Source: Haloarcula hispanica ATCC 33960
GTDB lineage: Archaea; Halobacteriota; Halobacteria; Halobacteriales; Haloarculaceae
Direction of reading: 5' to 3'
NCBI RefSeq assembly: GCF_000223905.1
Contig: NC_015948.1
Location: 2,108,001-2,172,000, forward strand
Length of the DNA stretch: 64,000 nt
A program made the position numbers and the translations under genes. The notes beneath the pieces were generated by a model. That model was given only the letters and a program-made list of their open reading frames with translations, searched no databases and was not told where the DNA came from. This document shows, one piece after another, positions 1 through 64,000 of the stretch (its first letter is position 1; every line of letters begins with the position of its first letter).

Positions 1-2310
1 CGCGGCGATGTCTTCGAGGTCGGCTTCCAGCTGATCGATGCGGTCACGGGTGTCTTCCAGTTTGCTCTGCTTGCGTTCGATGCTCGTCTCGATATCCCGG
101 ACCTGTTCGGTCGCATCGGACTCGCGGTCGCGGGCGTCGTCAAGGCGCTCCTCCACGTCCCGGAGGTCCTCACGCACGTCCGCACGCTCGTCTTCGAGTT
201 CGTTGATGCGCGTGGCGACGCGTTCGAGCTTGCCCGCGCCGCCCGAAAAGGAGTAGCGTGTGCCCGAGGAGGAGCCGCCGGTCATCGCCCCGGACTTCTC
301 GACGAGGTCGCCGTCGAGCGTGACCATCCGGTAGTCGCCCATCAAGTCGCGGGCGGTGTCCATGCTATCGACGACGACAGTGTCACCGAGCACGTACGAG
401 AAGATGCCCGCGTACTCGCGGTCGAAGTCGACGAGGTTGTACGCGAAGTCGATGACGCCGTCAGCGCTGGGCAGCGATCCCAGCGAGCGGTTCTGCATCT
501 GTGTGATCGGGAGGAACGTCGCCCGGCCGGCGCTGCGTGATTTGAGGTACTCGATACAGCGCTGACCAACGCTGTCGTCGTCGACGACGACGTGTGCGAG
601 CCGCCCGCCAGCCGCCGTCTCACAGGCCGTGGCGTACTCGGGGTCAACGCCACCCAGTTGGCCGACGGTACCGTGAACGCCGTCCTGACCGGCGTTGAGA
701 ATCGCTGTCACGGCACGCCCGTACGAGGAGTCCCCGTCCTCGCCGGCTTTCGCCTCTAGCTGGGCGTACTCCTGCTGTTTCGCGCTGATTTCGTCTTCGA
801 GTTCGTCCAGGTCCGACTGGAGTTCCCGCTTCTCGGCCCGGAGGTCGTCGACGACCTCGCCGATGGTGGCCTTGTTCTGCTTTGCTTTCTCCAGTTCCGT
901 CTCTAAGTCCTCGATATCGGCTTCGAGGTCGGGAATCTCGGCTTCCGCGTCTTCGATGGCTTCACGCTTCTCGTCCTCGGCGTTCGAGCGCCGGCGGGCC
1001 TCGTCGAGCAGGCGGTCCTGCTCGCGCTGGAGGTCGTTCTTCTCGCTTTTGAGCGTCTCCAGCCGCGAGCGCTTCGCCTCCAGTTCGTCCTTGACCTCCT
1101 GAAACTCCTCGCCGACCTCGTCGATGCGCTGCTGGACCTCCGCGAGTTCGGACTCCTTCTCGGCGATGTCGGCTTTGACGTTGGATTTGGCGACCTTCGT
1201 CTCGCGGATGTCGCTTTCGAGGTCGTCGATGGTCTCCTGCTTGCGGTCGATCTGGACGAACGCCTGCCGGCGCTCGTTCTCGGCGGCCTCGACGGTCTCC
1301 TCGGCGGACTCGACCTTGTCCTCCAGACGGGAGATGTCGCCTTTGATCTCCTCGATCTCGCGCTTGATGGCGAGCTGTTCGTCCTCGCCTTTGCGCTCGA
1401 TTTCCTGGTTGAGTTCGTGGAGCTCGTCTTCCAGTCGGATGACCGCACCCTGGCGCTCGTCGAGTTCCGTCTGGAGTTCGGTGAGTTCGCTTTCGAGTTC
1501 GTCGATGGACTCCTCAACGGCTGTCAGTTCCTCGCGCTTGTCTTCGAGTTCGGCAGCCTTGCGGTACCCCTCGTACTCCTCTTTCTCGTCACGGAGGTCC
1601 TGATACTTGAGCGCCGTCTCCCGTTCGTCTTCAAGTTGATCAAGACGCTCCTGTTTCTCCTCGATGCGGAGCTCGGCCTCGTCGATGCGCTCTTGCACGA
1701 CCTCCAGTTCGTCGAAGGCGTCGGCCTTCTTTGCGTCGAACTGGGCGACGCCGGCGATCTCGTCGATGATCTCCCGGCGGGAGCCGGCGGTCATGTTGAT
1801 GATCTCGGTCACGTCGCCCTGCATGACCACGTTGTACCCCTCCGGGGTCACGCCGGCCTGGGCGAGCAGGTCCTGAATGTCTGAGAGGTTGACCGAGCGC
1901 CCGTTGATGTAGTAATAGGAGTAGTAGTTGTCCTCGGTCTCCTTGACCCGGCGCTTGATGGCGATTTCGTCCACGTCGCCCACGTCCTCCGTGCCGGCGG
2001 CGTTGACGACCTGTGAACGTGACAGCGTCCGGTCGTCGTTGGCCAGAATTACCTCGACGCTGGCCTGGCGTTCGCCGTCGTACTCGGCGTCTTCGTCGGC
2101 GTGGCCGGGGTTGTAGATGAGGTCAGTCAGCTTCTCGGCGCGGATACCCGAGGTGCGAGCGAGTCCGAGCGCGAACAGAATCGCGTCGATGATGTTGGAC
2201 TTGCCCGAGCCGTTCGGGCCGCTGATAGTAGTGAAATCTTCGTAGAACGGGATTCGGGTCTTGCGTCCGAAGCTCTTGAAATTGTCGAGGACGAGCTCTT
2301 TGATATGCAT
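1..2310 (-). CDS. smc: Chromosome segregation ATPase SMC (3' end beyond window)
   Basis: Structural-maintenance-of-chromosomes ATPase that helps compact and segregate the chromosome. The visible 770 residues begin MHIKELVLDNFKSF and carry the Walker A motif GPNGSGKSN at residues 31-39. A long coiled coil follows. A globular hinge with GTVGQLGGVDPEYA and GRATFLPI lies at about residues 530-630, and the return coiled coil starts after it. Complete SMCs have about 1190 residues, so the signature motif, Walker B and about a third of the protein lie left of the window. The start ATG (2308-2310) fits the family N-terminus exactly. The small acidic gene upstream ends 21 nt before it, so the two are probably co-transcribed. 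Confidence 0.96.
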   Translation of the reverse strand, partial: MHIKELVLDNFKSFGRKTRIPFYEDFTTISGPNGSGKSNIIDAILFALGLARTSGIRAEKLTDLIYNPGHADEDAEYDGERQASVEVILANDDRTLSRSQVVNAAGTEDVGDVDEIAIKRRVKETEDNYYSYYYINGRSVNLSDIQDLLAQAGVTPEGYNVVMQGDVTEIINMTAGSRREIIDEIAGVAQFDAKKADAFDELEVVQERIDEAELRIEEKQERLDQLEDERETALKYQDLRDEKEEYEGYRKAAELEDKREELTAVEESIDELESELTELQTELDERQGAVIRLEDELHELNQEIERKGEDEQLAIKREIEEIKGDISRLEDKVESAEETVEAAENERRQAFVQIDRKQETIDDLESDIRETKVAKSNVKADIAEKESELAEVQQRIDEVGEEFQEVKDELEAKRSRLETLKSEKNDLQREQDRLLDEARRRSNAEDEKREAIEDAEAEIPDLEADIEDLETELEKAKQNKATIGEVVDDLRAEKRELQSDLDELEDEISAKQQEYAQLEAKAGEDGDSSYGRAVTAILNAGQDGVHGTVGQLGGVDPEYATACETAAGGRLAHVVVDDDSVGQRCIEYLKSRSAGRATFLPITQMQNRSLGSLPSADGVIDFAYNLVDFDREYAGIFSYVLGDTVVVDSMDTARDLMGDYRMVTLDGDLVEKSGAMTGGSSSGTRYSFSGGAGKLERVATRINELEDERADVREDLRDVEERLDDARDRESDATEQVRDIETSIERKQSKLEDTRDRIDQLEADLEDIAA

Positions 2311-2331
2311 GCGGTGGTGTGGCCGACAGCC

Positions 2332-2634
2332 CTACGCGACGATGATGTCGGACTCCGAGTCCTCCTCGGTCTCGGTCTCCGACGCGGCCTCGGCTTCCTC
2401 CCTGTTATCAACCTCGTCGGTATCCTCAGTGTTAGGTGTGTCGGCCTCCGTCGGGGTAGCGGCCGATTCCTCCGAGTCGGACTCGTCAGCGCTGAATCCG
2501 TTGTCTTCGTCGACGCTGGCTTCGAGTTCCCGGATGCGGACCTTGCATTCGACGAGTTCGTCGGTCAGTCCTTCGACCGACGCTTCCAGTTCTCTGACGC
2601 GCGTTTCGAGTTCCTCGACTCGGTTGCCGCACAT
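2332..2634 (-). CDS. Small acidic coiled-coil protein upstream of smc
   Basis: A 100-residue protein of unknown function starting MCGNRVEELETRVRELEA. Residues 5-45 form a heptad-like coiled coil. The rest is a very acidic, low-complexity Ser/Asp/Glu/Thr tail ending SESDIIVA. The frame stays open upstream to 2730, but a TATAAG box on this strand at about 2660-2667 lies about 27 nt before the ATG at 2634, so a leaderless start there is preferred. Its position directly before smc and its coiled coil suggest, without proving, a chromosome-related role. It matches a small haloarchaeal family I recall only as a conserved hypothetical. Confidence 0.75.
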   Translation of the reverse strand: MCGNRVEELETRVRELEASVEGLTDELVECKVRIRELEASVDEDNGFSADESDSEESAATPTEADTPNTEDTDEVDNREEAEAASETETEEDSESDIIVA

Positions 2635-2777
2635 ATCCGTAACCCAGCCATTGTGGACACTTATACCTACGTCAGACATTGGCAGTCCGAGTGATACGTC
2701 CGCTCCGAAGGGCCGAGTCCGTCCCGACACTGTACAGGGTCGTTAGCCTTTAGCCACGCGCCACCGAATCCCGGACA

Positions 2778-4295
2778 ATGACTGCGCAAGCGTCCGAAGC
2801 CCGCGAACTCGCGGCCGTCATCGGGCTGGAGGTCCACGTCCAGCTCGAGACGGAGACGAAGATCTTCTGTGGCTGTTCGACCGATGTGGCCGATTCCGAA
2901 CCCAACACCCACACCTGCCCGGTGTGTCTGGGACTACCCGGCGCGCTCCCGGTCGTCAACGAGGGGGCGGTCGAGGCCGCCGTGAAGGTCGGCAAGGCCA
3001 TCGACGCCGATATTCCGGAGGAAACCACCTTCCACCGGAAGAACTACTACTACCCCGACCTCCCAAAGAACTTCCAGATCACGCAGTATGACTCGCCCAT
3101 CTGCCAGGACGGGGAGCTGGAATTCTCCGTCGAGAGCGAGCGCCGCAGCGTCGACATCCGCCGGGCACACCTCGAAGAGGACCCCGGGTCAATCAAGCAC
3201 GTCCGCGAGGGCTCGGGTCCGCTTGAGTCCCGGACCTGTTCCATCGAGCGCGCGGACTACACGCTCATCGACTACAACCGCGCCGGGACGCCGCTGATGG
3301 AGATCGTCACGGAGCCGGACTTCCGTGCGCCGGGCGAGGTCCGGTCGTTCCTCGAAAAACTCGAAGAAGTGCTTGAGTATCTGGGCGTGTTCGACGCGAC
3401 GCGGGATGGCAGTCTCCGCATCGACGCGAACCTCTCAATGGTCGACGCCAGCGAAGTTGGCGAAGACGGCGACATCGACAAGTCCGTCCTCGAAGACGCC
3501 AACCGCACCGAGGTCAAGAACATCTCCAGTCACAAGGGCGCGGAACAGGCGCTCTCCTTCGAGGCCTCCCGCCAGCGGAAGCTCATCCAGTCGGGCCGCG
3601 CCGTCGAGCAGGAGACCCGCCACTTCAACGAAACGCACGGCAACACGGTGTCGATGCGCTCGAAGGAAGAGGAGAAAGACTACCGCTACTTCCGGGAGGC
3701 CGACCTGCCGCCGCTTCGCGTGAGCCACTGGAAGGACGAGGTCCCGATTCCGGAACTCCCCGACGCCCGCCGCGAGCGGTTCGTCGCGGAGTACGGCCTC
3801 AGCGAGGAAGCCGCCTCGAAGCTCACGAGCACGAAGCAGGTGGCGGACTTCTTCGAGGACGTGGCCGAGCGCTTCGACGCCGACCTCGCTGCGACCTGGG
3901 TCGCCGATAATCTACTCGGCGAACTGAACTACCGCGACATGGCCATCACCGATATCGACGACCGCTTCGACGAGGTGACCCGGCTCGTCGAACTCGTCGC
4001 CGAGGACGATATCACGGCGAAAAACGCGCACGAGACCGTGCTCCGGGAGATGCTCGACACGGGTGACGGCCCCGACGCTGTCGTCGACCGCGAAGGGCTT
4101 GGCAAGACCTCCGGCGACGAGGTCCAGCAGGCTGTCGTGGACGCCATCGACGAAAACCCCGACGCCGTCGAGGACTACCACAGCGGCGAGGACGGCGCAA
4201 TCAACTTCCTCGTCGGGCAGGTCATGCAAAAGACCGGCGGGAGCGCCGACCCCGGCGACGTGAACGGGCTGCTTCGCGAGGAGTTGGAGAGCTAA
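2778..4295 (+). CDS. gatB: Asp/Glu-tRNA(Asn/Gln) amidotransferase subunit B
   Basis: Subunit B of GatCAB. It binds the tRNA and phosphorylates the mischarged Asp or Glu before amidation with ammonia delivered by GatA. The 505 residues show the family N-terminus VIGLEVHVQLETETKIFCGC, the CPVCLGLPG motif, DYNRAGTPLMEIVTEPDFR, and a C-terminal YqeY/GatB helical domain from about residue 340. The TATA-like CCTTTAGCC at 2748-2756 sits about 27 nt before the ATG, indicating a leaderless transcript. It is transcribed divergently from the smc-side genes. GatA and GatC are not in the window, which is common in haloarchaea. The AspRS at 15979 carries features of the non-discriminating type that would feed this enzyme. 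Confidence 0.97.
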   Translation: MTAQASEARELAAVIGLEVHVQLETETKIFCGCSTDVADSEPNTHTCPVCLGLPGALPVVNEGAVEAAVKVGKAIDADIPEETTFHRKNYYYPDLPKNFQITQYDSPICQDGELEFSVESERRSVDIRRAHLEEDPGSIKHVREGSGPLESRTCSIERADYTLIDYNRAGTPLMEIVTEPDFRAPGEVRSFLEKLEEVLEYLGVFDATRDGSLRIDANLSMVDASEVGEDGDIDKSVLEDANRTEVKNISSHKGAEQALSFEASRQRKLIQSGRAVEQETRHFNETHGNTVSMRSKEEEKDYRYFREADLPPLRVSHWKDEVPIPELPDARRERFVAEYGLSEEAASKLTSTKQVADFFEDVAERFDADLAATWVADNLLGELNYRDMAITDIDDRFDEVTRLVELVAEDDITAKNAHETVLREMLDTGDGPDAVVDREGLGKTSGDEVQQAVVDAIDENPDAVEDYHSGEDGAINFLVGQVMQKTGGSADPGDVNGLLREELES

Positions 4296-4342
4296 GACAG
4301 CGTCCTACGCGGCCTGCGCGGCACAGTGGTGAGTTGTCACAG

Positions 4343-4678
4343 TCACCGCTGTGGCCAGTCGGCTGGCAGTTCATCAGCGTGGTTCTCGAGCAGGTCGAGC
4401 ATCGGTTCGATTTCGTCGAATCGCTGGCCCCGAGATACTTCATCGGCCGCTCGGTCCCAGTCGATGTATGCCAGACTGGCCAGCCGCGGCAGGTCGTCGT
4501 GGCGGAGTTCGGTTTCGGTGTTTCTGGCCCCGGCACTTCTGGGCAGAAAGTCGACAATCGGCCGTGGACTACTCTGTTTTACCATAAACAGAATCATTCG
4601 TCGACGGCGGGTAAACAACGCCTCGAACACCCGGTCCATCCCTGGGTCCCATATCACATCCGGGATAGAGGTTTCCAT
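4343..4678 (-). CDS. Small winged-helix-like protein (DUF7344-like)
   Basis: A 111-residue probable DNA-binding protein. It has the arrangement of the haloarchaeal DUF7344 helix-turn-helix family: a first helix FEALFTRRRRMILFMVKQ at residues 18-35, then LRHDDLPRLASLAYIDWD where the recognition and wing part is expected. The TATA-like ATTTATCATC on this strand (about 4701-4710) is about 28 nt before the ATG. It is convergent with gatB and separated from it by 47 nt. The family assignment rests on the arginine-rich first helix and the short length. Target genes are unknown. A second member of the family is at 19748-20155. Confidence 0.7.
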   Translation of the reverse strand: METSIPDVIWDPGMDRVFEALFTRRRRMILFMVKQSSPRPIVDFLPRSAGARNTETELRHDDLPRLASLAYIDWDRAADEVSRGQRFDEIEPMLDLLENHADELPADWPQR

Positions 4679-4809
4679 CCTGTAACAAGAGACATACTAT
4701 TGATGATAAATGTCACGATACCGCCGTTTCCTTGCCGAATCGATCCTGAATCGTACAGGTGGATTTGATTTGAGAGGCCGGCCCGATAGCCGCTACGCTG
4801 AGCTGCGTG

Positions 4810-5355
4810 CTACGATTCGCTCGACGCGTTCGACTCGACGCTCTCGCGCCGCTCGCCCGGGATGATCGCGGGGTCCTTCCACAGCAGCGTGACGAATATC
4901 GCAGCGGCGAGGGCTTCGAGGGTCTTGATAGCTGATTCGGTCGGTTCAGTGTTGAAATGGTCTAGTATCAGCAACGCGGTACTCCCGCCGTGGTGTCCGC
5001 CGCCACCGGACGACGGTGCAGAGAACCCCTCGACGAGGAAGGCACCGTGTCCAGTAGCGTGCCAGAACACCCAGCCGGCGATGGACGCGATCATGAGGAG
5101 CGTCCCGGCGATGTAGGCGTTCCGCAGGCCGATGACGCCCCGGGTGATGAGATACGGGCCGGCGAACAACACCGCGGCGAAGGCCACAAACAAGAAGGGC
5201 CGAGGGTCCGGCGGGAGGCCTCGTCCGAAGAGTCCCTCGATCGCCTGCGCGTAGATGATGCTTCGCGGGAGTCCCCACCAGAGGTGAAACGCCGCCGTCG
5301 CGAAGACGAGTGCGGCGGCGGTTCCGCGGAGGAGTTTGGTCGTCCGGCGATCCAT
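4810..5355 (-). CDS. Four-helix membrane protein of unknown function
   Basis: A 181-residue integral membrane protein with roughly four hydrophobic segments: residues 9-27, 50-68, 75-97 and one near 135-155. A histidine/glycine-rich loop, SGGGGHHGGS, lies between the last two and could bind metal. The start ATG at 5355 is chosen because the longer upstream reading (to 5676) runs through the divergent promoter region and loses haloarchaeal codon character. A CTTATCACTT box lies upstream on this strand near 5396-5405. I recognise no family. Cobalt or nickel transporter subunits also have His-rich loops, but nothing else supports that. Confidence 0.72.
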   Translation of the reverse strand: MDRRTTKLLRGTAAALVFATAAFHLWWGLPRSIIYAQAIEGLFGRGLPPDPRPFLFVAFAAVLFAGPYLITRGVIGLRNAYIAGTLLMIASIAGWVFWHATGHGAFLVEGFSAPSSGGGGHHGGSTALLILDHFNTEPTESAIKTLEALAAAIFVTLLWKDPAIIPGERRESVESNASSES

Positions 5356-5555
5356 ACCGGCAGTCGGGGTGGCAGTGGCAAGAGTGCATCGAAGTGATAA
5401 GTGCCGCCGGTCACGGCGGCAGTGCGGGACCGCTACCGAGTGGTAAGAGGCTACCTCCGCGCGAGCGCGAGCGGCCCCGCAAGCGCCCGCACACCCGCGC
5501 TGTCGCCTGATTTTCCCGAAAGCCTTTAGAACAACTGACTCCGTAGCGACGAGTA

Positions 5556-5588
5556 ATGACAGAGACAGGTGGTGTCCCATGCGGCTGA
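5556..5588 (+). CDS. Possible leaderless 10-codon upstream ORF overlapping the topA start
   Basis: The TATA-like CCTTTAGAA at 5523-5531 is centred 27-28 nt before the ATG at 5556, not before the topA ATG at 5579. A leaderless transcript would therefore begin with a 10-codon ORF, MTETGGVPCG, whose TGA at 5586-5588 lies inside topA in another frame. Within this ORF, AGGTGGTG (5567-5574) differs by one base from the haloarchaeal Shine-Dalgarno consensus AGGAGGTG and sits 4-5 nt before the topA ATG. This is what would be expected if topA is translated by ribosomes arriving from, or initiating within, the small ORF. There is no evidence that the peptide itself has a function. Confidence 0.4.
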   Translation: MTETGGVPCG

Positions 5589-8104
5589 TTATCACCGAGA
5601 AAGACAACGCCGCCCGCCGCATCGCGGAGATCCTCTCCGAGGGGAGCGCGTCCGCGAGCAGGCAAAACGGCGTCAACGTCTATCGGTGGGGGAACACCCG
5701 CGTCGTCGGCCTCTCCGGGCACGTCGTCGGCGTCGACTTCCCCGAGGAGTACAACGACTGGCGCGACGTGGAGCCGGTCGAACTCATCGACGCCGACGTG
5801 ACGAAGGAGCCGACCCAGGAGAACATCGTCACGACGCTGAAGCAACTGGCCCGGGAGGCCGACGAGGCCACCATCGCGACTGACTACGACCGCGAAGGGG
5901 AACTCATCGGCAAGGAGGCCTACGAACTCATCCGCGAGGAGACCGACGCGCCCGTCGACCGCGTCCGTTTCTCCTCGATCACCGAGCGGGAGGTCCGGGA
6001 CGCCTTCGCCAACCCCGACGACATCGACTTCGACCTGGCGGCCGCGGGCGAGGCCCGCCAGATTATCGACCTCGTGTGGGGCGCGGCGCTGACGCGGTTC
6101 CTCTCGCTGTCGGCCCGACAACTGGGCGACGACTTCATTTCCGTTGGTCGGGTCCAGTCGCCGACGCTGAAGCTCATCGTCGACCGCGAGCGCGAGATCC
6201 AGGCCTTCGACCCCGAGGATTACTGGGAGATCTTCGCCGACCTCCAGAAGAACGGCTCGGGCTTCGAGGCCCAGTACTTCTACGACGACGACGGGAAGGA
6301 GGCCGAGCGGGTCTGGGTCGAGGACGACGCCGACGACGCCTACGCCGACCTGACGGGCGTCAACGCGGCGACGGTCACGAGCGTCCGCCGCCGAACCCGC
6401 ACCGACAGCCCGCCGACGCCGTTCAACACCACCGCCTTCATCTCCGCCGCCAGTTCGCTGGGCTACTCCGCCCAGCAGGCGATGTCTATCGCCGAGGAAC
6501 TGTACACCACCGGCTACATCACCTACCCGCGAACGGACAACACGGTCTACCCGGACGACCTCGAAGAGGACGCCCTGCTCGATGAGTTCGTCGGAGCCGG
6601 ACACTTCGGCGAGGACGCCGAGAAGCTGCTGGAGCAAGACGACATCACCGCGACCGAGGGCGACGAGGAGACCACCGACCACCCGCCCATTCACCCGACG
6701 GGAGAGATTCCGCCGAAGGTCGACCTCTCGGACGACGAGTGGGAGATCTACGAACTGGTCGTCCGGCGCTTCTTCGCGACGGTCGCCGAGGCCGCGACGT
6801 GGGAGCACCTCCGCGTCGTCGCCGACGCCGGCGGCCGCTCGCTGAAGGCCAACGGCAAGCGCCTGGTCGAACCGGGCTACCACGAGGTGTACCCCTACTC
6901 CAGCGCCAGCGAGAACCACGTCCCCGACGTGGAGGAGGGCGAGGAACTGGCCATCTCCGAGGTCCGGATGGAGGCCAAGCAGACCCAGCCGCCGCGCCGC
7001 TACGGCCAGTCACGGCTCATCCAGACCATGGAGGACAAGGGGTTGGGGACGAAGTCGACCCGTCACAATTCAATCGAGAAGCTGTACGACCGCGGCTACA
7101 TCGAGGGCGATCCGCCCCGGCCGACGACGCTGGCGATGGCCGTCGTCGAGGCCGCCGAGGAGTTCGCCGACCACGTCGTCAGCGACGAGATGACCGCCCA
7201 GTTAGAGGCGGACATGACCGCCATCGCCAACGGCGAGGCGACGCTCGACGACGTGGCCGACGAGTCCCGCGAGATGCTCAAACGGGTGTTCGATGAACTG
7301 CGTGATTCCCGCGAGGAGATCGGCGAGCACCTCCAGGAGTCGCTGAAGGCCGACAAGACGCTCGGTCCCTGTCCGAAGTGCGGCGAGGACATGCTCGTCC
7401 GGCGCTCGCGTCAGGGGTCGTACTTCGTCGGCTGTGACGGCTTCCCCGAGTGTCGCAACACGCTCCCGCTGCCGTCGACGGGCGAGCCGCAGGTGCTCGA
7501 AGAGCACTGCGAGGAACACGACATGTACCACGTCAAGATGCTCGCCGGCCGGGACACGTTCGTCCACGGCTGTCCCCGCTGTGAGGCCGAGAAGGCCGAC
7601 GAGAGCGAGGACGAGGTCATCGGGCCGTGTCCCGAGTGTGGCGTTGCTCCGGCGGAGCAACGAGGCGACGGCGGCGAAGCCGCCGAAGCGGAGGGTGGCG
7701 AACTCGCCATCAAACACCTCCGTTCGGGCTCCCGGCTCGTCGGCTGTACGCGCTACCCCGACTGTGACTACTCGCTGCCGCTGCCCCGCAACGGCGATAT
7801 CTCGGTGACGGAGGCCTACTGCGAGGAGCACGACCTGCCGGAGCTGGTCATCGACGCCGACAGTGACGACCCCTGGGAGCTTGGCTGTCCCATCTGCAAC
7901 TACGAGGAGTACCAGGCCCGCACCGCTGTCGAGGACCTGGAGGACCTGAACGGCATCGGCTCGGCGACCGCGGAGAAGCTCGGCGATGCCGGCGTCGACT
8001 CGCTGGCGGCGCTCCGGGAGGCCGACCCCGACATCGTCGCTACCGAGGTGCAGGGTGTCAGCGCCACGCAGGTCCGGGAGTGGCAGGACGAACTGGAAGC
8101 CTGA
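5579..8104 (+). CDS. topA: DNA topoisomerase I (type IA) with zinc ribbons
   Basis: Relaxes negatively supercoiled DNA through a 5'-phosphotyrosine intermediate. The 841 residues begin with the Toprim fold (MRLIITEKDNAARRIAEIL; acidic motif DYDREGE at about residue 102). The active-site tyrosine lies in YITYPRTDN at about residue 316, and the TOP1 core continues to about residue 590. Three C-terminal Cys4 zinc ribbons follow (CPKCGEDM, CPECG, CPICNYEE), then a helix-hairpin-helix tail, EDLNGIGSATAEKLGDAG. The second zinc ribbon is interrupted by about 17 residues rich in Ala/Gly/Glu, encoded by a double palindrome. Translation may depend on an overlapping small upstream ORF. Confidence 0.97.
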   Translation: MRLIITEKDNAARRIAEILSEGSASASRQNGVNVYRWGNTRVVGLSGHVVGVDFPEEYNDWRDVEPVELIDADVTKEPTQENIVTTLKQLAREADEATIATDYDREGELIGKEAYELIREETDAPVDRVRFSSITEREVRDAFANPDDIDFDLAAAGEARQIIDLVWGAALTRFLSLSARQLGDDFISVGRVQSPTLKLIVDREREIQAFDPEDYWEIFADLQKNGSGFEAQYFYDDDGKEAERVWVEDDADDAYADLTGVNAATVTSVRRRTRTDSPPTPFNTTAFISAASSLGYSAQQAMSIAEELYTTGYITYPRTDNTVYPDDLEEDALLDEFVGAGHFGEDAEKLLEQDDITATEGDEETTDHPPIHPTGEIPPKVDLSDDEWEIYELVVRRFFATVAEAATWEHLRVVADAGGRSLKANGKRLVEPGYHEVYPYSSASENHVPDVEEGEELAISEVRMEAKQTQPPRRYGQSRLIQTMEDKGLGTKSTRHNSIEKLYDRGYIEGDPPRPTTLAMAVVEAAEEFADHVVSDEMTAQLEADMTAIANGEATLDDVADESREMLKRVFDELRDSREEIGEHLQESLKADKTLGPCPKCGEDMLVRRSRQGSYFVGCDGFPECRNTLPLPSTGEPQVLEEHCEEHDMYHVKMLAGRDTFVHGCPRCEAEKADESEDEVIGPCPECGVAPAEQRGDGGEAAEAEGGELAIKHLRSGSRLVGCTRYPDCDYSLPLPRNGDISVTEAYCEEHDLPELVIDADSDDPWELGCPICNYEEYQARTAVEDLEDLNGIGSATAEKLGDAGVDSLAALREADPDIVATEVQGVSATQVREWQDELEA
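7643..7684. repeat. Two adjacent perfect palindromes inside topA
   Basis: GTTGCTCC (7643-7650) pairs with GGAGCAAC (7654-7661) across a 3-nt loop. GGCGGC (7670-7675) pairs with GCCGCC (7679-7684) across a GAA loop. Together they encode the extra VAPAEQRGDGGEAAEAEG segment that interrupts the second topA zinc ribbon between its first CxxC pair and the strand GELAIKHLRSG. The palindromes and the in-frame interruption are directly visible. That this is an inserted palindromic element is an inference. Confidence 0.6.
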
Positions 8105-8128
8105 GATTTGAAGTCGCCGGTTTTCCGG

Positions 8129-8320
8129 TCAGTCGGAGACGAACGTCACGCCGTCACAGACCGGACACTCGACGGCGTCCGCGTTGTCGGCTGTGACTGT
8201 GTCGACGGTACCGTAGGCGACCGCGTGTGTGACCGGCTCGGGGATCTGGCGCTCACAGAGCGGGCATTCGACGACGCCGGCCCGGAGTCGGTCCCGGTCG
8301 ATGCTGTGGCCGCCGGTCAC
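8129..8320 (-). CDS. Small CxxC zinc-finger protein
   Basis: A 63-residue protein with two CPxC knuckles, CPLCE at residues 19-23 and CPVCD near residue 52, enough for one four-cysteine zinc site. Haloarchaea encode many such small zinc-finger proteins, and most lack a known function. Its start overlaps the stop of the Rieske-type gene by 4 nt (ATGA), so the pair is translationally coupled and its role is probably connected with that protein. Confidence 0.7.
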   Translation of the reverse strand: MTGGHSIDRDRLRAGVVECPLCERQIPEPVTHAVAYGTVDTVTADNADAVECPVCDGVTFVSD

Positions 8321-8718
8321 AGCTGGAGGTGGGACGTGGAACTCGGGCCGTCATCGTCGTCGATGCCGCCCTCGTGGGCGAACGTGTAGTCGTCGTCCGT
8401 GAGGAACACGTCGCCGTGAGTCTCCGAGATCTCGACGCCGGGGAGCGTCGTCCCCGCGGCGTCGCCGTTGTCACAGCCGCCGTCGCAGGCATCGAACAGT
8501 GAGCCGTGTCGGGGGCAGATGAGCTGGTCGTCCCGCATCGGAACGCCTCGCCCGGTGTCGAACCGCTGTGCCTCGTGCGTACATCGGTTTACCCACGCCT
8601 CGACGCCGTCCTCGCAGGGGACGAGAACGACCTCCTCCAGGTCGCCGTATGGGTCTTCGGCGGTGAACAGCCACGACCCGTCCTCGTGGACCGTCTCGAC
8701 TGTCGTAAGTCGCTGCAC
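8317..8718 (-). CDS. Rieske [2Fe-2S] ferredoxin-like protein
   Basis: A 133-residue soluble electron carrier of the Rieske family. The cluster ligands are visible: CTHEAQRF (Cys-x-His) at about residue 46 and CPRHGSLFD (Cys-x-x-His) at about residue 69, with a typical beta-rich frame. No transmembrane anchor or dioxygenase catalytic domain is present, so it is more likely a ferredoxin component than a respiratory Rieske protein. A Cys/Asp/Gly-rich loop, DACDGGCDNGDAAG, follows the second ligand pair. A small zinc-finger gene is coupled downstream by a 4-nt overlap. The redox partner is unknown. Confidence 0.88.
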   Translation of the reverse strand: MQRLTTVETVHEDGSWLFTAEDPYGDLEEVVLVPCEDGVEAWVNRCTHEAQRFDTGRGVPMRDDQLICPRHGSLFDACDGGCDNGDAAGTTLPGVEISETHGDVFLTDDDYTFAHEGGIDDDDGPSSTSHLQL

Positions 8719-8780
8719 GGCTGGCGTGTTTGGCTGCCGCCGGTATCAGCGTTACCGTAGTACGGCGGGAACTGTGCGCG

Positions 8781-9257
8781 TCATTCGCCGGTCTCCGCGG
8801 CGATGAGGCGCACCAGTGCAGTAACGAACACCTCGAACAGTCGCCAGACCAAGACGCAACTGATGACGAGCACGGCAAGGACGATGGCGACGAGCCAGAG
8901 AAGGAGGCCGAACTGCAACTCGGTGAGCAGCCCCGTCGCCAGGCCGACGACGAACCCGCCGACGAAGAGACCGCCAGCGCCCTGGAGACAGCGGCGTTGC
9001 CAGCGGTCGAACGCCAGCGCGTCGTCGGCTCCCAGCAGCGATGGCAAGGCGATGCCGAGTCCGGCACCGGCCAGCGCAAGAATAAAGAAAACGCTACCGA
9101 ACAGATACGAGAGCCCGCGGACGAAGCCCGCACTGGACGACGACGCTGTCGGCATCGTCGAGAAGGAGTACAGCACTCCCACCGTGACGACGACCCCCGT
9201 AAACACGAGGACGGCCCGGATGGTAGCGACGACGTACCGGTGCCTGTCCGCTGTCAT
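8781..9257 (-). CDS. Four-helix membrane protein of unknown function
   Basis: A 158-residue integral membrane protein with four clear hydrophobic helices: residues 10-30, 45-73, 92-112 and 115-140. A short Ser-rich external loop, MPTASSSSAGF, follows the first helix. No motif identifies it. It is the first gene on the left side of a divergent promoter shared with the GGGP synthase gene. It ends 62 nt before the Rieske-type gene on the same strand, so read-through is possible but not shown. Confidence 0.78.
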   Translation of the reverse strand: MTADRHRYVVATIRAVLVFTGVVVTVGVLYSFSTMPTASSSSAGFVRGLSYLFGSVFFILALAGAGLGIALPSLLGADDALAFDRWQRRCLQGAGGLFVGGFVVGLATGLLTELQFGLLLWLVAIVLAVLVISCVLVWRLFEVFVTALVRLIAAETGE

Positions 9258-9418
9258 TGTCTGACGATTGTAACATAGCCATCATAAATCTTCGGAGATA
9301 TACGTATAGCGCCGACGCCACTCGGTCGCTATCTGTCTGTCCGGGCGGGCTGTCAGTGTGACCCACTGTGGTCGGTGTATCCGAAGCGGTTATACGGCCA
9401 CGCGCAAGTCTGGCAGGT

Positions 9419-10132
9419 ATGAGCGACTGGGCGGACTGGGACCACATCGTGAAGATAGACCCCGACAAGACGCTGGTCGACGGAGAGACGTTCGAAGACG
9501 TCGCGGCGACGGGGACCGACGCCATCGAAGTCGGCGGGACCACCGGAATGACAGAAGAGAAGATGAAGCGGGTCGTCGACGCCTGCGGGAAACACGACAT
9601 TCCCGTGTATATCGAGCCGTCCAACCCTGCATCGGTCGTCCACAGCGACCGCCACGACGGCTATCTCATCCCGGTCGTGATGAACGCCGGCGACGTGGCA
9701 TGGATCACCGGCGCGCACAAGGAGTGGATACGCATGGACGACGATATCGACTGGTCGCGGACCTTCACCGAGGCCTACATCGTGATGAATCCGGAAGCGT
9801 CGGTGGCGTCCTACACGCAGGCCAACTGCGACCTCGACGCGGACGACGTGGCCGCCTACGCCGAAGCCGCCGAACACCTCCTCGGTCAGGAGATCGTCTA
9901 CGTCGAGTACTCGGGGATGCTCGGCGACACCGACATCGTCGCCGCCGCCGCGGACATCCTCGACGACGCCACGCTGTTCTACGGCGGTGGCATCCACGAC
10001 TACGAATCCGCCCGCACGATGGCACAGCACGCCGACACCATCGTTGTCGGCGACCTCGTCCACGACGAAGGTGTTGACGCGGTGCGAGAGACGGTGAAAG
10101 GCGCGAAAGACGCGACGGCGACGGTCCGGTAG
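9419..10132 (+). CDS. Geranylgeranylglyceryl phosphate synthase family protein
   Basis: Phosphoglycerol geranylgeranyltransferase joins sn-glycerol-1-phosphate to geranylgeranyl diphosphate, the first ether bond of archaeal membrane lipids. The 237-residue TIM barrel shows the family start [13 protein letters not shown], the phosphate-binding region [31 protein letters not shown] and the C-terminal [26 protein letters not shown]. The frame is open 17 codons further upstream, but a TTATAC box at about 9390-9395 puts the leaderless start at the ATG at 9419. Its stop abuts that of the convergent APC permease gene (TAGCTA). Haloarchaea also carry paralogues, so the exact substrate is inferred. 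Confidence 0.93.
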
Positions 10133-12337
10133 CTAGAACGCCAGCCGTTCGAGCAGTCGGCCGACGACGCCGTCGGGGTGACGTTTCGTGTCCACTTCAA
10201 TCGACGCGTGGTCGCTGTCCTGAATTGCTGACTGCGTAGACCCGTCGTCGTTTGACGTACGAGCCGCGAGCCCACCGTTGTTCGCGTGTATCAGGAGCGT
10301 TCTGTCGCTGTCAGCCGCGTCTATCGCCGCTGAAAACTCCTGTCGGTCGACGAAGGTCCGCTCCGTCGGCACGTCACAGAGGTCCAGCAGATCGTCGTGG
10401 TACGCTTCGAGTTGCTGGCGTTCCTCCGCGGACTGGCGCTCGTCGAGCGGGTAGAGGAACTGGAGGTCGGCTCCGGTCTCCGTCGCGACGGCGTTGCCGA
10501 CGCGGACTTTCAGCGGGTCGTACGGGCCGCGGGTGGTGACAAGCGTGATCGTCTCCAGCGCGTCAAGCGGCTGTGCGTCGACGGCGATAGTGTCACAGTC
10601 GGCCTGTTTCCGGATGCGGTCGATACTGTCACCCAGTAGCGAGTCTTCGAACGACGCACCGCGTTCCACCAGCAGCACATCGACGCCACGCTCGTCGACG
10701 GCGTTGGCGACGGCCCGCTCGGGATGGTGGCTCACGAGTTCGCCGTATTCGACGGGAACATCGAACTCAGCCGCCAGCGTGTCGGTCCGGCACTCGAACT
10801 CGAGGTCGTCGGAGGACTGGACGCCGGAGGCGTAATCGAGGGGCTGCTGGTCGGGTACTTCGTCGAACTGGACGATAGAGAGACTGCTACCGTTGGGTGT
10901 GAGCGCGGCCCCGACTTCCAGCAGTGTCGCTTCGCTCCGTCGCGAGGACCCTTCGGGAAGCGCGACGAGCACGGCAGTCTCCGCCGTCTCGTCGAGTGTC
11001 TCTTCGGTCCGGTCGAGCGCGCGGTCGCCGATGCTCCGGCGGACGGACTCCTTGATCGCGCCCTCTCTGGTGACCCGCGGCCGGACGTAGCCCAGATACC
11101 AGACGACGCTGCCGACGACGATACCGACGGCCCCGACGATCGCGATGAGGCCCATCTGCGTCAGCAGGGCGAAGCCGGTTATGGTGCCGAATATCGGCGT
11201 CCACGGGTACAGCGGCACCTCGAAGGAAGGGTCGTAGTCGGGGGCGTCGCTCTCGCGGAAGCCGATGAGCGCGACGTTAATGAGCGCGAAGACGAGAATC
11301 TTGAACGCGCTCGCGAGCTTCGCGATCTCCAGGATCGGGACGAAGAGAATGAGGAGCAACATTACGCCGCCGGTCAGCGAAATCGCGGTCACCGGCGTCC
11401 CGAACCGGTCGCTGACCGTGCTGAACAGGTCGGGTGCGAGGCCGTCACGGCTCATGGCGAACGGGTACCGCGACGAGGAGAGGATGCCGGCGTTGGCCGT
11501 GCTGACCAGCGCCAGAATCGCCGCGAGAACGACGGCCGCGACGCCAGCAGTTCCCAGCGTCGCCTCGGCCGCGTCCGCGATGGGCGTCGTGCTCCCGGCG
11601 AGTTGGTCGAGCGGGATGACGCCGACGACGACGGCGACGACGAGGACGTACAGCAGTGTGGTGAAGCCAAGCGAGCCGAGCATCCCGAGCGGGATGACGC
11701 GGTCCGGGTCTTCGACTTCTTCGGCGACAGAGGCTATCTTCGTCACGCCCGCGAAAGAGACGAACACGAGGCCGGTCGCGGCGAAGATGCCGCTCGCGCC
11801 GTACTCCCACATCCCGCCGTAACTCGCGGTGTTGACCGCCGGACCGCCGCCGGCGACGAACCAGCCGATCGCCACGAGCATCACCGCGACGATGCCGATC
11901 TGGAGTCGCCCGGTCTGTTCCGCGCCGAGGATGTTGACGAGGACGAGAACGACGGCGAGCGTGATTGCAACCGGACGGATCGGCAGGTCGAACAGAAGGA
12001 CGAGGTACGGCACGCCGCCGACGAGCGCGAGCGCGCCCTTGAACGAGAGTGAGAACCACGTTCCGAGTCCCGAAACTGTGCCAAGCAGCGGCCCCATCGA
12101 CCGCTCGATGTAGACGTACGTACCGCCGGCCTCCGGCATGGCCGTCGCCATCTCGGCCTTGCTGAGTGCGGCGGGCAGCACGAGCACGCCCGCGAGGAGG
12201 TAGGCAGCGATGATGCCGGCCCCGGCGTCTTTCACCGCCAGCGCCGGCAGGATGAAGATACCACTGCCGACCATCGCGCCGATGGATATCGCTACCACTG
12301 ACAGCAGTCCGAGGTCGCGTTCCAGATCCTTGGCCAT
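10133..12337 (-). CDS. APC-superfamily amino-acid permease with C-terminal USP-like tandem
   Basis: A 734-residue transporter. Residues 1-430 form an APC-type permease with about 12 membrane helices, beginning LGLLSVVAISIGAMVGSGIFILPALA, the substrate-binding first helix of the family. From about residue 455, two universal-stress-protein-like segments follow (TAVLVALPEGSSRRSEATLLEVG and ETITLVTTRGPYDPLKVRVG), probably a cytoplasmic nucleotide-sensing tail. A TrkA-like gene and an Lrp regulator lie directly upstream on the same strand; the gap to the TrkA-like gene is only 2 nt. An amino acid or polyamine is the expected substrate, but the sequence does not say which. Confidence 0.92.
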   Translation of the reverse strand: MAKDLERDLGLLSVVAISIGAMVGSGIFILPALAVKDAGAGIIAAYLLAGVLVLPAALSKAEMATAMPEAGGTYVYIERSMGPLLGTVSGLGTWFSLSFKGALALVGGVPYLVLLFDLPIRPVAITLAVVLVLVNILGAEQTGRLQIGIVAVMLVAIGWFVAGGGPAVNTASYGGMWEYGASGIFAATGLVFVSFAGVTKIASVAEEVEDPDRVIPLGMLGSLGFTTLLYVLVVAVVVGVIPLDQLAGSTTPIADAAEATLGTAGVAAVVLAAILALVSTANAGILSSSRYPFAMSRDGLAPDLFSTVSDRFGTPVTAISLTGGVMLLLILFVPILEIAKLASAFKILVFALINVALIGFRESDAPDYDPSFEVPLYPWTPIFGTITGFALLTQMGLIAIVGAVGIVVGSVVWYLGYVRPRVTREGAIKESVRRSIGDRALDRTEETLDETAETAVLVALPEGSSRRSEATLLEVGAALTPNGSSLSIVQFDEVPDQQPLDYASGVQSSDDLEFECRTDTLAAEFDVPVEYGELVSHHPERAVANAVDERGVDVLLVERGASFEDSLLGDSIDRIRKQADCDTIAVDAQPLDALETITLVTTRGPYDPLKVRVGNAVATETGADLQFLYPLDERQSAEERQQLEAYHDDLLDLCDVPTERTFVDRQEFSAAIDAADSDRTLLIHANNGGLAARTSNDDGSTQSAIQDSDHASIEVDTKRHPDGVVGRLLERLAF

Positions 12338-12339
12338 GG

Positions 12340-12846
12340 TTACGCGGTTTCCGGCGTCCGGAGCGATGTTTCGACGGAGCGTTCCAGTTCCGTCGCCAGA
12401 ACGCGTGAGCCACAGATCACCGTCGAGCCAGCCGACTCGAACGCCGGCCGGTTCTGTGGGTCGTTGAGCACGACGACCACGGTTTCGACATCGAACTGTG
12501 TCCGAAGCAGTTGTGTCACGAGGAACGCCCCGTGGTCCGTCTGCATCGATACCAGAGCGACATCGGTCGTTTGGGCCCCGGCGTCCTGAAGAACAGTACG
12601 CTCCCGCCCGTCACCGACTACCACGCGGGTGTCGTCGGGCGTTTGCCCGGCAACGCCGTCGTGGTCGGTGACGAGACAGGCATCGATGCCTCGGTCTAAC
12701 GCCGTTACTACCTCAGACCCGACGTGACGGTCGCTGATGACCAGCACCGACGGGGGGTCGATGTCGTCGTCCACTCGTTCGCGGAGTCCGGTAAGAGATA
12801 CCATGAGTTCGTAGGGGCCGGAGTTACCCGACCGGTATCCACCCAT
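12340..12846 (-). CDS. TrkA-N/RCK-like Rossmann protein
   Basis: A 168-residue protein with the TrkA-N pattern (VLVISDRHVGSEVVTALDRG, then ALVSMQTDHGAFLVTQLLR and VVVVLNDPQNRPAFESAG). It lacks a clean GxGxxG dinucleotide motif, so NAD binding is uncertain. It lies 2 nt upstream of the permease gene and is probably a regulatory partner of it. The start is ambiguous: ATG 12846 is used, but the box GATATTTATC (12861-12870) is only about 20 nt away and would favour ATG 12804 (MVSLTGLRERV). A second AT-rich box, TATATATC near 12900-12910, could serve the longer form. Confidence 0.78.
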   Translation of the reverse strand: MGGYRSGNSGPYELMVSLTGLRERVDDDIDPPSVLVISDRHVGSEVVTALDRGIDACLVTDHDGVAGQTPDDTRVVVGDGRERTVLQDAGAQTTDVALVSMQTDHGAFLVTQLLRTQFDVETVVVVLNDPQNRPAFESAGSTVICGSRVLATELERSVETSLRTPETA

Positions 12847-12930
12847 TGGTTCCGGAAGCCGATAAATATCTAGGAGGTAATTCCGATTCCGGACTATTAT
12901 AGATATATAATCACCTTTCGGAAGATTATA

Positions 12931-13422
12931 CTATTTAGACTCACCCTCGGTATCGTCGTGCCCGAACTGGTGGAACGGCCGGGTGTACTCGTTCCGAATA
13001 AGGTCCTCGTCGACGACCTCCAGTCCGATATCGTTGAGGTCCCTGCCGATTCGGCTCAGGTCGTTCCCGTCGGTTCCGACCACCTCGACGTGGACGTTGT
13101 CGGCCCCGGTCATGACCTCCCGGATGGCAACGACGCCGGACACGTCGAGCGCCCGCTGTGCGACCTCCTCGCGCTCGTGGATCGGTGCCGTACAGACGAT
13201 AAGCGTATGGAGCTGGTACCCCGCGGCCTCGTAATCGACATCGACATCGTAGCCGGCGATAACGCCGGCCTCTTCGAGCTTTGTGATGCGATTCCGAACA
13301 GTTCGTGCGGAGACGTCAAGCGATTCAGCGATCTCACTCGCCGACGTGTGTCTCGCATCCTGCTGGAGCGCGTAGATGATGTTCCGGTCCAGATCGTCGA
13401 TAGGGTACTCCGCGTCGGCCAT
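12931..13422 (-). CDS. Lrp/AsnC family transcription regulator
   Basis: A 163-residue regulator with an N-terminal helix-turn-helix (DDLDRNIIYALQQDARHTSASEIAESLDVSARTVRNRITKLEEAGVI, residues 9-55, written here only as a region) and a C-terminal RAM ligand-binding domain (HTLIVCTAPIHEREEVAQ, then GVVAIREVMTGADNVHVEVVG). Lrp-family proteins form oligomers whose DNA binding responds to amino acids. The TrkA-like and amino-acid permease genes follow on the same strand after 84 nt of AT-rich DNA with its own TATA candidates. Control of that transport operon is therefore the natural inference. Confidence 0.93.
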   Translation of the reverse strand: MADAEYPIDDLDRNIIYALQQDARHTSASEIAESLDVSARTVRNRITKLEEAGVIAGYDVDVDYEAAGYQLHTLIVCTAPIHEREEVAQRALDVSGVVAIREVMTGADNVHVEVVGTDGNDLSRIGRDLNDIGLEVVDEDLIRNEYTRPFHQFGHDDTEGESK

Positions 13423-13570
13423 GTCGATTGTTTCGGCGGCTACCAGTACAAAGGTTCAGGATATTGTCCCGACGCCTTGGTATCGCCCGACTGTCCTCGA
13501 CACTCCGCTGTGGTTCGCCAGCAACACAGGGACTCGCTATGTGGATTCGAGACACAGACGCCGCTGTGTC

Positions 13571-14143
13571 TCAGGGAAGCACCGACTGTTCGGTGAGTGT
13601 CACGGATACTGACGGGTGGTACGCGACCCAGTCCGCATCCTCGTCCGTGCGGTAGGAGAGGGGGACTTCGTCAAAGTAGCCCTGCAACGTGTACGTGCCG
13701 GCAGTTGAAACCCGCCGCCCGATGAGTTCGTACTGCCGCTCGATGGATTCACCAGCCTCCAGCGTTCCGGTGAGTGGGGCGTTGTCTTTGTTCGCTCCGT
13801 TTGGCCGTATCTCGACGGTATCTACCTCCGCATACTCGTCAGTCAGTAGTAAGATGTCGAGTGACCCCGAATCGCCTGCTGAAACCAGTCCTAACACCCC
13901 GAGTGGCCAGACGCCGGTGTTCTTGATGCTGAGGTCCTGTGTCCCAGTGTTTCGGAGGGTTATGTCCAGCCGACCGGGGCTTTCGATCTCGATATCCCGG
14001 TCAACGACTGTCACGTCGAGTGCGAGCGGGTGCGAATCATCTTCGGTTTCAACGCTGGAGATAGTGTACTCGGTATCGCCGAGACAGCCGGCGAGACCGG
14101 ACAGCGCTGCTGTCGACACAGCCAGATACTGGCGGCGGTTCAT
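13571..14143 (-). CDS. Tat-exported lipoprotein linked to an ABC transporter
   Basis: A 190-residue secreted lipoprotein. It begins MNRRQYLAVSTAALSGLAGC, a short twin-arginine signal with lipobox LAGC, so it should be lipid-anchored outside the membrane. The mature part has a beta-rich stretch, RLDITLRNTGTQDLSIKNTG, typical of haloarchaeal NEW-type/immunoglobulin-like domains. It overlaps the upstream ATP-binding-protein gene by 4 nt and is the last gene of a three-gene operon, permease-ATPase-lipoprotein. It could be an accessory component of the exporter or its cargo. It does not resemble a classical solute-binding protein. Confidence 0.82.
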   Translation of the reverse strand: MNRRQYLAVSTAALSGLAGCLGDTEYTISSVETEDDSHPLALDVTVVDRDIEIESPGRLDITLRNTGTQDLSIKNTGVWPLGVLGLVSAGDSGSLDILLLTDEYAEVDTVEIRPNGANKDNAPLTGTLEAGESIERQYELIGRRVSTAGTYTLQGYFDEVPLSYRTDEDADWVAYHPSVSVTLTEQSVLP

Positions 14144-14889
14144 GCGTCCACCGCCTCGGCGTGATCGGAGCCGTCAGTCAGTGTCATGAAGATGTCTTCG
14201 ACTGTCGCGTCAGACGAAAGGTCACAGGTGTCCCGGAGCGCCGGCAGGGTCCCTTCGACAATGAGGTCCCCTTCATAGAGGATCCCGACACGGTCACAGA
14301 CCAGATCGACCTGCCCGAGGACGTGACTGGAGAAGAACACCGTCGCACCGCGTTCGGACTCGGCTTCGACAACATCTCGCACCAGCGCGACGCCGTGGGG
14401 GTCGAGCCCGGTGAACGGCTCGTCGAGAATCAGGAGGTCCGGCTCCCCGACGAGACTCATCGCGAGTGCCAACCGCTGTTCCATCCCCTGTGAGAACTCG
14501 CCAGCGGGTCTTTCGATAGCGTCGGCCAGTCCAACGCGCTCGAGCAGTGCTCGCGGGTCGTCGTCCGTACGCTTCGTATCGATCACCAGTTCGAGGTGCC
14601 GCCGCGCAGACAGCGACGCATACGTCTCGAAGCGGTCGGGACAGATACCGACACGCTGGTGGCAGGCGACGACATCGTTCCACGGGTCGTGGCCGAGAAC
14701 GCGGGCCGTTCCCGACGTTGGTTTGATGTAGTCCATCAGTAGATTGATCGTGGTCGACTTGCCGGCACCGTTCGGGCCGAGGAAGCCGTACACCTCGCCC
14801 TGTGCAACGGTCATGTTCAGCGCATCGAGCGCAACAGTCTCGCCGTACTGCTTCGAAAGCTCGTCGGTCTCGATTGCCGGCGGCGTCAT
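14140..14889 (-). CDS. ABC transporter ATP-binding protein
   Basis: A 249-residue ABC ATPase. The Walker A motif GPNGAGKST lies at about residues 38-46, the signature region is EFSQGMEQRLALAMSLVG, Walker B is LLILDEPFTGLD, and the switch histidine is in VFFSSHVLGQV. The CcmA-like organisation matches ABC-2 export or efflux systems. It overlaps the permease gene upstream and the lipoprotein gene downstream by 4 nt each, so all three should be co-translated. The substrate is unknown. Confidence 0.94.
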   Translation of the reverse strand: MTPPAIETDELSKQYGETVALDALNMTVAQGEVYGFLGPNGAGKSTTINLLMDYIKPTSGTARVLGHDPWNDVVACHQRVGICPDRFETYASLSARRHLELVIDTKRTDDDPRALLERVGLADAIERPAGEFSQGMEQRLALAMSLVGEPDLLILDEPFTGLDPHGVALVRDVVEAESERGATVFFSSHVLGQVDLVCDRVGILYEGDLIVEGTLPALRDTCDLSSDATVEDIFMTLTDGSDHAEAVDA

Positions 14890-15785
14890 GCGAGGTCACC
14901 TCGCTTGAACCGATAGCCGGCCAGTGCCAGCGGGACGACACCCCAGAAAAGCAGTACGACGAGGGCGAGCGATTCGTGAAGGTAGACCGGAACTGGCTGT
15001 CCACTAAAGGCTGCATCAACGACGTACTCGTTGGTTGAGATACCGGGATACAGCACGTCGATGACTGACGTGTACTGGCCACCGGAGTTCGCCAGTCCGA
15101 GTATCCAGTTCGTTACAGTTCGGTACGCTCGACCCGGCGAAAGCCGAAGTATAGCGAACAACAGACCGTCAGCCGGCGGTTCGAGCGGATTAACTGCGTT
15201 GCCGGTCACAGCCAGGTAGAGACGGACACCAACGACTTTCCACCCCAGTGTCAGCAGCAAAAAGAAACCGCCGAAGAGTACGCTGGTGACACGGACTGTG
15301 CTGGTCGTGGCTGCCGATGCCGCTGTTGCGACTGACACGAGCACAACGATGTACAGCACTGTCACCAGAAACACGCCGATGAAACGTAACGGGGAGAACA
15401 GCCCGAACTTGACACCGCCAATCACGCCGAGAATAACTGTTGCGAGGGCAAACGGGAGCACAGCCCCGACACTCCGACCGAAGACCTTGCCGATGAGAAT
15501 ATCAGTTCGCGTGAGGGGCAGTCCAAGCAGGAATTTCAAACTGCCCGACGTGCGCTCCTGAATAATCGACCGATACGTGAGTAACAGGACACCCAGCGGG
15601 AGGAGAAACGACCCGGCCACCTGAACGAAGCCAACCGTGACGTTCGGGCCAAGCACGTCCCAACTCTGGTAGGTGGGACCATACCCCCAGACGACGAGCA
15701 GGGGCGCAAGTATCCAGGTTCCTTTCGATTTGAGTAACGCGACTGCCTCTTTCTGTGCGACGGGAAACCATCGGGGGAGGGCCAT
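14886..15785 (-). CDS. ABC-2 type transporter permease
   Basis: A 299-residue permease with six predicted membrane segments. Its N-terminal cytoplasmic stretch, WFPVAQKEAVALLKSKGTW, and the SLKFLLGLPLTRTDILIGK element are usual for ABC-2 permeases of the NosY/YhaP type. It is the first gene of the operon. A TTTTATATG box at about 15808-15816 on this strand lies about 27 nt before the ATG, giving a leaderless start at 15785. The box is bracketed by GTGT/ACAC half-sites that may be an operator. Confidence 0.92.
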   Translation of the reverse strand: MALPRWFPVAQKEAVALLKSKGTWILAPLLVVWGYGPTYQSWDVLGPNVTVGFVQVAGSFLLPLGVLLLTYRSIIQERTSGSLKFLLGLPLTRTDILIGKVFGRSVGAVLPFALATVILGVIGGVKFGLFSPLRFIGVFLVTVLYIVVLVSVATAASAATTSTVRVTSVLFGGFFLLLTLGWKVVGVRLYLAVTGNAVNPLEPPADGLLFAILRLSPGRAYRTVTNWILGLANSGGQYTSVIDVLYPGISTNEYVVDAAFSGQPVPVYLHESLALVVLLFWGVVPLALAGYRFKRGDLA

Positions 15786-15798
15786 GTTGGCGGGTTTG

Positions 15799-15823
15799 AA
15801 AGTGTATCATATAAAACACACTG
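15799..15823 (-). promoter_or_regulatory. TATA box of the ABC operon flanked by GTGT/ACAC half-sites
   Basis: The core, read on the + strand, is GTGTATCATATAAAACACAC. On the minus strand the TATA element TTTTATATG is centred about 27 nt before the permease ATG at 15785. The outer GTGT and ACAC form a short dyad around it, the size of a repressor half-site pair. The dyad is visible; repressor binding is inferred. Confidence 0.5.
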
Positions 15824-15978
15824 TCAACGGCTACTCTGTTTACACGGCACCGAGCTATCGCTTCGGCCGGGCCTGATCATCAATGGCGTCTTGTCCCGAG
15901 ACCAACCGCGTCCGAGAGGGACCTGCGCCCTCGCCTCGAAAGACTGTTCTTAAGTTAGGCCCACAAGAACCAACGTCC

Positions 15979-17283
15979 ATGGAAAACCGAACCTACACGG
16001 CGGACGCAACGCCGGGTGACACGGTCACCGTCGCCGGCTGGGTCCACGAGATCCGAGACCTCGGTGGTATTGCCTTCCTTATCCTTCGGGACACCACCGG
16101 AAAGATTCAGGTCAAGTTCGAGAAAGACGAGATGGACGACGACCTCGTGGAGACGGGGCTGAACGTCCAGCGCGAGTCGGTCATCTCGGTCACCGGCGAC
16201 GTCGAGGAGGAGCCGCGCGCACCGACCGGCGTCGAAGTCACGCCAGAGTCGGTCGACGTCATCTCCGAGGCCGACCCCGAACTGCCGCTCGACCCCTCGG
16301 GCAAGGTCGACGCCGAACTCCCGACCCGCCTCGACAACCGCACGCTCGACCTCCGCAAGGACGAAGTGAAGGCCATCTTCGAGATCCGCGCAGAAGTCCT
16401 CCGCTCCGTTCGCGAGGCGTTCCGCGACCTCAACTGCACGGAGATCAACACGCCGAAGATCGTCGCTACGGGGACCGAGGGCGGCACCGAGCTGTTCCCG
16501 ATCACCTACTTCGGGCAGGAAGCGTTCATGAACCAGAGCCCGCAGCTGTTCAAGCAGCTGATGGTCGGCTCCGGCCTCGAACGCGTCTTCGAGATCGGCC
16601 CGATCTTCCGTGCCGAGGAGCACAACACGCCGCGACACCTCAACGAGGCGACCTCCATCGACTTCGAGTCAGCGTTCTACGACCACACCGAAGCGATGGA
16701 CGCCTGCGAACACGTCGTCCGGTCCGCCTACGAGGGCGTCGCCGAGAACTGTCAGGACGAACTGGAAGCGCTCGGCCTCGAAGATGAGTTCGCGGCCCCC
16801 GAGGGCGACTTCCCGCGACTCACCTACGAGGACGCCCTGGACCGCATCAACGCCACCGGCGAACTCGACGAGCCGCTGGTGTGGGGCGACGACCTCTCGA
16901 CGGAGGCCGAGCACGTCCTCGGGCAGGAAGTCGGCGAGCACTACTTCATCACCGACTGGCCCAGCGAGATCAAGCCGTTCTACATCAAGGACCACGACGA
17001 CGACGAGGAGGTCTCGACGGGCTTCGACATGATGCACCCGTCGATGGAACTGGTTTCGGGCGGCCAGCGTGAGCACCGCTTTGACCACCTCGTCGAAGGG
17101 TTCGAACAGCAGGGACTGGACCCGGAAGCCTTCGAGTACTACACCAAGATGTTCAAGTACGGCATGCCGCCACACGCCGGCTGGGGCCTCGGCGGCGAGC
17201 GCCTCATCATGACGATGCTCGGGCTGGAGAACATCCGGGAAGCGGTGCTGTTCCCGCGAGACCGACAGCGTCTGAGCCCGTAG
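15979..17283 (+). CDS. aspS: Aspartyl-tRNA synthetase, archaeal type, probably non-discriminating
   Basis: A class II synthetase of 434 residues. The N-terminal OB-fold anticodon domain occupies residues 1-105, motif 2 is [14 protein letters not shown], and motif 3 is [15 protein letters not shown] at the C-terminus. The anticodon domain has His in [11 protein letters not shown], where discriminating archaeal enzymes such as that of Thermococcus have Trp, and it lacks the corresponding Lys further on. I read this as the non-discriminating form, which also makes Asp-tRNA(Asn) for GatCAB; gatB is at 2778. The start at 15979 is preferred over the open frame back to 15883 because TTCTTAAG (about 15946-15953) is positioned for a leaderless ATG there. 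Confidence 0.95.
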
Positions 17284-17615
17284 GAAGCGAGGTTCTGACT
17301 GCAGGGAAGACCCTCGAAATCGCGAGCAGAGCGGGACCGAAGGTCCCGCAGGCAGTCGGGCGGTACCACCGCCCGACGACGGGGAGGAACGACCCGTGAG
17401 CGGCGAGACCTGAGAGCCAGCGGGACGAACGCAGTGAGTCCCGTAGGACCGACAGCGAATCTCTCCATAGGAACCTCGAAACAGCGAGCGCGAGCGTAGC
17501 GATACGCGAGCGCACTGTCTCGCAGCGGTTTGAGTTCGGCAAGTCTTGAGGGATAGCCGCGGATCGACACACTCTATCGGACCGACACGAGGACGGGAGT
17601 ACGACCCGTCCCCAA
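17284..17615. other. Non-coding stretch rich in perfect hairpins
   Basis: This 332-nt stretch after aspS has no convincing gene. It contains several strong inverted repeats: GCGGGACC-GAA-GGTCCCGC (17332-17350), GTCGGGCGGT-ACC-ACCGCCCGAC (about 17355-17377), GGGAC...GTCCC (about 17422-17442), and a GCGAGCGCG...CGCGAGCGC region (about 17486-17514). Short ORFs across it read as arginine/serine-rich shadow peptides. It could be a structured RNA, a decayed palindromic repeat cluster or a complex aspS 3' end. I could not match it to RNase P RNA or SRP RNA. Confidence 0.5.
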
Positions 17616-17798
17616 CTATGCGTTCGCCGCCGCCTGTTTCAGAATCTGTGGCGCAACCACAACTTCGAGCGCGGCGATCCCGAGTGCGACATACCGTATC
17701 GTCCCTTCCAAGAAGAGGAACGCGACAGCCGCGACGACCGTGGCGCTGACCAGTGGGATACCGTAGCGAAGGGCTGGGTTTTCGAAAGGGGAGGGCAT
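17616..17798 (-). CDS. 60-residue two-helix membrane protein
   Basis: A small protein starting MPSPFENPALRYGIPLVSAT, with two hydrophobic segments (about residues 12-31 and 35-50) and a short charged tail. The ATG at 17798 is preferred over 17822 because the TATA-like AGATAAGTTATG (about 17826-17837 on this strand) lies about 30 nt upstream of it and too close to the other. No family is recognised. It is tail-to-tail with the aspS side and divergent from nothing obvious. Confidence 0.62.
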   Translation of the reverse strand: MPSPFENPALRYGIPLVSATVVAAVAFLFLEGTIRYVALGIAALEVVVAPQILKQAAANA

Positions 17799-17931
17799 AC
17801 AGACTAGTCGCTTGGCCGACATAACTTATCTTTTCTGCATTTGCTACTGTGCGGGCAGGGATGGAGAACGGTCAAAATATAGCTACGGGGACGCAGGCAG
17901 GACGAATACTGCTCACGTCTCGATACGCTAC

Positions 17932-18762
17932 TCAGTCGTCAGCAGGAGCCGCGCCGCCGGAGCCGATGCTCGCCCCGGACCCCGAGACGGTGCCTTCGTT
18001 AGCGGCGACCCAGCGCAGGAGCAGGAACGCGAAGACGTACTTCGCGAGGATGTCCAGCCCGGAGTAGCCCCACGAGGTGACGCCGACGCTCAGGAGGGCC
18101 ACCCCTTCGGAGCCCAGCGCCCACAGAATCGGGTAGCCGAGCCACAGCACGACTGTCAAGAGCTTGAGCGTCCCGAATATCTCGCTTGTCCCGGCGGCCT
18201 CCGCATCGGCCGGCCACTGGACGAGCAGGACGTACAGCACCGCGACGAAGAACGCGCAGCTGATGCCGTAGAACACCCAGCGCAACAGGTGCGAGGAGGT
18301 GATCAGCGCGGCGGCGAGGCCGGTCACGCACATGCCGATGTCCATCGTAATTGCGGTGAACAGCGACGCGATATCGGTGTCGGCCAACAGGCCCAGCGCC
18401 AGGAGAATCATCGGCGTTGAGAGCGTCCACGTCAGGTAGCGGCCCCACGGTGACAGGACTTCCTGCCCGGCGAGAGCGTGGCCCGGCGGCATCTGCAGGA
18501 AGCCGACCGTCAGGCCCGAGGCCAGACCGGCGTAGCTGGAGATCGAGACCAGCGGAACCAGCATCGTCGCAACCCAGATGAGTTTGGCGCGAGGCGACTC
18601 GATATCCCGACCCATCGCGACGAACAGGAGGATGACCACGCCCGCCAGCGCGATGTTCACCCAGAGCGATGAGTTCAGGAGGAAATTCGACTGTATCTCC
18701 TGGAGCACATCTGACTGTGTCGCCTGGAGTACTGTCGTTGCAGTGGTACTGGCAGCTGTCAT
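17932..18762 (-). CDS. hop: Halorhodopsin, light-driven chloride pump
   Basis: A seven-helix retinal protein of 276 residues that pumps chloride inward on absorbing green-yellow light. The pump motif in helix C reads RYLTWTLSTPMILLALGLLA. It gives Thr, Ser and Ala at the bacteriorhodopsin positions Asp85, Thr89 and Asp96, the TSA signature of halorhodopsin rather than a proton pump or sensor. The Schiff-base lysine is about K241, in DILAKYVFAFLLL. The ATG at 18762 is preferred over the open frame to 18786: CTTAAG at 18786-18791 is centred 27 nt upstream for a leaderless start. The sequence closely resembles Haloarcula halorhodopsins. A BAT-type regulator is encoded 1.5 kb away (20264-23032), but regulation by it is not shown. 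Confidence 0.97.
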   Translation of the reverse strand: MTAASTTATTVLQATQSDVLQEIQSNFLLNSSLWVNIALAGVVILLFVAMGRDIESPRAKLIWVATMLVPLVSISSYAGLASGLTVGFLQMPPGHALAGQEVLSPWGRYLTWTLSTPMILLALGLLADTDIASLFTAITMDIGMCVTGLAAALITSSHLLRWVFYGISCAFFVAVLYVLLVQWPADAEAAGTSEIFGTLKLLTVVLWLGYPILWALGSEGVALLSVGVTSWGYSGLDILAKYVFAFLLLRWVAANEGTVSGSGASIGSGGAAPADD

Positions 18763-18905
18763 ACATTCAATATACGAAAGGACCACTTAAGACCGTATGG
18801 CCAAACGGTATCGGTATTCGGTTTATATTCAGACTTCGGAAAGGAACGCTCACTCCGCGAGAATGATATGAAAAACGGCCAACAGCTAACCGCTCCGGGC
18901 AAGCA

Positions 18906-19667
18906 TCACTCAGGAAACAGTTCTTTTTCGCGTTCGATGGCTTCGATGCGCGCAATTTCGGCGTCGGTCAGTTCCAGGTCGGCAGCGGCGAGGTTGGCTT
19001 CGAGATGGGGTCGGGAGGACGCCTTCGGGATTGTGACGACGTTCTCGTAGCTGGTCACCCAGGCGATGCTGACGGCGGCCGGCGACGTGTCGTGCTGGTC
19101 CGCGATGTTGACGACAGTCGGCTCCTCGAACACGCGACCGCCCGCCAGCGGTGCGTACGCGACCAGCGGGTAGCCGTGTTTCTGGGCGTCAGCGAGCAGT
19201 GGTTCGCGCCAGAATAGCGGATGGAACTCGACTTGGTGTGCAGCAATTCCATCGAGGTGCTCGCGCGCGACAGTCAACTGGTCCGGCTCGAAGTTCGAGA
19301 GCCCGACGTGCTCGGTCAGTCCCGCCTCGCGCACGGACTCGACAGCGGGCAGCGTCGTTTCTGGGTCGTAGTCGCCACGCGGGCGGTGGACGTACAGGAG
19401 GTCGACGGTGTCGAGACCGAGTCGGTCGAGGCTGGCTTCCGTGCTCGGATGGACAGCGGTCGGCTCAAGGGCGTCGATCCAGAGTTTCGTCGCGACAGTC
19501 AGGTCAGCCCGATCGGTGTCGGCGGTGGCGATGCCTGCACCCACAGTACTCTCGTTATCGTAGATCTGAGCGGTGTCGAGGTGGCGGTAGCCACAGTCGA
19601 TGGCTGTCCGAACGACAGCCTCGTCCTCGATACCCATCGTGCCGAGTCCGACTGGCGGGAGGTCCAT
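18906..19667 (-). CDS. Aldo/keto reductase family oxidoreductase
   Basis: A 253-residue NADP-dependent (beta/alpha)8-barrel reductase. The catalytic tetrad is visible: Asp and Tyr in HLDTAQIYDNE, Lys in TVATKLW, and His in LLYVHRP. The NADPH-binding end is TIPKASSRPHLEANLAA. The start MDLPPVGLGTMG matches the family's first strand, and the TATA-like CCTTTTTAAC (19687-19696, this strand) is about 27 nt before it. The substrate cannot be read from the sequence. The nearest same-strand neighbours are hop downstream and a DUF7344-type gene upstream. Confidence 0.93.
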   Translation of the reverse strand: MDLPPVGLGTMGIEDEAVVRTAIDCGYRHLDTAQIYDNESTVGAGIATADTDRADLTVATKLWIDALEPTAVHPSTEASLDRLGLDTVDLLYVHRPRGDYDPETTLPAVESVREAGLTEHVGLSNFEPDQLTVAREHLDGIAAHQVEFHPLFWREPLLADAQKHGYPLVAYAPLAGGRVFEEPTVVNIADQHDTSPAAVSIAWVTSYENVVTIPKASSRPHLEANLAAADLELTDAEIARIEAIEREKELFPE

Positions 19668-19747
19668 GCTCCGGCGTTCGGACCCCCGTTAAAAAGGAGT
19701 AGCGGCTCCGACGGGCCACAGCCCCCCAGATGCGGCCCGCCGGTCGG

Positions 19748-20155
19748 TTAGAAGTCGGTCCGCTGCGTGACAGCTTCCGCGTGGTTAGCCCACTTTTCTA
19801 CGGTCGGGGACCCCCAGTACTTCACTGCGCCGCTTCGCTCGTCGTAGTCGATGAGCCCGATCCGATGGAGGACTGGCAGGTGCTCCTCTTCGAGCTGCGT
19901 TCGGATCGTCGAGGGTGACGTATCTGTTGCGTCGACCGTGCTCGTCTCCCCATGCTCCGATATTGCCGAGGCTAGCGCCGTGACGTCAGCGGCCGTCTGG
20001 TCACCGCTCGCGAAGTAGTGACAGACGGCACGGCGCCGCCAATCAGCCAAAACCTCGAACACGTCGTCTACATCCGCCGTAGACAGCGTTCTGTCCGACG
20101 GTGTCATCCCACACCACTGGTCACTCTGAGACCCTCCATTCCTTTGGTTACTCAT
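19748..20155 (-). CDS. DUF7344-type winged-helix protein
   Basis: A 135-residue probable transcription regulator of the haloarchaeal DUF7344 class. It has the hallmark first helix VDDVFEVLADWRRRAVCHYFA (residues 29-49), followed by TIRTQLEEEHLPVLHRIGLIDYDERSGAVKYWG, the recognition helix and wing. In this family the LxxxHLPxLxxxGLIxYD element is typical. It lies between the large BAT-type regulator upstream and the aldo/keto reductase downstream on the same strand. A perfect 8-bp inverted repeat lies 42-61 nt upstream of its start and may be an operator or the terminator of the upstream gene. Confidence 0.83.
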   Translation of the reverse strand: MSNQRNGGSQSDQWCGMTPSDRTLSTADVDDVFEVLADWRRRAVCHYFASGDQTAADVTALASAISEHGETSTVDATDTSPSTIRTQLEEEHLPVLHRIGLIDYDERSGAVKYWGSPTVEKWANHAEAVTQRTDF

Positions 20156-20196
20156 TTACGCGCATTAAATTAATGGCCCCCAATATTATTAACTCT

Positions 20197-20216
20197 GTAC
20201 CTAGACGGCTAGGTAC
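20197..20216. repeat. Perfect 8-bp inverted repeat GTACCTAG-N4-CTAGGTAC
   Basis: GTACCTAG (20197-20204) and CTAGGTAC (20209-20216) are separated by 4 nt. It lies 48 nt after the stop of the BAT-type regulator gene and 42 nt before the DUF7344-type gene, near AT-rich promoter candidates at 20165-20192. CTAG is generally rare in haloarchaeal DNA, so two copies in one dyad stand out. It is either a terminator hairpin or an operator for the small regulator gene. Confidence 0.55.
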
Positions 20217-20263
20217 CCGTCGAACACGCTGGCTGTAATTGCCAACAGCGTCACCGGCGCGTA

Positions 20264-23032
20264 TCACTGCATATCGAACACAGCGTCGATGAGATTCCGC
20301 TGCGCTCGCCGGAGATGCTGATGGAGCGTCGGTGATGCGATACTGAGCCTCTCTGCCAGTTGCTCGGCGTTCGTATCTCGGGGCCAGGCGTAGTAGCCCG
20401 TCAGGAAGGCCGTGCGGAGGACTTCCTTCTGGCGGTCAGTCAGGTGGTTGCGTGGGTCCGTTTCGGTGTCAAGTATGTCGTCTGTCCGGTCGCACTCCTG
20501 CTTTGCCGTCAGCGTGCTGTCAGGCACCCGGTCGGAGACTGCGTCCCGTATCGCCCGGGAGTCGGCATCCGGCGGGGCCTCGACAGTAATAGAGAGCGCC
20601 CCGTCGTCGGCAACCACAGTCCGGCAGCGGGCACCGACATCGAGAAGCAGCGATTGGACGGTTTCTGTAACCTGCAACTCGATAATGCCGCTGGAATCGT
20701 CTGCACGGACGACCCGCGAACCGAGAATCTCCGTCTGAGAACAGAGATGCGCAGAGACTGCATCGGGCGGCCCTTCGTCGACGGAGACATAGAGGAGATG
20801 CGTCGGCTCGGTATCGACAGATTCGACGACCTCGATTCGGCATCCGTACGCATTCGCTGCCGAGACAAGGGGTATGTCGGAACATTCCGATTCGAATGTC
20901 AGTTCGAGCGTGGTATCGTCAGACAGGAGTTGCCTGTTCTGGACCGCGGCGAGCGTGTACCCGACCATCTTGCCGAGGACAGCGAAACTGTCAGCTATTC
21001 GGCCGCCGAACGCCGCTGGCTGGTCGGCGTACACGCAGAGAACGCCGTGGACGGTGTTTCCCTGAACCAGTGGAATCGCTGCGGCGGACTTGAACCCCTG
21101 TTCGCGAGCAGCGGCCCCACACTGCTTGAATTCGGACGGGTCGCCGCAGTCCTGTATCGTCTGGACCGCACCTGTCACGAGGGCTGTTGCACACAGCACT
21201 TGGTCGTTCCCGTCACTAACGATGAGGTCGTCGAGAACGTCACTATTGTCGCCGGCTACCGTTTTCGGCACGAGTCTATCGTCCGCGCCGGCTCGCTCAC
21301 CGATCCACGCTAGCTCACAGAGGTCCGATTCGACAATGCGCTCACACACTGTCTCTGCAGTCTCGTGGCGAGTCGCGGCACCACCCAAAGCGTGAATGAG
21401 GTCCTGTATGAGCATGTTGACCCCGTTGAGTGTCGCCAGTTCGTCGCGCTGTCGTTCGATCGCATCCTGACGTTTCCGCTCTTCGGTGATGTCCTGATGG
21501 ATCCCGACGGCCCTGATCGCCTCGCCGTCGTCGTTCCACTCGAACACCTTCCCGATGTCCCGGATCCATCGCCAGTCCCCGTCTTTTGTCCGCATCCGGA
21601 ACTCGCTCTGATACAGATCGGTCTCCCCGGACTTCAGTTCCGCGAGCGCCTGTTCCACTCGGTTGAGGTCGTCTGGATGGACGAGGTCGGCCCACGTCTC
21701 GTAGTGTGGCTCCAGTTCGTTCGTGGTGTAGCCGAGCATCCCGGTCCAGCGCTCGTCGAAGGTGACATCGTTGGTTTTGGGGTTCCAGTCCCAGACGCCG
21801 AGTTCCGCGCCTTCGAGCGCGAGATTCAATCGCTCAGTCATCTCCTGATACTCCCGCTCGCGGTTACAGCGCTCCGTGATGTCCCGAGCGACGCCGATCA
21901 ACCCGCTGTAGTTGCCGGCTTCGTCGTGAATCAGCGTATAGTTGATCGACACCTCCCGTTCGGTACCGTCTTTCCGATAGAACGTCAGATCGGCAGTCGT
22001 GCTCTCCTTCTCAGGCGTTTCGAGCAGCGTTTCCACAGTCGCCTGCCCCTTCGACAGTTCACCGGGGGCCAGCACTGTCGAGGCGTGTTCGCCACACAGT
22101 TCGTCCGGCTCGTACCCGAGGTTCGCCGCGAACGACTCGTTACAGAAGTCGATGACACCCCGTTCGTCGAGCGTGTAGAGGCCGTCCTGTGCCTGCTCGA
22201 CGAGGAGATCCAGCAGCGCCGTGCGGGCATCACGCCGGGCGGTTTCGGTGATGTCTCGCAGTAGGACGAGCGTGAGTCCCCCTGCGGCGTCCGGTAGCTC
22301 GTGCCCGTGTCGAAGGAGGTACTGGTCGCGGTCGCTACCCGGAACCCGGACCGCAACCGGTTCGGTCGGGGCGTCCCGGAGTCGCTGTAGCTGTCGACGG
22401 CCGCCGGGCGTGTCGGGGAGTGCCGTCCGCATGGCGTCGTAAAAGCCCTCGACCCGGCGGGTATCGTCGAGGCGGTCAACGAACGTCGACACCGAGTCGC
22501 TCGACCAGTGTACCGTTCCGTCATCCGCCAGTAGGACAGCGATTTCGTTCGCTTCAGCGCGCGATTCGATTCCGGACAGCGCATCTCGGAGCGCGGACTC
22601 GGTCCGATCGGCCGACGCCGACACGACGCTGACAATCTTCTCCGCCAGAAACGTCGGCTGTCCGTCCCCCTGTTTCCTGACGACCGTCTCTGCATCGTCG
22701 AAGACAGTCGCAGCGCTGTCCGGGGCAGTGGCGTCGGTGTAGAGGACGACCGGGTAGCGGTCGTTCGACACCAGTGGGGCCGGGATATCGCCCAGTCCAG
22801 TCGGGTCGAGGACGAGACAGGAGACCGCTGTCGACGCGGCAGCTTCCAACGCGGCATCCGTCGTTGCCACGCTCGTCACCGTCATCTCGGCGCTGTGATC
22901 CGCCAGAACCTCGTGTATCTGCTCTCGTGCCGTCGCGTCGGAGTCGAGATACACGACTTCGATGTCTCGACTGGCAGCGCCGGTCTGTCTCGCTCCCGCA
23001 AACGCGACATCGTCGAGGCCATTCCCAATCAT
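20264..23032 (-). CDS. BAT-type sensor-regulator: receiver-like, PAS, GAF and HTH_10 domains
   Basis: A 922-residue cytoplasmic sensor-regulator related to the bacterio-opsin activator. In order: a receiver-like domain (EVVYLDSDATAREQI, residues 15-130); a degenerate PAS; two clear PAS/PAC units (QDGLYTLDERGVIDFCNESF ... GVARDITER and GVWDWNPKTNDVTFDERWTG ... GIHQDITEERKRQ); a GAF domain (about 590-720); a BAT domain; and a C-terminal HTH_10 (LTDRQKEVLRTAFLTGYYAWPRD). The ATG at 23032 replaces the longer open frame to 23239 because TAAAGT at 23055-23060 is centred for a leaderless start and the extension has no family character. Halorhodopsin is a possible but unproven target. Confidence 0.9.
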   Translation of the reverse strand: MIGNGLDDVAFAGARQTGAASRDIEVVYLDSDATAREQIHEVLADHSAEMTVTSVATTDAALEAAASTAVSCLVLDPTGLGDIPAPLVSNDRYPVVLYTDATAPDSAATVFDDAETVVRKQGDGQPTFLAEKIVSVVSASADRTESALRDALSGIESRAEANEIAVLLADDGTVHWSSDSVSTFVDRLDDTRRVEGFYDAMRTALPDTPGGRRQLQRLRDAPTEPVAVRVPGSDRDQYLLRHGHELPDAAGGLTLVLLRDITETARRDARTALLDLLVEQAQDGLYTLDERGVIDFCNESFAANLGYEPDELCGEHASTVLAPGELSKGQATVETLLETPEKESTTADLTFYRKDGTEREVSINYTLIHDEAGNYSGLIGVARDITERCNREREYQEMTERLNLALEGAELGVWDWNPKTNDVTFDERWTGMLGYTTNELEPHYETWADLVHPDDLNRVEQALAELKSGETDLYQSEFRMRTKDGDWRWIRDIGKVFEWNDDGEAIRAVGIHQDITEERKRQDAIERQRDELATLNGVNMLIQDLIHALGGAATRHETAETVCERIVESDLCELAWIGERAGADDRLVPKTVAGDNSDVLDDLIVSDGNDQVLCATALVTGAVQTIQDCGDPSEFKQCGAAAREQGFKSAAAIPLVQGNTVHGVLCVYADQPAAFGGRIADSFAVLGKMVGYTLAAVQNRQLLSDDTTLELTFESECSDIPLVSAANAYGCRIEVVESVDTEPTHLLYVSVDEGPPDAVSAHLCSQTEILGSRVVRADDSSGIIELQVTETVQSLLLDVGARCRTVVADDGALSITVEAPPDADSRAIRDAVSDRVPDSTLTAKQECDRTDDILDTETDPRNHLTDRQKEVLRTAFLTGYYAWPRDTNAEQLAERLSIASPTLHQHLRRAQRNLIDAVFDMQ

Positions 23033-23269
23033 CGCCCTGGTATGCTGTTCAACCACTTTACTGAGGCATAATAACTGTTCGGCGGCCACAGCGGCTCCAG
23101 ACAACGATCCGACACGTTCGCCGACACAGTGGCTACCCCATCGGGGATAACACACGGTTCCTGTCGTAGCCCATCGGACAGAGAACGCTCGGACCGATGA
23201 CGCACCGTATTTAGCCACCACGTCCCCGTTAGCTGTCACCCGGGTAACGGGGCCGGTGACGCTTCGGCG

Positions 23270-23896
23270 TCAGTCGAGCACGAACAGCCGCTCCCGGAGG
23301 GTCTCGGCGACGTCAGTGAGATGAGCCTGTCCGAACGCCGCGACCAGCAACGCCCCGAGCGAATTGAACATCGTGTCCCGGACCGTGTCATCGAGGCCGT
23401 GTTGCGCCAGCGGCATCGTGACACCCGTTTCGGTGGCGACGATGTCGAGCGCGAACTCGAACAGTTCCCAGATCACGCCGAAGGACAGCACGACGACGAA
23501 GATGTACACGAAGAAGACGCGCTTGGGGATGTGAATCGAATCGTTGTGGAGGTCGATGGTCCGGGCCGTCGTGTACCCGAACGCGGCGATGAGCGAGGCT
23601 GACATCGCGTGGGTGAGGTGGTCCCACCAGCCGATCTGTCCGTAGAGCCCGGCCGACCCGAGGGTGTGCAGGAACACCGCGGTCGTGATCCAGAGGGCGA
23701 GCCACGGGTCCAGGGCCAGATTGTAGTTTCGCCGCATCACTGCGGGGAGAAACGTGACGAGCAGGCCGATACCGCCGTTCGTGATTGGCTTCGGTTGGCC
23801 GGCGACGATGCCGTAGCCGACCAGCCCGAGCAAGACGAGTTGCATCGCGCGGGTGATCCGCCGCTGGTTCCGCATCGACGGTCGGGGCAGCCTCAT
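23270..23896 (-). CDS. DUF2238-like membrane protein
   Basis: A 208-residue membrane protein with about five to six helices. It carries the DUF2238 (YjdF-type) signature around GWWDHLTHAMSASLIAAFGY and a later VIWELFEFALDI. The conserved acidic and histidine residues in these helices hint at an enzyme or metal site, but no reaction is established for the family. The start at 23896 overlaps the stop of the upstream gene by 4 nt (ATGA); the open frame continuing to 24430 is a shadow of that gene. The two membrane proteins are therefore a translationally coupled pair. Confidence 0.85.
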   Translation of the reverse strand: MRLPRPSMRNQRRITRAMQLVLLGLVGYGIVAGQPKPITNGGIGLLVTFLPAVMRRNYNLALDPWLALWITTAVFLHTLGSAGLYGQIGWWDHLTHAMSASLIAAFGYTTARTIDLHNDSIHIPKRVFFVYIFVVVLSFGVIWELFEFALDIVATETGVTMPLAQHGLDDTVRDTMFNSLGALLVAAFGQAHLTDVAETLRERLFVLD

Positions 23897-24534
23897 CGCC
23901 GCACCATCCGTCGGAGACCACGCCAGAGGCGGCGGTCCCGCCGTCTGAAGTAGCCATCGAACAACACACCCGCGGCGAGTCCGGCGAGGGTGACGTACAG
24001 CCACTCGGTCATCAGCGCCTCGTTGGTCGTGAGATACGACGTCCCGAGAAACCGGTCGGCGTTCCACCGGAACACCGTCCAGGCCGCCACGGCGGCGAGT
24101 GTCGTCAAGACGACGAGACAGACGGCGAACCAGTGTGTGACTTCCAGCTCGGTGAACATATGCAGTTCCACGATGACGAGTAGCGACAGCGCTGCCAGCG
24201 AGAGATACGTGGCAAAGGTTCCGACCGTCCCCCCGACGAGGCCGCGGACCAGGATCGGCAGGCAGGCGAGAAAGAGCAGTTCCCAGGGCAGCATGACGCG
24301 CCACTCGCGGAACGCCACCGGCGGCACGAGGACGACGAAGCCGACGACACCGACGAGCAGTATCCACTGGTAGTCGATATCGAGGACGCTTTCGACGAAC
24401 ACAGCCGTGAGAATCGCGACGAGCACCCACGCGATGATCGCGTTGGTTCGCCCGTCACGAAAGAGCTTCTCGAACGTGTCATCGAGGTCGATAGCCCCGA
24501 GACTGCTGTCGGGACGGCCGGCACCATCGCTCAT
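23893..24534 (-). CDS. Multi-helix membrane protein coupled to the DUF2238-like gene
   Basis: A 213-residue protein starting MSDGAGRPDSSLGAIDLDDT, with about five membrane segments (roughly residues 33-50, 54-72, 77-95, 103-120 and 128-147, plus one near 175-195) and an arginine-rich C-terminus, RRRDRRLWRGLRRMVRR. I recognise no family. The 4-nt overlap with the DUF2238-like gene suggests a joint function. The frame is open far upstream, but the ATG at 24534 begins where haloarchaeal codon use begins. It is divergent from the metal-dependent-hydrolase-like gene. Confidence 0.8.
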   Translation of the reverse strand: MSDGAGRPDSSLGAIDLDDTFEKLFRDGRTNAIIAWVLVAILTAVFVESVLDIDYQWILLVGVVGFVVLVPPVAFREWRVMLPWELLFLACLPILVRGLVGGTVGTFATYLSLAALSLLVIVELHMFTELEVTHWFAVCLVVLTTLAAVAAWTVFRWNADRFLGTSYLTTNEALMTEWLYVTLAGLAAGVLFDGYFRRRDRRLWRGLRRMVRR

Positions 24535-24609
24535 TGCAGTGGACTGGGGTACGACGGAGAATAAACCCAGCGACGTGTTTATACCGGCTACGGCCCCTTG
24601 TACAGGTAT

Positions 24610-25212
24610 ATGATGCTGCCGACGCACGCGATAGCGGGGCTCGCAATCGCGACACCGCTGCTCGTCCTTGCGCCAGACCACGCCGCAGTAGCGCTCGCTG
24701 GCGGCCTCGTCGGTGGCGTTTTGCCCGACCTCGACCTGTACTCGGGCCATCGGCGTACGCTGCATTACCCAAGCGGGTACACGCTCGCGGCGCTCCCGAC
24801 CGCCGGGTTCGCCGCTATCCTCCAGACACCGCTGCTCGTCGCGCTCACGTTCGTACTGCTGGGCGCTGCCCTCCACTGCCGGATGGACCGGTACGGCGGC
24901 GGCCTTGAACTCCGCCCGTGGGAAGGCACGTCCGAACGCGCCGTGTACGACCACGTCCGCGGGCAATGGCGGTCGCCCAAGCGATGGATACAGTACGACG
25001 GTGCACCGTCGGATGTGGGGCTGATGGTACTCGTGGGTTCGCCGCTGTTCGTCGTTCTAGACGGGCCGTTCCGGTGGGTCGTCGCCGCGGCCCTCGTCAC
25101 CGGTGCGACGTACAGCCTCCTCCGGCGTCGACTGGCAACCCTGGCCCCGGTCGTGTTCGGCAACGTTCCCGAGTCGATCTCGGCCCACGTCCCGGACCGT
25201 TACCGGCAGTAG
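24610..25212 (+). CDS. YdjM/DUF457-type membrane-bound metal-dependent hydrolase homologue
   Basis: A 200-residue membrane protein of the DUF457/YdjM group. It has the family's N-terminal MLPTHAIAGLAIATPLL and the conserved GGVLPDLDLYSGHRRTLHYPSGY, whose Asp and His residues are the presumed metal ligands. Family members are called metal-dependent hydrolases, but a physiological substrate is not established. Of three close start codons, the ATG at 24610 fits a leaderless transcript from TTTATAC (about 24577-24583). The TTG at 24598 would lie upstream of the predicted transcription start. Confidence 0.85.
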   Translation: MMLPTHAIAGLAIATPLLVLAPDHAAVALAGGLVGGVLPDLDLYSGHRRTLHYPSGYTLAALPTAGFAAILQTPLLVALTFVLLGAALHCRMDRYGGGLELRPWEGTSERAVYDHVRGQWRSPKRWIQYDGAPSDVGLMVLVGSPLFVVLDGPFRWVVAAALVTGATYSLLRRRLATLAPVVFGNVPESISAHVPDRYRQ

Positions 25213-25276
25213 CGCTCGGCTACTGACCCGTTTCCGATATTTCTGTGACGCCGCCGTTATTTCCGCGCCGCTTTCC

Positions 25277-25528
25277 TCACTGCGGTCCCGCGACAGCGTC
25301 TTCAGCGACGCCGCGTAGCGTCAGCCATGTGTTGATTCCGGCCCGCAGTGCGACGAGATCACTCGCCTCGACCGTGAGTTCGACCCGCTGTCCGTCCCGG
25401 CTGAGGCGCGCCGTCGTCCGGTCCCCCTCGATGTCGTCGATTTCGGGACGGATGCTCCGCTCGATGGCGCGAGCCCGGTCGGCGTTGTCGTACTCCGCAG
25501 TCAGGTGGGTCCGATGTGGTGCAGTCAT
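25277..25528 (-). CDS. pcc1: KEOPS complex subunit Pcc1
   Basis: An 83-residue dimerisation subunit of the KEOPS complex (Kae1, Bud32, Cgi121, Pcc1), which makes the N6-threonylcarbamoyl group at A37 of ANN-decoding tRNAs. The protein shows the alpha/beta fold pattern of the family, RARAIERSIRPEIDDIEGDRTTARL, then VELTVEASDLVALRAGINTWLTL. It follows rpoP and rpl37ae on the same strand, a gene order I recall as common in haloarchaea. The other KEOPS genes are not in the window. Confidence 0.88.
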   Translation of the reverse strand: MTAPHRTHLTAEYDNADRARAIERSIRPEIDDIEGDRTTARLSRDGQRVELTVEASDLVALRAGINTWLTLRGVAEDAVAGPQ

Positions 25529-25635
25529 ACTGTTCGAAATGGGAGCGTCGTCGTATCAGTCGCGGGACTGCCCCAGAAAAGCCGTTTGCAACGTGGCGCA
25601 GTCGGCCGTCGACCGTCAACGGCGTACCGACAGTC

Positions 25636-25770
25636 TCAGTTGACGTTGATCTCTTTGACGTCGGGTGACCGCTCCTTCAGCAGGACGCGGTGTCCGCAGT
25701 ACGGGCAGCGAACGCCGCCGTACTCGTCCAGCGTCACGTCGCGCTTACAGCGTGAACACTTGTAGCTCAT
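25636..25770 (-). CDS. rpoP: DNA-directed RNA polymerase subunit P (Rpb12)
   Basis: A 44-residue zinc-ribbon subunit of the archaeal RNA polymerase: [20 protein letters not shown], then [13 protein letters not shown]. The four cysteines, as CSRC and CPYC, bind one zinc ion, and the length and C-terminal [15 protein letters not shown] match the Rpb12 family. It lies 26 nt downstream of rpl37ae and upstream of pcc1, all on the minus strand, so it should be co-transcribed with ribosomal protein L37Ae. Confidence 0.95.
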
Positions 25771-25796
25771 AGTTGAGAGATAGGAACGGGGGTCCT

Positions 25797-26075
25797 TTAC
25801 TCCTCGTCTTCGGACAGTGCGGCCCGAATGGAGCGTCGGACGGTCTTGCCGCCAGGCGTCTCCGGCTTGTAGCTGCCGCCGGTGAACTTGTAGTCACAGT
25901 AGCTGCACTGCCAGATGCCCGTCCCCTGGCGGTCGACTCGGTCTTCGCCGCAGTTCGGACAGGCGTGGTCCTCGTTCATCTCCGATTCGATCTCCGCGAC
26001 GCGGCGTCGAGACACGCGACCGTAGCGAGCGCCGAAACGGCCCGAGCTGCCGGTCTTTCCGCTCTTGCTAGCCAT
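25797..26075 (-). CDS. rpl37ae: Large-subunit ribosomal protein eL43 (L37Ae)
   Basis: A 92-residue zinc-ribbon ribosomal protein. It begins [20 protein letters not shown] and carries [22 protein letters not shown], the four-cysteine motif of L37Ae, followed by [14 protein letters not shown] and an acidic haloarchaeal tail, LSEDEE. The ATG at 26075 gives the standard family N-terminus; the open frame upstream to 26168 is spurious. It is the first gene of the rpl37ae-rpoP-pcc1 group. Confidence 0.97.
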
Positions 26076-26180
26076 AGTGGTCTGTTGTCCGCCGAGCGGC
26101 CACATAAGGCCTTCGAGATGCGGCCCGGTCGACCGACGGCCACAGGGATTAACAGGCCCGGCCGGCAACGACCGACTGAC

Positions 26181-26405
26181 ATGGACGAGCTACTCGACGT
26201 CGTCGACCTCGTCGCGGACTCCGGGTTCGAGGGTATCGTCACATGGCTCGTGCGAATCGTCGGTCTCGTCGCGCTGCTGGGCGGGCTCGGGCTGTGGCTG
26301 TTCACCGAGATGGGACTGCTCGTCGTGCCGGCAGTGCTGATACTCGCCGGTATGGTCCTGCTCGTCGCGCCCAGCATTCTCCTGCTGACCGCGGAGCTAG
26401 CCTAG
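26181..26405 (+). CDS. 74-residue membrane protein
   Basis: A small protein, [20 protein letters not shown], followed by two hydrophobic segments (about residues 22-43 and 46-70) with few charges. It is divergent from rpl37ae and separated from the next membrane-protein gene by 35 nt, so it probably forms an operon with it. The ATG at 26181 is chosen because the protein has no hydrophobic pattern before it. No family is recognised. Confidence 0.68.
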
Positions 26406-26440
26406 AGAACTCAAGAGGGAGGCGGGCAAACCGTCGGTCG

Positions 26441-27085
26441 ATGGCAGCGTTCGACGGGCTTCGAAGTCGCCTCCAGCGGGTCGCACCGGCCACGAGCGGG
26501 CGGCTTACGGCCTCGGAGTTCTTGCTCTCGGGCGCAGCAGCCGGACTGCTCGGCTGGGGCGGCATCCAGGCGCTCACCTGGCTCGACCACGCCAACGGCC
26601 AGCTGCTCGCAACGGTGCTGTGGGTCGTCTTGATCGGCGGCTTCGTCGGCCTGACGGTCCTGCACGCACCGGACTCGGTCCGCTTCTCCGACGCGATGCT
26701 CGCCTGGGGAACGGTCAACACCACTGCGACGGCGCTGACGGTCGGCGGCCTCCTCAGTGTCGTCCCCGAACAACTGGCGTACTGGCACGCGTGGGTCGGC
26801 GCGACGGCCATCGGCTACTGCTGGACCGGCGGCGTTCTGAAAGGGGCGGGTCAGCCCGCGCGCGGACGCGGCTACCTCGGAGCGGGCGTCGTCGGCCTCT
26901 GTCTGCTGACTATCGGGGCCGTCGCGTTTCCGCTGGTCGCCCCGACCGGCTATCTGGCGCTCGCCGCGCTCCATGCAGGTCCGATGGTACTCGACGTGCG
27001 GACGGCGTTACCGGCTGTTCACCGGACTGGTGTCGTTGGAGCCGCGGTAGCCGCTGTGCTCGTTGTCGGCGTTGTCGTGGCGTGA
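26441..27085 (+). CDS. Multi-helix membrane protein of unknown function
   Basis: A 214-residue protein with six predicted membrane helices and an N-terminal cytoplasmic stretch, MAAFDGLRSRLQRVAPATSG. Glycine-rich helices (LLSGAAAGLLGWGGIQAL) recur. It has no catalytic motif and no recognised family. The upstream 74-residue membrane protein gene is 35 nt away in the same direction. It is convergent with the DUF2103 gene, with 21 nt between stops. Confidence 0.78.
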   Translation: MAAFDGLRSRLQRVAPATSGRLTASEFLLSGAAAGLLGWGGIQALTWLDHANGQLLATVLWVVLIGGFVGLTVLHAPDSVRFSDAMLAWGTVNTTATALTVGGLLSVVPEQLAYWHAWVGATAIGYCWTGGVLKGAGQPARGRGYLGAGVVGLCLLTIGAVAFPLVAPTGYLALAALHAGPMVLDVRTALPAVHRTGVVGAAVAAVLVVGVVVA

Positions 27086-27106
27086 CAACCGGTCCCGGCG
27101 CGGGTG

Positions 27107-27835
27107 CTACTCCTGCAGTTCGGCTTCCTTGAGTGCCTCGTTCAGATCGGCCCGGACGTGTTCGCCCAGTTCGCGGTCGCCGGCCGTCGTGACAACGCGG
27201 TTCTCCTGGACGCTTGAGCCGTCGCGGATGAGCACCCGGACGTTGCCGTTGGCGTCGGCGCGGGTCGCCTTCGCCCGGACGCCCGTCGGCGAACTCGCGC
27301 CGCCAGCGTCGATGGGACCGGGGATGACCTTCTTGACGTGGGGGTGGCCGGCGACGGTCTGGATGACTCGCTGGCCCGACCGGCCGCCGATGAGCGTCGA
27401 GTGGCTCCCGCCGAGTTTCTCCGAGGGCGCGGCGTCGACCACTTCCAGCGCGGGCTCGCCCTGGCGGTCGATGACCCGCTGAACCGGATCGTCGCCCTCG
27501 ACGCGGAAGAACTCGTAGTGCAGTTGCGGGCGGACGGCGGCGATGACGTCGCGGTCGCCCGTGACGTACACCTCCTCCGGTCGTTTCCGTCGCACCTCGT
27601 CCGCGACGAGGCCGGCGAAGTTGCGGAGCTCGACGACGACCGTTTCGTCGCTCCCCTCGCCCTCCGGCGTCGTCGTCACCGTCCGCTGGCCGACGACCGA
27701 CCCGTCCAGCAGCGAGGTCACTGTCGCCCGCTCGCGGTCGAGTTCGAGGACGACGGCGTCCGTATTGGCAGTGTGACAGACCAGGCAGTAGTCGCCCGGT
27801 CGGTCGAGCGGCGTGGCACACTGCCGACAGTCCAT
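27107..27835 (-). CDS. DUF2103 family predicted metal-binding protein
   Basis: A 242-residue protein of the archaeal DUF2103 family. It has an N-terminal zinc knuckle pair (MDCRQCATPLDRPGDYCLVC, two CxxC motifs) and the family core LGGSHSTLIGGRSGQRVIQTVAGHPHVKKVIPGPI (residues about 139-173, named here only as a region). Haloarchaeal members carry the extra N-terminal zinc ribbon. The function is unknown; RNA or DNA binding would fit a zinc ribbon but is not shown. Confidence 0.88.
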   Translation of the reverse strand: MDCRQCATPLDRPGDYCLVCHTANTDAVVLELDRERATVTSLLDGSVVGQRTVTTTPEGEGSDETVVVELRNFAGLVADEVRRKRPEEVYVTGDRDVIAAVRPQLHYEFFRVEGDDPVQRVIDRQGEPALEVVDAAPSEKLGGSHSTLIGGRSGQRVIQTVAGHPHVKKVIPGPIDAGGASSPTGVRAKATRADANGNVRVLIRDGSSVQENRVVTTAGDRELGEHVRADLNEALKEAELQE

Positions 27836-27895
27836 AGCTGTGGCTACGGCTGCGCGCTGATAAGGAAGCCGGTTCGGTGGTTTTGCGACGTGTGG

Positions 27896-28732
27896 TCAGC
27901 CCTCGTCTTCGATGGTCGCACCGGGCGGATAGATAGCGGCGACGGTCGCATCGTAGCCCGCGTCGGTGAGGCCGGTCCCCAGCGCAAACACTGTCTCGCC
28001 GAGCATCGCCATCGCGGCGTCCCCGCCCGCTTCGGCCACGTCGTCGATGACGCTTTTCACCTCCGGCGTCAGCAGCTCCGCTTCACGGGAGAACTGCCGG
28101 GAGGCCTGGATAAACGTCGACAGTTTCGGCTCCTTGACGACGGTAGAGAGCGCGCGCTCGCCGGCAGCTGTCAGGATGTCCGTGTCGCCGCCGACGACAT
28201 CCGCCGTCGATAGCTCCCCGAGTGTGACGTACTCGATGCGGCTGCGGGCCGGAATGGCGTCGAGATAGTTGAACTGCGGCCCGCCGGGTTCGAGCCGGAG
28301 CGGCACGCCGCCGCGGGCCTGCGCGACAACGTCGCCGAGCCCGGAACCGGCCTGGACCTCCGCGCCGTGGGCGATGGTCACCAGTTCGTTGTACGAGAGC
28401 CCGTGGCCGAAGACGGCATTGGCCGCCAGTGCGGTGCCAAGCGCCAGCGCGCCGGAGACGCCGAAGCCCGACCCGAGCGGGAGCGGCGTTTCAGCAGTGA
28501 CAGTCGCCGTGGTTCGCAGCGCGTCCAGCACTCGCTCGACGGCTTCCACCTCGATTTCCTCGCCGTTCAGCGTTATCTTGGTTTCAGCCCCGCGGCTGAC
28601 GGTAACAGAAACGCCGTCAGACAGGGCCAGCCCGCCGCCGCGGGAGCCGGTCTCGATCGGGTCATCGCCACGGTCAACGGTAAAAAAGCCCGTGATGTGG
28701 CCGGGGACGAACGCGTGTGCTTCGTCGGTCAT
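27896..28732 (-). CDS. Pantoate kinase (GHMP family)
   Basis: Archaeal pantoate kinase phosphorylates pantoate to 4-phosphopantoate on the way to coenzyme A, replacing the bacterial PanC-PanK order. The 278-residue GHMP protein begins MTDEAHAFVPGHITGFFTVD. It has the nucleotide-binding motif PLPLGSGFGVSGALALGTALA (GHMP motif 2, about residues 82-102), the archaeal PoK sequence GSGLGDVVAQARGGV, and the C-terminal GDAAMAMLGETVFALG (motif 3). Its partner, phosphopantothenate synthetase, is not in the window. The ATG at 28732 matches the family start. Confidence 0.92.
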   Translation of the reverse strand: MTDEAHAFVPGHITGFFTVDRGDDPIETGSRGGGLALSDGVSVTVSRGAETKITLNGEEIEVEAVERVLDALRTTATVTAETPLPLGSGFGVSGALALGTALAANAVFGHGLSYNELVTIAHGAEVQAGSGLGDVVAQARGGVPLRLEPGGPQFNYLDAIPARSRIEYVTLGELSTADVVGGDTDILTAAGERALSTVVKEPKLSTFIQASRQFSREAELLTPEVKSVIDDVAEAGGDAAMAMLGETVFALGTGLTDAGYDATVAAIYPPGATIEDEG

Positions 28733-28876
28733 TGCCTCCTCGTGGGACCCAGTGGCGTTAAGGATTGGTGGTCGCCCGCTCCGTCCGCACACGCTCCGCC
28801 CAGAGTTTCAGGAGACCGACAGGCGGTTCTCCGACCCGTAGTTTGATGTATGTTTACACGAGATGACTGTGAAAAC

Positions 28877-29179
28877 ATGCCGACAATCAGCGCGCGGCTC
28901 CCGAGTGAAGAGAAAGACGAACTGGACGACGTCGCCGAGTTGCTCTCCGAGGACCGGTCGACCACGATTCGGAAAGCCCTGCGGGAGGGACTGGAAACGC
29001 TCCGGCTCCGCGTCGCCGTCGAGCAGTACCAGTCCGGCGACGTGTCGGCGGCCGAAGCCGCACAGCTTGCGGACCTCTCCATCGCCGAGTGGCTCGACGT
29101 GGCCCGCGAGCGAAACCTGACGACGCAGCTTGAGCTGTCCGACTTGGAGCTCGACGCCGACACGGCCGCGGAGCTATGA
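28877..29179 (+). CDS. UPF0175-family antitoxin-like protein
   Basis: A 100-residue protein. Its N-terminus, MPTISARLPSEEKDELDDVAELL, reads as a ribbon-helix-helix-like DNA-binding segment, followed by the UPF0175 core VAVEQYQSGDVSAAEAAQLADLSIAEWLDVARERN. UPF0175 genes are commonly paired with DUF3368 PIN-like genes, as here, where the stop overlaps the next start by 4 nt. Start 28877 is preferred over 28850: TGTTTACAC (about 28850-28858) is positioned for a leaderless ATG there. Confidence 0.85.
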   Translation: MPTISARLPSEEKDELDDVAELLSEDRSTTIRKALREGLETLRLRVAVEQYQSGDVSAAEAAQLADLSIAEWLDVARERNLTTQLELSDLELDADTAAEL

Positions 29180-29685
29180 CCCGCATCTACGTCGGGCCGA
29201 CGTCGCTGTACTCGCTGGGACAGGTGGGGGAACTGTCGCTGCTGGACGCGTTCGACGGCGACATCGTCATTCCCGAGCCCGTCATCGACGAGGTCCAGGT
29301 CGAACCGACCGCAACGAACCTGACCGAGTACCGCGAGAACGGCATCGACACCGGCGTCGACGAGGACTACGTCGACCAGGCCGAGTCCCTGCTCGGCGAT
29401 TCCGACCTCGGAGCCGCTGTGACGGTGCTCGCCGGCGTGTTAGCCCACCGCGACAGCGACGACCGCTCCGCCGTGGCCGTCGTCTCCGAGGACCGCACTG
29501 TCCGCCGGATGGCGCAGGGCCTGGGTGCGGAAGTGACGAGCAGTTTCGGCGTCGTGGTCCGGGCCGCTATCGAGGACAAGTACCTCAAACCGACCCAGGC
29601 GAAGCGGATCGTCAGGCGGATTGATCAACACGGGATGCACCTGACCGGGGAGCTACGGGAGCGGGCGGTTGGAGAGGTCGCCTGA
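29176..29685 (+). CDS. DUF3368 PIN-like protein with degenerate active site
   Basis: A 169-residue protein of the PIN-like DUF3368 family, the usual partner of UPF0175 antitoxins. The N-terminal catalytic Asp/Asn expected in the first strand is missing: the sequence reads IYVGPTSLYSLGQVGELSLL. IPEPVIDEV keeps one acidic position, SDLGAAVTVLAG lacks the usual glutamate, and AVVSEDRTVRRMAQGLG keeps the last Asp. RNase activity is therefore doubtful. It overlaps the antitoxin-like gene by 4 nt. This may be a domesticated or inactivated toxin. Confidence 0.82.
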   Translation: MTRIYVGPTSLYSLGQVGELSLLDAFDGDIVIPEPVIDEVQVEPTATNLTEYRENGIDTGVDEDYVDQAESLLGDSDLGAAVTVLAGVLAHRDSDDRSAVAVVSEDRTVRRMAQGLGAEVTSSFGVVVRAAIEDKYLKPTQAKRIVRRIDQHGMHLTGELRERAVGEVA

Positions 29686-29822
29686 GTTCACTGCCGCGAA
29701 TAGTGGGTTCATGTCTTTTAGCGCCGGGTTTTCGACAGAACGATTGTGCTCTCAGCCCCTTGCCGCCCCGCTGCTGGACTTGAAAGCGTGGGTTTAACAG
29801 TGCGGCCCCCAACTCTGGAGGT

Positions 29823-30212
29823 ATGCAGGGTAATCTTCCGCCTGAAGCACAGGAGAAGCTCGAGGAACTGCAGGACCTTCAGCAGACAGCACAGCAGGTC
29901 GCCGCACAGAAACAGCAGGCCGAGACAGAGCTCCAGGAGTCCCAGACGGCTCTGGACGAGCTCGACGACATCGACGAGGACTCGACCATGTACCGCGAGG
30001 TCGGCGAACTCCTCGTGAAGACCGAGTTCGACGAGGCACAGGACGACCTCGAAGAGAAGGTCAACAGCCTCGAAGTCCGCGTCGAGACGCTCGAAAAGCA
30101 GGAAGAGCGCGTCCAGGAGCAGTTCGAAGAGCTCCAGAGCGAGCTCCAGCAGATGCTCGGTGGCGCAGGCGGCGCGGGTCCGGCCGGCGGCCCCGGCGCT
30201 GGCGGCGCATAA
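29823..30212 (+). CDS. pfdB: Prefoldin subunit beta
   Basis: A 129-residue subunit of the hexameric archaeal chaperone prefoldin, which hands unfolded proteins to the thermosome. Two long coiled-coil arms (about residues 8-45 and 75-115) flank the beta-hairpin [20 protein letters not shown], the usual beta-subunit layout. A glycine/alanine-rich tail ends the protein. GGGTTTAACAG at 29788-29798 predicts a leaderless start at 29823. The DUF3194 gene begins 4 nt after its stop, so the two form an operon. Confidence 0.95.
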
Positions 30213-30216
30213 GGCG

Positions 30217-30453
30217 ATGCCGACAGACGATGAGGTCGTCGAGACAGCCTCGACCGCGGCCGAAGACGTTGTCTTCTCGCGATACGATGTTAGCGCGGTC
30301 GAGGACCTCGACGTGACTGTCACCTTCGAAGATGGCGTACTAGATGTCGACGTGTACGTCAACGCGCCCGACAGTCGTCAGGACGAGGCACAGGTCGCGG
30401 ACGACGCTGCCCTTGCCGCACGGGCCGCCGTCGACGACCTGTTCGAAGAATAG
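30217..30453 (+). CDS. DUF3194 family protein
   Basis: A 78-residue acidic protein, MPTDDEVVETASTAAEDVVF, then VEDLDVTVTFEDGVLDVDVYV, matching the small DUF3194 family found next to prefoldin beta in archaea. The start ATG is 4 nt after the pfdB stop, implying translational coupling. Function unknown; a link to prefoldin or to the ribosome is plausible from the conserved context only. Confidence 0.85.
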   Translation: MPTDDEVVETASTAAEDVVFSRYDVSAVEDLDVTVTFEDGVLDVDVYVNAPDSRQDEAQVADDAALAARAAVDDLFEE

Positions 30454-30506
30454 GCACCCGCAACGGAGCGGGCAGCCACTCGGTGTTCTACCGACGCCGC
30501 GAACCG

Positions 30507-30833
30507 TCAGTCGTGGCTATCGACGGCTGGGTCCCCGGTCCGGTCGCTCGCGAACCCGGTTCGGAACGCAATCCAGCCCAGCACTGAGACGAACAGTATC
30601 GGCGGGAGAATCATGAATCCCCATAGCGGGTCCAGTCCCCAGCCAAGTAGCAGGGCCAGGTCGAACAGCCCGATAGCGAGAAACGGCGAGACGAACAGGA
30701 GAGCCCGCTTCCGGTTCATCTCGCCCGACGATTCCGACGCCGACGAGTCCTCGTCACCCGCAAGGAGGTCTGCAGTCGTACGGTCACGGGGTCCGTCGTC
30801 GGCGTGGACGCTGGACTCGGCGGTGTCATCCAT
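30507..30833 (-). CDS. Two-helix membrane protein with acidic N-terminus
   Basis: A 108-residue protein. Residues 1-38 are polar and acidic (MDDTAESSVHADDGPRDRTT). Two hydrophobic helices follow (about 46-66 and 72-92), then a short polar tail. It is convergent with DUF3194, 53 nt away. The start at 30833 is chosen over 30860 because the extra nine residues add nothing recognisable. No family recognised. Confidence 0.68.
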   Translation of the reverse strand: MDDTAESSVHADDGPRDRTTADLLAGDEDSSASESSGEMNRKRALLFVSPFLAIGLFDLALLLGWGLDPLWGFMILPPILFVSVLGWIAFRTGFASDRTGDPAVDSHD

Positions 30834-30911
30834 ACCCGTCACTCGGAGTTCAGCAAGCAAAAAAACCGCGCTTGGTCGATCGTCGAAGGAAGAGCCGTCA
30901 GGTCAGGGGGA

Positions 30912-31463
30912 TTACGCGTCGCTGTCGTCGCTTTCGTCGTCAGTGGACTGTTCGTCGTCCGCGTCCCTCTCGTCGGTGTCCTCGTCCGCATCCGCGTCGT
31001 CAGTGGACTCCTCGTCGGTGTCGTCCGCGTCCGCGTCAGCGTCCTCGGACGCGGATTCGGTTTCGTTCTCTGCCCCGTCGCTCTCGTCACCGGGGGTCAG
31101 GTCGCTGATCTGTGCGCCCAGGTCGCCCGCGAGTTCGCCGGCCTGCTTCTGCCCGATGAGCGTGTGGATCTCGCTGACGAAGTCAGGGACCTGTCCGGGG
31201 AGGTCCGACGGCGGGCCGCGCTGGTCGCCTGCCTGGCCGGCGTCAGCGGGCGGGCCGCGGCGGTCAGCTGCCTCGGCAGCGCCGCCCGATTCGTTCTCGT
31301 CTGCGGTCGTTGTTTCGTTCGCTGCCTGCTCGGCGGCGTTGTCCGCCTGTGCGTTGTCCGCGTGGTCATCGGCCTGTGCGCCTGCTGCGCCGGGGAGTGC
31401 CGCCGCCGAGCCCGTGATGACGAGCACGGCAAGCAGGCCGCCGGCAATCGTAGTGAGTTTCAT
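30912..31463 (-). CDS. Secreted acidic low-complexity protein
   Basis: A 183-residue exported protein. The Sec-type signal peptide MKLTTIAGGLLAVLVITGSA ends near AAGA. A DNAA/ET-rich segment follows. A short conserved-looking core sits at about residues 68-120: RRGPPADAGQAGDQRGPPSD, then LPGQVPDFVSEIHTLIGQKQ. The C-terminal 60 residues are almost only Asp, Glu, Ser and Thr. It should be extracellular or surface-attached. Three AATTCG repeats spaced exactly 10 bp lie 65-90 nt upstream of the start and may control it. Function unknown. Confidence 0.78.
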   Translation of the reverse strand: MKLTTIAGGLLAVLVITGSAAALPGAAGAQADDHADNAQADNAAEQAANETTTADENESGGAAEAADRRGPPADAGQAGDQRGPPSDLPGQVPDFVSEIHTLIGQKQAGELAGDLGAQISDLTPGDESDGAENETESASEDADADADDTDEESTDDADADEDTDERDADDEQSTDDESDDSDA

Positions 31464-31781
31464 TGTGATCGTTGCCTCCGCTCGTCTCTCTGGCCCAGTG
31501 GCATATGAAGAGGGCAAGCCGAAAAGGCGAATTAAGTCGAATTTATCCGAATTGGCCGTTCTATCGCCCGTTTTAATTCGGTTTAATCGCGATTCAGTGT
31601 GCGCTCACCAGGCCGTCGCGTCCAGACTGGACTGCTGGGCGGGATGGCTGGCGTGCGCGTCACGCGGTCGGTCCGGTCGACGGAGGCGTAGCCGGAGTCG
31701 GCCAGGCGAATAACGGACAGGATAGACCCCTGAAACCGCCGCCGGGGTAGCTTTTCATACCCGCAAACCCAACACTGGCCC
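31464..31781. other. Divergent intergenic region with a phased AATTCG repeat
   Basis: This 318-nt gap separates the secreted acidic protein (minus) from the BFN-domain gene (plus). The left third is AT-rich and holds the CGAATT repeats and the palindrome AATCGCGATT (31585-31594). The middle (31600-31720) is GC-rich with no gene. The right end has CTTTTCATAC at about 31749-31758, about 27 nt before the ATG at 31782. I see no RNA gene in it. Confidence 0.6.
31528..31594. promoter_or_regulatory. Phased CGAATT repeats, probable operator
   Basis: CGAATT occurs at 31528-31533, 31538-31543 and 31548-31553, an exact 10-bp period that places all three on the same face of the helix. An inverted copy, AATTCG, is at 31575-31580, and the perfect palindrome AATCGCGATT is at 31585-31594. 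The array lies about 65-130 nt upstream of the secreted-protein ATG at 31463. Phasing of this sort suggests cooperative binding of one regulator. Confidence 0.5.
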
Positions 31782-32243
31782 ATGGAACACGATGCCACGG
31801 TCGAAGGGGTCGGCGTCGGCGTCAGCGAAGAAGGGAGTGGCACGCCGGTCGTCCTGCTCCGTGCGCGCGAAGAGATTGTCCCCATCTTCGTCAGCAAGGA
31901 CCAGGCCCAGTCGATGCAACTGGCGATGGCCGGCGAGCCCTTCGAGCGCCCGCTCACCCACGATCTGCTGGTCGAGATGGTGACGGAGTTCGGGGGCGCC
32001 ATCGACCGGGTCCGTATCGACGATCTGGCCGACGGGACCTTCTACGGGAAGATCGACGCGGAGCAGTACACCGACGACCGGCGGAAGGACATGGTGTTCG
32101 ACGCCCGCCCTTCGGATGCCATCGCGATTGCCCTCCGGGTGGATTGTCCGGTCGTCGTGACAGACGATGTTATCGACGAGGCCGGGCGACCGCCGGAACA
32201 GTTCGACCAGAGTGGGAGCGGCAGCGAAGACCTCGGACTGTGA
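31782..32243 (+). CDS. Bifunctional-nuclease (BFN/DUF151) domain protein
   Basis: A 153-residue protein of the DUF151/BFN family: VVLLRAREEIVPIFVSKDQAQSM, LTHDLLVEMVTEFGGAIDRVRIDDL, and the hallmark FDARPSDAIAIALRVDCPVVV near residue 105. Family members in plants have reported nuclease activity, and a bacterial homologue appears with UvrB domains. The archaeal role is unknown. A well-placed TATA-like box (about 31749-31758) supports a leaderless ATG. The HAD hydrolase gene follows 43 nt downstream. Confidence 0.9.
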   Translation: MEHDATVEGVGVGVSEEGSGTPVVLLRAREEIVPIFVSKDQAQSMQLAMAGEPFERPLTHDLLVEMVTEFGGAIDRVRIDDLADGTFYGKIDAEQYTDDRRKDMVFDARPSDAIAIALRVDCPVVVTDDVIDEAGRPPEQFDQSGSGSEDLGL

Positions 32244-32286
32244 GAACACGAAACATTTCTGCGTCTGTCCACCCTTGATACCCTTG

Positions 32287-32961
32287 ATGGGGTACGAATC
32301 GGTCATTTTCGACAACGACGGCGTGTTGCTGACGCTGACTGACATGGACGCACACTACGTCGGCGCGCGCCGGGCCTTCGAGGAACTCGGCGTGCCGTCG
32401 CCGTCGACAGCCCACGTCGAGGCCATGAGTATCGGCGTGACTGTGCCCGAACTCACCGACATCTGTACCCAGTACGATATCGACCCCGAGCGGTTCTTCC
32501 GGGCCCGTGACGAGGCACTGACTACAGTGCAGCGGGCGCTTATCCGGGCCGGCGAGAAACAGCCCTACAGCGACGTGTCCATGCTCGACCGACTGGACTG
32601 TCCGCTGGGCGTGGTCTCATCGAATCAACGGGACACCGTGGCGTTCGCGTTCGAGCATTTCGATATCGGTCACTACTTCGACACCGTCTGGGCGCGCGAG
32701 CCGACAGTCGAGAGCCTCCGCCGGAAGAAACCCCGGCCGTACTACATCGAGCGGGCGATGGCGGACCTCGATGTCAGTGACGCCCTGTTCGTCGGCGACA
32801 ACGAATCTGACATCGAGGCGGCACACCGGGCCGGAATCGACTCGGCGATCATCCGTCGTCCGCATCGGACCGACACCCGACTCGACGTGACGCCGGACCA
32901 CGACGTGTCCGGCCTCGAAGACGTGGTTCGGATCGCTGGCCGACGCAGCGGGAGCGACTGA
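32287..32961 (+). CDS. HAD-superfamily hydrolase
   Basis: A 224-residue HAD phosphatase. Motif I is FDNDGVLLT (the first Asp is the nucleophile; the usual DxDG reads DNDG). A helical cap covers residues 20-100. Motif II is VVSSN, motif III the Lys in RRKKPRPYY, and motif IV FVGDNESDIEAAHRAG. The phosphoglycolate-phosphatase-like layout does not define the substrate. The ATG at 32287 directly precedes the family N-terminus GYESVIFDNDG. Confidence 0.92.
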   Translation: MGYESVIFDNDGVLLTLTDMDAHYVGARRAFEELGVPSPSTAHVEAMSIGVTVPELTDICTQYDIDPERFFRARDEALTTVQRALIRAGEKQPYSDVSMLDRLDCPLGVVSSNQRDTVAFAFEHFDIGHYFDTVWAREPTVESLRRKKPRPYYIERAMADLDVSDALFVGDNESDIEAAHRAGIDSAIIRRPHRTDTRLDVTPDHDVSGLEDVVRIAGRRSGSD

Positions 32962-33051
32962 GCCGTATCCGGACCTAACAGATACATAGTCAGCACATTC
33001 TGGTACGTATACTGAAAGCAACCTTTCCCATGGCAAGTGCCGTGAAACGGT

Positions 33052-35505
33052 ATGGAGAAGCCGGTCGGTGGAACGGACGAGAACGAACAAGCGGCACGCG
33101 ACACACCGGCACAGCAGTCTCCCCCTGTGCTGTTGGAGACTCTCGCCGCGCGAATGCCCGAGCCAGTGGTCGTCACCGCCGCGGACGGGGAGATACGGAC
33201 CGGGAACGATCACCTCTGTGACCTCCTCGACTCCGACCCGTCGGACGTGTTCGGGCGTCCGATAGCCGAGTTCTGCCCGGATCTGCGTGACGTTGACCTC
33301 GGAACCCACTGCAATCAGTCGCCAGGAACACCGCTGACGTCGTCGTGTTCCGCCGGCGACACGGAACGGTGGGTCGAAATCGCCTTCGAACCCCAGCAGT
33401 GGGACGGCGAGGAACTGTACCTGGGTATCGTCCACGACATCACCGAGCGCCACGAGCGGACGGAGATGCTCGAACAGTACGAACGCATCGTCGAGACCAT
33501 CGAGGACGGCATCTACACGCTCGACGAGGGGTTCACGATGCAGACGGTCAACAGCGCCGTCGAGTCGATGACCGGCTACGACAAGGACACGTTGGTCGGG
33601 TCGAACGCGACGCTACTGGCGGACGAATCCGTTATCGAGGAGGCCGCGGAGATGTCCCGGCAGTTCATCGAGGGCGAGCGCGACGTCGGGACGCTGACGA
33701 CGGACCTCAGAACCGCTGACGGGGACACGCTTCCGATAGAGACCAAGTTCACGACGTACGACCGCGAAGACGGAAGCTATCGGCAGGTCGGCGTCGTTCG
33801 GGACATCTCGGACCGGAAGCGGTTCGAGGAGACGCTCGCGGCGCTGCACGAGTCGACCAGAAAGCTGCTGCACACGGAAACCAAGACAGCCGTGGCCGAA
33901 CAGATACTCGACACGGCCGTCGACGTGCTGGAACTCCCCGACGTGGAGATCTACCTGTTCGACCGAAGCGACAACACCCTTCGCAGCGTCGGCGACGCCG
34001 AAGCGGACCGAAGCGCGTCGGTCGGGCCGGGTCAGAGCGCAGTGTGGGACGTGTTCGTGCAGGACAGCGCCGTCGAGGTCGCCCCCGGCGAAAGCATCGA
34101 CCTCGGAGCGGGACCGGTCACGGCGAACGCGAAGCGACTCTGCCTCCCGCTCGAAGACCACGGCGTGTTCTACGTCGAACTGGGCGAGCAACACAGCGAC
34201 GCCAGGACCCGAGAGATGGTGGATCTGCTCGCCGCCAGCGCGGAAGCCGCGCTTGCGCGCGTCGACCGCGAAACGACGCTCCGCGAACGCGAGGCCGAGC
34301 GCCGCGAACAGAACCGCGAACTGCGGCGGCTCAAGCAGGTCAACGCGATCATTCGACGGATCGATCAGGTGCTGGTCGAAGCGGAGACCACCGAGGAGAT
34401 CGAACAAGCCGTGTGTGACCAGTTGGCCGAATCCCAGTGGTTCTCCTTCGCCTGGATCGGCCGACAGGACGCGACGGAACTCGTCCCCAGAGCGTGGGCG
34501 GGCGACACCGCCAGCTATCTGGACGCCATCTCGCTGTCGCTGGAGCGCGAGGGCGGGCCGCCGGCCGTCCAGACTGCACAGTCCGAAGCGATGACTATCG
34601 TCCCGTCGGTGGCTGACAACCTCCGAGGCGACCATTGGCGGACGGAGGCGCTCTCCCGCGAGTTCCAGTCGGCGCTCAGCATCCCGCTCGAATACGACGA
34701 CTTCGTCTACGGTGTCCTGACGGTGTATGCCGAGCAAGAAGACGGGTTCGACGAGATGCTTCAGGAGGTGTTTGCCGAACTCGGTGAGACCATCGCGAAC
34801 GCGATACGGGAGGTCGAGTCCCGGCAACGCCGGGCGGGTGACGGCACTGTCGAACTCGAACTATCACTGTCAGCCCCGCAGTCGTTCTTGACGCACTTCT
34901 CGGATCGCGTCGGCGTCCCGGTCGTCTGTGAAGGGGCCGTCCAGCGGAGCGACGGTGCGATCCGTCTCTTCCTCGCTATCTCGGACTGCGACCCGGCTGT
35001 CGTCGAGGAGCAGATGCTGTCGATGGCTCGCGTCGACACCGCGCGAGCGATTTCGACCGACCAACTGGACGGGCTCTATGAGGTTGTCGTGACCGGCCAG
35101 ACTGTCGCGGAGACGCTACTGGAGCAGGGCGGGCGGTTGAAATCGATCCGAACGTCGACGGGCGGACTCACGGTGACAGTTGTCGTCTCGGGCGAAACTG
35201 ATGTCCGCCAGTTCGTCGAACAACTCGGCGAGCGCTACGCGGACGTCAAACTGATCGCGCGCCGTGACGGCGCACAGTCCAATGGCCAGCGGGACAGTAC
35301 AGTCCGGTCGGCGCTGGAGGAGCAACTCACCGACAGACAGCTCGAAGTACTCCAGACGGCGTATCTGAGTGGCTTCTTCGACTGGCCTCGGGAGACGACC
35401 GGCCAGGAAATCGCGGCCAGCCTGGACGTGTCACAGCCGACGGTCAACCGGCATCTCCGCGTCAGCGAGCGAAAACTGCTCGAACTCGTGTTCGGCGATA
35501 GCTGA
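33052..35505 (+). CDS. BAT-type sensor-regulator: two PAS, two GAF, BAT and HTH_10 domains
   Basis: An 817-residue cytoplasmic sensor-regulator. PAS 1 (residues 28-135, ending GIVHDITERHER) and PAS 2 (about 145-265, ending GVVRDISDRKRF) are followed by a GAF domain (270-420). A coiled linker of Glu/Arg-rich heptads leads to a second GAF (445-595) and a bacterio-opsin-activator domain (about 610-740). The HTH_10 at the C-terminus reads LTDRQLEVLQTAYLSGFFDWPRE. It shares the overall plan of the protein at 20264-23032. The signal and target genes are unknown. A HalOD1 gene follows on the same strand. Confidence 0.92.
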   Translation: MEKPVGGTDENEQAARDTPAQQSPPVLLETLAARMPEPVVVTAADGEIRTGNDHLCDLLDSDPSDVFGRPIAEFCPDLRDVDLGTHCNQSPGTPLTSSCSAGDTERWVEIAFEPQQWDGEELYLGIVHDITERHERTEMLEQYERIVETIEDGIYTLDEGFTMQTVNSAVESMTGYDKDTLVGSNATLLADESVIEEAAEMSRQFIEGERDVGTLTTDLRTADGDTLPIETKFTTYDREDGSYRQVGVVRDISDRKRFEETLAALHESTRKLLHTETKTAVAEQILDTAVDVLELPDVEIYLFDRSDNTLRSVGDAEADRSASVGPGQSAVWDVFVQDSAVEVAPGESIDLGAGPVTANAKRLCLPLEDHGVFYVELGEQHSDARTREMVDLLAASAEAALARVDRETTLREREAERREQNRELRRLKQVNAIIRRIDQVLVEAETTEEIEQAVCDQLAESQWFSFAWIGRQDATELVPRAWAGDTASYLDAISLSLEREGGPPAVQTAQSEAMTIVPSVADNLRGDHWRTEALSREFQSALSIPLEYDDFVYGVLTVYAEQEDGFDEMLQEVFAELGETIANAIREVESRQRRAGDGTVELELSLSAPQSFLTHFSDRVGVPVVCEGAVQRSDGAIRLFLAISDCDPAVVEEQMLSMARVDTARAISTDQLDGLYEVVVTGQTVAETLLEQGGRLKSIRTSTGGLTVTVVVSGETDVRQFVEQLGERYADVKLIARRDGAQSNGQRDSTVRSALEEQLTDRQLEVLQTAYLSGFFDWPRETTGQEIAASLDVSQPTVNRHLRVSERKLLELVFGDS

Positions 35506-35604
35506 GACCGTCGCTATAGTATTAGTGACCAGTCCGGCGGGCTGTATCTGTATAGCCACAATCACCTTTTCAATCACTCATCAAGGGACAAACAGCGACA
35601 AACT

Positions 35605-35904
35605 ATGTCCCAGGCAAAACTGGTCTACAGACCGACACCCAACGAACCGTTGAGCGAAACCATCGTCCACGCTGTGGCCGACACGCTGGGTATCGACCCC
35701 GTCGACCTCGATGACCGAATCAGTGACTGTATCGACCCTGATGCGCTGGACCGGCTGTTCCGTCCGGATACGGACGGCACCCCGAGCCCTGACGGGCTGG
35801 TCGTGTTCAGTATGGCTGGCTGTCGTATCGAAGTCGAAGGGAACCGTTCGGTGCTGGTGACACCGTCCCGCGACGTCTCGGCGGCAACTGGACTCGAAGC
35901 GTAA
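35605..35904 (+). CDS. HalOD1-domain protein
   Basis: A 99-residue protein matching the halobacterial output domain 1 pattern: SETIVHAVADTLGIDPVDLDD near the N-terminus and GLVVFSMAGCRIEVEGNRSVLVTP near the C-terminus. HalOD1 units are often fused to or encoded beside PAS/response-regulator proteins. Here it stands 99 nt downstream of a BAT-type regulator on the same strand, and may be its output partner. No catalytic residues are known for the domain. Confidence 0.83.
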   Translation: MSQAKLVYRPTPNEPLSETIVHAVADTLGIDPVDLDDRISDCIDPDALDRLFRPDTDGTPSPDGLVVFSMAGCRIEVEGNRSVLVTPSRDVSAATGLEA

Positions 35905-36167
35905 CTCGACTCCGTGTGCGGGTGTTCTGCTGGCGCTGTGTACCCTTACCCGTGGCCCTCGTCAAGAGGTGCATTATTGTCGCCTTATTTTCCTCACTCA
36001 TTTGAATATCATTGAGAAAGTTCAGTAAGCAGATATTTCCTTTGCAGTAGCAATTGAAAAACTGGTACGTAACTTGGAGTAAAATTGTGTAAGTATACCG
36101 TTAATAGCACATTACCAGCACCCTACAGGTCAGTACCACTATAAGCGCAACTTCGCCTCTCGAATGT

Positions 36168-36332
36168 ATGGACCTCGGACACCAACTGATCGAAACCGGC
36201 TCGCAGTCGGGCAAGAGCGTCGAGGCAGTGACCGGCCAATCTGAAGAAGTAGAATCACCCAAAAGTCGGTTAATCAAACATTATTCCACTGCCGAGATGC
36301 AGGGTGCAAGCGTTGGGGGACAGTCACAATGA
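36168..36332 (+). CDS. 54-residue protein overlapping the terpene-synthase-like gene
   Basis: A small ORF, MDLGHQLIETGSQSGKSVEA, continuing to 54 residues with a polar Ser/Lys/Gln-rich end and no membrane segment or cysteines. Support: ATAAGC at about 36139-36144 is centred 27-28 nt before its ATG, giving a leaderless transcript that starts with this gene. Its TGA overlaps the next ATG by 4 nt (ATGA). A purine-rich GGGGGA in its last codons lies before the next start. It could be a real small partner protein of the terpene-synthase-like enzyme or a translated leader that sets its expression. I recognise no homologue. Confidence 0.6.
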   Translation: MDLGHQLIETGSQSGKSVEAVTGQSEEVESPKSRLIKHYSTAEMQGASVGGQSQ

Positions 36333-37297
36333 GTGTTGAGTCACCCTCGGTCGATACACAGGACCTTCTCGAAGAGGTTCGGACGACCAGTCTCCCCGAC
36401 CGGGTTGCAGAACTGGCAGACGAGTACGAGCGGGTCTGTGGCGAGCGTGACCGGTTCCTCTGGCAGTGGATCTACTCGCTGTTCCCCGAGTTCACGCTCT
36501 CCTCCGTCCACCCGGACCACGCAGACCACGTCCGGACGCAGAAGACGGTACTCACGATGTACGTCACGATTCTGGATGACATCGTCGAGAACGACGGGGA
36601 CCGAGACACCTTCGAAGAGGCCCGACGACTCGTGCAGGATCCGTCGTCCGTTGACCCGAGCCGTGCGGCGGTAAGCGAGGAATATTTCTCCTTTATCGAG
36701 CGTGTGTGGCGAGAGTTCGAGGGGGGACTAGCTGACGCGCCCCGGGTCGACGAGTTCTACGACGTGTTCACCTACGATATGCGACAGACGCTGAACGCGA
36801 TGGATTACAGCGCCGTCGTCAACGAGAACCCACGGATTGCGAACCTCAGCGGGGCCGAAACATACGGGGCACATAACATGGTAATGTTCCCCTACGCGGC
36901 CGTTGACCTCATGTATTCGCCGGAATTCGAACTCGCCGATTACGGCACGGTCCGGGACCTGATCTGGGACCTGCAAGAAATGGCCCGCATCGGCAACTGG
37001 CTCACGACCTGGGAACGAGAAGTCAGGGTGGGAGACTACACCGCGGGAATCGTCGTGCTGGCCCTTCAAGAAGGGTTCGTCACTCCCGAAGAACTGGAAA
37101 ACCCTGACGGAAAGGCCGAACTCATCGACAAAATCAAAGCCGAACAGTTCGAGGCCCGGTTCCGGGACCGGTGGGCCGACATCTACCAGTCCGTGCGCGA
37201 CCGCGAGTTCGACACGGACAGCGTCGACCTCGACGCGCTGGTGGAGGGCATGGAAACCGTGTTCCAGTACCACGAAGCCAGCCGCGGACACAAGTAA
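36329..37297 (+). CDS. Class I terpene-synthase-like protein
   Basis: A 322-residue all-helical soluble protein with both metal-binding motifs of class I terpene synthases. The aspartate-rich DDIVEND lies at residues 83-89. The NSE-type motif is N223-x3-T227-x3-E231 (NWLTTWERE), with the usual basic residue before the last Glu. The motifs are 140 residues apart, as in bacterial terpene synthases. Between them, SGAETYGAHNMVMFPYAAVD resembles the helix-G effector region. This predicts Mg-dependent ionisation of a prenyl diphosphate and cyclisation, but substrate and product are unknown. No prenyl diphosphate synthase or P450 gene is adjacent. The small gene upstream overlaps it by 4 nt. Confidence 0.75.
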   Translation: MSVESPSVDTQDLLEEVRTTSLPDRVAELADEYERVCGERDRFLWQWIYSLFPEFTLSSVHPDHADHVRTQKTVLTMYVTILDDIVENDGDRDTFEEARRLVQDPSSVDPSRAAVSEEYFSFIERVWREFEGGLADAPRVDEFYDVFTYDMRQTLNAMDYSAVVNENPRIANLSGAETYGAHNMVMFPYAAVDLMYSPEFELADYGTVRDLIWDLQEMARIGNWLTTWEREVRVGDYTAGIVVLALQEGFVTPEELENPDGKAELIDKIKAEQFEARFRDRWADIYQSVRDREFDTDSVDLDALVEGMETVFQYHEASRGHK

Positions 37298-37371
37298 GAA
37301 CACGACTTTTCGTGGTCCGCGGAGAGGACCGGCCTGATTCTGCGCGCCTGAGATAGGTAGCTGCCGTGCGG

Positions 37372-38916
37372 TCAGTCGTCGGCGACGAGCGGGTCCTCGT
37401 CGTCGGTGACGAGGCGGTCCATCGCGTCGACCATCGCGCGCACGGACGCCCGTGTGATGTCAGAGTCGCTGGCGGAGACGACGACGTGGTCGTCGCCGCG
37501 CGACATCTCGATTTCGACCGTGACGAGCGCGTCCGTTCCGCCGGTGATGGCGTCGACGTGGTAGTCTTCGAGCGTCGCGTCGGCGGTGTGGGACAGCGCC
37601 ACCTCGGCGGCGTTCATCGCGGCGTCGACCGGCCCGGAGCCGACCGCTGCCTCCTTGCGTTCCTCGCCGTCGACCGCGAGTCGGACGCTCGCCGTCGGCG
37701 TGTCGGAACCGGAAACGGCGGTCAGGCCGAGCAGTTCGACCCGGCGGTCGCGCGCGTCGCCGGTCACCTCGTCGGCGATGGTCAGCAGGTCGGCGTCGGT
37801 GACGCGCTTGCCGCGGTCGCCGATCTCCTTGACGCGGCTGACGATTTCCGAGAGCTGGTCATCGGTGACCTCGACATCGTGCTCGTCGAGGGCGGCCTCG
37901 ACACCGGCTCGGCCCGCGTGTTTGCCGAGTGCGAGGCGGCGCTCGCGGCCCACTTTCTCCGGCGGGTACGGCTCGTACATCGAGTCGTCCTTGAGCGTGC
38001 CGTCGGTGTGGATACCGGACTCGTGGGTGAAGGCGTTCTCGCCGACGACCGCCTTGTTGGGAGCCAGCGGGATGCCGGTCCGGTTGGCGATGAGCTGGGC
38101 GAGGTCGTACACCTCGGTCAGGGCCATCGACTCGACGCCGTACCCGTGGTCAAGCGCGATAGCGACCTCTTCGAGGGCGACGTTGCCGGCGCGCTCGCCG
38201 ATGCCGTTTATCGTCCCGTGGACGAGGTCTGCACCTGCCGCGATGGAGACCAGGGCGTTCGTCACTGCGAGCCCCAGGTCGTCGTGGGTGTGGGTACTGA
38301 CTGGGCCCAGGTCGGAGAGCCGGGAGACGCATTCGAGTGCGCGGTCCGGCGTCGCGTGACCGACGGTGTCGGCCCAGCAGATGCGGTCCGCGCCGGCCTC
38401 GACGGCGGCTCCGAGCAGTTCTTCGAGGTAGTCCAGGTCGGCTCGCGAGCCGTCCTCGCCGATGACCTCGACCCAGAGCCCGTGGTCGGCGGCGTACTCC
38501 ACCAGTTCGACAGTGTTGTCGACGTTCTCGGACTTGGACGTGCCGACCTTCTGCTCGACGTGCTTGTCGCTGGCCGGAACGACGAGATTGATGCCATCGA
38601 CACCACAGTCGAGTGCGAGATCGATATCGTTCCGGATACCGCGACAGAAGCTAGTGACGGTACCGTCGAGGTCGAGCCCCGCGACGCGAGAGATCGTCTC
38701 GCGCTCGCCGGGGCCGGTACAGGCGCTCCCGGCTTCGATGACATCGATACGGGCCGCGTCGAGCGAGCGGGCGATATCGGCCTTGTCGTCCGGCGTCAGC
38801 GACACGCCGGGGGCTTGCTCACCGTCGCGAAGTGTCGTGTCGAGAAACTGTACCTCACCGACATCTGAGAGCGCACGCATCGCTGGGTGCCCCTCGAACA
38901 ATGTGTTCTGACTCAC
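37372..38916 (-). CDS. 2-isopropylmalate synthase / (R)-citramalate synthase
   Basis: A DRE-TIM metallolyase-type condensing enzyme of 514 residues for leucine (LeuA) or isoleucine (CimA) synthesis. It shows FLDTTLRDGEQAPGVSLT, the metal-binding STHTHDDLGLAVTNALVS, and HGTINGIGERAGNVALEEV. A C-terminal LeuA-type regulatory domain starts at about residue 385. I cannot decide between LeuA and CimA by eye. The start used is GTG 38916 (SQNTLFEGHPAMRALS): GGAG lies 8 nt before it. The frame is also open to GTG 38940, and ATG 38880 is possible. A leaderless 23-codon ORF precedes it. Confidence 0.9.
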   Translation of the reverse strand: MSQNTLFEGHPAMRALSDVGEVQFLDTTLRDGEQAPGVSLTPDDKADIARSLDAARIDVIEAGSACTGPGERETISRVAGLDLDGTVTSFCRGIRNDIDLALDCGVDGINLVVPASDKHVEQKVGTSKSENVDNTVELVEYAADHGLWVEVIGEDGSRADLDYLEELLGAAVEAGADRICWADTVGHATPDRALECVSRLSDLGPVSTHTHDDLGLAVTNALVSIAAGADLVHGTINGIGERAGNVALEEVAIALDHGYGVESMALTEVYDLAQLIANRTGIPLAPNKAVVGENAFTHESGIHTDGTLKDDSMYEPYPPEKVGRERRLALGKHAGRAGVEAALDEHDVEVTDDQLSEIVSRVKEIGDRGKRVTDADLLTIADEVTGDARDRRVELLGLTAVSGSDTPTASVRLAVDGEERKEAAVGSGPVDAAMNAAEVALSHTADATLEDYHVDAITGGTDALVTVEIEMSRGDDHVVVSASDSDITRASVRAMVDAMDRLVTDDEDPLVADD

Positions 38917-38929
38917 AGAAGATGCTCCA

Positions 38930-39001
38930 TCACGCGCCACGAATTTCGCGGCCAGCCGCCTCGCGGCGACTTCCTCTATCCTCCGTCGGGTATTCCGACA
39001 T
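38930..39001 (-). CDS. Possible leaderless 23-codon leader ORF before leuA/cimA
   Basis: The TATA-like CTTTTAGA (39028-39035, minus strand) is centred about 30 nt before the ATG at 39001, which opens a 23-codon ORF beginning MSEYPTEDRG and ending in TGA at 38930-38932. The enzyme gene starts 13 nt later (GTG 38916), after a GGAG element. The peptide has no leucine and one isoleucine codon, so classical attenuation is unlikely. Translational coupling or re-initiation is a better guess. Whether the peptide matters is unknown. Confidence 0.38.
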   Translation of the reverse strand: MSEYPTEDRGSRREAAGREIRGA

Positions 39002-39076
39002 AGTGGTGTCTACTCTACTCTTCACGGTCTAAAAGGTGACGGAACTGATTACCACGACCCATGCTATTGAGACTCG

Positions 39077-39421
39077 TTATTCAAGACGGACCGTATCGCC
39101 CTCGGAAACGTCCGACGCCGCGCCACCGGGCAGTTCGATGACAGTATCCGCGTTCGCGTAGCCGACCGAGCGCCAGGGCTGTAGGGTTTCGACGGCCTGG
39201 ACCTCCTCGTCGACGAGCCAGAGCACGTCGAGTGGGAACCGGACGAACAGCATATGGATGAACTGTCGGCTCGCGCGGTCGAAGGGGAAGACCAGCGCGT
39301 AGTCGTCGGGAATCGACGACCGGAACATCAGCCCCCGGCCCTGTTCGAGCATCGACTCGGCGTACTCCACCTCCGTCGCGAGGGAGCGAGCCGCGCCGTC
39401 GGGGTCGTGGACGAGACGCAT
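39077..39421 (-). CDS. DUF192 family protein
   Basis: A 114-residue protein of the DUF192 family: TEVEYAESMLEQGRGLMFRSSIPDDYALVFPFD, then FIHMLFVRFPLDVLWLVDEEVQAVETLQPW and a final IELPGGAASDVSEGDTVRL (each named as a region). The family has a small beta fold of unknown biochemical function, often exported in bacteria; here there is no signal peptide. The ATG at 39421 is preferred over 39448 because ACTTTTTGCC (about 39446-39455) is centred 27 nt upstream. Confidence 0.88.
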   Translation of the reverse strand: MRLVHDPDGAARSLATEVEYAESMLEQGRGLMFRSSIPDDYALVFPFDRASRQFIHMLFVRFPLDVLWLVDEEVQAVETLQPWRSVGYANADTVIELPGGAASDVSEGDTVRLE

Positions 39422-39503
39422 ACCACCGCGGAAGTCGTAGGCAGGCAAAAAGTCTTCTGTCGGAACGGAGGGTTTGAGGGGGCACGGCCACTCACTATGT
39501 CAC

Positions 39504-40052
39504 ATGGAGAAGGCTCCCGGGGGGACGTCCGTCGGCGTCGACGACCCATACGACCACGTCCAGCGGTGTGACTTCGTCACCGGCGAGGGGAAGTGTCGCT
39601 GGGCGCGCGAACACGGCCACCACGACCCCGAGTTCGCCAACACCCGTAGTGCCGACGACTTTCGCTGTCCGGCAGCGATTGCACCCGATGACGCGGACGC
39701 AGACGCGGAGCCGGAATGGGATTGGGTCGACTGCCCGCATTTCCGCTCTCGGAACCACGACCGGGAGTGTGTTCGTTGCGGACTTGAAGAGCGACGGATG
39801 GCCCACTCTGCGGACCGACCGCTGCTAGAGGAACACCACCTCTCGTACCGCGAAGGCGGCAACGAGCTATCACACGAAATAACGGTCTTTCTCTGCCGGT
39901 GGTGTCACGCGAAGATCCACCAGTCGTGGGCGCGGCTCGACGACGACGCAAACCCGGACCCTGAAGCCATTGCACAGCGGGAACAGCGCCGCTCTAAGGA
40001 GCAATCCGAACTGGGGTTTGAATCGGCTGCCGACCGCTACGACGACTCGTAG
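39504..40052 (+). CDS. HNH-like zinc protein of a haloarchaeal family
   Basis: A 182-residue protein. The C-terminal half has an HNH-nuclease-like core: EEHHLSYREGGNELSHEITVFLCRWCHAKIHQSW, with the His pair, the Asn, and the CRWCHAKIH zinc/metal element (residues about 113-146). A CVRCGLEE knuckle precedes it at about residue 93. The N-terminal part has CDFVTGEGKCRW and histidine-rich segments. It resembles the haloarchaeal family I know as DUF7097. A nuclease function is inferred from the core only. The ATG at 39504 is preferred over the upstream open frame. Confidence 0.78.
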   Translation: MEKAPGGTSVGVDDPYDHVQRCDFVTGEGKCRWAREHGHHDPEFANTRSADDFRCPAAIAPDDADADAEPEWDWVDCPHFRSRNHDRECVRCGLEERRMAHSADRPLLEEHHLSYREGGNELSHEITVFLCRWCHAKIHQSWARLDDDANPDPEAIAQREQRRSKEQSELGFESAADRYDDS

Positions 40053-40060
40053 CCCCACTC

Positions 40061-40080
40061 GATTATCAAACCCGATAATC
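40061..40080. repeat. Inverted repeat GATTATC-N6-GATAATC
   Basis: A perfect 7-bp dyad, 11 nt after the stop of the HNH-like gene and 12-15 nt before the GGATAAGT box of the histidine-kinase gene. ACT and AGT extend the symmetry outward with one unpaired base. It could act as terminator hairpin for the first gene or as an operator for the second. Confidence 0.5.
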
Positions 40081-40123
40081 AGTGGCAGACGGATAAGTAG
40101 GAACACAGTAACTGATTAGTATA

Positions 40124-41221
40124 GTGACCTCTCCGGCGCTCACGAAGCAGTCGCTGGGGACGGGATATGTCGTCGCAACGGGTTTCGTGATTTCCGGCGC
40201 GTTACTTGCCCACGGCATGTCTATCGTCCGGCCGTCCCCGATAGACGTGGTCATCCTCAGCGTGGGGTTGACACCGGCGCTAGCCCTGGTAGCCGCGAAC
40301 TACTGGCTCCCGGTGAGCGGACTGTCCGGAGATCAGATATGGACTGCCGCGGAGTGGTGCGGACTGGGCATCGCGCTGTTTACGCTCATCAAAATCGTCG
40401 TGCTGCTCGCCCCAGTACCGCAGTCCTCGATGATCCCGTCGATACTCGCAAGCGGGGTCGCAGTCGGCGGGTTTGGCGGGGTTCTGTTCGGGTGGCTGCT
40501 GGAGCTCCGGCGGTCCCGGCGCAGACTCACCCAGAGCAACGAGGTGTTGTTTCGAGTGCTCAGGCACGACCTCCGGAACGACCTCAACGTCGCACTCGGG
40601 CACCTCGGCGAACTGCAGCGGGAGACAGCAGAGCGTGGCGACTCCAAGTCGCGTGCGCACGTCGAGCAGTTGAACGGTACTATCGACGATATCATCGCCA
40701 CTACGGAGAAGGCGAGGCAGATAGAGTTCGCGTTCGACGCGGACCGTCGCGCACAGCAACCGATCGACCTCGTGCCGTGTGTCAGAGAACAGGCGAAAAA
40801 AATCACGCAATCGCACCCGGAGACAACTGTTGAACTCGACCTCCCGGAGCAGTCGAAGGTGTACGCCGACTGGATGCTCGACACTGTGCTTCGGAACGTC
40901 ATCGAAAATGCGGTCGTTCACTGCGAAAATACCCCGACGCTGTATATCTCAGTCGAAGAGCACGGCCGAACCGTGTTCGTTCACGTCGGCGATAACTGTC
41001 CGTCGATTCCACAGCACGAACGAGATGTCCTCAATAGCGGCGTGGAAACGCAACTGTGCCATTCAAAGGGGATCGGGCTCTGGCTGACGACGTGGATCGT
41101 CGAGAGTTACGGCGGGGCAGTACACCTCACGACCTCGGACGGCGGCAACACCGTGACGCTGGAACTGCGTGGCCCGACAGTTCTCGACGGGGTTCGCCAA
41201 ACCCTTCGAGAGTGGCCCTGA
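40124..41221 (+). CDS. Membrane sensor histidine kinase
   Basis: A 365-residue kinase. Four N-terminal membrane helices (about residues 13-30, 38-57, 72-93 and 100-122) form a sensor without a large external domain. The HisKA motif VLRHDLRNDLNVALGHLGEL has the phospho-accepting His at about residue 148. HATPase motifs follow: N box NVIENAVVH, a G1-like DNCPSI, and KGIGLWLTTWIVESYGGAV. The start is GTG 40124, 28 nt after GGATAAGTAGG, so leaderless. No response regulator is adjacent; the partner is unknown. Confidence 0.92.
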   Translation: MTSPALTKQSLGTGYVVATGFVISGALLAHGMSIVRPSPIDVVILSVGLTPALALVAANYWLPVSGLSGDQIWTAAEWCGLGIALFTLIKIVVLLAPVPQSSMIPSILASGVAVGGFGGVLFGWLLELRRSRRRLTQSNEVLFRVLRHDLRNDLNVALGHLGELQRETAERGDSKSRAHVEQLNGTIDDIIATTEKARQIEFAFDADRRAQQPIDLVPCVREQAKKITQSHPETTVELDLPEQSKVYADWMLDTVLRNVIENAVVHCENTPTLYISVEEHGRTVFVHVGDNCPSIPQHERDVLNSGVETQLCHSKGIGLWLTTWIVESYGGAVHLTTSDGGNTVTLELRGPTVLDGVRQTLREWP

Positions 41222-41289
41222 AACCGGACGCGGGGGAACCGTCGACCGCATCAGGAGATATATACGCCTTCGTAGCCTTCGCGTCAGTA

Positions 41290-41859
41290 ATGACCCGAAT
41301 CGACGTTATCGACAATCACGGACAGTTCACACATCTGGAGCAGCGCGCGCTCCGGGACATGGGCGTCGACGTCTCACTCAGGGACAACACGACCCCGCCG
41401 GAGGAGATCGACGCCGACGGCATCGTCCTTTCGGGCGGCCCGGACATGGACGATATCGGGAACTGTCCCGAGTACCTCGACCTCGACGTTCCAGTGCTCG
41501 GCATCTGTCTGGGAATGCAACTCATCGCCGACGAACTCGGCGGCCGAGTCGGCGGCGGCGAGTACGGCGGCTACGCGGACGTGACGGTGGACATCCTCGA
41601 TGATGACGACCCGCTGCTCGGCTCGCTGTATCCCGAAACGCGTGTGTGGGCCAGCCACGCTGACGAAGTGAAGGAAGTCCCGCCCGGATTCGAGCGGACC
41701 GCGACCTCCGATGTCTGTGGCGTCGAGGCGATGAGCAACACAGACGAAGCGATATACGGCGTCCAGTGGCATCCAGAGGTCGCTCACACCGAAGAGGGCG
41801 AGGAAGTGTTCGAGAACTTCCTGTCGGTCTGTGACCAGCAGTCTGTCGCTCGCCAGTAA
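41290..41859 (+). CDS. guaAA: GMP synthase, glutamine amidotransferase subunit
   Basis: The 189-residue class I amidotransferase subunit of archaeal two-subunit GMP synthase; it supplies ammonia for XMP to GMP. The nucleophile is the Cys in LGICLGMQLIA (near residue 79). The catalytic His and Glu are in GVQWHPEVAHT, and VLSGGP precedes the oxyanion region. TATATA at about 41254-41262 is well placed for the ATG at 41290. The PP-loop subunit GuaAB is not in the window, as is usual in archaea. Confidence 0.95.
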   Translation: MTRIDVIDNHGQFTHLEQRALRDMGVDVSLRDNTTPPEEIDADGIVLSGGPDMDDIGNCPEYLDLDVPVLGICLGMQLIADELGGRVGGGEYGGYADVTVDILDDDDPLLGSLYPETRVWASHADEVKEVPPGFERTATSDVCGVEAMSNTDEAIYGVQWHPEVAHTEEGEEVFENFLSVCDQQSVARQ

Positions 41860-41914
41860 TCGCTGAAGCGTGATGTAACTGGTTTTATATTCACGCGTAG
41901 GATGTGATACATAA

Positions 41915-43771
41915 ATGACGGCGACACAGGGAAATCTCGCTAGTCTTTCGCGGTTTATTTTCAGGGCTCCGACCTGGTATACGAGCCTGGCCTTTGCACT
42001 GGTCATCGCGGCGATGACTGGTATCGTTGCGTTCGATTCGCGGTTCATCCTCGACGACGCCTGGCAGGGCGTGTTTCTCATCGGCCTGCCGACCTCAATC
42101 GCCAGTGCCGTGACGCCGTGGGTCGACCGGCAGCTGGGCGGGCAGCTAACCCCGAACCGGGCCACGCTGCTTGCGGTCATCTGTGAGTTGATCACTATCG
42201 CGATGCTGACTGTCGCCGGCGTTATCGCCATCTTTACCGTCCGCCTCGGGCAGAACTTCGTCTTCGACGTGCTGTTAGTCGCGCTGGCGTCGATATTCGC
42301 CTTCCGGCTGCTGATACTGATGGCCGTCTCGCGGCACTCACTGCTGAAGGCGGCGATTCCGGCGAGCGTCCAGACGGTCACTGCCGCCGTGTTGCTGGCG
42401 ATATACAGCGGGGCGACCGCGTTCATCCTCGAAGACCCGATGCTTCGGGAGTACCTCTCCCGCCCGGAGGAGGTCCCGCCGCAGGTACAGGGGTTTATCC
42501 CGCAGGACTTCGTTATTCTCGCGGTTATCTGTGTCATCTACGCGCTAGCAGTCTGGCTGTTCCTGGTCGTCATCGACCAACCATGGCGCTCCTCGCTCGG
42601 CGTTTCCGCGCTGGATTTCCTCCGGGGGTTCATCGGGCACATCGCCGAAGGCACGCGCGAACTGGAGGAGTTTTTCGAGGACATCGGCGAAGAAGCCGTC
42701 GTCCCGGTCACCTTGCTGTCGGTCCGTCGGCCGGGCGGCGAGGAGAAAGCCCGGTTCGTCCTGCCGATGATTCACCCCGGCCCGATGGGTGAAATCGGCG
42801 GCGGTAACCTCCCCAGACGCGTCGCCGAATCGGCCGACGGCCTGGCCTTCCCGCCACACGCGACCGCCGGCCACGACTTCAACCTCGTCACGGAGCGGGA
42901 GGTCGACACGATCCTGTCGACCGCAGAGACGGCGTACCAGAACCTCGAATACGACGACCAGGCGACGGCGGGCCTCCGTGTCACAGAGGGCGAGGCCACG
43001 CTGACGGGGCAGGCCTTCGGCACCGATGCGCTCGTCGTGAACACGTACGCGCCGGGCTGTGCCGACGACGTGGAGTACGCCGTGGGTCTCTCAGCGATGT
43101 CGGAAGCGCGGGCCGACGGGCTCGACGACGTACTCCTGGTCGACGCACACAACTGCAACGACGGGCTCGAGGGCGACGACCTCGGCCACGTCGTTCCCGG
43201 CAGTCAGCGGTCATTCGACATGCTCCACGGGGCCGGTCAGCTTGGAAACTTGCTCACAGATGCCGAAACCGGCCAACTCCGCTGTGGAGTCGCCTGGGAC
43301 AGGACCCCCTGGGAGCCCGAGGAGGGCATCGGCCCGCTCGGAATCCGGGTCTGTGTCTTCGAAGTCAACGGCCAGCGGACGGCGTACGTGCTCATCGACG
43401 GCAACAACATGGAGCCGGGCCTCCGTCAGCGCATCATCGACGCCGCCGACGGCGTGGATATGATGGAGGTGATGACCAGCGACACCCACATCGTCAACAC
43501 CGTCGAGGCCGAGAATCAGGTCGGACAGGTCATCCCCGAGAAGGAAATCGTTGCGCTCATCGGGGACCTCGTCGACAGAGCCGTCGCCGACCTCGAACCC
43601 GTCGAGGCCGGGATGGCGAGCGAACAGGCGACCGTGACGGTGTTCGGCAACGACCGGACCGAGACGCTGGCCTCGACTGCCAACGCGATGGTCTCGATGG
43701 GTGGCGCACTGGCCGGGGCGTTCATTCTCGTCGTAATGACGATCAGCGTGTTGATTTTCCTGCTGACCTGA
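41915..43771 (+). CDS. DUF2070 family membrane protein
   Basis: A 618-residue archaeal DUF2070 protein. Seven or so membrane helices in the first 230 residues are followed by a large soluble domain (about 240-590) with conserved histidine/aspartate stretches such as FVLPMIHPGPMGEIGGGNLP, LLVDAHNCNDGLEG and EVMTSDTHIVNTVEA. A final membrane helix closes the protein. Such motifs look like a metal-dependent hydrolase site facing the cytoplasm, but the function is unestablished. A GGTTTTATATTC box at about 41880-41891 supports the ATG at 41915. Confidence 0.92.
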   Translation: MTATQGNLASLSRFIFRAPTWYTSLAFALVIAAMTGIVAFDSRFILDDAWQGVFLIGLPTSIASAVTPWVDRQLGGQLTPNRATLLAVICELITIAMLTVAGVIAIFTVRLGQNFVFDVLLVALASIFAFRLLILMAVSRHSLLKAAIPASVQTVTAAVLLAIYSGATAFILEDPMLREYLSRPEEVPPQVQGFIPQDFVILAVICVIYALAVWLFLVVIDQPWRSSLGVSALDFLRGFIGHIAEGTRELEEFFEDIGEEAVVPVTLLSVRRPGGEEKARFVLPMIHPGPMGEIGGGNLPRRVAESADGLAFPPHATAGHDFNLVTEREVDTILSTAETAYQNLEYDDQATAGLRVTEGEATLTGQAFGTDALVVNTYAPGCADDVEYAVGLSAMSEARADGLDDVLLVDAHNCNDGLEGDDLGHVVPGSQRSFDMLHGAGQLGNLLTDAETGQLRCGVAWDRTPWEPEEGIGPLGIRVCVFEVNGQRTAYVLIDGNNMEPGLRQRIIDAADGVDMMEVMTSDTHIVNTVEAENQVGQVIPEKEIVALIGDLVDRAVADLEPVEAGMASEQATVTVFGNDRTETLASTANAMVSMGGALAGAFILVVMTISVLIFLLT

Positions 43772-43798
43772 CGGCGGTCGGCCGGATACGATCCGATT

Positions 43799-44018
43799 CC
43801 TGCAGCACTACCGACTCGCTACGCTCGCCGACTCTGGTACAGAGAACGCCGAGGAGGAGATTTGAACCACGCCCAGACGGTCCGGGCGTGCGGCGCGGTG
43901 CGCCGTTCCGGGCTGCGACTGGTCTACTCCAACTCTCCACGCATCACGGTCCTGCAGCACTGCCGACTCGCTGCGCTCGTCGGAATGGCTGCAGAGAACG
44001 CCGAGGAGGAGATTTGAA
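43799..44018. repeat. Tandem partial duplication of the tRNA-Ser 3' end and flank
   Basis: Copy 1 (43799-43866) and copy 2 (43951-44018) align without gaps at an offset of 152 nt. Both run from CCTGCAGCACT through a CCGACTCGCT...CG hairpin to GAACGCCGAGGAGGAGATTTGAAC. The last element is the 3' end of tRNA-Ser (complement), identical in both copies over 27 nt. The 84 nt between the copies hold two further hairpins (CACGCCC...GGGCGTG and CGGCGC-GGT-GCGCCG). This is either an att-like scar or a decayed second tRNA gene. Confidence 0.7.
43848..43935 (-). pseudogene. tRNA-Ser-like remnant
   Basis: On the minus strand the last 20 nt (GTTCAAATCTCCTCCTCGGC) equal the T-loop and acceptor 3' strand of the neighbouring tRNA-Ser. 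Upstream of it are one hairpin in the variable-arm position and one in the anticodon-arm position, as in a type II tRNA. The T-stem 5' strand and the acceptor 5' strand do not pair. It is therefore not a working tRNA. Its right boundary is approximate. Confidence 0.4.
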
Positions 44019-44083
44019 CTCCTGAGTCCGTGAGGACAGTTGCTCTCGAAGCAACCGCCTTGGCCAGGCTAGGCTACCTCGGC
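44000..44083 (-). tRNA. tRNA-Ser (anticodon CGA)
   Basis: An 84-nt type II tRNA. Acceptor GCCGAGG pairs with CCTCGGC (7 bp). The D arm is GCCTAGCCTGGCCAAGGC. The anticodon arm GTTGC-TTCGAGA-GCAAC has anticodon CGA, reading UCG serine codons. A long variable arm holds GTCC/GGAC, and the T arm is AGGAG-TTCAAAT-CTCCT. No intron and no encoded CCA. Its 3' end is duplicated 152 nt further on. Confidence 0.97.
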
Positions 44084-44168
44084 TCACCCATCAGTACCGC
44101 CGTTTGCTCTTTAGGGGTTTCGATTTCAGACTCGACACCCCTTTACCGGACCCGTAACATGACAGGCT

Positions 44169-45116
44169 ATGGACGCTACCGAGGCAAGCGAGGTGTCGAG
44201 TCAGATCCTCGACGAGATCGGGAGTGCCGTCATCGCCGACCGCGGTTTCTTCGAGACAGTGCTGCTGGGGGTCGTCGCGAAGGGCCACGTCCTGCTCGAG
44301 GACGTTCCCGGCACGGGAAAGACACTGACCGCCCGCAGCGTCGCGACCGCGCTGGGGCTGTCGTTCTCCCGCATCCAGTTCACGCCGGACCTCCTGCCGG
44401 CCGACATCACGGGAACGCACATCTTCAACGAGGAGTCCCGGAGTTTCGAATTCACCGAAGGACCGGTGTTCGCCAACGTTCTGTTGGCCGACGAGATCAA
44501 CCGCGCGCCGCCCAAGACCCAGTCCGCCCTGCTCGAAGCGATGGAAGAGGGACAGGTCACCGTCGACGGGGACACCTACGACCTTCCCGAACCGTTCTTC
44601 GTCATCGCCACGCAGAACCCAGTCGACATGGAGGGGACTTTCGAACTCCCCGAAGCGCAGGTCGACCGGTTCCTGGCAAAGACATCACTCGGCTATCCTG
44701 ACGACGAAGGCGAGGTCGAACTCCTCCGGCGGCGTGCCGGCCGGACGACACAGAGTCCGACCGTGGAGCCGATACTTGACGCGGAGTCGGTCACGGAACT
44801 CCGGAGCGTTCCGGAGACGGTTACCGTCGACGACGACCTGCTGCAGTACATGGCTGCCCTCGCCCGGGCGACCAGAGACGATTACCGCGTGGACGTCGGG
44901 GTCTCACCGCGCGGGACCCAGCGGCTGTTCGAGGCAGCGCGGGCGATGGCGACCATCGCGGGCCGGGAGTACGTGGCACCGGACGACATCAAACGGGTCG
45001 CACAGCCAGTGCTGGCACACAGACTGGTGTTGACGCCTGACGCCCGCGTCGAGCAAGTCGACAAGGGGACCGTTATCCAGAGCGTGCTCGACGAGGTCCC
45101 CGTCCCGACCGTCTAA
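44169..45116 (+). CDS. MoxR-family AAA+ ATPase
   Basis: A 315-residue MoxR ATPase: Walker A EDVPGTGKT at about residues 43-51, Walker B LLADEINRAPPKTQSALLEAM, sensor 1 FVIATQNPVDMEGTFELPEAQ, and sensor 2 in SPRGTQRLFEAARA. MoxR proteins assist assembly or metal insertion of partner complexes and usually sit beside DUF58/vWA genes. No such partner is adjacent here. The stop shares CTAA with the stop of the convergent GtrA gene. CTTTACC near 44138-44144 supports a leaderless start. Confidence 0.94.
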   Translation: MDATEASEVSSQILDEIGSAVIADRGFFETVLLGVVAKGHVLLEDVPGTGKTLTARSVATALGLSFSRIQFTPDLLPADITGTHIFNEESRSFEFTEGPVFANVLLADEINRAPPKTQSALLEAMEEGQVTVDGDTYDLPEPFFVIATQNPVDMEGTFELPEAQVDRFLAKTSLGYPDDEGEVELLRRRAGRTTQSPTVEPILDAESVTELRSVPETVTVDDDLLQYMAALARATRDDYRVDVGVSPRGTQRLFEAARAMATIAGREYVAPDDIKRVAQPVLAHRLVLTPDARVEQVDKGTVIQSVLDEVPVPTV

Positions 45117-45523
45117 CCCCACGTCCAGCGGGCGTCAAGCGCGTACCGGTACACACCCGTGATGACGATAGCCCCGCCATTGCCGACCAGCGGCACGACG
45201 CCGCCCCAAGTGACAAACGCGTAGAGGAGGCCCAACTGGAGCGGGATCGCCGTCCCACGAACGAGGTTCGTCTTCCCTAACCCGACTACGTACTCTCGCA
45301 GATCCGAGTGCTGTGACCGGTGGAACGTCCAGGCGTTGTTGAGGACGTACTGAAGCAGAATCGTACACTCGATTGCGATAGCGGCCGCGAGAATGTAATT
45401 CAGGCCACCGACATCGTTGAACAACCATAGCAGCGCTTGCTGAATTGACGCAGCAAACACACCGACGAGGAAGAACCGGACGAGTTGCTGTCGTCGGGCC
45501 GGTGTGACGACAGCGGACGCCAT
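45113..45523 (-). CDS. GtrA-family membrane protein
   Basis: A 136-residue GtrA-like protein with four membrane helices, starting at RRQQLVRFFLVGVFAASIQQALLWLF and ending YRYALDARWTWG. Family members are linked to flipping or transfer of polyprenyl-phosphate sugars in cell-surface glycan synthesis. It lies 6 nt downstream of the sulfatase-family gene on the same strand, so the two form an operon, perhaps for surface polysaccharide or lipid-linked sugar modification. Confidence 0.9.
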   Translation of the reverse strand: MASAVVTPARRQQLVRFFLVGVFAASIQQALLWLFNDVGGLNYILAAAIAIECTILLQYVLNNAWTFHRSQHSDLREYVVGLGKTNLVRGTAIPLQLGLLYAFVTWGGVVPLVGNGGAIVITGVYRYALDARWTWG

Positions 45524-45529
45524 ACAGCC

Positions 45530-46948
45530 TTACTGATAACCGAGCGCCTTTAACCGTGCTGTTATCTCGTCAGATGCCTCGGTGTTTTCCGCCCCCGTCC
45601 CGTCGCTATCGAGTTCTGCGAGGTGTTCGGCAACTGCATCCGAGAGCCGGTCGAGGACGGTCACAGGCGGATCGGCGTCCGCCGAGTCCGAACACAGATC
45701 GACCTGCTCTTCGGGATCGCTCGTCCGGTCGTACAGTTCCTGACGCCCCGATTCCGTGAATTCGATGTACGTGTAGCGCTCGTCGCGTGCGCTGAGGAGG
45801 AGCTCCCCGTCCGCGCGGCTCCGCGGGATCGGCTGGCTGGTCACGCTCTCGCCCCGGACCGCTGCGGAGACGATGGGGCCGCGGTCCTCGATGTCCGCGC
45901 CGTGGATCGCCGGGGCGACGGACGCTCCGTCCCACTCCGTCGCCGGCGTGAGCGACAGCAGATCGCACACCGTCGGCGCGATCGTGTCGAGGCCGACCGT
46001 CGTCTCGACCGACTGGCCCTCGCTGTCCGGTGTCGAGACGATGTAGGGAACGTCGATGAGCTCCCGATAGAGCTTGGGGTAGTGAGCGAGATGGCCGTGT
46101 TCGAGGAACTCCTCGCCGTGGTCGCCGGCGACGACGACGGCCGTATCATCGCGATGGCCCTCTGTTTCGAGGGTGTCGAGTAGCCGACCGACGCTGGCAT
46201 CGACCTGCCGAACCGTCGCCTCGTACAGCGTCCGGAGCGTCTCCAGCGTCCGGTCGTCGACTTCCCAGCCCAGCCCGGTTCGGAGGTGGGAGGTGAGCAT
46301 TCGGAGGACACCGAAGTGGTTGTCCGACACCTCGCGGATGTGCCGCGGGGCCGGCACGTACGGTGTGTGCGTGTCCATGTAGTGGACCCACAGGAAGAAC
46401 GGTCCGTCGGTCGTCGCCAGAAACTCGGTGGCGCGGTCTTCGAGGTCGCCCATCCGGGACACGTCGGCGAAGGGCCGTTCGTCAGACCCGCCGCTGAGGA
46501 CGGTCGCAGCACGACGGAACGGTGAAGTGCCGAGTTGGACCCACGCCTGGATGGTCGGGTGGGCCGCCAGGTACTTGCTGTAGCCGCCGCTGTCGACGAA
46601 CGGCTCGAACTCGTCGAACCCGCGGTCGTATCCCCAGTGATCGGTGAGAAAACCGTTTGCGGCGTTGAACCCTGCCGTCTCGATACCGGCATCGGACACC
46701 TGCTCGGCCAGCGTCGGCGTCGACGCCAGACCGATGTCGTCGCTCTCAGCGAACACCGGCCGCGAGCCGTGGATGGACGGGAACGAGAACGGCGTCCAGT
46801 TCCCCTGTGCGACGGCGTTTTCGAAGACAACGCCCGACTCAGCGAGCGAGTCCAGGACTGGGGAGACGCTGTCAGCGCCACCCAGTGCGTCCGCTCGCAG
46901 CGAATCAACCGTGACCAGCACCACGTTGTTCGTTGCCGGGGCCGTCAT
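45530..46948 (-). CDS. Sulfatase / alkaline-phosphatase superfamily protein
   Basis: A 472-residue hydrolase of the sulfatase superfamily. The first metal site is VVLVTVDSLRADALGG. The nucleophile region is GNWTPFSFPSIHGSRP, where haloarchaeal members have Thr/Ser instead of the Cys/Ser-x-Pro-x-Arg sulfatase signature. The second metal site is VVVAGDHGEEFLEHGHLAHY. It is therefore probably a phosphoesterase or phosphotransferase-like enzyme rather than a true sulfatase. No signal peptide. It forms an operon with GtrA, so surface-glycan modification is plausible. Confidence 0.88.
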   Translation of the reverse strand: MTAPATNNVVLVTVDSLRADALGGADSVSPVLDSLAESGVVFENAVAQGNWTPFSFPSIHGSRPVFAESDDIGLASTPTLAEQVSDAGIETAGFNAANGFLTDHWGYDRGFDEFEPFVDSGGYSKYLAAHPTIQAWVQLGTSPFRRAATVLSGGSDERPFADVSRMGDLEDRATEFLATTDGPFFLWVHYMDTHTPYVPAPRHIREVSDNHFGVLRMLTSHLRTGLGWEVDDRTLETLRTLYEATVRQVDASVGRLLDTLETEGHRDDTAVVVAGDHGEEFLEHGHLAHYPKLYRELIDVPYIVSTPDSEGQSVETTVGLDTIAPTVCDLLSLTPATEWDGASVAPAIHGADIEDRGPIVSAAVRGESVTSQPIPRSRADGELLLSARDERYTYIEFTESGRQELYDRTSDPEEQVDLCSDSADADPPVTVLDRLSDAVAEHLAELDSDGTGAENTEASDEITARLKALGYQ

Positions 46949-47168
46949 TGTCGGCCCACACTCCTCCGTGATCGTAATGGTATCGACGTATCGCGTCCGC
47001 GATCCGGGGTTTGCACCCGGTACGTGCCACCGTATTTTCTCATACCCCCTATACCAGACACTGAATACTGAACGTTCCGGATAAATTCAGGGGGCTATAA
47101 TAGAACCATACTCTGATAAGGTAGAATTAAACCCGTTCTCCGATAATGTGCTGTCCAGAACATATTCG

Positions 47169-47696
47169 ATGACCAACTCCATTCAGCTTCGGTCCTACGA
47201 CGACCGGGACGCCGACGCTGTCTGGTGTCTCCACGAGTGGGCAATGCGAGCGACCGGCAATGACCCCAGTGACATCCCCGGAACGTCGGACCTGCAAAAC
47301 ATCGAGACGCGGTATTTCGACACCGGCGGCGCGTTTCTCGTCGGCGTCGTTCCCGATGCCGACGATGACCTCCCACAGACGTTCGACGGCGGCCTAACCG
47401 CGATGGGCGGGTTCCTCCCGAATGAAGTCGGGCACGCGGACGAGCGAACCGTCTCCGGCGCGGCCGAACTCCACCGGATGCGGGTGGCTCCGTCCCGGCA
47501 ACGACGTGGCTACGGTCGGAGCCTCCTCCACAAACTCGAACAGCAAGTGGTCGAGCAGGGATACGAGGTCCTGCTTGCGACGACATCACAGAGCCAGCCC
47601 GCCGCGGTCGCGTTCTACCGCGACGAAGGATACCAGGAGGTAGACCAGTCAACACAGGGCGAGTACGAACTCGTCCACTTCGAGAAACGGCTCTGA
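47169..47696 (+). CDS. GNAT-family N-acetyltransferase
   Basis: A 175-residue acetyltransferase. The acetyl-CoA-binding motif A is LHRMRVAPSRQRRGYGRSLLHKLEQQ (Q/R-x-x-G-x-G/A at RRGYG), and motif B is FYRDEGYQEV. The N-terminal part IQLRSYDDRDADAVWCLHEW matches the usual first strand and helix. The acceptor is unknown. The ATG at 47169 is preferred over 47148. It is convergent with the UbiB-like gene, 21 nt away. Confidence 0.92.
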   Translation: MTNSIQLRSYDDRDADAVWCLHEWAMRATGNDPSDIPGTSDLQNIETRYFDTGGAFLVGVVPDADDDLPQTFDGGLTAMGGFLPNEVGHADERTVSGAAELHRMRVAPSRQRRGYGRSLLHKLEQQVVEQGYEVLLATTSQSQPAAVAFYRDEGYQEVDQSTQGEYELVHFEKRL

Positions 47697-47717
47697 CCCA
47701 ACAATCGGACGCGGCGT

Positions 47718-49436
47718 TCAGTCACCGCTGTAGGCGTCGTCGGTGTCCTCGCCGAAGGAGGTGTTGAGCCCACTCGGGCTCTCCCGGTCCTGCTCACGCA
47801 TACTCTGTCGCGTGAACTGCGGCTTGGCGCGGACGGCCTTTTTCGAGCGGAACGACCACCACAGCGCCAGAGAGAGCCCGACGGTTCCAGCGATGCCGAC
47901 ACCAGTGGCCGGCAGCGACGCCTGCGTGTAGAGGAACGCTGTCGAGAACAGCGTGCTCGCGAGCAACATCCCGAGGATGAGCCGCTTGGTCATCGTCGCG
48001 AGCAGGCCATCGGAGTCCTCAATGTCGGCCTGTACGCGGAAGTCCTCCCGCTCGACTCTGTCGAGGGCGGACTCCAGTTTTGGCGGGATACGGACGGCCG
48101 ACCGGGCGGCGTCGGACACTTCGGTCGCCCGGTCCTCGACGAAGTTCCGGACGCCCTCGGCGAGATACCCCTCCTCGCGGAGATAGTCGGTAGCAACGCC
48201 GATGAAGTCGAAGTCCTCGTCGAGCGTGACACAGACGCCTTCGACGACAGTGGCGACGCGCAACACGAGCGCCAGATTCGCCGGCAGGCGAAGCGGGAAC
48301 TCGTAGATGGTGTCCTCGACCTGCTGAATGATCTGCTGGACGCGGTACTGCTCGATGTCCTCGCCACGGGCGTCGGCGATGGCCAGTTCCATCACGTCAC
48401 CCATCACCTGCCGGTCGGCCTCCGGCGAGAGCGTCCCCATCTCGATGAGGGCATCGAGGATGGCGTCGATGTCCTGATCGGCGACGGCGGCGTAGAAGTC
48501 GATGATCTTGTCCTGCACGAACGGGTCGACTCGACCGGACATTCCGAAGTCGTAGAAGACGAGTGTCCCGTCGTCCTGCACAGCGAGGTTCCCGGGATGT
48601 GGATCGGCGTGGAACACGCCATCGTCGATAATCATCTGGAGGTACGCCCGCTGGAGCGTCTCGGCCAGTTCCGTCCGGTCGATACCACCCGCATCGAGGC
48701 TGTCGATGTCGTTGATCTTCGTGCCCGGAACGTACTCCATCGTCAGGACGCGTTGCGTGGAGTGGGACTCCTTGACCTTGGGAATGCAGATACGGTCGTT
48801 GTCCCGGAAGTTCTCCCGGATTTCGGTGAGCATGCGGCCCTCCCGCTGGTAGTCCATCTCCTCGCGGATGGTCTTCGAGAACTCGTCGGCTAGCGTCTCA
48901 AGCGAGAACGACCGGGAGTCGTCGATGAAATACATCAACAGCGGGAGCGACCAGCGGACGACCCGCAGGTCGGCCTCGACGAGCGTCTCGATACCGGGCC
49001 GGCGGATCTTGACGGCGACCTTCTCGCCGTCGACCTCCGCCAGATACACCTGGCCGAGCGACGCGCCGCTTATCGCCTCTGTCTCGAACTCGTCGAAGCG
49101 GTCGTCGACGGAGCCCAGTTCGTCCTCGATGACGACCCGTGCCTCGTCCCAGTCCGCCGGTGGCACGCGGTCCTGCAACTTCGAGAACTCCTCGATGTAC
49201 TCCGGCGGCAGGACGTCCGGCCGGGTCGAGAGTATCTGTCCGAGTTTGATGAACGTCGGGCCGAGCGTCAGCAGCGAGTCGAGCAGTTGCTGTGCACGTT
49301 TGCGACGCTGTTCAGGCGTGACACGGCGCGACGAGCCGACCACGAAGAACCGCTTTCGGTCTCGTGCGTACGCGACCAACAGGGGCAGGAAGTGGCGAGC
49401 GACGACGAGGAACCGCCAGTACGCGCGAAGGTTCAC
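47718..49436 (-). CDS. ABC1/UbiB-family protein kinase-like protein
   Basis: A 572-residue UbiB/ADCK-type atypical kinase. It has the KxGQ motif in TFIKLGQILSTRPDVLP, the alanine-loop replacement of the P-loop ISGASLGQVYLAEV, the catalytic VFHADPHPGNLAV and metal-binding VFYDFGMSGRV. Two C-terminal membrane helices lie at about residues 495-535. In other organisms the family supports quinone synthesis; in haloarchaea the target (menaquinone or lipids) is not known. The Hsp20 gene lies 18 nt upstream on the same strand. Confidence 0.94.
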   Translation of the reverse strand: MNLRAYWRFLVVARHFLPLLVAYARDRKRFFVVGSSRRVTPEQRRKRAQQLLDSLLTLGPTFIKLGQILSTRPDVLPPEYIEEFSKLQDRVPPADWDEARVVIEDELGSVDDRFDEFETEAISGASLGQVYLAEVDGEKVAVKIRRPGIETLVEADLRVVRWSLPLLMYFIDDSRSFSLETLADEFSKTIREEMDYQREGRMLTEIRENFRDNDRICIPKVKESHSTQRVLTMEYVPGTKINDIDSLDAGGIDRTELAETLQRAYLQMIIDDGVFHADPHPGNLAVQDDGTLVFYDFGMSGRVDPFVQDKIIDFYAAVADQDIDAILDALIEMGTLSPEADRQVMGDVMELAIADARGEDIEQYRVQQIIQQVEDTIYEFPLRLPANLALVLRVATVVEGVCVTLDEDFDFIGVATDYLREEGYLAEGVRNFVEDRATEVSDAARSAVRIPPKLESALDRVEREDFRVQADIEDSDGLLATMTKRLILGMLLASTLFSTAFLYTQASLPATGVGIAGTVGLSLALWWSFRSKKAVRAKPQFTRQSMREQDRESPSGLNTSFGEDTDDAYSGD

Positions 49437-49454
49437 CGGCTTGCCACCTCTGGG

Positions 49455-49811
49455 TCAGTCCCCGTCGATCGGGATTGTAGTGCTCGGTGCGGCTGTCGCC
49501 TTCGGCAGGCGGAGCTCGAGGACGCCGTTTTCCACGGTCCCCTCCCCGCCCTGCCCGGTCGTGTCCGGCGGGAGCGGGAGCTCGGCGTCGAGGAACACGG
49601 AGCGGTCCTCGCGGACGAACGTGAACTCCCCGGGCACGTCTTTGGTCCGTTGCCCGTCGATACGAAGGCGGCCCCCTTCAACGGTCACGTCGATTGTGTC
49701 CGCGGTCACACCCGGCAGGTCGAGCACGAGCAGGTATTCGTCCTCGGATTCGAGCACGTCCGCGAACACGGCGTCGGGAAGATCCCGAAGCGCTTCACGC
49801 AGGGCTGGCAT
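49455..49811 (-). CDS. Small heat-shock protein (Hsp20/alpha-crystallin)
   Basis: A 118-residue holdase with the alpha-crystallin core: EYLLVLDLPGVTADTIDVTVEGGRLRIDGQR, then FVREDRSVFLDAELPLP and GTVENGVLELRLPKA (named as regions), the last being the conserved G-x-L-x-L/R type end. The N-terminal arm is short (about 30 residues). Start 49811 is used because the upstream open frame has no family match. It is followed by the UbiB-like gene after 18 nt, suggesting co-transcription. Confidence 0.93.
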   Translation of the reverse strand: MPALREALRDLPDAVFADVLESEDEYLLVLDLPGVTADTIDVTVEGGRLRIDGQRTKDVPGEFTFVREDRSVFLDAELPLPPDTTGQGGEGTVENGVLELRLPKATAAPSTTIPIDGD

Positions 49812-49860
49812 ACGCCTGTCTAAGTGGTACGCAGTGGTAAACCCGACGGTCTCTGCTACT

Positions 49861-50637
49861 CTACAGGGGTACGGAGAGGAGGACGGCAGCACCGATAAGG
49901 ACAGCCGCTAGTCCGAACACAGTTTCAGCGATAGCGCCGCGAACAATCCGTCGGGCCGTGCCACGCTCGCTGGTGTCGGAGATGACGAACACCGGCGTCC
50001 CATCGCCATCCCCGACGACGGCGTCGACCAGATTACTTCCCCACTCCGATGCGGGGCCGCGCATCGCCTGACCGTAGACGTACACGTCCTCGCCAACGTC
50101 CAGCCGGCGCTCGGTAAAGCGCTGCTTGTTCCCCAGGCTGATCTCAGTCACGAGCAGGTTCACGGACCCGTCCTGTGCCTCGACGGCATCCGTTCGCTCG
50201 ACGTAGCCGGCCAGGCGCTCGGGGAGTTCAGTCCCGGGGGATACCGTCACGGACTGGGACTCGAACCGTACGTCCGCGCCGTCGGGATTCACGCGGACGC
50301 GAGCGTTCCCGTCGTCGACGATGAAGTCGACGCCGGCCTGCCCCTCGTCTAGCGTCTCCCAGCTGGAGTGTTTCCCCGACGACCGATACTCCTCGACCTC
50401 GTAGGTGTAGGCCAGACACTCGCTGCCGGTGAAGGGGGCTGTGACCGTGCCGGCGTCTTCGTCGGCGACGGCTGTGCCGGTGATTTCGACGGGACCGGAG
50501 TGCCCGTCGAGCGAGCGCACCGGGACTGGATCGTTCCGGAGGATGTGAAACACCGTTCGGAGTTCCCGGCCACCGCGGAGGAGGACGAAGCCGCCGATGA
50601 CCAGGAACACGATGGCGACCAGTTGCGGGAGGACCAT
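49861..50637 (-). CDS. GIDE-domain membrane protein
   Basis: A 258-residue protein with an N-terminal membrane helix (residues 3-21) and a C-terminal one (about 235-257). Between them lies a soluble domain with PVRSLDGHSGPVEITGTAVA, FTGSECLAYTYEVEEYRSSG and VYVYGQAMRG, the pattern of the GIDE domain that in eukaryotes precedes the RING of MUL1/MAPL. Archaeal versions lack a RING finger and have no known activity. CTTTTGT (about 50661-50667, minus strand) is positioned for the ATG at 50637. Confidence 0.82.
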   Translation of the reverse strand: MVLPQLVAIVFLVIGGFVLLRGGRELRTVFHILRNDPVPVRSLDGHSGPVEITGTAVADEDAGTVTAPFTGSECLAYTYEVEEYRSSGKHSSWETLDEGQAGVDFIVDDGNARVRVNPDGADVRFESQSVTVSPGTELPERLAGYVERTDAVEAQDGSVNLLVTEISLGNKQRFTERRLDVGEDVYVYGQAMRGPASEWGSNLVDAVVGDGDGTPVFVISDTSERGTARRIVRGAIAETVFGLAAVLIGAAVLLSVPL

Positions 50638-50748
50638 ACGGCCACTCCGCGTCGGACCGAACAAAAGCGTTCCCAGTCCATGTAGGCGAGTGACTGATGG
50701 GACGTGGCCACTCGGGGCGTTTTTGCCATAGTACCCACTAGCAAGGGT

Positions 50749-51675
50749 ATGGCTGGCACCCCGCCGTCGGAGGCCGAGCCGCTCGCGCTGGAGACTGCCC
50801 GCAGACAGCTCGGTAGCTTCGCCGTCCCCGTCGACCGGACAGACAGGATTCCGCTGTCCGTCGCTGTCGGACGAGTGCTGGCAACAGATGCGACGGCGAA
50901 CAAACCCGTCGAGGAGGCAGGTATCTCGGTCGATGACACCGTCTTCGACCAGGGGCATCAGGTACGGCCCGGTGACGTGGGACTGCTGCGTGCGACCGGC
51001 GTCTCCGAGCTACTCGTCCGCCAGCGACCGCAGGTCGGAATCGTACCGACTGGCGACGACCTCCGAGCGGCTGCCAGCGCGGCCCGCGAGGTCGAGACAG
51101 CGGGGTTCACGCTGGCGCAGTACGCCGACCGGTGGGGCGGGAAAGTGACCTACCGGGACCCCGTCGCCGACGACGCACCGGCGCTCCGGATGGCCGTCCA
51201 GCGCGACCTCACCCGTGATGCGCTCGTCATCACCGGAACCGAGCCGGGGGATACGCTTCGAGAGGTCGTTGCGGACCTCGGCGAAGTGTTCACCGACTAC
51301 GTCGATATCGACCCCGGCCAGCGGACGGGAGTCGCCGTCGTCGAGGACCGCCCGGTCCTGCTGTTGCCGGAGTCGCCGAGTGCAGCCCGCGTCGGCGCGG
51401 TACAACTCCTTCGTCCGCTACTGAAGGCGTTTGCCGATGCACCGCTGTCGGATCACCCCCACCAATCAGCCTCACTGAGCGACGGGGTAGACAGCCCTGC
51501 ATCCGTCCGTTCGTTCGTGCCGGTCACCGTGACCGACGGGACAGCGGCGCCACTGCCGGGCGCTGACCTTGCCACGGCGACCCGAGCCGACGGCTGGGTA
51601 TCCGTGCCTGCAGACGAAACTGGTATCGATGCCGGAACGACTGTCACCGTGGAAAACTGGGACTACCTCCCCTGA
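50749..51675 (+). CDS. Shortened MoeA-like protein
   Basis: A 308-residue relative of molybdopterin molybdotransferase MoeA (normally about 400). Recognisable parts are the start LALETARRQLGSFAVPVDRTDRIPLSVAVGRVLATDATA, VGIVPTGDDL (domain III) and a C-terminal beta domain. The family's DGYA motif and most of domain II are missing: after ATANKPVEEAGISVDD the sequence jumps to VFDQGHQVRPGDVGLLRATG. Catalytic insertion of molybdate is therefore doubtful. GTTTTTGCC at 50719-50727 supports the ATG. Its 3' end overlaps the convergent HAD gene by 13 nt. Confidence 0.8.
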   Translation: MAGTPPSEAEPLALETARRQLGSFAVPVDRTDRIPLSVAVGRVLATDATANKPVEEAGISVDDTVFDQGHQVRPGDVGLLRATGVSELLVRQRPQVGIVPTGDDLRAAASAAREVETAGFTLAQYADRWGGKVTYRDPVADDAPALRMAVQRDLTRDALVITGTEPGDTLREVVADLGEVFTDYVDIDPGQRTGVAVVEDRPVLLLPESPSAARVGAVQLLRPLLKAFADAPLSDHPHQSASLSDGVDSPASVRSFVPVTVTDGTAAPLPGADLATATRADGWVSVPADETGIDAGTTVTVENWDYLP

Positions 51676-52310
51676 GACGACGCCAGATCGAGCAGCGAGG
51701 CGACGCGCCTGTCGCCGCGCACGCACCGACCCATCTCCGCCGGGGACCGCCGACCGACGTGGACCCCGTCGAGGCCCGCGTTCCACGCCGCGCCGATGTC
51801 TGACGGGTTGTCGCCGGCGAGCACGCCGCGGTGGCCGTTGTACCAGACGTCCATCTCCCGCATCGCCAGTTCCACCGGCTTCGGGTCGGGCTTCCAGCCG
51901 ATGTCGTCGTCACAGCAGACGACCGTCTCGAACCAGTCTGCGATGTCGAGGTGATCGAGCACCGGTTCGGTGAGGTACTGCTGGCAGTGCGTGACCAGTC
52001 CGACCGGTGTATCGAGGGTGGCGAGGAACGCCTCGGCGTCGTCGTAGAGATACGTCGCCTCGGCCCGGGAAATGGGATCTTCCTCCTCGTGGAACAGCCG
52101 CCAGAACTCCTGCTGGTCGACATCGCGCTCTGCGAGTGTCTGCGACCGTGTTCCACCGAAACCGTACCAGAGCGCATCCCGCTCCCGGTCCGTGAACTCG
52201 ACGCCGAGGCGGTCGCCGACGGCACCCATCACTTTCCGGGGGTAGGCTGGCTCGATATCGACGAGCGTCCCGTCGAGGTCGAACAGCCAGAAATCATAGT
52301 CGGTGGTCAT
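51663..52310 (-). CDS. HAD-superfamily hydrolase
   Basis: A 215-residue HAD phosphatase with motif I FDLDGTLVD at residues 10-18, a helical cap (about 20-95), motif II VTHCQQ, motif III the Lys in GWKPDPKPVELAMRE, and motif IV LAGDNPSDIGAAWNAGLDGV. The layout resembles phosphoglycolate phosphatase/GS-like HADs; substrate unknown. CTTTATTAG at about 52341-52349 (minus strand) supports a near-leaderless start at 52310. Confidence 0.93.
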   Translation of the reverse strand: MTTDYDFWLFDLDGTLVDIEPAYPRKVMGAVGDRLGVEFTDRERDALWYGFGGTRSQTLAERDVDQQEFWRLFHEEEDPISRAEATYLYDDAEAFLATLDTPVGLVTHCQQYLTEPVLDHLDIADWFETVVCCDDDIGWKPDPKPVELAMREMDVWYNGHRGVLAGDNPSDIGAAWNAGLDGVHVGRRSPAEMGRCVRGDRRVASLLDLASSQGR

Positions 52311-52369
52311 GAGGGGTGATTTTATTGGGGATTTTCTAATAAAGTCTTTCGGGCCCTACGACTAGTTTT

Positions 52370-52407
52370 GCTGCGTATAACACCGCTGTAAACACTGACT
52401 ACGCAGC
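52370..52407. repeat. Inverted repeat GCTGCGTA ... TACGCAGC
   Basis: An 8-bp perfect dyad with a 22-nt loop between the LWR-salt gene (its stop is at 52419) and the HAD gene. On the minus strand it comes right after the LWR-salt stop and could be its terminator hairpin. On the plus strand it is followed by T-rich TTTCTTTTC. No other function is evident. Confidence 0.45.
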
Positions 52408-52418
52408 GACGTTTCTTT

Positions 52419-52844
52419 TCACGCCACACGGATCGAACTGCCGAGGTACTTGTTGAGCACTTCGCTGACCGAATCAGCGTTGAACAGGGCCAGGTCGTCG
52501 GCGATTTCGGCTTGTAGCGCGTCGAGGTACGCCTCCTCGGTCCGGAGTTCACGGAACGACGCCGAGACGACCGGGCAGCCGAGTTCGTCCTCGACAAGCC
52601 GACGGAAGTGCGGTTCGTCGGCCAGTTCGCCCCGCCAGAGCGTGTCCCGGAAGAACAGCCAGCCGCCGGTCCCCGGGGTGTCGGCCGCTCGATACAGCGT
52701 CGTCTCGAACCGGTCGGGGTCAGTCCACAGCCCATCCGCGTCCGGCTCCAGCCGGATTTCGACCCGAAAGACGTACCGTGCGGTCGCCCCCTCGGGGTCG
52801 GTCGGCCGGAGCGACGCGAGTCCATCGGCGGTGTCCACGGTCAC
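52419..52844 (-). CDS. LWR-salt protein
   Basis: A 141-residue acidic protein of the haloarchaeal LWR-salt family, named after the conserved LWR found here in FFRDTLWRGELADEPHFRRLVEDELG (residues about 65-90). The C-terminal NKYLGSSIRVA is also typical. Function unknown. It lies 4 nt downstream of the pterin dehydratase gene on the same strand, so they share an operon. Confidence 0.88.
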   Translation of the reverse strand: MTVDTADGLASLRPTDPEGATARYVFRVEIRLEPDADGLWTDPDRFETTLYRAADTPGTGGWLFFRDTLWRGELADEPHFRRLVEDELGCPVVSASFRELRTEEAYLDALQAEIADDLALFNADSVSEVLNKYLGSSIRVA

Positions 52845-52848
52845 ACCG

Positions 52849-53127
52849 TCAGTCGTGGATGCCGTTCAGCCGCTCGGCGAGATCGATGTCGTTCTCGGTG
52901 ATGCCACCGGCGTCGTGGGTCGTGAGTCGGACTTCGACCTCGCCCCAGCGGATGGTCATCTCCGGGTGATGCCACGCGTCTTCGGCGAGGCCAGCGGCGG
53001 CGCTCAGAAAGCCCGACGCGTCCAGATAGCCGTCGAACTCGAAGACGCGAACGATTTCGTCGCCGTCGCGGGTCCACTCCTCGGGTAGCCGGTCGCTAAT
53101 CTCTGCATCAGAGAGCAGGTCTGCCAT
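52849..53127 (-). CDS. Pterin-4-alpha-carbinolamine dehydratase
   Basis: A 92-residue PCD/DCoH-type enzyme that dehydrates 4a-hydroxytetrahydropterins. The active-site motif is DAWHHPEMTIRWGEVEVRLTTHDAGGIT, with the three histidines of the family (the HHP pair and the His of TTHD). The start at 53127 (MADLLSDAEISDRLPEEW) matches the family; the open frame to 53154 adds nothing. Its neighbours are hemA upstream and the LWR-salt gene downstream. In haloarchaea the pterin substrate is not established. Confidence 0.92.
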   Translation of the reverse strand: MADLLSDAEISDRLPEEWTRDGDEIVRVFEFDGYLDASGFLSAAAGLAEDAWHHPEMTIRWGEVEVRLTTHDAGGITENDIDLAERLNGIHD

Positions 53128-53168
53128 ATCGGCTACGTCGGGCGGCGTGGGCAAAAAGGTGGGCGTGG

Positions 53169-54515
53169 TCAGTCGTCAGAGAGTCGGTCGAGCATCGCGT
53201 TCGGGATCTCGTCGCGCATGCCGTCGGGGATGTCGTCGACCGACATGCCCTGGGTGAACTCGGGCGGGGTGGCCTGGTCCGGGCCGCCGAAGTCCGGGTC
53301 GAACAACTGGAGCGCCGTATGAATCGTCGACCAGTCGTCCTCCTCCGCGGCGTCGCGCAGGCTCTTGGTCGGCGCGGCGAGGATCTGCGAGACGATGGCG
53401 TCGGCCATCGCTTCGACGACTTCCGCCTGGTCATCGTCGAAGTCAGCCGCCGAGAGCGCGCTGTTTATCTCGGCCGCCTTGACCTGTTCGGCGCTCTCGT
53501 ACATCGTCGAGATGACTCTGTCGGCGCGTTTGCGCTTGTACTGCGTGAGCAGGCGGTCGAACTCCTCGTCGACGATGCGTTCGACTGCCTCGGCGGCTCG
53601 CTGCCGCTTGTTCCGCGTTTCGGCGGTCACCGACTCCAGCGCGTCGAGGTCGTACACCGTCACCGACGGGAGTCGGTCCGCGCCGGCCGGAACGTCACGC
53701 GGCTGGGCAATATCGACGATAGATACGTCACCGGCATCGCTGAAGGTCCCGATATCGAACACCTGGTCGCCGCTCCCCGTCGCCGAGATGACGGCACTGG
53801 CCTCGGAAACGGCCGCTTCGATGCCGTCGAGCGCAACCGCACTGGCGTCGATGTCGACCGATTCGGCGACGTGCTCCGCATGTGGCACTGTCCGATTAGC
53901 CACGAGCAGCCGGTCTACCTCCTCGCTGAGCGCATCCGCAGCGAGTTGGCCCATCTCGCCGGCACCGACGACGAGCGCTGTCCCGTCAGTCAGCGAACTC
54001 TCCTGTTTGAGCAAGCGAACCGCGGCGGAGGCAATCGAGACGACACCCTCGTTGATCTTCGTCTCCGTGCGGGCGCGCTCGCCGACGTGAATCGCTTTCG
54101 TGACACCGTCTTCCAGCATCGGCCCGATGCCGCCAACGCCGCGGGCTGTCTCGTAGGCGGTCCGGAGCTGGCCGAGGATCTGGTCCTCGCCCAGCACAAT
54201 CGATTCGAGCCCGGCGGCTACCCGGAGCAAGTGACGGAGGCTCTCCTCGTGACCCATCTCGACGACGACATCTTCGGGCACGGCGCGGGTGAACAGTTCG
54301 AGCGCGTCGAGCCCGTCCGCGTGATCAGAGACGACGACGTACCCCTCGGTACGGTTACACGTCTGTAGCGCAATCGCCTCTTCGACCTCTGGGTTGGCGA
54401 GCAGGGATTCGACGGCGTGGCGCTCGCTGTCCGCCGCAGCGGTCTCTAATTGGTCGACGCTTGCGCGTTCATGGGAGATACAGACCCCAACGATTGCACC
54501 AGTGTCCCCTCTCAC
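53169..54515 (-). CDS. hemA: Glutamyl-tRNA reductase
   Basis: NADPH-dependent reduction of glutamyl-tRNA to glutamate-1-semialdehyde, the first committed step of tetrapyrrole synthesis. The 448 residues show GVCISHERASVDQLE, the catalytic Cys in ALQTCNRTEGYVV, ESIVLGEDQILGQLRTAY, the Rossmann motif ALVVGAGEMGQLAADAL, and the C-terminal dimerisation helices. It overlaps the precorrin-2 dehydrogenase gene by 4 nt. The acidic tail after about residue 400 is a haloarchaeal extension. Confidence 0.97.
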   Translation of the reverse strand: MRGDTGAIVGVCISHERASVDQLETAAADSERHAVESLLANPEVEEAIALQTCNRTEGYVVVSDHADGLDALELFTRAVPEDVVVEMGHEESLRHLLRVAAGLESIVLGEDQILGQLRTAYETARGVGGIGPMLEDGVTKAIHVGERARTETKINEGVVSIASAAVRLLKQESSLTDGTALVVGAGEMGQLAADALSEEVDRLLVANRTVPHAEHVAESVDIDASAVALDGIEAAVSEASAVISATGSGDQVFDIGTFSDAGDVSIVDIAQPRDVPAGADRLPSVTVYDLDALESVTAETRNKRQRAAEAVERIVDEEFDRLLTQYKRKRADRVISTMYESAEQVKAAEINSALSAADFDDDQAEVVEAMADAIVSQILAAPTKSLRDAAEEDDWSTIHTALQLFDPDFGGPDQATPPEFTQGMSVDDIPDGMRDEIPNAMLDRLSDD

Positions 54516-55159
54516 GTTTGATCACCAGGTAACTCTCCGATCACGTCTCTAGCTACTTGCTCTCCCTTGTACCTGCCACTATCTAAAGCCTTCCAAACTT
54601 CCCGTGACCTGACAACGAGTCTAACGGCGTCACGTCGTTCGGCCGGCGGGACGCCCCGGTCGCGCAGGTCCTCACGGAGGTCACCAACGAGTTCCGCCAT
54701 CAGACCGGCGTTTCCGAACTCGTCTTCGAAACGCTCGCGGAGGTGTTTCGACAGCGCCGGCGCGCGCCCGCCGGTCGCAATCGCCAGCGTCACCGGGTCG
54801 TCCCGCACTGTCGCCGGGACGACGACATTGCCGAACGACTGGTCACCGTGGTCGTCGGCACGGTTGACGAGCGCGCCGTGCTCCTCGGCAACCGCGGTGA
54901 AGGCGTCGTTCAGGGCCGAGTCGTCCGTCGCGGCGACGACCAGTGCCGGGTCGGTCCGCTCGACCCATTCTTCGGCATCCTCGGGGTCCGGGGCGGCCCG
55001 GACCTTTTCGGCGTCCGCGAACGCCCGGTCGGCGAACTCGGGACTGAGGACGACGACGCTCGCCTCCGTGGCGAACGTTCGGGCCTTGCGCGCACCGACC
55101 GGACCGCCGCCGACGACGAGCACTGTCTCGCCCTCGAAGTCGTGCATGAGCGGAATCAT
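54512..55159 (-). CDS. Precorrin-2 dehydrogenase / sirohydrochlorin ferrochelatase
   Basis: A 215-residue Met8p/CysG-N-type enzyme. It oxidises precorrin-2 to sirohydrochlorin with NAD and may insert iron. The NAD-binding motif GETVLVVGGGPVGARKARTF lies near the N-terminus, and SFGNVVVPATVRDDPVTLAIATGGRAPALSKHLRER covers the active site region. It sits between fused ahbA-ahbB upstream and hemA, with a 4-nt overlap into hemA. This gene order places it in the siroheme-dependent heme route. Confidence 0.94.
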   Translation of the reverse strand: MIPLMHDFEGETVLVVGGGPVGARKARTFATEASVVVLSPEFADRAFADAEKVRAAPDPEDAEEWVERTDPALVVAATDDSALNDAFTAVAEEHGALVNRADDHGDQSFGNVVVPATVRDDPVTLAIATGGRAPALSKHLRERFEDEFGNAGLMAELVGDLREDLRDRGVPPAERRDAVRLVVRSREVWKALDSGRYKGEQVARDVIGELPGDQT

Positions 55160-55205
55160 CGGTGCTCCCCTCCTGATCTGGCGCTGCTACACCAAGCGGA
55201 CACGG

Positions 55206-56261
55206 TCACGCCGTCTCTGTGTTCTGCCGCGCTCGTTCGTCCAGCCTGATTCCCGTCTTCTTCAGGATGCGCGTCGAGAACAGCGTGTCCCAGTCGTCCT
55301 CGGACACGTCCCAGTGGTCGGCCATCCGGTCGCGGACCTGCTGGATGCGCTCCTGGCTCTCCGCTTCGCTTCGCCCGTGGGTCATCGCGAAGAAGTTGTA
55401 CGGCCAGACGCCGTCGTGGCGCGGCCGCTCGTAGCAGTGGGTCACGAAGTCGAACTCGGCGATAGCCGGGCCGACCTCGTCGATGACCTCGTCGGGGACG
55501 TCCCAGACGGTCATCCCGTTCTCGCTGTAGCCGAGCGCGTAGTGGTTCGGGATGACCCCGACGCGGCGGACCTTCCCTTCCATGTTGAACCGCTGTATCG
55601 TCTCCAGCACCCAGTCGACGTCGGCGTCGATTTCGTCGGCCACGTCGGCGTAGGGCGTGGCGGTAATCGGCAGGCCGTCCTGGATTTCCAGCACGAGGTC
55701 CAGTTCGTCGGCGGTCAGGGACTGGCTGTCGGTCGGCGTCACGTCCGGCCCCAGGTCCGAACAGTCGATATCTTGCGTCTGTGGCCCCTCGACGGGGAAC
55801 TTCGCGCCGACGTGGAACTCCTGCTGTTTCGGGAGGTTGTACGTCTCCTCGCCGGTTTCGGCCTCGATTTCTGCCAGGACCTCCTCAACCCGGCCTTCCT
55901 CTGCCACCGAGAGGACGAACCACATGTTCAGATGCGGATGTTCGCGTTCGTAGTTGTGCGCGACCTCCGGGTACGCGTTTATCATCTCGGCGTGTTCGTC
56001 GTAGCTGTCCTCGGGGGCGTGAGTTGCGACAAGGGTGGCGGTACCGCCGATAGCTTCGGCGTTGATGAGTGCCCCGAACCGCGTGAGAACGCCCGCGTCG
56101 TCGAGGTCCTGTACACGCGCTAACAGCTCGTCCGCGTCGATGTCGACGCCGTGGTCGGCGAGGGCCGCCGCGGCCGGTTCGAACGGCCGTTCGACGACCG
56201 GGAAGCCGCCCTGGAAGGCGTTCAACACCGCCCGGTCTACCGTCCCGAGGTCTTCGCTCAT
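55206..56261 (-). CDS. Siroheme decarboxylase, AhbA-AhbB fusion
   Basis: A 351-residue protein of two Lrp-like halves. AhbA and AhbB together decarboxylate siroheme to 12,18-didecarboxysiroheme in the alternative heme pathway. Each half has an HTH-like N-terminal part (VDRAVLNAFQGGFPVVERPF; LDLVLEIQDGLPITATPYAD) and a RAM-like part (EVAHNYEREHPHLNMWFVLS; FVTHCYERPRHDGVWPYNFF) holding the family's His/Tyr/Arg substrate residues. In most organisms the two are separate genes. TTTTTATTC at about 56285-56293 (minus strand) supports a leaderless ATG at 56261. Confidence 0.92.
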   Translation of the reverse strand: MSEDLGTVDRAVLNAFQGGFPVVERPFEPAAAALADHGVDIDADELLARVQDLDDAGVLTRFGALINAEAIGGTATLVATHAPEDSYDEHAEMINAYPEVAHNYEREHPHLNMWFVLSVAEEGRVEEVLAEIEAETGEETYNLPKQQEFHVGAKFPVEGPQTQDIDCSDLGPDVTPTDSQSLTADELDLVLEIQDGLPITATPYADVADEIDADVDWVLETIQRFNMEGKVRRVGVIPNHYALGYSENGMTVWDVPDEVIDEVGPAIAEFDFVTHCYERPRHDGVWPYNFFAMTHGRSEAESQERIQQVRDRMADHWDVSEDDWDTLFSTRILKKTGIRLDERARQNTETA

Positions 56262-56361
56262 GCCGAAAGCTGGGGGGCCTGCGAATAAAAACAGTCCGGG
56301 ACAGCCGGTACCATGTCCGGGTCGCCGGAGCGTTTTACCCCCTTGCGCCCCTAACCCGCGC

Positions 56362-56652
56362 GTGGCAATCTCGACAGCCGAGCTGGCGGTCCGGCTGCTG
56401 GTCTACCTGTTTGTCCTGATAGGGGTACCGCTGTGGTTCGTGCTGATGTTCCGGCTCATGGACTACGCCGCACACGATACGCTGGTCGAGCAGTTCAGTG
56501 GTCGACGTAACGGTCGCGACACCGGCCAGCTCAACGCCTACTTCGAACAGGCCGCCGTCGAGGCCACGACCTGTCGTATCTGTGGCGCAGCGAACGGCCC
56601 GGACTACACCTACTGTCACAACTGCCAGGAACGGCTGGCGGCCGGCGACTGA
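56362..56652 (+). CDS. Single-helix membrane protein with C-terminal zinc ribbon
   Basis: A 96-residue protein with one membrane helix (about residues 8-32, LLVYLFVLIGVPLWFVLMF) and a cytoplasmic or external zinc ribbon made of CRICGAANGPDYTYCHNC near the C-terminus. The start is GTG 56362, 28 nt after GTTTTACCCC (56331-56340), indicating a leaderless transcript divergent from the ahb gene. No family is recognised. Confidence 0.75.
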   Translation: MAISTAELAVRLLVYLFVLIGVPLWFVLMFRLMDYAAHDTLVEQFSGRRNGRDTGQLNAYFEQAAVEATTCRICGAANGPDYTYCHNCQERLAAGD

Positions 56653-56739
56653 TACTGTTGGACGTAACTTCGTACAGCTATTCGCAACCCTGGGAGTGGC
56701 GACATTCTTGAAAGGCTTCCGTCCGACAGTACGACGCGG

Positions 56740-57150
56740 TTACTCGCCTTCGACACCGGTTACCGCGTAGCCGGCGTCCTCGATAGCTTCGAGAATGCCG
56801 TCGTGGTCGGCGCTGGCCTCGTAGTAGAACACCAGATCGAAGGAGCCGTTGCGCAGGAGTTGCTGGCACTCCCAGACGAACTCCTCGCCGTCCAGCGTGA
56901 GGCCCTGGTGCTGGTTCGACGCGAACTCGGGGTCGTCGCTGCCGGAGTAAACGTACGTATCCTTCGGGTCCAGGCTCGCGCCTTCGGCGATGAGTTCGCC
57001 GACCTCGATGGTGGCCTGCATCATCTCGATCTCGTCGCTGCCGTCGTACTCCGTGTGGACGACAGCGCCGTTGAGCTGAATCTCGCCGGGCTCAAGCAGT
57101 TGTTTAGTCCGGCGGTAAAGGTCGTCGTCAAGTGCGTCGGCCTCGCTCAT
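56740..57150 (-). CDS. DUF5778-type haloarchaeal protein
   Basis: A 136-residue soluble acidic protein: MSEADALDDDLYRRTKQLLE, GEIQLNGAVVHTEYDGSDEIEMMQATIEVGE, FYYEASADHDGILEAIEDAGYAVTGVEGE. It matches a haloarchaea-restricted family I recall as DUF5778. No catalytic motif. The HxG/DH end resembles ferredoxin-like or heavy-metal-associated folds (DHDGILEAIEDAGYAV) but has no CxxC. Function unknown. Confidence 0.78.
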   Translation of the reverse strand: MSEADALDDDLYRRTKQLLEPGEIQLNGAVVHTEYDGSDEIEMMQATIEVGELIAEGASLDPKDTYVYSGSDDPEFASNQHQGLTLDGEEFVWECQQLLRNGSFDLVFYYEASADHDGILEAIEDAGYAVTGVEGE

Positions 57151-57324
57151 ACCATGCGGTCGGTGTTGCTGTCCCTAAGACACTTCGGATTCCAAACGCT
57201 GGTCGGCTCTACCCGAAGATATTCGGTTCGAGGGGCGGCACAGCGACAGCGGTGGGAACCCACGCGCTGCCGAGTCGCACCGCTCGGTCAGTCGCGAACC
57301 CGTTGAAAAGCGAGCCGGTCTCGC

Positions 57325-57519
57325 TTACAGTCGCGTGAGGTTCTTCGCTCGCGGGCCTTTGTCTGCCTGTTCGATGTCGAATTCGACTTCTTGCCCTTCT
57401 TCTAAGTCCGGGCCGCCGACGTCTTCCATGTGGAAGAACACGTCTTCGTCGGCATCGTCGGTTTCGATGAAACCGTAGCCACCCGTATCGTTGAAGAAGT
57501 CGACAGTGCCTGTCGCCAT
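57325..57519 (-). CDS. cspA: Cold-shock domain protein (second of a tandem pair)
   Basis: A 64-residue single cold-shock domain. [20 protein letters not shown] contains RNP-1 (GYGFI), and [20 protein letters not shown] contains RNP-2. It binds single-stranded nucleic acid and acts as an RNA chaperone. It starts 2 nt after the stop of a nearly identical paralogue, so both are made from one transcript. The only differences are a few residues such as ETDDAD versus DTEDSD. Confidence 0.95.
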   Translation of the reverse strand: MATGTVDFFNDTGGYGFIETDDADEDVFFHMEDVGGPDLEEGQEVEFDIEQADKGPRAKNLTRL

Positions 57520-57521
57520 GG

Positions 57522-57716
57522 TTACAGCCGCGTGAGGTTTTTCGCGCGCGGGCCTTTGTCGGCCTGCTCAATCTCGAATTCCACTTCTTGCCCCTCCTCG
57601 AGGTCAGGACCGTCGATGTCCTCCATGTGGAAGAAGACGTCCTCGTCGGAGTCTTCGGTATCGATGAACCCGTAACCGCCTGTGTCGTTGAAGAAGTCTA
57701 CCGTACCGGTCGCCAT
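57522..57716 (-). CDS. cspA: Cold-shock domain protein (first of a tandem pair)
   Basis: A 64-residue cold-shock domain protein, nearly identical to the one 2 nt downstream (shared GYGFI and DVFFHMED). At DNA level many third positions differ, so the duplication is not recent or has been maintained by selection on protein. TTTTAATATAC at about 57744-57754 (minus strand) is positioned for a near-leaderless start at 57716 and probably serves both genes. Confidence 0.95.
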
Positions 57717-57843
57717 TGCAATTTGAACGTTAAGCCGGGGTATATTAAAACTATGCGCATATATTTCGATAGATTAGGTGGGAAATAACTGTACCCAGTC
57801 CCTTCCACAAAGCCCTTATTGAGTGGTTGAAATGTACACAACG

Positions 57844-58758
57844 ATGCTATCGAGGGGGAAGCGACTGGGATATGCGGCCTACGAGCGATTGCTCCAGTGG
57901 GAACTGTCAGGGACGCCCGACCACGTCGCAGTCATTATGGACGGGAACCGAAGATACGCGGAAAAGCAGGGCGCCAAAAAACAGGAAGGCCACAGAGAAG
58001 GAGCCCAAACAACGGAGGCGCTGCTGAACTGGTGTGACGAACTCGGCGTTCGTGAGGTGACGCTGTACACGTTCTCGACGGAAAACTTCGACCGCGACCC
58101 CGAGGAACGCGAACACATCTTCGACCTCGTCGAACAGAAGCTCCGAACATTTGCCGACGCCGACCGGGTCCACGAGGCCGGCGTGTGTATCCGCGCCATC
58201 GGCGAGACAGAGATGCTACCCGACCGGGTCCGAGACGCTGTCGACTACGCTGAAGGGCGAACCGCCCAGTACGACCAGCTCAACCTCAACATCGCGCTGG
58301 CCTACGGCGGCCGGGCCGAACTGCTCGGCGCGGCCCGCAACGTCGCCACTGCCGTCGAAGACGGAACCCTCGACCCGACGGACGTCTCCGCGGAGACTAT
58401 CGAAGCGCGGCTCTACGAGGGGCCGACCCGCGACGTTGATCTCATCGTTCGAACCGGCGGTGACGAACGCACCTCGAACTTCCTGCCGTGGCACGCCAAC
58501 GGCAACGAGGCTGCCACGTTCTTCTGTACGCCCTACTGGCCCGAATTCCGGAAGGTCGACTTCCTGCGAGCGATTCGGACGTACCAGAACCGAGAGCAGT
58601 CCTGGCGGACGACCCGTGCCGAGCGCTCGCTGGCACTGGTTCGTGCCATCGAGCAATCGGAGCTACCGACGGCCAAACGGATGCTCGGGCGATTCCGTGA
58701 CGCGCTCCCGAGTACCGAACGCGAGCAACTCGACGAAGAGTACGACCTCGCGGACTGA
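57844..58758 (+). CDS. uppS: cis-Prenyltransferase (UppS-like), catalytic-motif subunit
   Basis: A 304-residue undecaprenyl/dolichyl diphosphate synthase homologue. It has the catalytic HVAVIMDGNRRYAEKQG (the Asp of MDGN), the substrate-positioning LYTFSTENF, the NIALAYGGRAEL strand, and DLIVRTGGDERTSNFLPW. The C-terminal RRFGG-type motif (RxG) of homomeric bacterial enzymes is absent: the segment reads RTYQNREQSWRTTRAE. A second homologue that has RRFG but no MDGN is encoded convergently 4 nt away. CTTATT at 57815-57820 is centred 27 nt before ATG 57844, which is preferred over GTG 57823 and ATG 57832. It should make the C55-60 lipid carrier for glycosylation. Confidence 0.93.
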   Translation: MLSRGKRLGYAAYERLLQWELSGTPDHVAVIMDGNRRYAEKQGAKKQEGHREGAQTTEALLNWCDELGVREVTLYTFSTENFDRDPEEREHIFDLVEQKLRTFADADRVHEAGVCIRAIGETEMLPDRVRDAVDYAEGRTAQYDQLNLNIALAYGGRAELLGAARNVATAVEDGTLDPTDVSAETIEARLYEGPTRDVDLIVRTGGDERTSNFLPWHANGNEAATFFCTPYWPEFRKVDFLRAIRTYQNREQSWRTTRAERSLALVRAIEQSELPTAKRMLGRFRDALPSTEREQLDEEYDLAD

Positions 58759-58762
58759 CCTC

Positions 58763-59371
58763 CTAGCGGCCAAAGCGCCGCTGTCGCTCCTGATAATCCC
58801 GCAACGCCCGCAAGTAATCCCGAAGCCGGAAGTTCTGCCAGTTCACGTCAGTGAAATACAGCTCCGAATACACGGACTGCCAGATCATGAAATCCGAGAG
58901 CCGTTCGGCCCCGGTCTTGATAACCAGATCCGGGTCGGTCGGGAAGACGAGATGCTCCTCGACCGCGGCCTCGTCGATATCGTTCGGGTCGAGTGAGCCT
59001 GCATCGACGTCTTCCGCGAGCTTCTGGACGGCCGTCGCGAACTCCGACTGTCCGCCGAGGCCGATGGAAATCTGGATCGGGGCGTCGGCCGTCGTCTCGT
59101 CGTCCGGTACTCTGACCGCTATCTCCCGTGGCGCGGTGACACTTTCGAGTTCACGCTGCAGCGTCGGGATCGCTTCCTCGTCGAGGACACTCACGTAGAC
59201 GACGACGGTATCGGTGCCGTACTGAACGGCCCAGTCGAAGAATCGCTCTAAGGTCCGGTATGCACCGTCTCCCAGGAGGTCCCGCTCGGTGATCACCAGC
59301 GCGACCGTCTCGGGCAGGTCGGCGTCGCTGCGCCGAACGCGCATCGCGAGATATCGGTCGTATAGTCCCAC
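58763..59371 (-). CDS. cis-Prenyltransferase homologue lacking the catalytic motif
   Basis: A 202-residue UppS-fold protein. Where active enzymes have MDGNRR it has VALVITERDLLGDGAY, so the catalytic Asp is missing. DLVIKTGAERLSDFMIW corresponds to the R-T-G-G...SNFLPW region. The C-terminus LRALRDYQERQRRFGR carries the RxG motif that the neighbouring enzyme lacks. This is the division of labour seen in heteromeric cis-prenyltransferases (NgBR/Nus1 with DHDDS). The start is GTG 59371 (GLYDRYLAMRVRRSD); the ATG at 59344 would remove the N-terminal strand seen in related haloarchaeal proteins. Confidence 0.88.
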   Translation of the reverse strand: MGLYDRYLAMRVRRSDADLPETVALVITERDLLGDGAYRTLERFFDWAVQYGTDTVVVYVSVLDEEAIPTLQRELESVTAPREIAVRVPDDETTADAPIQISIGLGGQSEFATAVQKLAEDVDAGSLDPNDIDEAAVEEHLVFPTDPDLVIKTGAERLSDFMIWQSVYSELYFTDVNWQNFRLRDYLRALRDYQERQRRFGR

Positions 59372-59466
59372 GCCCGCCGGTATGCTGACAGCCCCAGTAA
59401 ATCTCACGGTACCGTCGCCTCCGCAGTTCGGAAAGGGTAAGTGCCTCTCGGGGATACCGGTGGGAC

Positions 59467-60825
59467 GTGACTGGCACAGTCCGTCGGGCAGGCGCGTTCG
59501 CCGCCGTGGGGACCCTCGCGGTCGCCGTCCCGGCCGCAACGGGCTTTCGCTCGCTCGAACTCGCGACTGTCGCCGCTATCGCACCCTTCGTCCTCGTCGC
59601 CGCGCTCGGCGTGACGGTCATCGGGCAGGACTCGCGGCTGTTCGACCTGTTCGCCCGTCCCGGCGACTACGAGGACGGGAAACTGTACGGCCTGGCGGCC
59701 TTCTCGCTTGCCGCCGCCGGGCTCGCGCTGCTTGCCGTCCGATTCAGTCTACCGGTGCCGGTGTTCGTCGGCGTCGTCGTCATCGTCGCCTACGGGAACC
59801 TCGGCCAGCGACTCGCCTACACCGTCCGCTCCGACGAGGTGGTCGCAACCGCAGGCTTCGTGCTCGTCGGCTTCGTCGCCGGCGTCGCGGGACAGGTGGC
59901 GGGAACGCGGATTCAGGCCGCCGTCGGCGAGGGAGCGGCCGCCGTCGACATTCCACTCGTGCTGTTTCTCGCCGCCAGCGGCGCGTTCGTCGCTGCCCTG
60001 CTTCGCTCGGTCCTGTTCGAACGGGACGACCCGCTGGTGATGCTCACGGTGGGACTGCTGCTGTGGCTGTTTTTCGAACTCGACCCGTCGGTGACTGCAC
60101 AGCGCGTCGTCATCGCGCTCGCCGTGACAGTACTGCTCGGCTATCTCTCCTACGCGCTCGACACGGCGTCCCTCCCGGGGATGCTCACCGGCGTTCTCCT
60201 CTCGTTTTTGACCATCGTTCTCGGCGGTTTCGGCTGGTTCGCCATGCTGATTTCCTTTTTCGCGCTCGGTGGCCTCTCGACGAAGTTCCGCTACGAGGAG
60301 AAACTGGACCGCGGCATCGCCGAGGAGAACGAGGGCGCACGCGGGAGCGGGAACGTGCTCGCGAACTCCATCGTCGCGCTGTTCGCCGTCGTCGCCGCGG
60401 CGGCGAGTCCGAGCCACATCGCCGTCGACCCGCTGCTGTTCTTCTATGCCTTCGCCGGGGCCGTCGCCGCCGCGATGACCGACACGTTCTCCAGTGAGTT
60501 CGGCGGGCTCTACGACAACCCGCGACTCATTACGACGCTCAAACCCGTCGAGCCGGGCACTGACGGCGGCGTCACCTGGCAGGGCGTGGCCGCCGGGGCC
60601 ATCGGGGCAGGCATCATCGCTGGCATCGCCGCGCTCACGCAGGACATCAGTACAGTCGGTAGCGGCGTCATCCTCCTCTGTGGGCTGGTCGGCATGACCG
60701 TCGACAGCCTGCTGGGTGCGACTGTCGAGGGCTCGGTCGTCGGCAATCAGGGCGTCAATATGCTCGCAACCCTGGCGGCCGCGCTGACCGGCGCTGGCGT
60801 CGTGCTGACCGCCGGCCTCCTATGA
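59467..60825 (+). CDS. DUF92 membrane protein with an extra N-terminal membrane domain
   Basis: A 452-residue protein with about 12 membrane helices. The C-terminal half (about residues 225-452) is DUF92: GGLSTKFRYEEKLDRGIAEENEGARGSGNVLANS and FSSEFGGLYDNPRLITTLKPVEPGTDGGVTWQG are the conserved loops. Plant VTE6, a phytyl-phosphate kinase, belongs to DUF92, so an isoprenoid-phosphate kinase is a reasonable guess. The N-terminal half adds about six helices. Neighbouring cis-prenyltransferase genes fit a polyprenol-phosphate role. GTG 59467 follows GGTAAGTG by about 27 nt. Overlaps the GNAT gene by 4 nt. Confidence 0.88.
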   Translation: MTGTVRRAGAFAAVGTLAVAVPAATGFRSLELATVAAIAPFVLVAALGVTVIGQDSRLFDLFARPGDYEDGKLYGLAAFSLAAAGLALLAVRFSLPVPVFVGVVVIVAYGNLGQRLAYTVRSDEVVATAGFVLVGFVAGVAGQVAGTRIQAAVGEGAAAVDIPLVLFLAASGAFVAALLRSVLFERDDPLVMLTVGLLLWLFFELDPSVTAQRVVIALAVTVLLGYLSYALDTASLPGMLTGVLLSFLTIVLGGFGWFAMLISFFALGGLSTKFRYEEKLDRGIAEENEGARGSGNVLANSIVALFAVVAAAASPSHIAVDPLLFFYAFAGAVAAAMTDTFSSEFGGLYDNPRLITTLKPVEPGTDGGVTWQGVAAGAIGAGIIAGIAALTQDISTVGSGVILLCGLVGMTVDSLLGATVEGSVVGNQGVNMLATLAAALTGAGVVLTAGLL

Positions 60826-61238
60826 TCCGCGAGGCTCGCCCCGAAGACGAGGTCCGTCTCCGGGCGATCCAGACGGACGCGCTCGACGAGCCGTGGCCGG
60901 AGCTCCTCGGCGTCGGAATCGACGGCCCGCCGCTCGTGCTGGTCCTCGATATCGGCGAACCGCTCGGCTACGCGCTTGTCGTGCCGGACCACCCGGTCGC
61001 GTACCTGGCGGAGTTCGCCATCACGCCCGGCAAACAGGGGCAGGGCCTCGGGACGACACTTATGCACGGGCTTCTGGACAGGCTCCGGACTGGTGGGTTC
61101 GAAACAGCGAGACTCACCGCGCGCGCTGACGACGAGCGAGCGCGCTCCTTCTACGACGGGTTCGGGTTCTCGGTCGCCGACGAGCTACCCGACCACTACG
61201 ACGACGGCGACGGCGTGTTGCTCGTTCGCGAACTCTAG
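60822..61238 (+). CDS. GNAT-family N-acetyltransferase
   Basis: A 138-residue acetyltransferase: AEFAITPGKQGQGLGTTLMHGLLDRL holds the acetyl-CoA motif Q-x-x-G-x-G (QGQGLG), and RSFYDGFGFSVADELPDHY is motif B. Its ATG overlaps the DUF92 gene by 4 nt, implying coupled translation. The stop shares the palindrome CTAG with the stop of the convergent dnaG. Substrate unknown. Confidence 0.9.
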   Translation: MIREARPEDEVRLRAIQTDALDEPWPELLGVGIDGPPLVLVLDIGEPLGYALVVPDHPVAYLAEFAITPGKQGQGLGTTLMHGLLDRLRTGGFETARLTARADDERARSFYDGFGFSVADELPDHYDDGDGVLLVREL

Positions 61239-62572
61239 TCCTCGATGCGAACCTGTACGGCCGTCGGCTGTTTGACGTACTCGCCGTGGCCGGCGGCGAC
61301 GACAACATCGACGCCGCGCTGGGCGGCGACATCGAGGAGCTTCTGCGTGCAGTCGGCATCGATGACGACGGTCTTGGGAACGGCCTCAGCGGCTGCAAGC
61401 AGCGAGACGACGGTATCAGCATCGCCTTCAGCGAGCAGCGTCGCGTCCTCGTCGACCAGCCTGGCCGTCCCGCTGTGGTTCTGAATGACGGCCTCGATGT
61501 GGTCCGAAAGCGAGGGGATGGTCGGTCCGTCGCCGCTTTCGGTCGACTCCTCGTCGGCTGTGGCATCCGCCACAGCGGTTGCGTTCGAGTTGTCCGCGAC
61601 ACTCGTCGCCCCCTCGGTCGTTTCGGCCTGCGCCGACCCGGCCTGCGGAGCGGGCGCGGGCTGGCTGTCTGCGGTGTCCTCCGACGTCGCGGCCGCCACG
61701 GCACCGCCGTCAGCGGTCGTCGACTCCTCGGGATGGGACATCTCCTCGCGGATGCTGTCGAGGCTCTTGGCGCTTGCGACCGTCTCGTAGGGAACCTTGT
61801 CCCGCAGCGCCGACATCACCTCGCTGCGTGAGAGGTCCTCGACGGACTTGCCGGTAGGCGTGACGGCGACATAGTCCACGTCGCCGACCTGCGCGAGTTC
61901 CTTCAGAATGAGGTCCCCGCCGCGGTCGCCGTCGAGGAACGAGGTCACCGTCCGGCCGGCCGTCAGGTCCGCAATGGCGTCGGGGACGTCCGTTCCCTCG
62001 ACTGCGACGGCGTTTTTGATGCCGTATTTGAGCAGTTGCATCACGTCCGAGCGACCCTCGACGACGACAATCGCGTCGGAGTCGGCCACCCGCGGGCCGG
62101 CCGGGAGTCCCTCGTAGTCGGTCACGTCGGCGACCCGGACCTGCTGTCTGACCGTCTCGACGATGTCCGCGGTCTGGATCGACTTCTCCTCGAAGTCGTT
62201 CAGGAGTTCCGTCGCGCGCTCGACGACTTCGCGCCGCTTGGCGCTGCGTACGTCCTCTATCTCTGAGACCTCGATTTCGGCGCGACACGGCCCCACCTGT
62301 TCGATGGTCTCCAGTGCTGCGGCGAGGATCGCTGTCTCGACTCTGTCGAGACCGCTCGCGACGGTGATCTCGCCGAAGGACTGTCCGCCTTCGGAGCGTA
62401 TCTCCACGTCGATGCGGCCGACCTTCTTCGAGTCCTGCAGGTCCCGCAGGTCCAGTTCGTCGCCGAGTAGCCCTTCCGTCTGGCCGAACACCGCGCCGAC
62501 GACGTCGCTCCGCTCGACGACTCCCGCCGCCGTGATGTCGGCATGTATCAGATATTTCGCCGTGTCTTGCAT
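61235..62572 (-). CDS. dnaG: DnaG-type protein with Toprim domain
   Basis: Archaeal DnaG-like protein of 445 residues. The N-terminal domain begins MQDTAKYLIHADITAAGVVE. The Toprim core contains VVVEGRSDVMQLLKYGIKNA and SFLDGDRGGDLILKELAQVG, with its acidic metal residues. An acidic Ala/Thr/Ser-rich linker (about residues 285-345) leads to a C-terminal alpha/beta domain. Archaeal DnaG associates with the exosome as an RNA-binding subunit and can have primase activity; the main replicative primase is PriSL. The linker is probably disordered. Confidence 0.95.
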   Translation of the reverse strand: MQDTAKYLIHADITAAGVVERSDVVGAVFGQTEGLLGDELDLRDLQDSKKVGRIDVEIRSEGGQSFGEITVASGLDRVETAILAAALETIEQVGPCRAEIEVSEIEDVRSAKRREVVERATELLNDFEEKSIQTADIVETVRQQVRVADVTDYEGLPAGPRVADSDAIVVVEGRSDVMQLLKYGIKNAVAVEGTDVPDAIADLTAGRTVTSFLDGDRGGDLILKELAQVGDVDYVAVTPTGKSVEDLSRSEVMSALRDKVPYETVASAKSLDSIREEMSHPEESTTADGGAVAAATSEDTADSQPAPAPQAGSAQAETTEGATSVADNSNATAVADATADEESTESGDGPTIPSLSDHIEAVIQNHSGTARLVDEDATLLAEGDADTVVSLLAAAEAVPKTVVIDADCTQKLLDVAAQRGVDVVVAAGHGEYVKQPTAVQVRIED

Positions 62573-62754
62573 GATTGTCCTGTTTTCCAGCCCGTCGAAC
62601 GCTGTTCCGACGGACTGCTGTCACTATACTGATGTTGGGAAGTACAGCGGAATAACCTTGCGCACGCGAGTCGGTGGAGGAAAAACCCTCACTCAGTTGA
62701 CTTTCGAGCCGACACTGCCTCGATGGATCGCTGTGCACCAGACGGGTCAGCCAC

Positions 62755-63465
62755 TCACTCCAGCAACGGGCGCATACCGCCGATACCCGCCTGGATGGCG
62801 TCGACCGGGTCCTCGGGGTCGTCGTGTTCGAAAACGAGCCATTCAGTCCCGGCCTCGCGGGCCGCCTCCACCACCGCCTGGAGCGGTACAACGCCGTCAC
62901 CGAGGGCGGTCGGCTCCCCCTCCTCGGTCATGTCTTTGAGGTGGACGACGGGAACGCGCCCGTCGAGTCGCCGAATCAGGGCGGCAGGGTCTTGACCCGC
63001 CGCGTGCGCCCAGCCGGCGTCGAACTCGAAGTCGATCGTCGTCCGGTCGACGAGCGCGTCGAAGGCGGTGCCATCGCCGAGCGGGACGAACTCGTGGTCG
63101 TGGTTGTGATACAGCAGGGGTCGGTCGAACTCCGTGTCGAGCATCCCGAGCAGCGTCGCGGTCGACTCGACGGCGCGCTCGCTCGCGAAGTGGTCGTCAT
63201 CGAGATACGGAAGGACGATGTACGGCGCGTCGAGTGTTCGAGTCTGATTGCCAACAGTGCGCGGGTCGGACTGCAGGTCCTCCAGTTGGACGTGGACGCC
63301 GGCGATACCGAGCCCCGCCTCGTCGAGCGCACGTCGGGATGCGCCCGGGTCGCCGATGCCGGCGAACTCCACGCCGTCGTAGCCGGCGGCGCTGATGCGG
63401 TCGAGCACGTCCGATAGCGGCTCCCGGAGTTCCCGGAGCGTCCAGAGCTGGATCGCTGTCTGCAT
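62755..63465 (-). CDS. Sugar phosphate isomerase/epimerase-like TIM barrel
   Basis: A 236-residue AP-endonuclease-2/xylose-isomerase-like barrel. It starts MQTAIQLWTLRELREPLSDV, with GYDGVEFAGIGD, YHNHDHEFVPLGDGTAFDAL, IDFEFDAGWAHAAGQDP, VPVVHLKDM and WLVFEHDDPEDP. The Glu, His, Asp and Glu residues in these strands form the family's metal site. The sugar or inositol-type substrate is unknown. It lies 182 nt upstream of dnaG on the same strand and is divergent from the tRNA-binding protein gene. Confidence 0.92.
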   Translation of the reverse strand: MQTAIQLWTLRELREPLSDVLDRISAAGYDGVEFAGIGDPGASRRALDEAGLGIAGVHVQLEDLQSDPRTVGNQTRTLDAPYIVLPYLDDDHFASERAVESTATLLGMLDTEFDRPLLYHNHDHEFVPLGDGTAFDALVDRTTIDFEFDAGWAHAAGQDPAALIRRLDGRVPVVHLKDMTEEGEPTALGDGVVPLQAVVEAAREAGTEWLVFEHDDPEDPVDAIQAGIGGMRPLLE

Positions 63466-63516
63466 ACCGTTGCTGCGAACGCTGTCGTAAAATAACTGGA
63501 CGGACTACCGGGGGGC

Positions 63517-63861
63517 ATGGGATTCACTGAAACGGAGATCGACCCCGCGCGGTTCCTCGAAGACGTAGAGATGCGTATCGGCGAAATCGTCGACGTCGAA
63601 CCGTTCCCCGAAGCCCGCAAGGACGTGTACAAACTCGACGTGGATTTCGGCGACGAGACGCGCCAGTCCGCCGCGGGACTGACCGACGTGTACGACCCGG
63701 AGGACCTGCTCGGCTCGCAGGTCGTCGCTGTCGTCAACCTCGGAACGGTCTCCATCGCCGGCTTCGAGAGCGAGTGCCTGGTCACCGGCGTCGACAGCAC
63801 GGACGGTGTCGTCCACCTGACGCCCGAGCGGGAGGTCGAACCCGGGACGCGCGTGTATTGA
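63517..63861 (+). CDS. tRNA-binding (CsaA/EMAP-like OB-fold) protein
   Basis: A 114-residue OB-fold protein of the tRNA-binding-domain family: EMRIGEIVDVEPFPEARKDVYKLDVDFGDE, TRQSAAGLTDVYDPEDLLGSQVVAVVNLG and GFESECLVTGVDSTDGVVHLTPER (named as regions). These match the TRBD seen in CsaA, Arc1p and PheT. It should bind the tRNA elbow or act as an export-linked chaperone like CsaA. AAAATAAC at about 63487-63494 is placed for a leaderless ATG at 63517. Confidence 0.92.
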   Translation: MGFTETEIDPARFLEDVEMRIGEIVDVEPFPEARKDVYKLDVDFGDETRQSAAGLTDVYDPEDLLGSQVVAVVNLGTVSIAGFESECLVTGVDSTDGVVHLTPEREVEPGTRVY

Positions 63862-63964
63862 AGGCGATTCTGTGACGCGGACGTATTGAAGACGATTGTT
63901 CTTCAACGAGAGCTGGTGAAGATTCGTTACCCATTAGTACCGCCAGCGGCTAGCCTGTCGTAAT

Positions 63965-64000
63965 ATGAGTACGGTCAGGGCCGCTGGGTGGACAGTCGTC
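63965..64000 (+). CDS. Probable start of a gene running off the right edge
   Basis: An ATG at 63965 opens a frame, MSTVRAAGWTVV, that is still open at the window end. CATTAGTACC near 63931-63940 is a weak TATA candidate about 30 nt upstream. The first residues would fit the start of a membrane protein but are too few to identify anything. Confidence 0.35.
   Translation, partial: MSTVRAAGWTVV

What the first reader, a model, noticed from the sequence alone, without database searches (positions are those of the whole stretch)
17284..17615. Hairpin-rich 330-nt non-coding stretch after aspS
At least four strong inverted repeats (two perfect over 8-10 bp) in 200 nt are far more than a simple terminator needs. 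The stretch has no plausible gene. It may be a structured RNA, a composite of palindromic repeats or a remnant of a mobile element.
Basis: seen in the sequence. Interest (0 to 1): 0.5.

Follow-up and report, generated by a model that had tools for sequence, protein, structure and literature searches.

The report
Serial spare endings behind aspS
The hairpin-rich DNA behind an essential archaeal gene is a worn stack of old copies of that gene's own ending mixed with mobile palindromes, the local form of an array seen at this one gene in many salt-loving archaea.

Summary
The hairpins are real (fold z -3.6, 0 of 100 shuffles as stable). No Rfam family fits. The stretch is a composite. (1) Nested dispersed palindromes X, Z and Y follow the stop codon. 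Relatives show the empty sites: a 65-bp X-Y insertion, then 53-bp Z inside it. (2) The rest is a decayed aspS-end array. In relatives, DNA behind aspS holds further copies of the sequence coding the AspRS terminus RDRQRLSP-stop, mostly 50-99 bp apart, each heading a hairpin unit: 53 of 80 named and 17 of 30 genus loci, 0 of 30 loci from the same phylum outside the order. Among 949 sampled genes, the three aspS genes scored are positive; one other gene has an echo. New units enter at the front, displacing the old end (two close pairs). Bodies at least 97% identical differ by 20% in the last 27 nt, peptide unchanged. A related palindrome lies in open frames of other genes. Most likely, mobile palindromes acquired the aspS ending and spread as short pieces. 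The enzyme is unknown; an RNA role is not excluded.

The parts
17257..17283 (+). Functional aspS terminus, codons RDRQRLSP-stop (CGAGACCGACAGCGTCTGAGCCCGTAG): the head of the first unit
   Evidence: All 173 halobacterial aspS loci read end in RDRQRLSP*.
17284..17327 (+). X palindrome (GAAGCGAGG...CCTCGAAATCGCGAGC), a dispersed module starting directly after the stop codon
   Evidence: Absent at the corresponding site in L062, present in L043.
17328..17380 (+). Z double hairpin (AGAGCGGGACC-GAA-GGTCCCGCAGGCAGTCGGGCGGT-ACC-ACCGCCCGACGAC), a 53-bp module inserted between X and Y
   Evidence: 53-bp insertion against L043. Further copies in the genus; similar pieces in five haloarchaeal plasmid records.
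17381..17401 (+). Y hairpin (GGGGAGGAACGACCCGTGAGC), the right half of the X-Y element
17402..17443 (+). 3' part of a short-class aspS unit (GGCGAGACCTGAGAGCCAGCGGGACGAACGCAGTGAGTCCCG); its hairpin GGGAC-GAACGCAGTGA-GTCCC
   Evidence: Same unit type in other genera.
17444..17470 (+). Displaced, decayed copy of the aspS terminus (TAGGACCGACAGCGAATCTCTCCATAG, read *DRQRISP*)
   Evidence: 8 of 10 residues match in the gene-sample scan. Better preserved counterparts in relatives.
17471..17511 (+). Second, truncated X-Y palindrome (GAACCTCGAAACAGCGAGCGCGAGCGTAGCGATACGCGAGC)
   Evidence: A fuller version follows the stop of a displaced ending in L035.
17512..17534 (+). 3' part of another aspS unit (GCACTGTCTCGCAGCGGTTTGAG)
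   Evidence: Nearly the same sequence follows endings in L039, L042 and L043.
17591..17611 (.). 7-bp perfect hairpin GGACGGG...CCCGTCC next to the stop of the convergent ORF; not shown to belong to the array

Best explanation
The stretch is the decayed local end of an aspS-linked array built by serial insertion. Each unit starts with a complete alternative ending of aspS (RDRQRLSP-stop in its own synonymous codons). That is followed by a hairpin that straddles or follows the stop codon and usually by a second hairpin. A new unit enters between the aspS body and its present ending. The new ending takes over, the AspRS protein is unchanged, and the old ending is pushed downstream, where it decays. 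In this window the displaced unit was further broken by dispersed palindromes (X-Y, then Z inside it) that land at the stop codon. Shown: nested empty/filled sites, front insertion in two close pairs, swapped tails, decay with distance, absence from the 30 relatives outside the order that were read, and near-restriction to aspS among 949 sampled genes. Inferred: the units derive from, or are relatives of, a mobile palindrome that inserts beside TTCCC-like sequence. They spread as short pieces, by an unknown ssDNA-hairpin transposase or by recombination between arrays using the repeated tail as homology. No benefit to the cell needs to be assumed, because the first copy always keeps the gene intact.
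For: Spread: a pattern for DRQRLSP* hits 127 of 146 family genomes in 19 of 22 genera, and a longer version hits 285 of 392 order genomes in 80 of 95 genera. In the listed part of these answers multiple hits nearly always lie within about 250 bp of each other. Counts: 53 of 80 named and 17 of 30 genus aspS loci carry at least one displaced copy (6 of 9 residues or better). In all 173 loci pooled there are 188 copies against 4 in the reverse complement (the pool includes loci chosen for having copies). Polarity: mean identity to the terminus falls 8.32, 7.98, 7.53, 7.0, 6.0 of 9 with rank from the gene (n = 113, 50, 17, 7, 1). Front insertion: L042 versus L043 (bodies 97.2% identical) differ by one 92-bp unit placed before about 155 nt that match almost completely, and the displaced tail keeps its unusual AGA codon; L168 versus L167 (97.5%) differ by two units before about 300 matching nt. 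Tail swap: 91 pairs (not independent) with bodies at least 97% identical differ 1.9% in the body but 20% in the last 27 nt; 46 of the 91 use a different serine codon box. Nested insertions: 65-bp X-Y, then 53-bp Z. Related palindrome elsewhere: 10 of the 30 best-match loci fetched are not aspS, 9 of those 10 hold it in a long open frame with the same reading, and one is a clean 57-bp insertion absent from 6 of 6 homologues aligned.
Against: No enzyme has been identified, none was searched for, and no transposition or recombination was observed. 27 of 80 named and 13 of 30 genus loci show no displaced copy. In the window the displaced tail is degraded: a nucleotide scan finds only 17 of 27 bases matching, no better than its control (18), so it is recognised only through relatives. 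L042 and L043 differ again beyond about 155 nt, so array content also changes away from the front. In L167 the codons just upstream of the tail are altered as well, which fits recombination with a foreign aspS end as well as element insertion. L282 has two identical endings in a row and L165 two identical unit backs, which fits local duplication. A strict class-L hairpin pattern gave 9 hits in 37 genomes, all at aspS, so the link to the dispersed in-gene palindrome rests on weaker similarity.
Confidence: 0.68

Rival explanations
1. A functional RNA structure: the aspS mRNA ends in conserved hairpins (3'-end formation, stability, or binding by AspRS itself), and selection, not mobility, keeps remaking them.
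For: The stop-straddling hairpin covaries with the synonymous codons: the complement of the tail is found after the stop in 81 of 248 units against 33.6 +- 4.3 after permutation. GT pairs exceed AC mismatches in stop-hairpin stems, 74 to 30, and in core-motif hairpins behind aspS, 11 to 3. Of 24 loci with displaced copies and a T5 run within 700 nt, 23 have no T5 before the last copy; 46 other loci with copies have no T5 there. An RNA-seq-supported 64-nt intergenic transcript adjoins aspS in Haloferax mediterranei (PMC5852579, passages). One hairpin, from a coding region, terminated transcription in Haloferax volcanii (PMC7237163, passages).
Against: No Rfam family. Function does not explain tandem displaced endings or their decay with distance. 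Core-motif hairpins in X loci show no GT excess, 2 GT to 3 AC. The GT excess may simply reflect third-position freedom in the coding arm. The window's own stop region is not an outlier in folding.
Confidence: 0.2
2. Site-specific recombination of an integron or att type: a tyrosine recombinase inserts hairpin cassettes at an attachment site formed by the aspS terminus.
For: Front-end addition, a shared repeat at every junction, palindromic units and regeneration of the gene end.
Against: Copies lie too close for a gene between them: 187 of 188 spacings are under 190 bp, one is 410-419. No integrase search was run. One unit pair was not found in the phage collection, and an exact ending pattern not in viral contigs. 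Short- and long-class junctions differ.
Confidence: 0.12
3. Local tandem duplication of the gene end followed by divergence; no foreign units.
For: Neighbouring units with identical backs occur in L165, and L282 has two identical endings in a row.
Against: In L042/L043 the new unit is unlike the units behind it but matches the first unit of another species, L038. Unit parts can be over 90% identical between genera whose aspS bodies are 81-86% identical, for example 92.7% over 41 nt between L062 and Halosegnis rubeus L278 with bodies at 82.2%.
Confidence: 0.06
4. Only ordinary REP- or PATE-like dispersed palindromes, with no aspS-specific process.
For: X has 6 to 36 pattern matches per genome in 6 genus genomes, against 0 to 2 for the reversed control. 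Haloquadratum carries palindrome-associated and small mobile repeats (PMC3119063, passages and section 25).
Against: It does not account for copies of the aspS-terminus code. 0 of 30 aspS loci outside the order show them. Among 949 sampled haloarchaeal genes, apart from aspS, two reach 8 of 10 residues: one is a tandem paralogue, one an echo of its own end.
Confidence: 0.08

Closest known systems
PATEs and small mobile repeats (SMRs) of Haloquadratum walsbyi (PMC3119063)
   Same: Short, palindromic or inverted-repeat, transposase-free, dispersed in a haloarchaeon, described there as causing no target duplication, and SMRs insert into palindromes of other elements, as Z does into X-Y.
   Different: PATEs there are tied to IS605-type ends; that was not tested here. 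Nothing like a carried host-gene ending is described in the passages read.
Bacterial REP elements with GTAG or CGTC tags (PMC3733652, passages; RAYT and REPIN papers, listing only)
   Same: Short imperfect palindromes, clustered and modular, some plausibly transcribed. X often sits at a TAG stop (GTAG-like left end).
   Different: The 2013 survey names bacterial phyla in the passages read. No RAYT association was tested here. I know of no REP that carries a gene's last codons (recalled).
Rickettsia palindromic elements (recalled; listing only)
   Same: The related haloarchaeal palindrome lies in open frames inside diverse protein genes.
   Different: Different sequence and host domain. At aspS it forms gene-ending arrays rather than internal insertions.
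Integron cassette arrays and CRISPR leader-end growth (recalled)
   Same: Directional growth at one end, a repeat at every junction, older units decaying distally.
   Different: No integrase, cassette gene or spacer-acquisition enzyme is linked to it by anything seen here.

Membership tests
Rfam structured RNA | Match to a curated covariance model | tested here: not met
   No match at gathering score in the window stretch or in six loci scanned, four of them aspS arrays. Weak hits to unrelated miRNA/IRES models only.
REP/BIME | Dispersed multi-copy short palindrome, mostly extragenic | tested here: met
   X-pattern counts against reversed control. 22 of 30 fetched rows flagged intergenic by a rough ORF filter; two of the rows are one site.
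REP/BIME | GTAG/GGAG-type tag at the 5' foot | tested here: inconclusive
   In 20 of 30 X rows the element is fused to TAG or TAA; in 9 of 30 that is the stop codon of a called gene (two rows are one site). No fixed GTAG.
REP/BIME | Associated RAYT (Y1) transposase | not tested
PATE (IS605-derived) | Ends shared with an IS605-type transposon | not tested
   No comparison with IS605 ends was made.
MITE | Terminal inverted repeats of a known transposon and a target-site duplication | tested here: inconclusive
   X-Y and Z insertions show no clear target duplication. Comparison with transposon ends was not made.
Integron cassette array | IntI integrase and attC/attI sites | not tested
   No search for an integrase was run. 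Only spacing and layout were seen.
Rickettsia-type protein-coding palindrome | In-frame insertion inside unrelated protein genes | tested here: met
   9 of 10 non-aspS loci of the related palindrome lie in a long open frame, but an empty site was shown for one gene only. This is for the relative, not for the window copy.

The most novel reading that the evidence does not exclude
A gene-ending cassette system: selfish palindromic DNA that carries an interchangeable 3' end for one essential gene (aspS). It is added at the front like an integron or CRISPR unit, so insertion is invisible to the protein, and it has cycled through a whole archaeal order, replacing the last codons of the gene again and again.
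Probability: 0.4. Interest if true: 0.85.

Novelty: new variant of a known kind. Interest (0 to 1): 0.7.

Why it matters
If right, it shows how a mobile sequence can live inside an essential gene at little cost, by bringing along the codons it displaces. It gives a natural record (an ordered, decaying stack of former gene ends) in which the rate and direction of insertion can be read across hundreds of genomes. It also warns that the 3' ends of genes, and trees built from them, can be replaced wholesale while the protein stays the same. The related in-gene palindrome would extend Rickettsia-type protein-coding palindromes to archaea.

Tried and rejected
Rfam match: none. Simple terminator: no terminator-like site in the stretch. 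Protein-coding reading of the stretch: only mechanical ORFs. A general gene-tail duplication process was rejected after the 375- and 574-gene scans. Of two non-aspS 8-of-10 matches, one is a tandem paralogue and one a real-looking echo. G350's aspS lay in the sample but was missed by my gene filter. Stop-codon readthrough into the next copy was set aside because the spacing of copies shows no multiple-of-3 preference. The GT versus AC test for RNA or DNA folding was undecided. In one search the stop hairpin was strong in 168 of 256 units, but also in 90 of 256 with swapped backs, so shared composition explains part of it. The phylum pattern for a DPxRLxP ending was uninformative (4 of 294) and was replaced by the protein-based control. 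A first horizontal-transfer table used ungapped body identities and was wrong for loci with indels; it was redone with gapped alignment. Peptide searches of plasmids and phages returned nothing, perhaps because the low-complexity filter masks the peptide. In ten answered literature searches no listed title or abstract start concerns arrays of aspS endings or this palindrome in haloarchaea. Only the best-ranked papers were listed, and the library holds open-licence papers only.

Full report
Where it is. The window lies at G000:C3:2108001-2172000 of a 3,890,005-bp genome in three contigs. The genus is Haloarcula, judging by the nearest named aspS genes (the first eight, L203-L210, are Haloarcula species at 94-100% identity). 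aspS is confirmed by Pfam (tRNA-synt_2 and the OB-fold domain). The next ORF, on the opposite strand, has 68 residues and no Pfam match. The one after it is a bacteriorhodopsin-like protein.

The observation. The inverted repeats exist at the stated place and fold better than shuffles on the + strand (z -3.62), less so on the - strand. Nothing in Rfam fits.

First layer: dispersed palindromes. A blastn search of 32 genus genomes, the window's own included, matched pieces of the stretch in 26 of 32, from 1 to 25 places each, and the pieces fall into modules. In the window these are X (17284-17327), Z (17328-17380) and Y (17381-17401). The corresponding site is seen empty, with X-Y, and with X-Z-Y in three species: L062 has none, L043 has a 65-bp X-Y insertion directly after the stop codon, and the window has a further 53-bp Z inside it. 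In L062 and L043 that stop codon belongs to a displaced ending, in the window to the functional one. An X pattern occurs 6, 30, 36, 24, 28 and 16 times in six genus genomes, against 0, 0, 2, 0, 1 and 1 for the reversed pattern. In 20 of 30 fetched X rows the element is fused to a TAG or TAA; in 9 of the 30 that triplet is the stop codon of a gene called by a rough ORF filter (L176 and L182 are one site). Eight of the 30 rows were flagged as inside an ORF, and some matches of this loose pattern are plainly coding DNA.

Second layer: displaced endings of aspS. Reading the DNA behind aspS in 30 genus genomes showed that the protein always ends [10 protein letters not shown], but the last codons and what follows come in several types. 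The code for the ending recurs further downstream, on the same strand and with its stop codon, though not in a fixed frame to the gene. The window carries one worn copy at 17444-17470. In the named set, chosen only for having an aspS gene and capped at the best 80, 53 of 80 loci carry one or more copies at 6 of 9 residues or better; in the genus set 17 of 30 do. Over all 173 loci read, which include loci selected because they had copies, there are 188 copies against 4 in the reverse complement. Of the 188 spacings 153 are 50-99 bp, with no multiple-of-three preference, and similarity falls with distance from the gene. Whole-genome pattern searches agree: 127 of 146 family genomes and 285 of 392 order genomes have the ending, and in the listed parts multiple hits lie together. 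Among listed exceptions, G422 has two identical endings 2.88 Mb apart, and G053, G055 and G235 have one far hit each that ends in TGG. Thirty aspS loci fetched from 38 searched genomes outside the order but in the same phylum show none (0 of 30 at 6 of 9 or better).

Is it special to aspS? In 375 genes of G013 and the window, only the two aspS genes reach 8 of 10 residues. In 574 genes of G350 and G224, aspS of G224 reaches 10 and two others reach 8. One of those two is a tandem paralogue. The other is a universal-stress-like gene with an echo of its end 11 nt downstream (its name is my reading of the sequence). aspS of G350 was in the sample but was not scored, because my gene filter missed it.

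How the array grows. L042 and L043 have aspS bodies 97.2% identical. L043 has one extra 92-bp unit next to the gene. Behind it the L042 arrangement continues almost unchanged for about 155 nt, including an odd AGA arginine codon in the now displaced ending; after that the two differ again. L168 and L167 (97.5%) differ in the same way by two units, followed by about 300 matching nt. Units that are first in one species are displaced in another. Ninety-one pairs (not independent) with bodies at least 97% identical differ at 1.9% of body sites but 20% of the last 27 nt, and the latter figure is about the same (20-24%) at all four distances tested. In 46 of the 91 the serine codon has switched between AGY and TCN, which needs more than one base change. 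Displaced copies at 7 of 9 or better differ from the resident ending by 694 synonymous and 110 nonsynonymous codon changes, where random single changes would be 27% synonymous. Because copies were recognised by peptide, this excess is partly built in.

Unit anatomy. I sorted units by length into a short class (66-76 bp, 35 distinct) and a long class (84-96 bp, 54 distinct) and aligned 27 of the 35 and 34 of the 54. Each class has a hairpin around or just after the stop codon and a second hairpin. In the long class the 3' arm of the second hairpin is the TTCCCG of the next ending. The first hairpin varies together with the synonymous codons: 81 of 248 units against 33.6 +- 4.3 in 500 permutations, none of which exceeded 47. 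Related sequences inflate such a test. Many stem loops share a GA-RY-GNA-RY-GA core. That such loops are unusually stable in single-stranded DNA is recalled.

Link to a wider mobile palindrome. The long-class hairpin has relatives elsewhere. Of the 30 best-match loci fetched from a 392-genome search (171 with a match), 20 are aspS and 10 are not. In 9 of those 10 the palindrome lies in an open frame of 186 codons or more, encoding peptides such as ASGGSSDERSESDG; for two of the nine (L374, L379) the codon-bias score preferred the opposite strand, and L370 is unclear. In a Halostagnicola larsenii plasmid gene for a CoA ligase it is a 57-bp in-frame insertion beside TTCCC, missing from 6 of 6 homologues aligned out of the 25 fetched. 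A stricter form of the hairpin was found only at aspS (9 hits in 37 genomes). Phage records for one unit pair, and viral contigs for two exact patterns, gave nothing.

What I conclude. The stretch is a worn composite of mobile palindromes and old aspS endings. Description, nesting, front addition in two pairs, and absence from the relatives read outside the order are shown. That the units are mobile elements carrying the ending, and that they move as short pieces by transposition or by recombination through the repeated ending, is inference. In L167 the few codons before the ending changed too, which favours recombination with a foreign aspS end for that case. A role of the hairpins in the mRNA is possible. 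In 23 of 24 loci with copies and a T5 run within 700 nt the run lies beyond the array; 46 loci with copies have no such run. An RNA-seq-supported 64-nt transcript adjoins aspS in Haloferax mediterranei (PMC5852579, passages; they do not say on which side). A hairpin from a coding region terminated transcription by 59% in a Haloferax volcanii test (PMC7237163, passages).

Known relatives. Haloquadratum PATEs and SMRs are the nearest published elements I found (PMC3119063, passages and section 25). Bacterial GTAG/CGTC REPs (PMC3733652, passages) and Rickettsia palindromic elements (recalled) are analogues. The ten answered literature searches named in Tried and rejected listed nothing on arrays of aspS endings.

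Noticed in passing
window 38938-38990 (-): leuA-Halobacteria RNA (RF03001), 72.8 bits, a cis-regulatory RNA.
   Followed up: no
window 43999-44083 (-): A tRNA gene (RF00005).
   Followed up: no
L405:4211 (+): A gene ending APMPVTVVR* has an echo PPMPVTAVR* 11 nt after its stop: possibly a second gene with a displaced ending.
   Followed up: partly
L367, L368, L372, L373, L374, L377, L378, L379, L381: A haloarchaeal palindrome of about 57 bp in open frames of protein genes, coding for SSDERSESDG-like peptides; looks like an archaeal counterpart of Rickettsia palindromic elements.
   Followed up: partly
G422:C1:17891 and G422:C1:2897958 (L145): Two identical aspS endings 2.88 Mb apart in one genome; perhaps a second aspS or an assembly duplicate.
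   Followed up: no
L147, L151, L238, L247, L250 and others: Several aspS endings use the arginine codon AGA (GAGACAGACAACG); in L042 the AGA codon extends pairing with the hairpin arm.
   Followed up: partly
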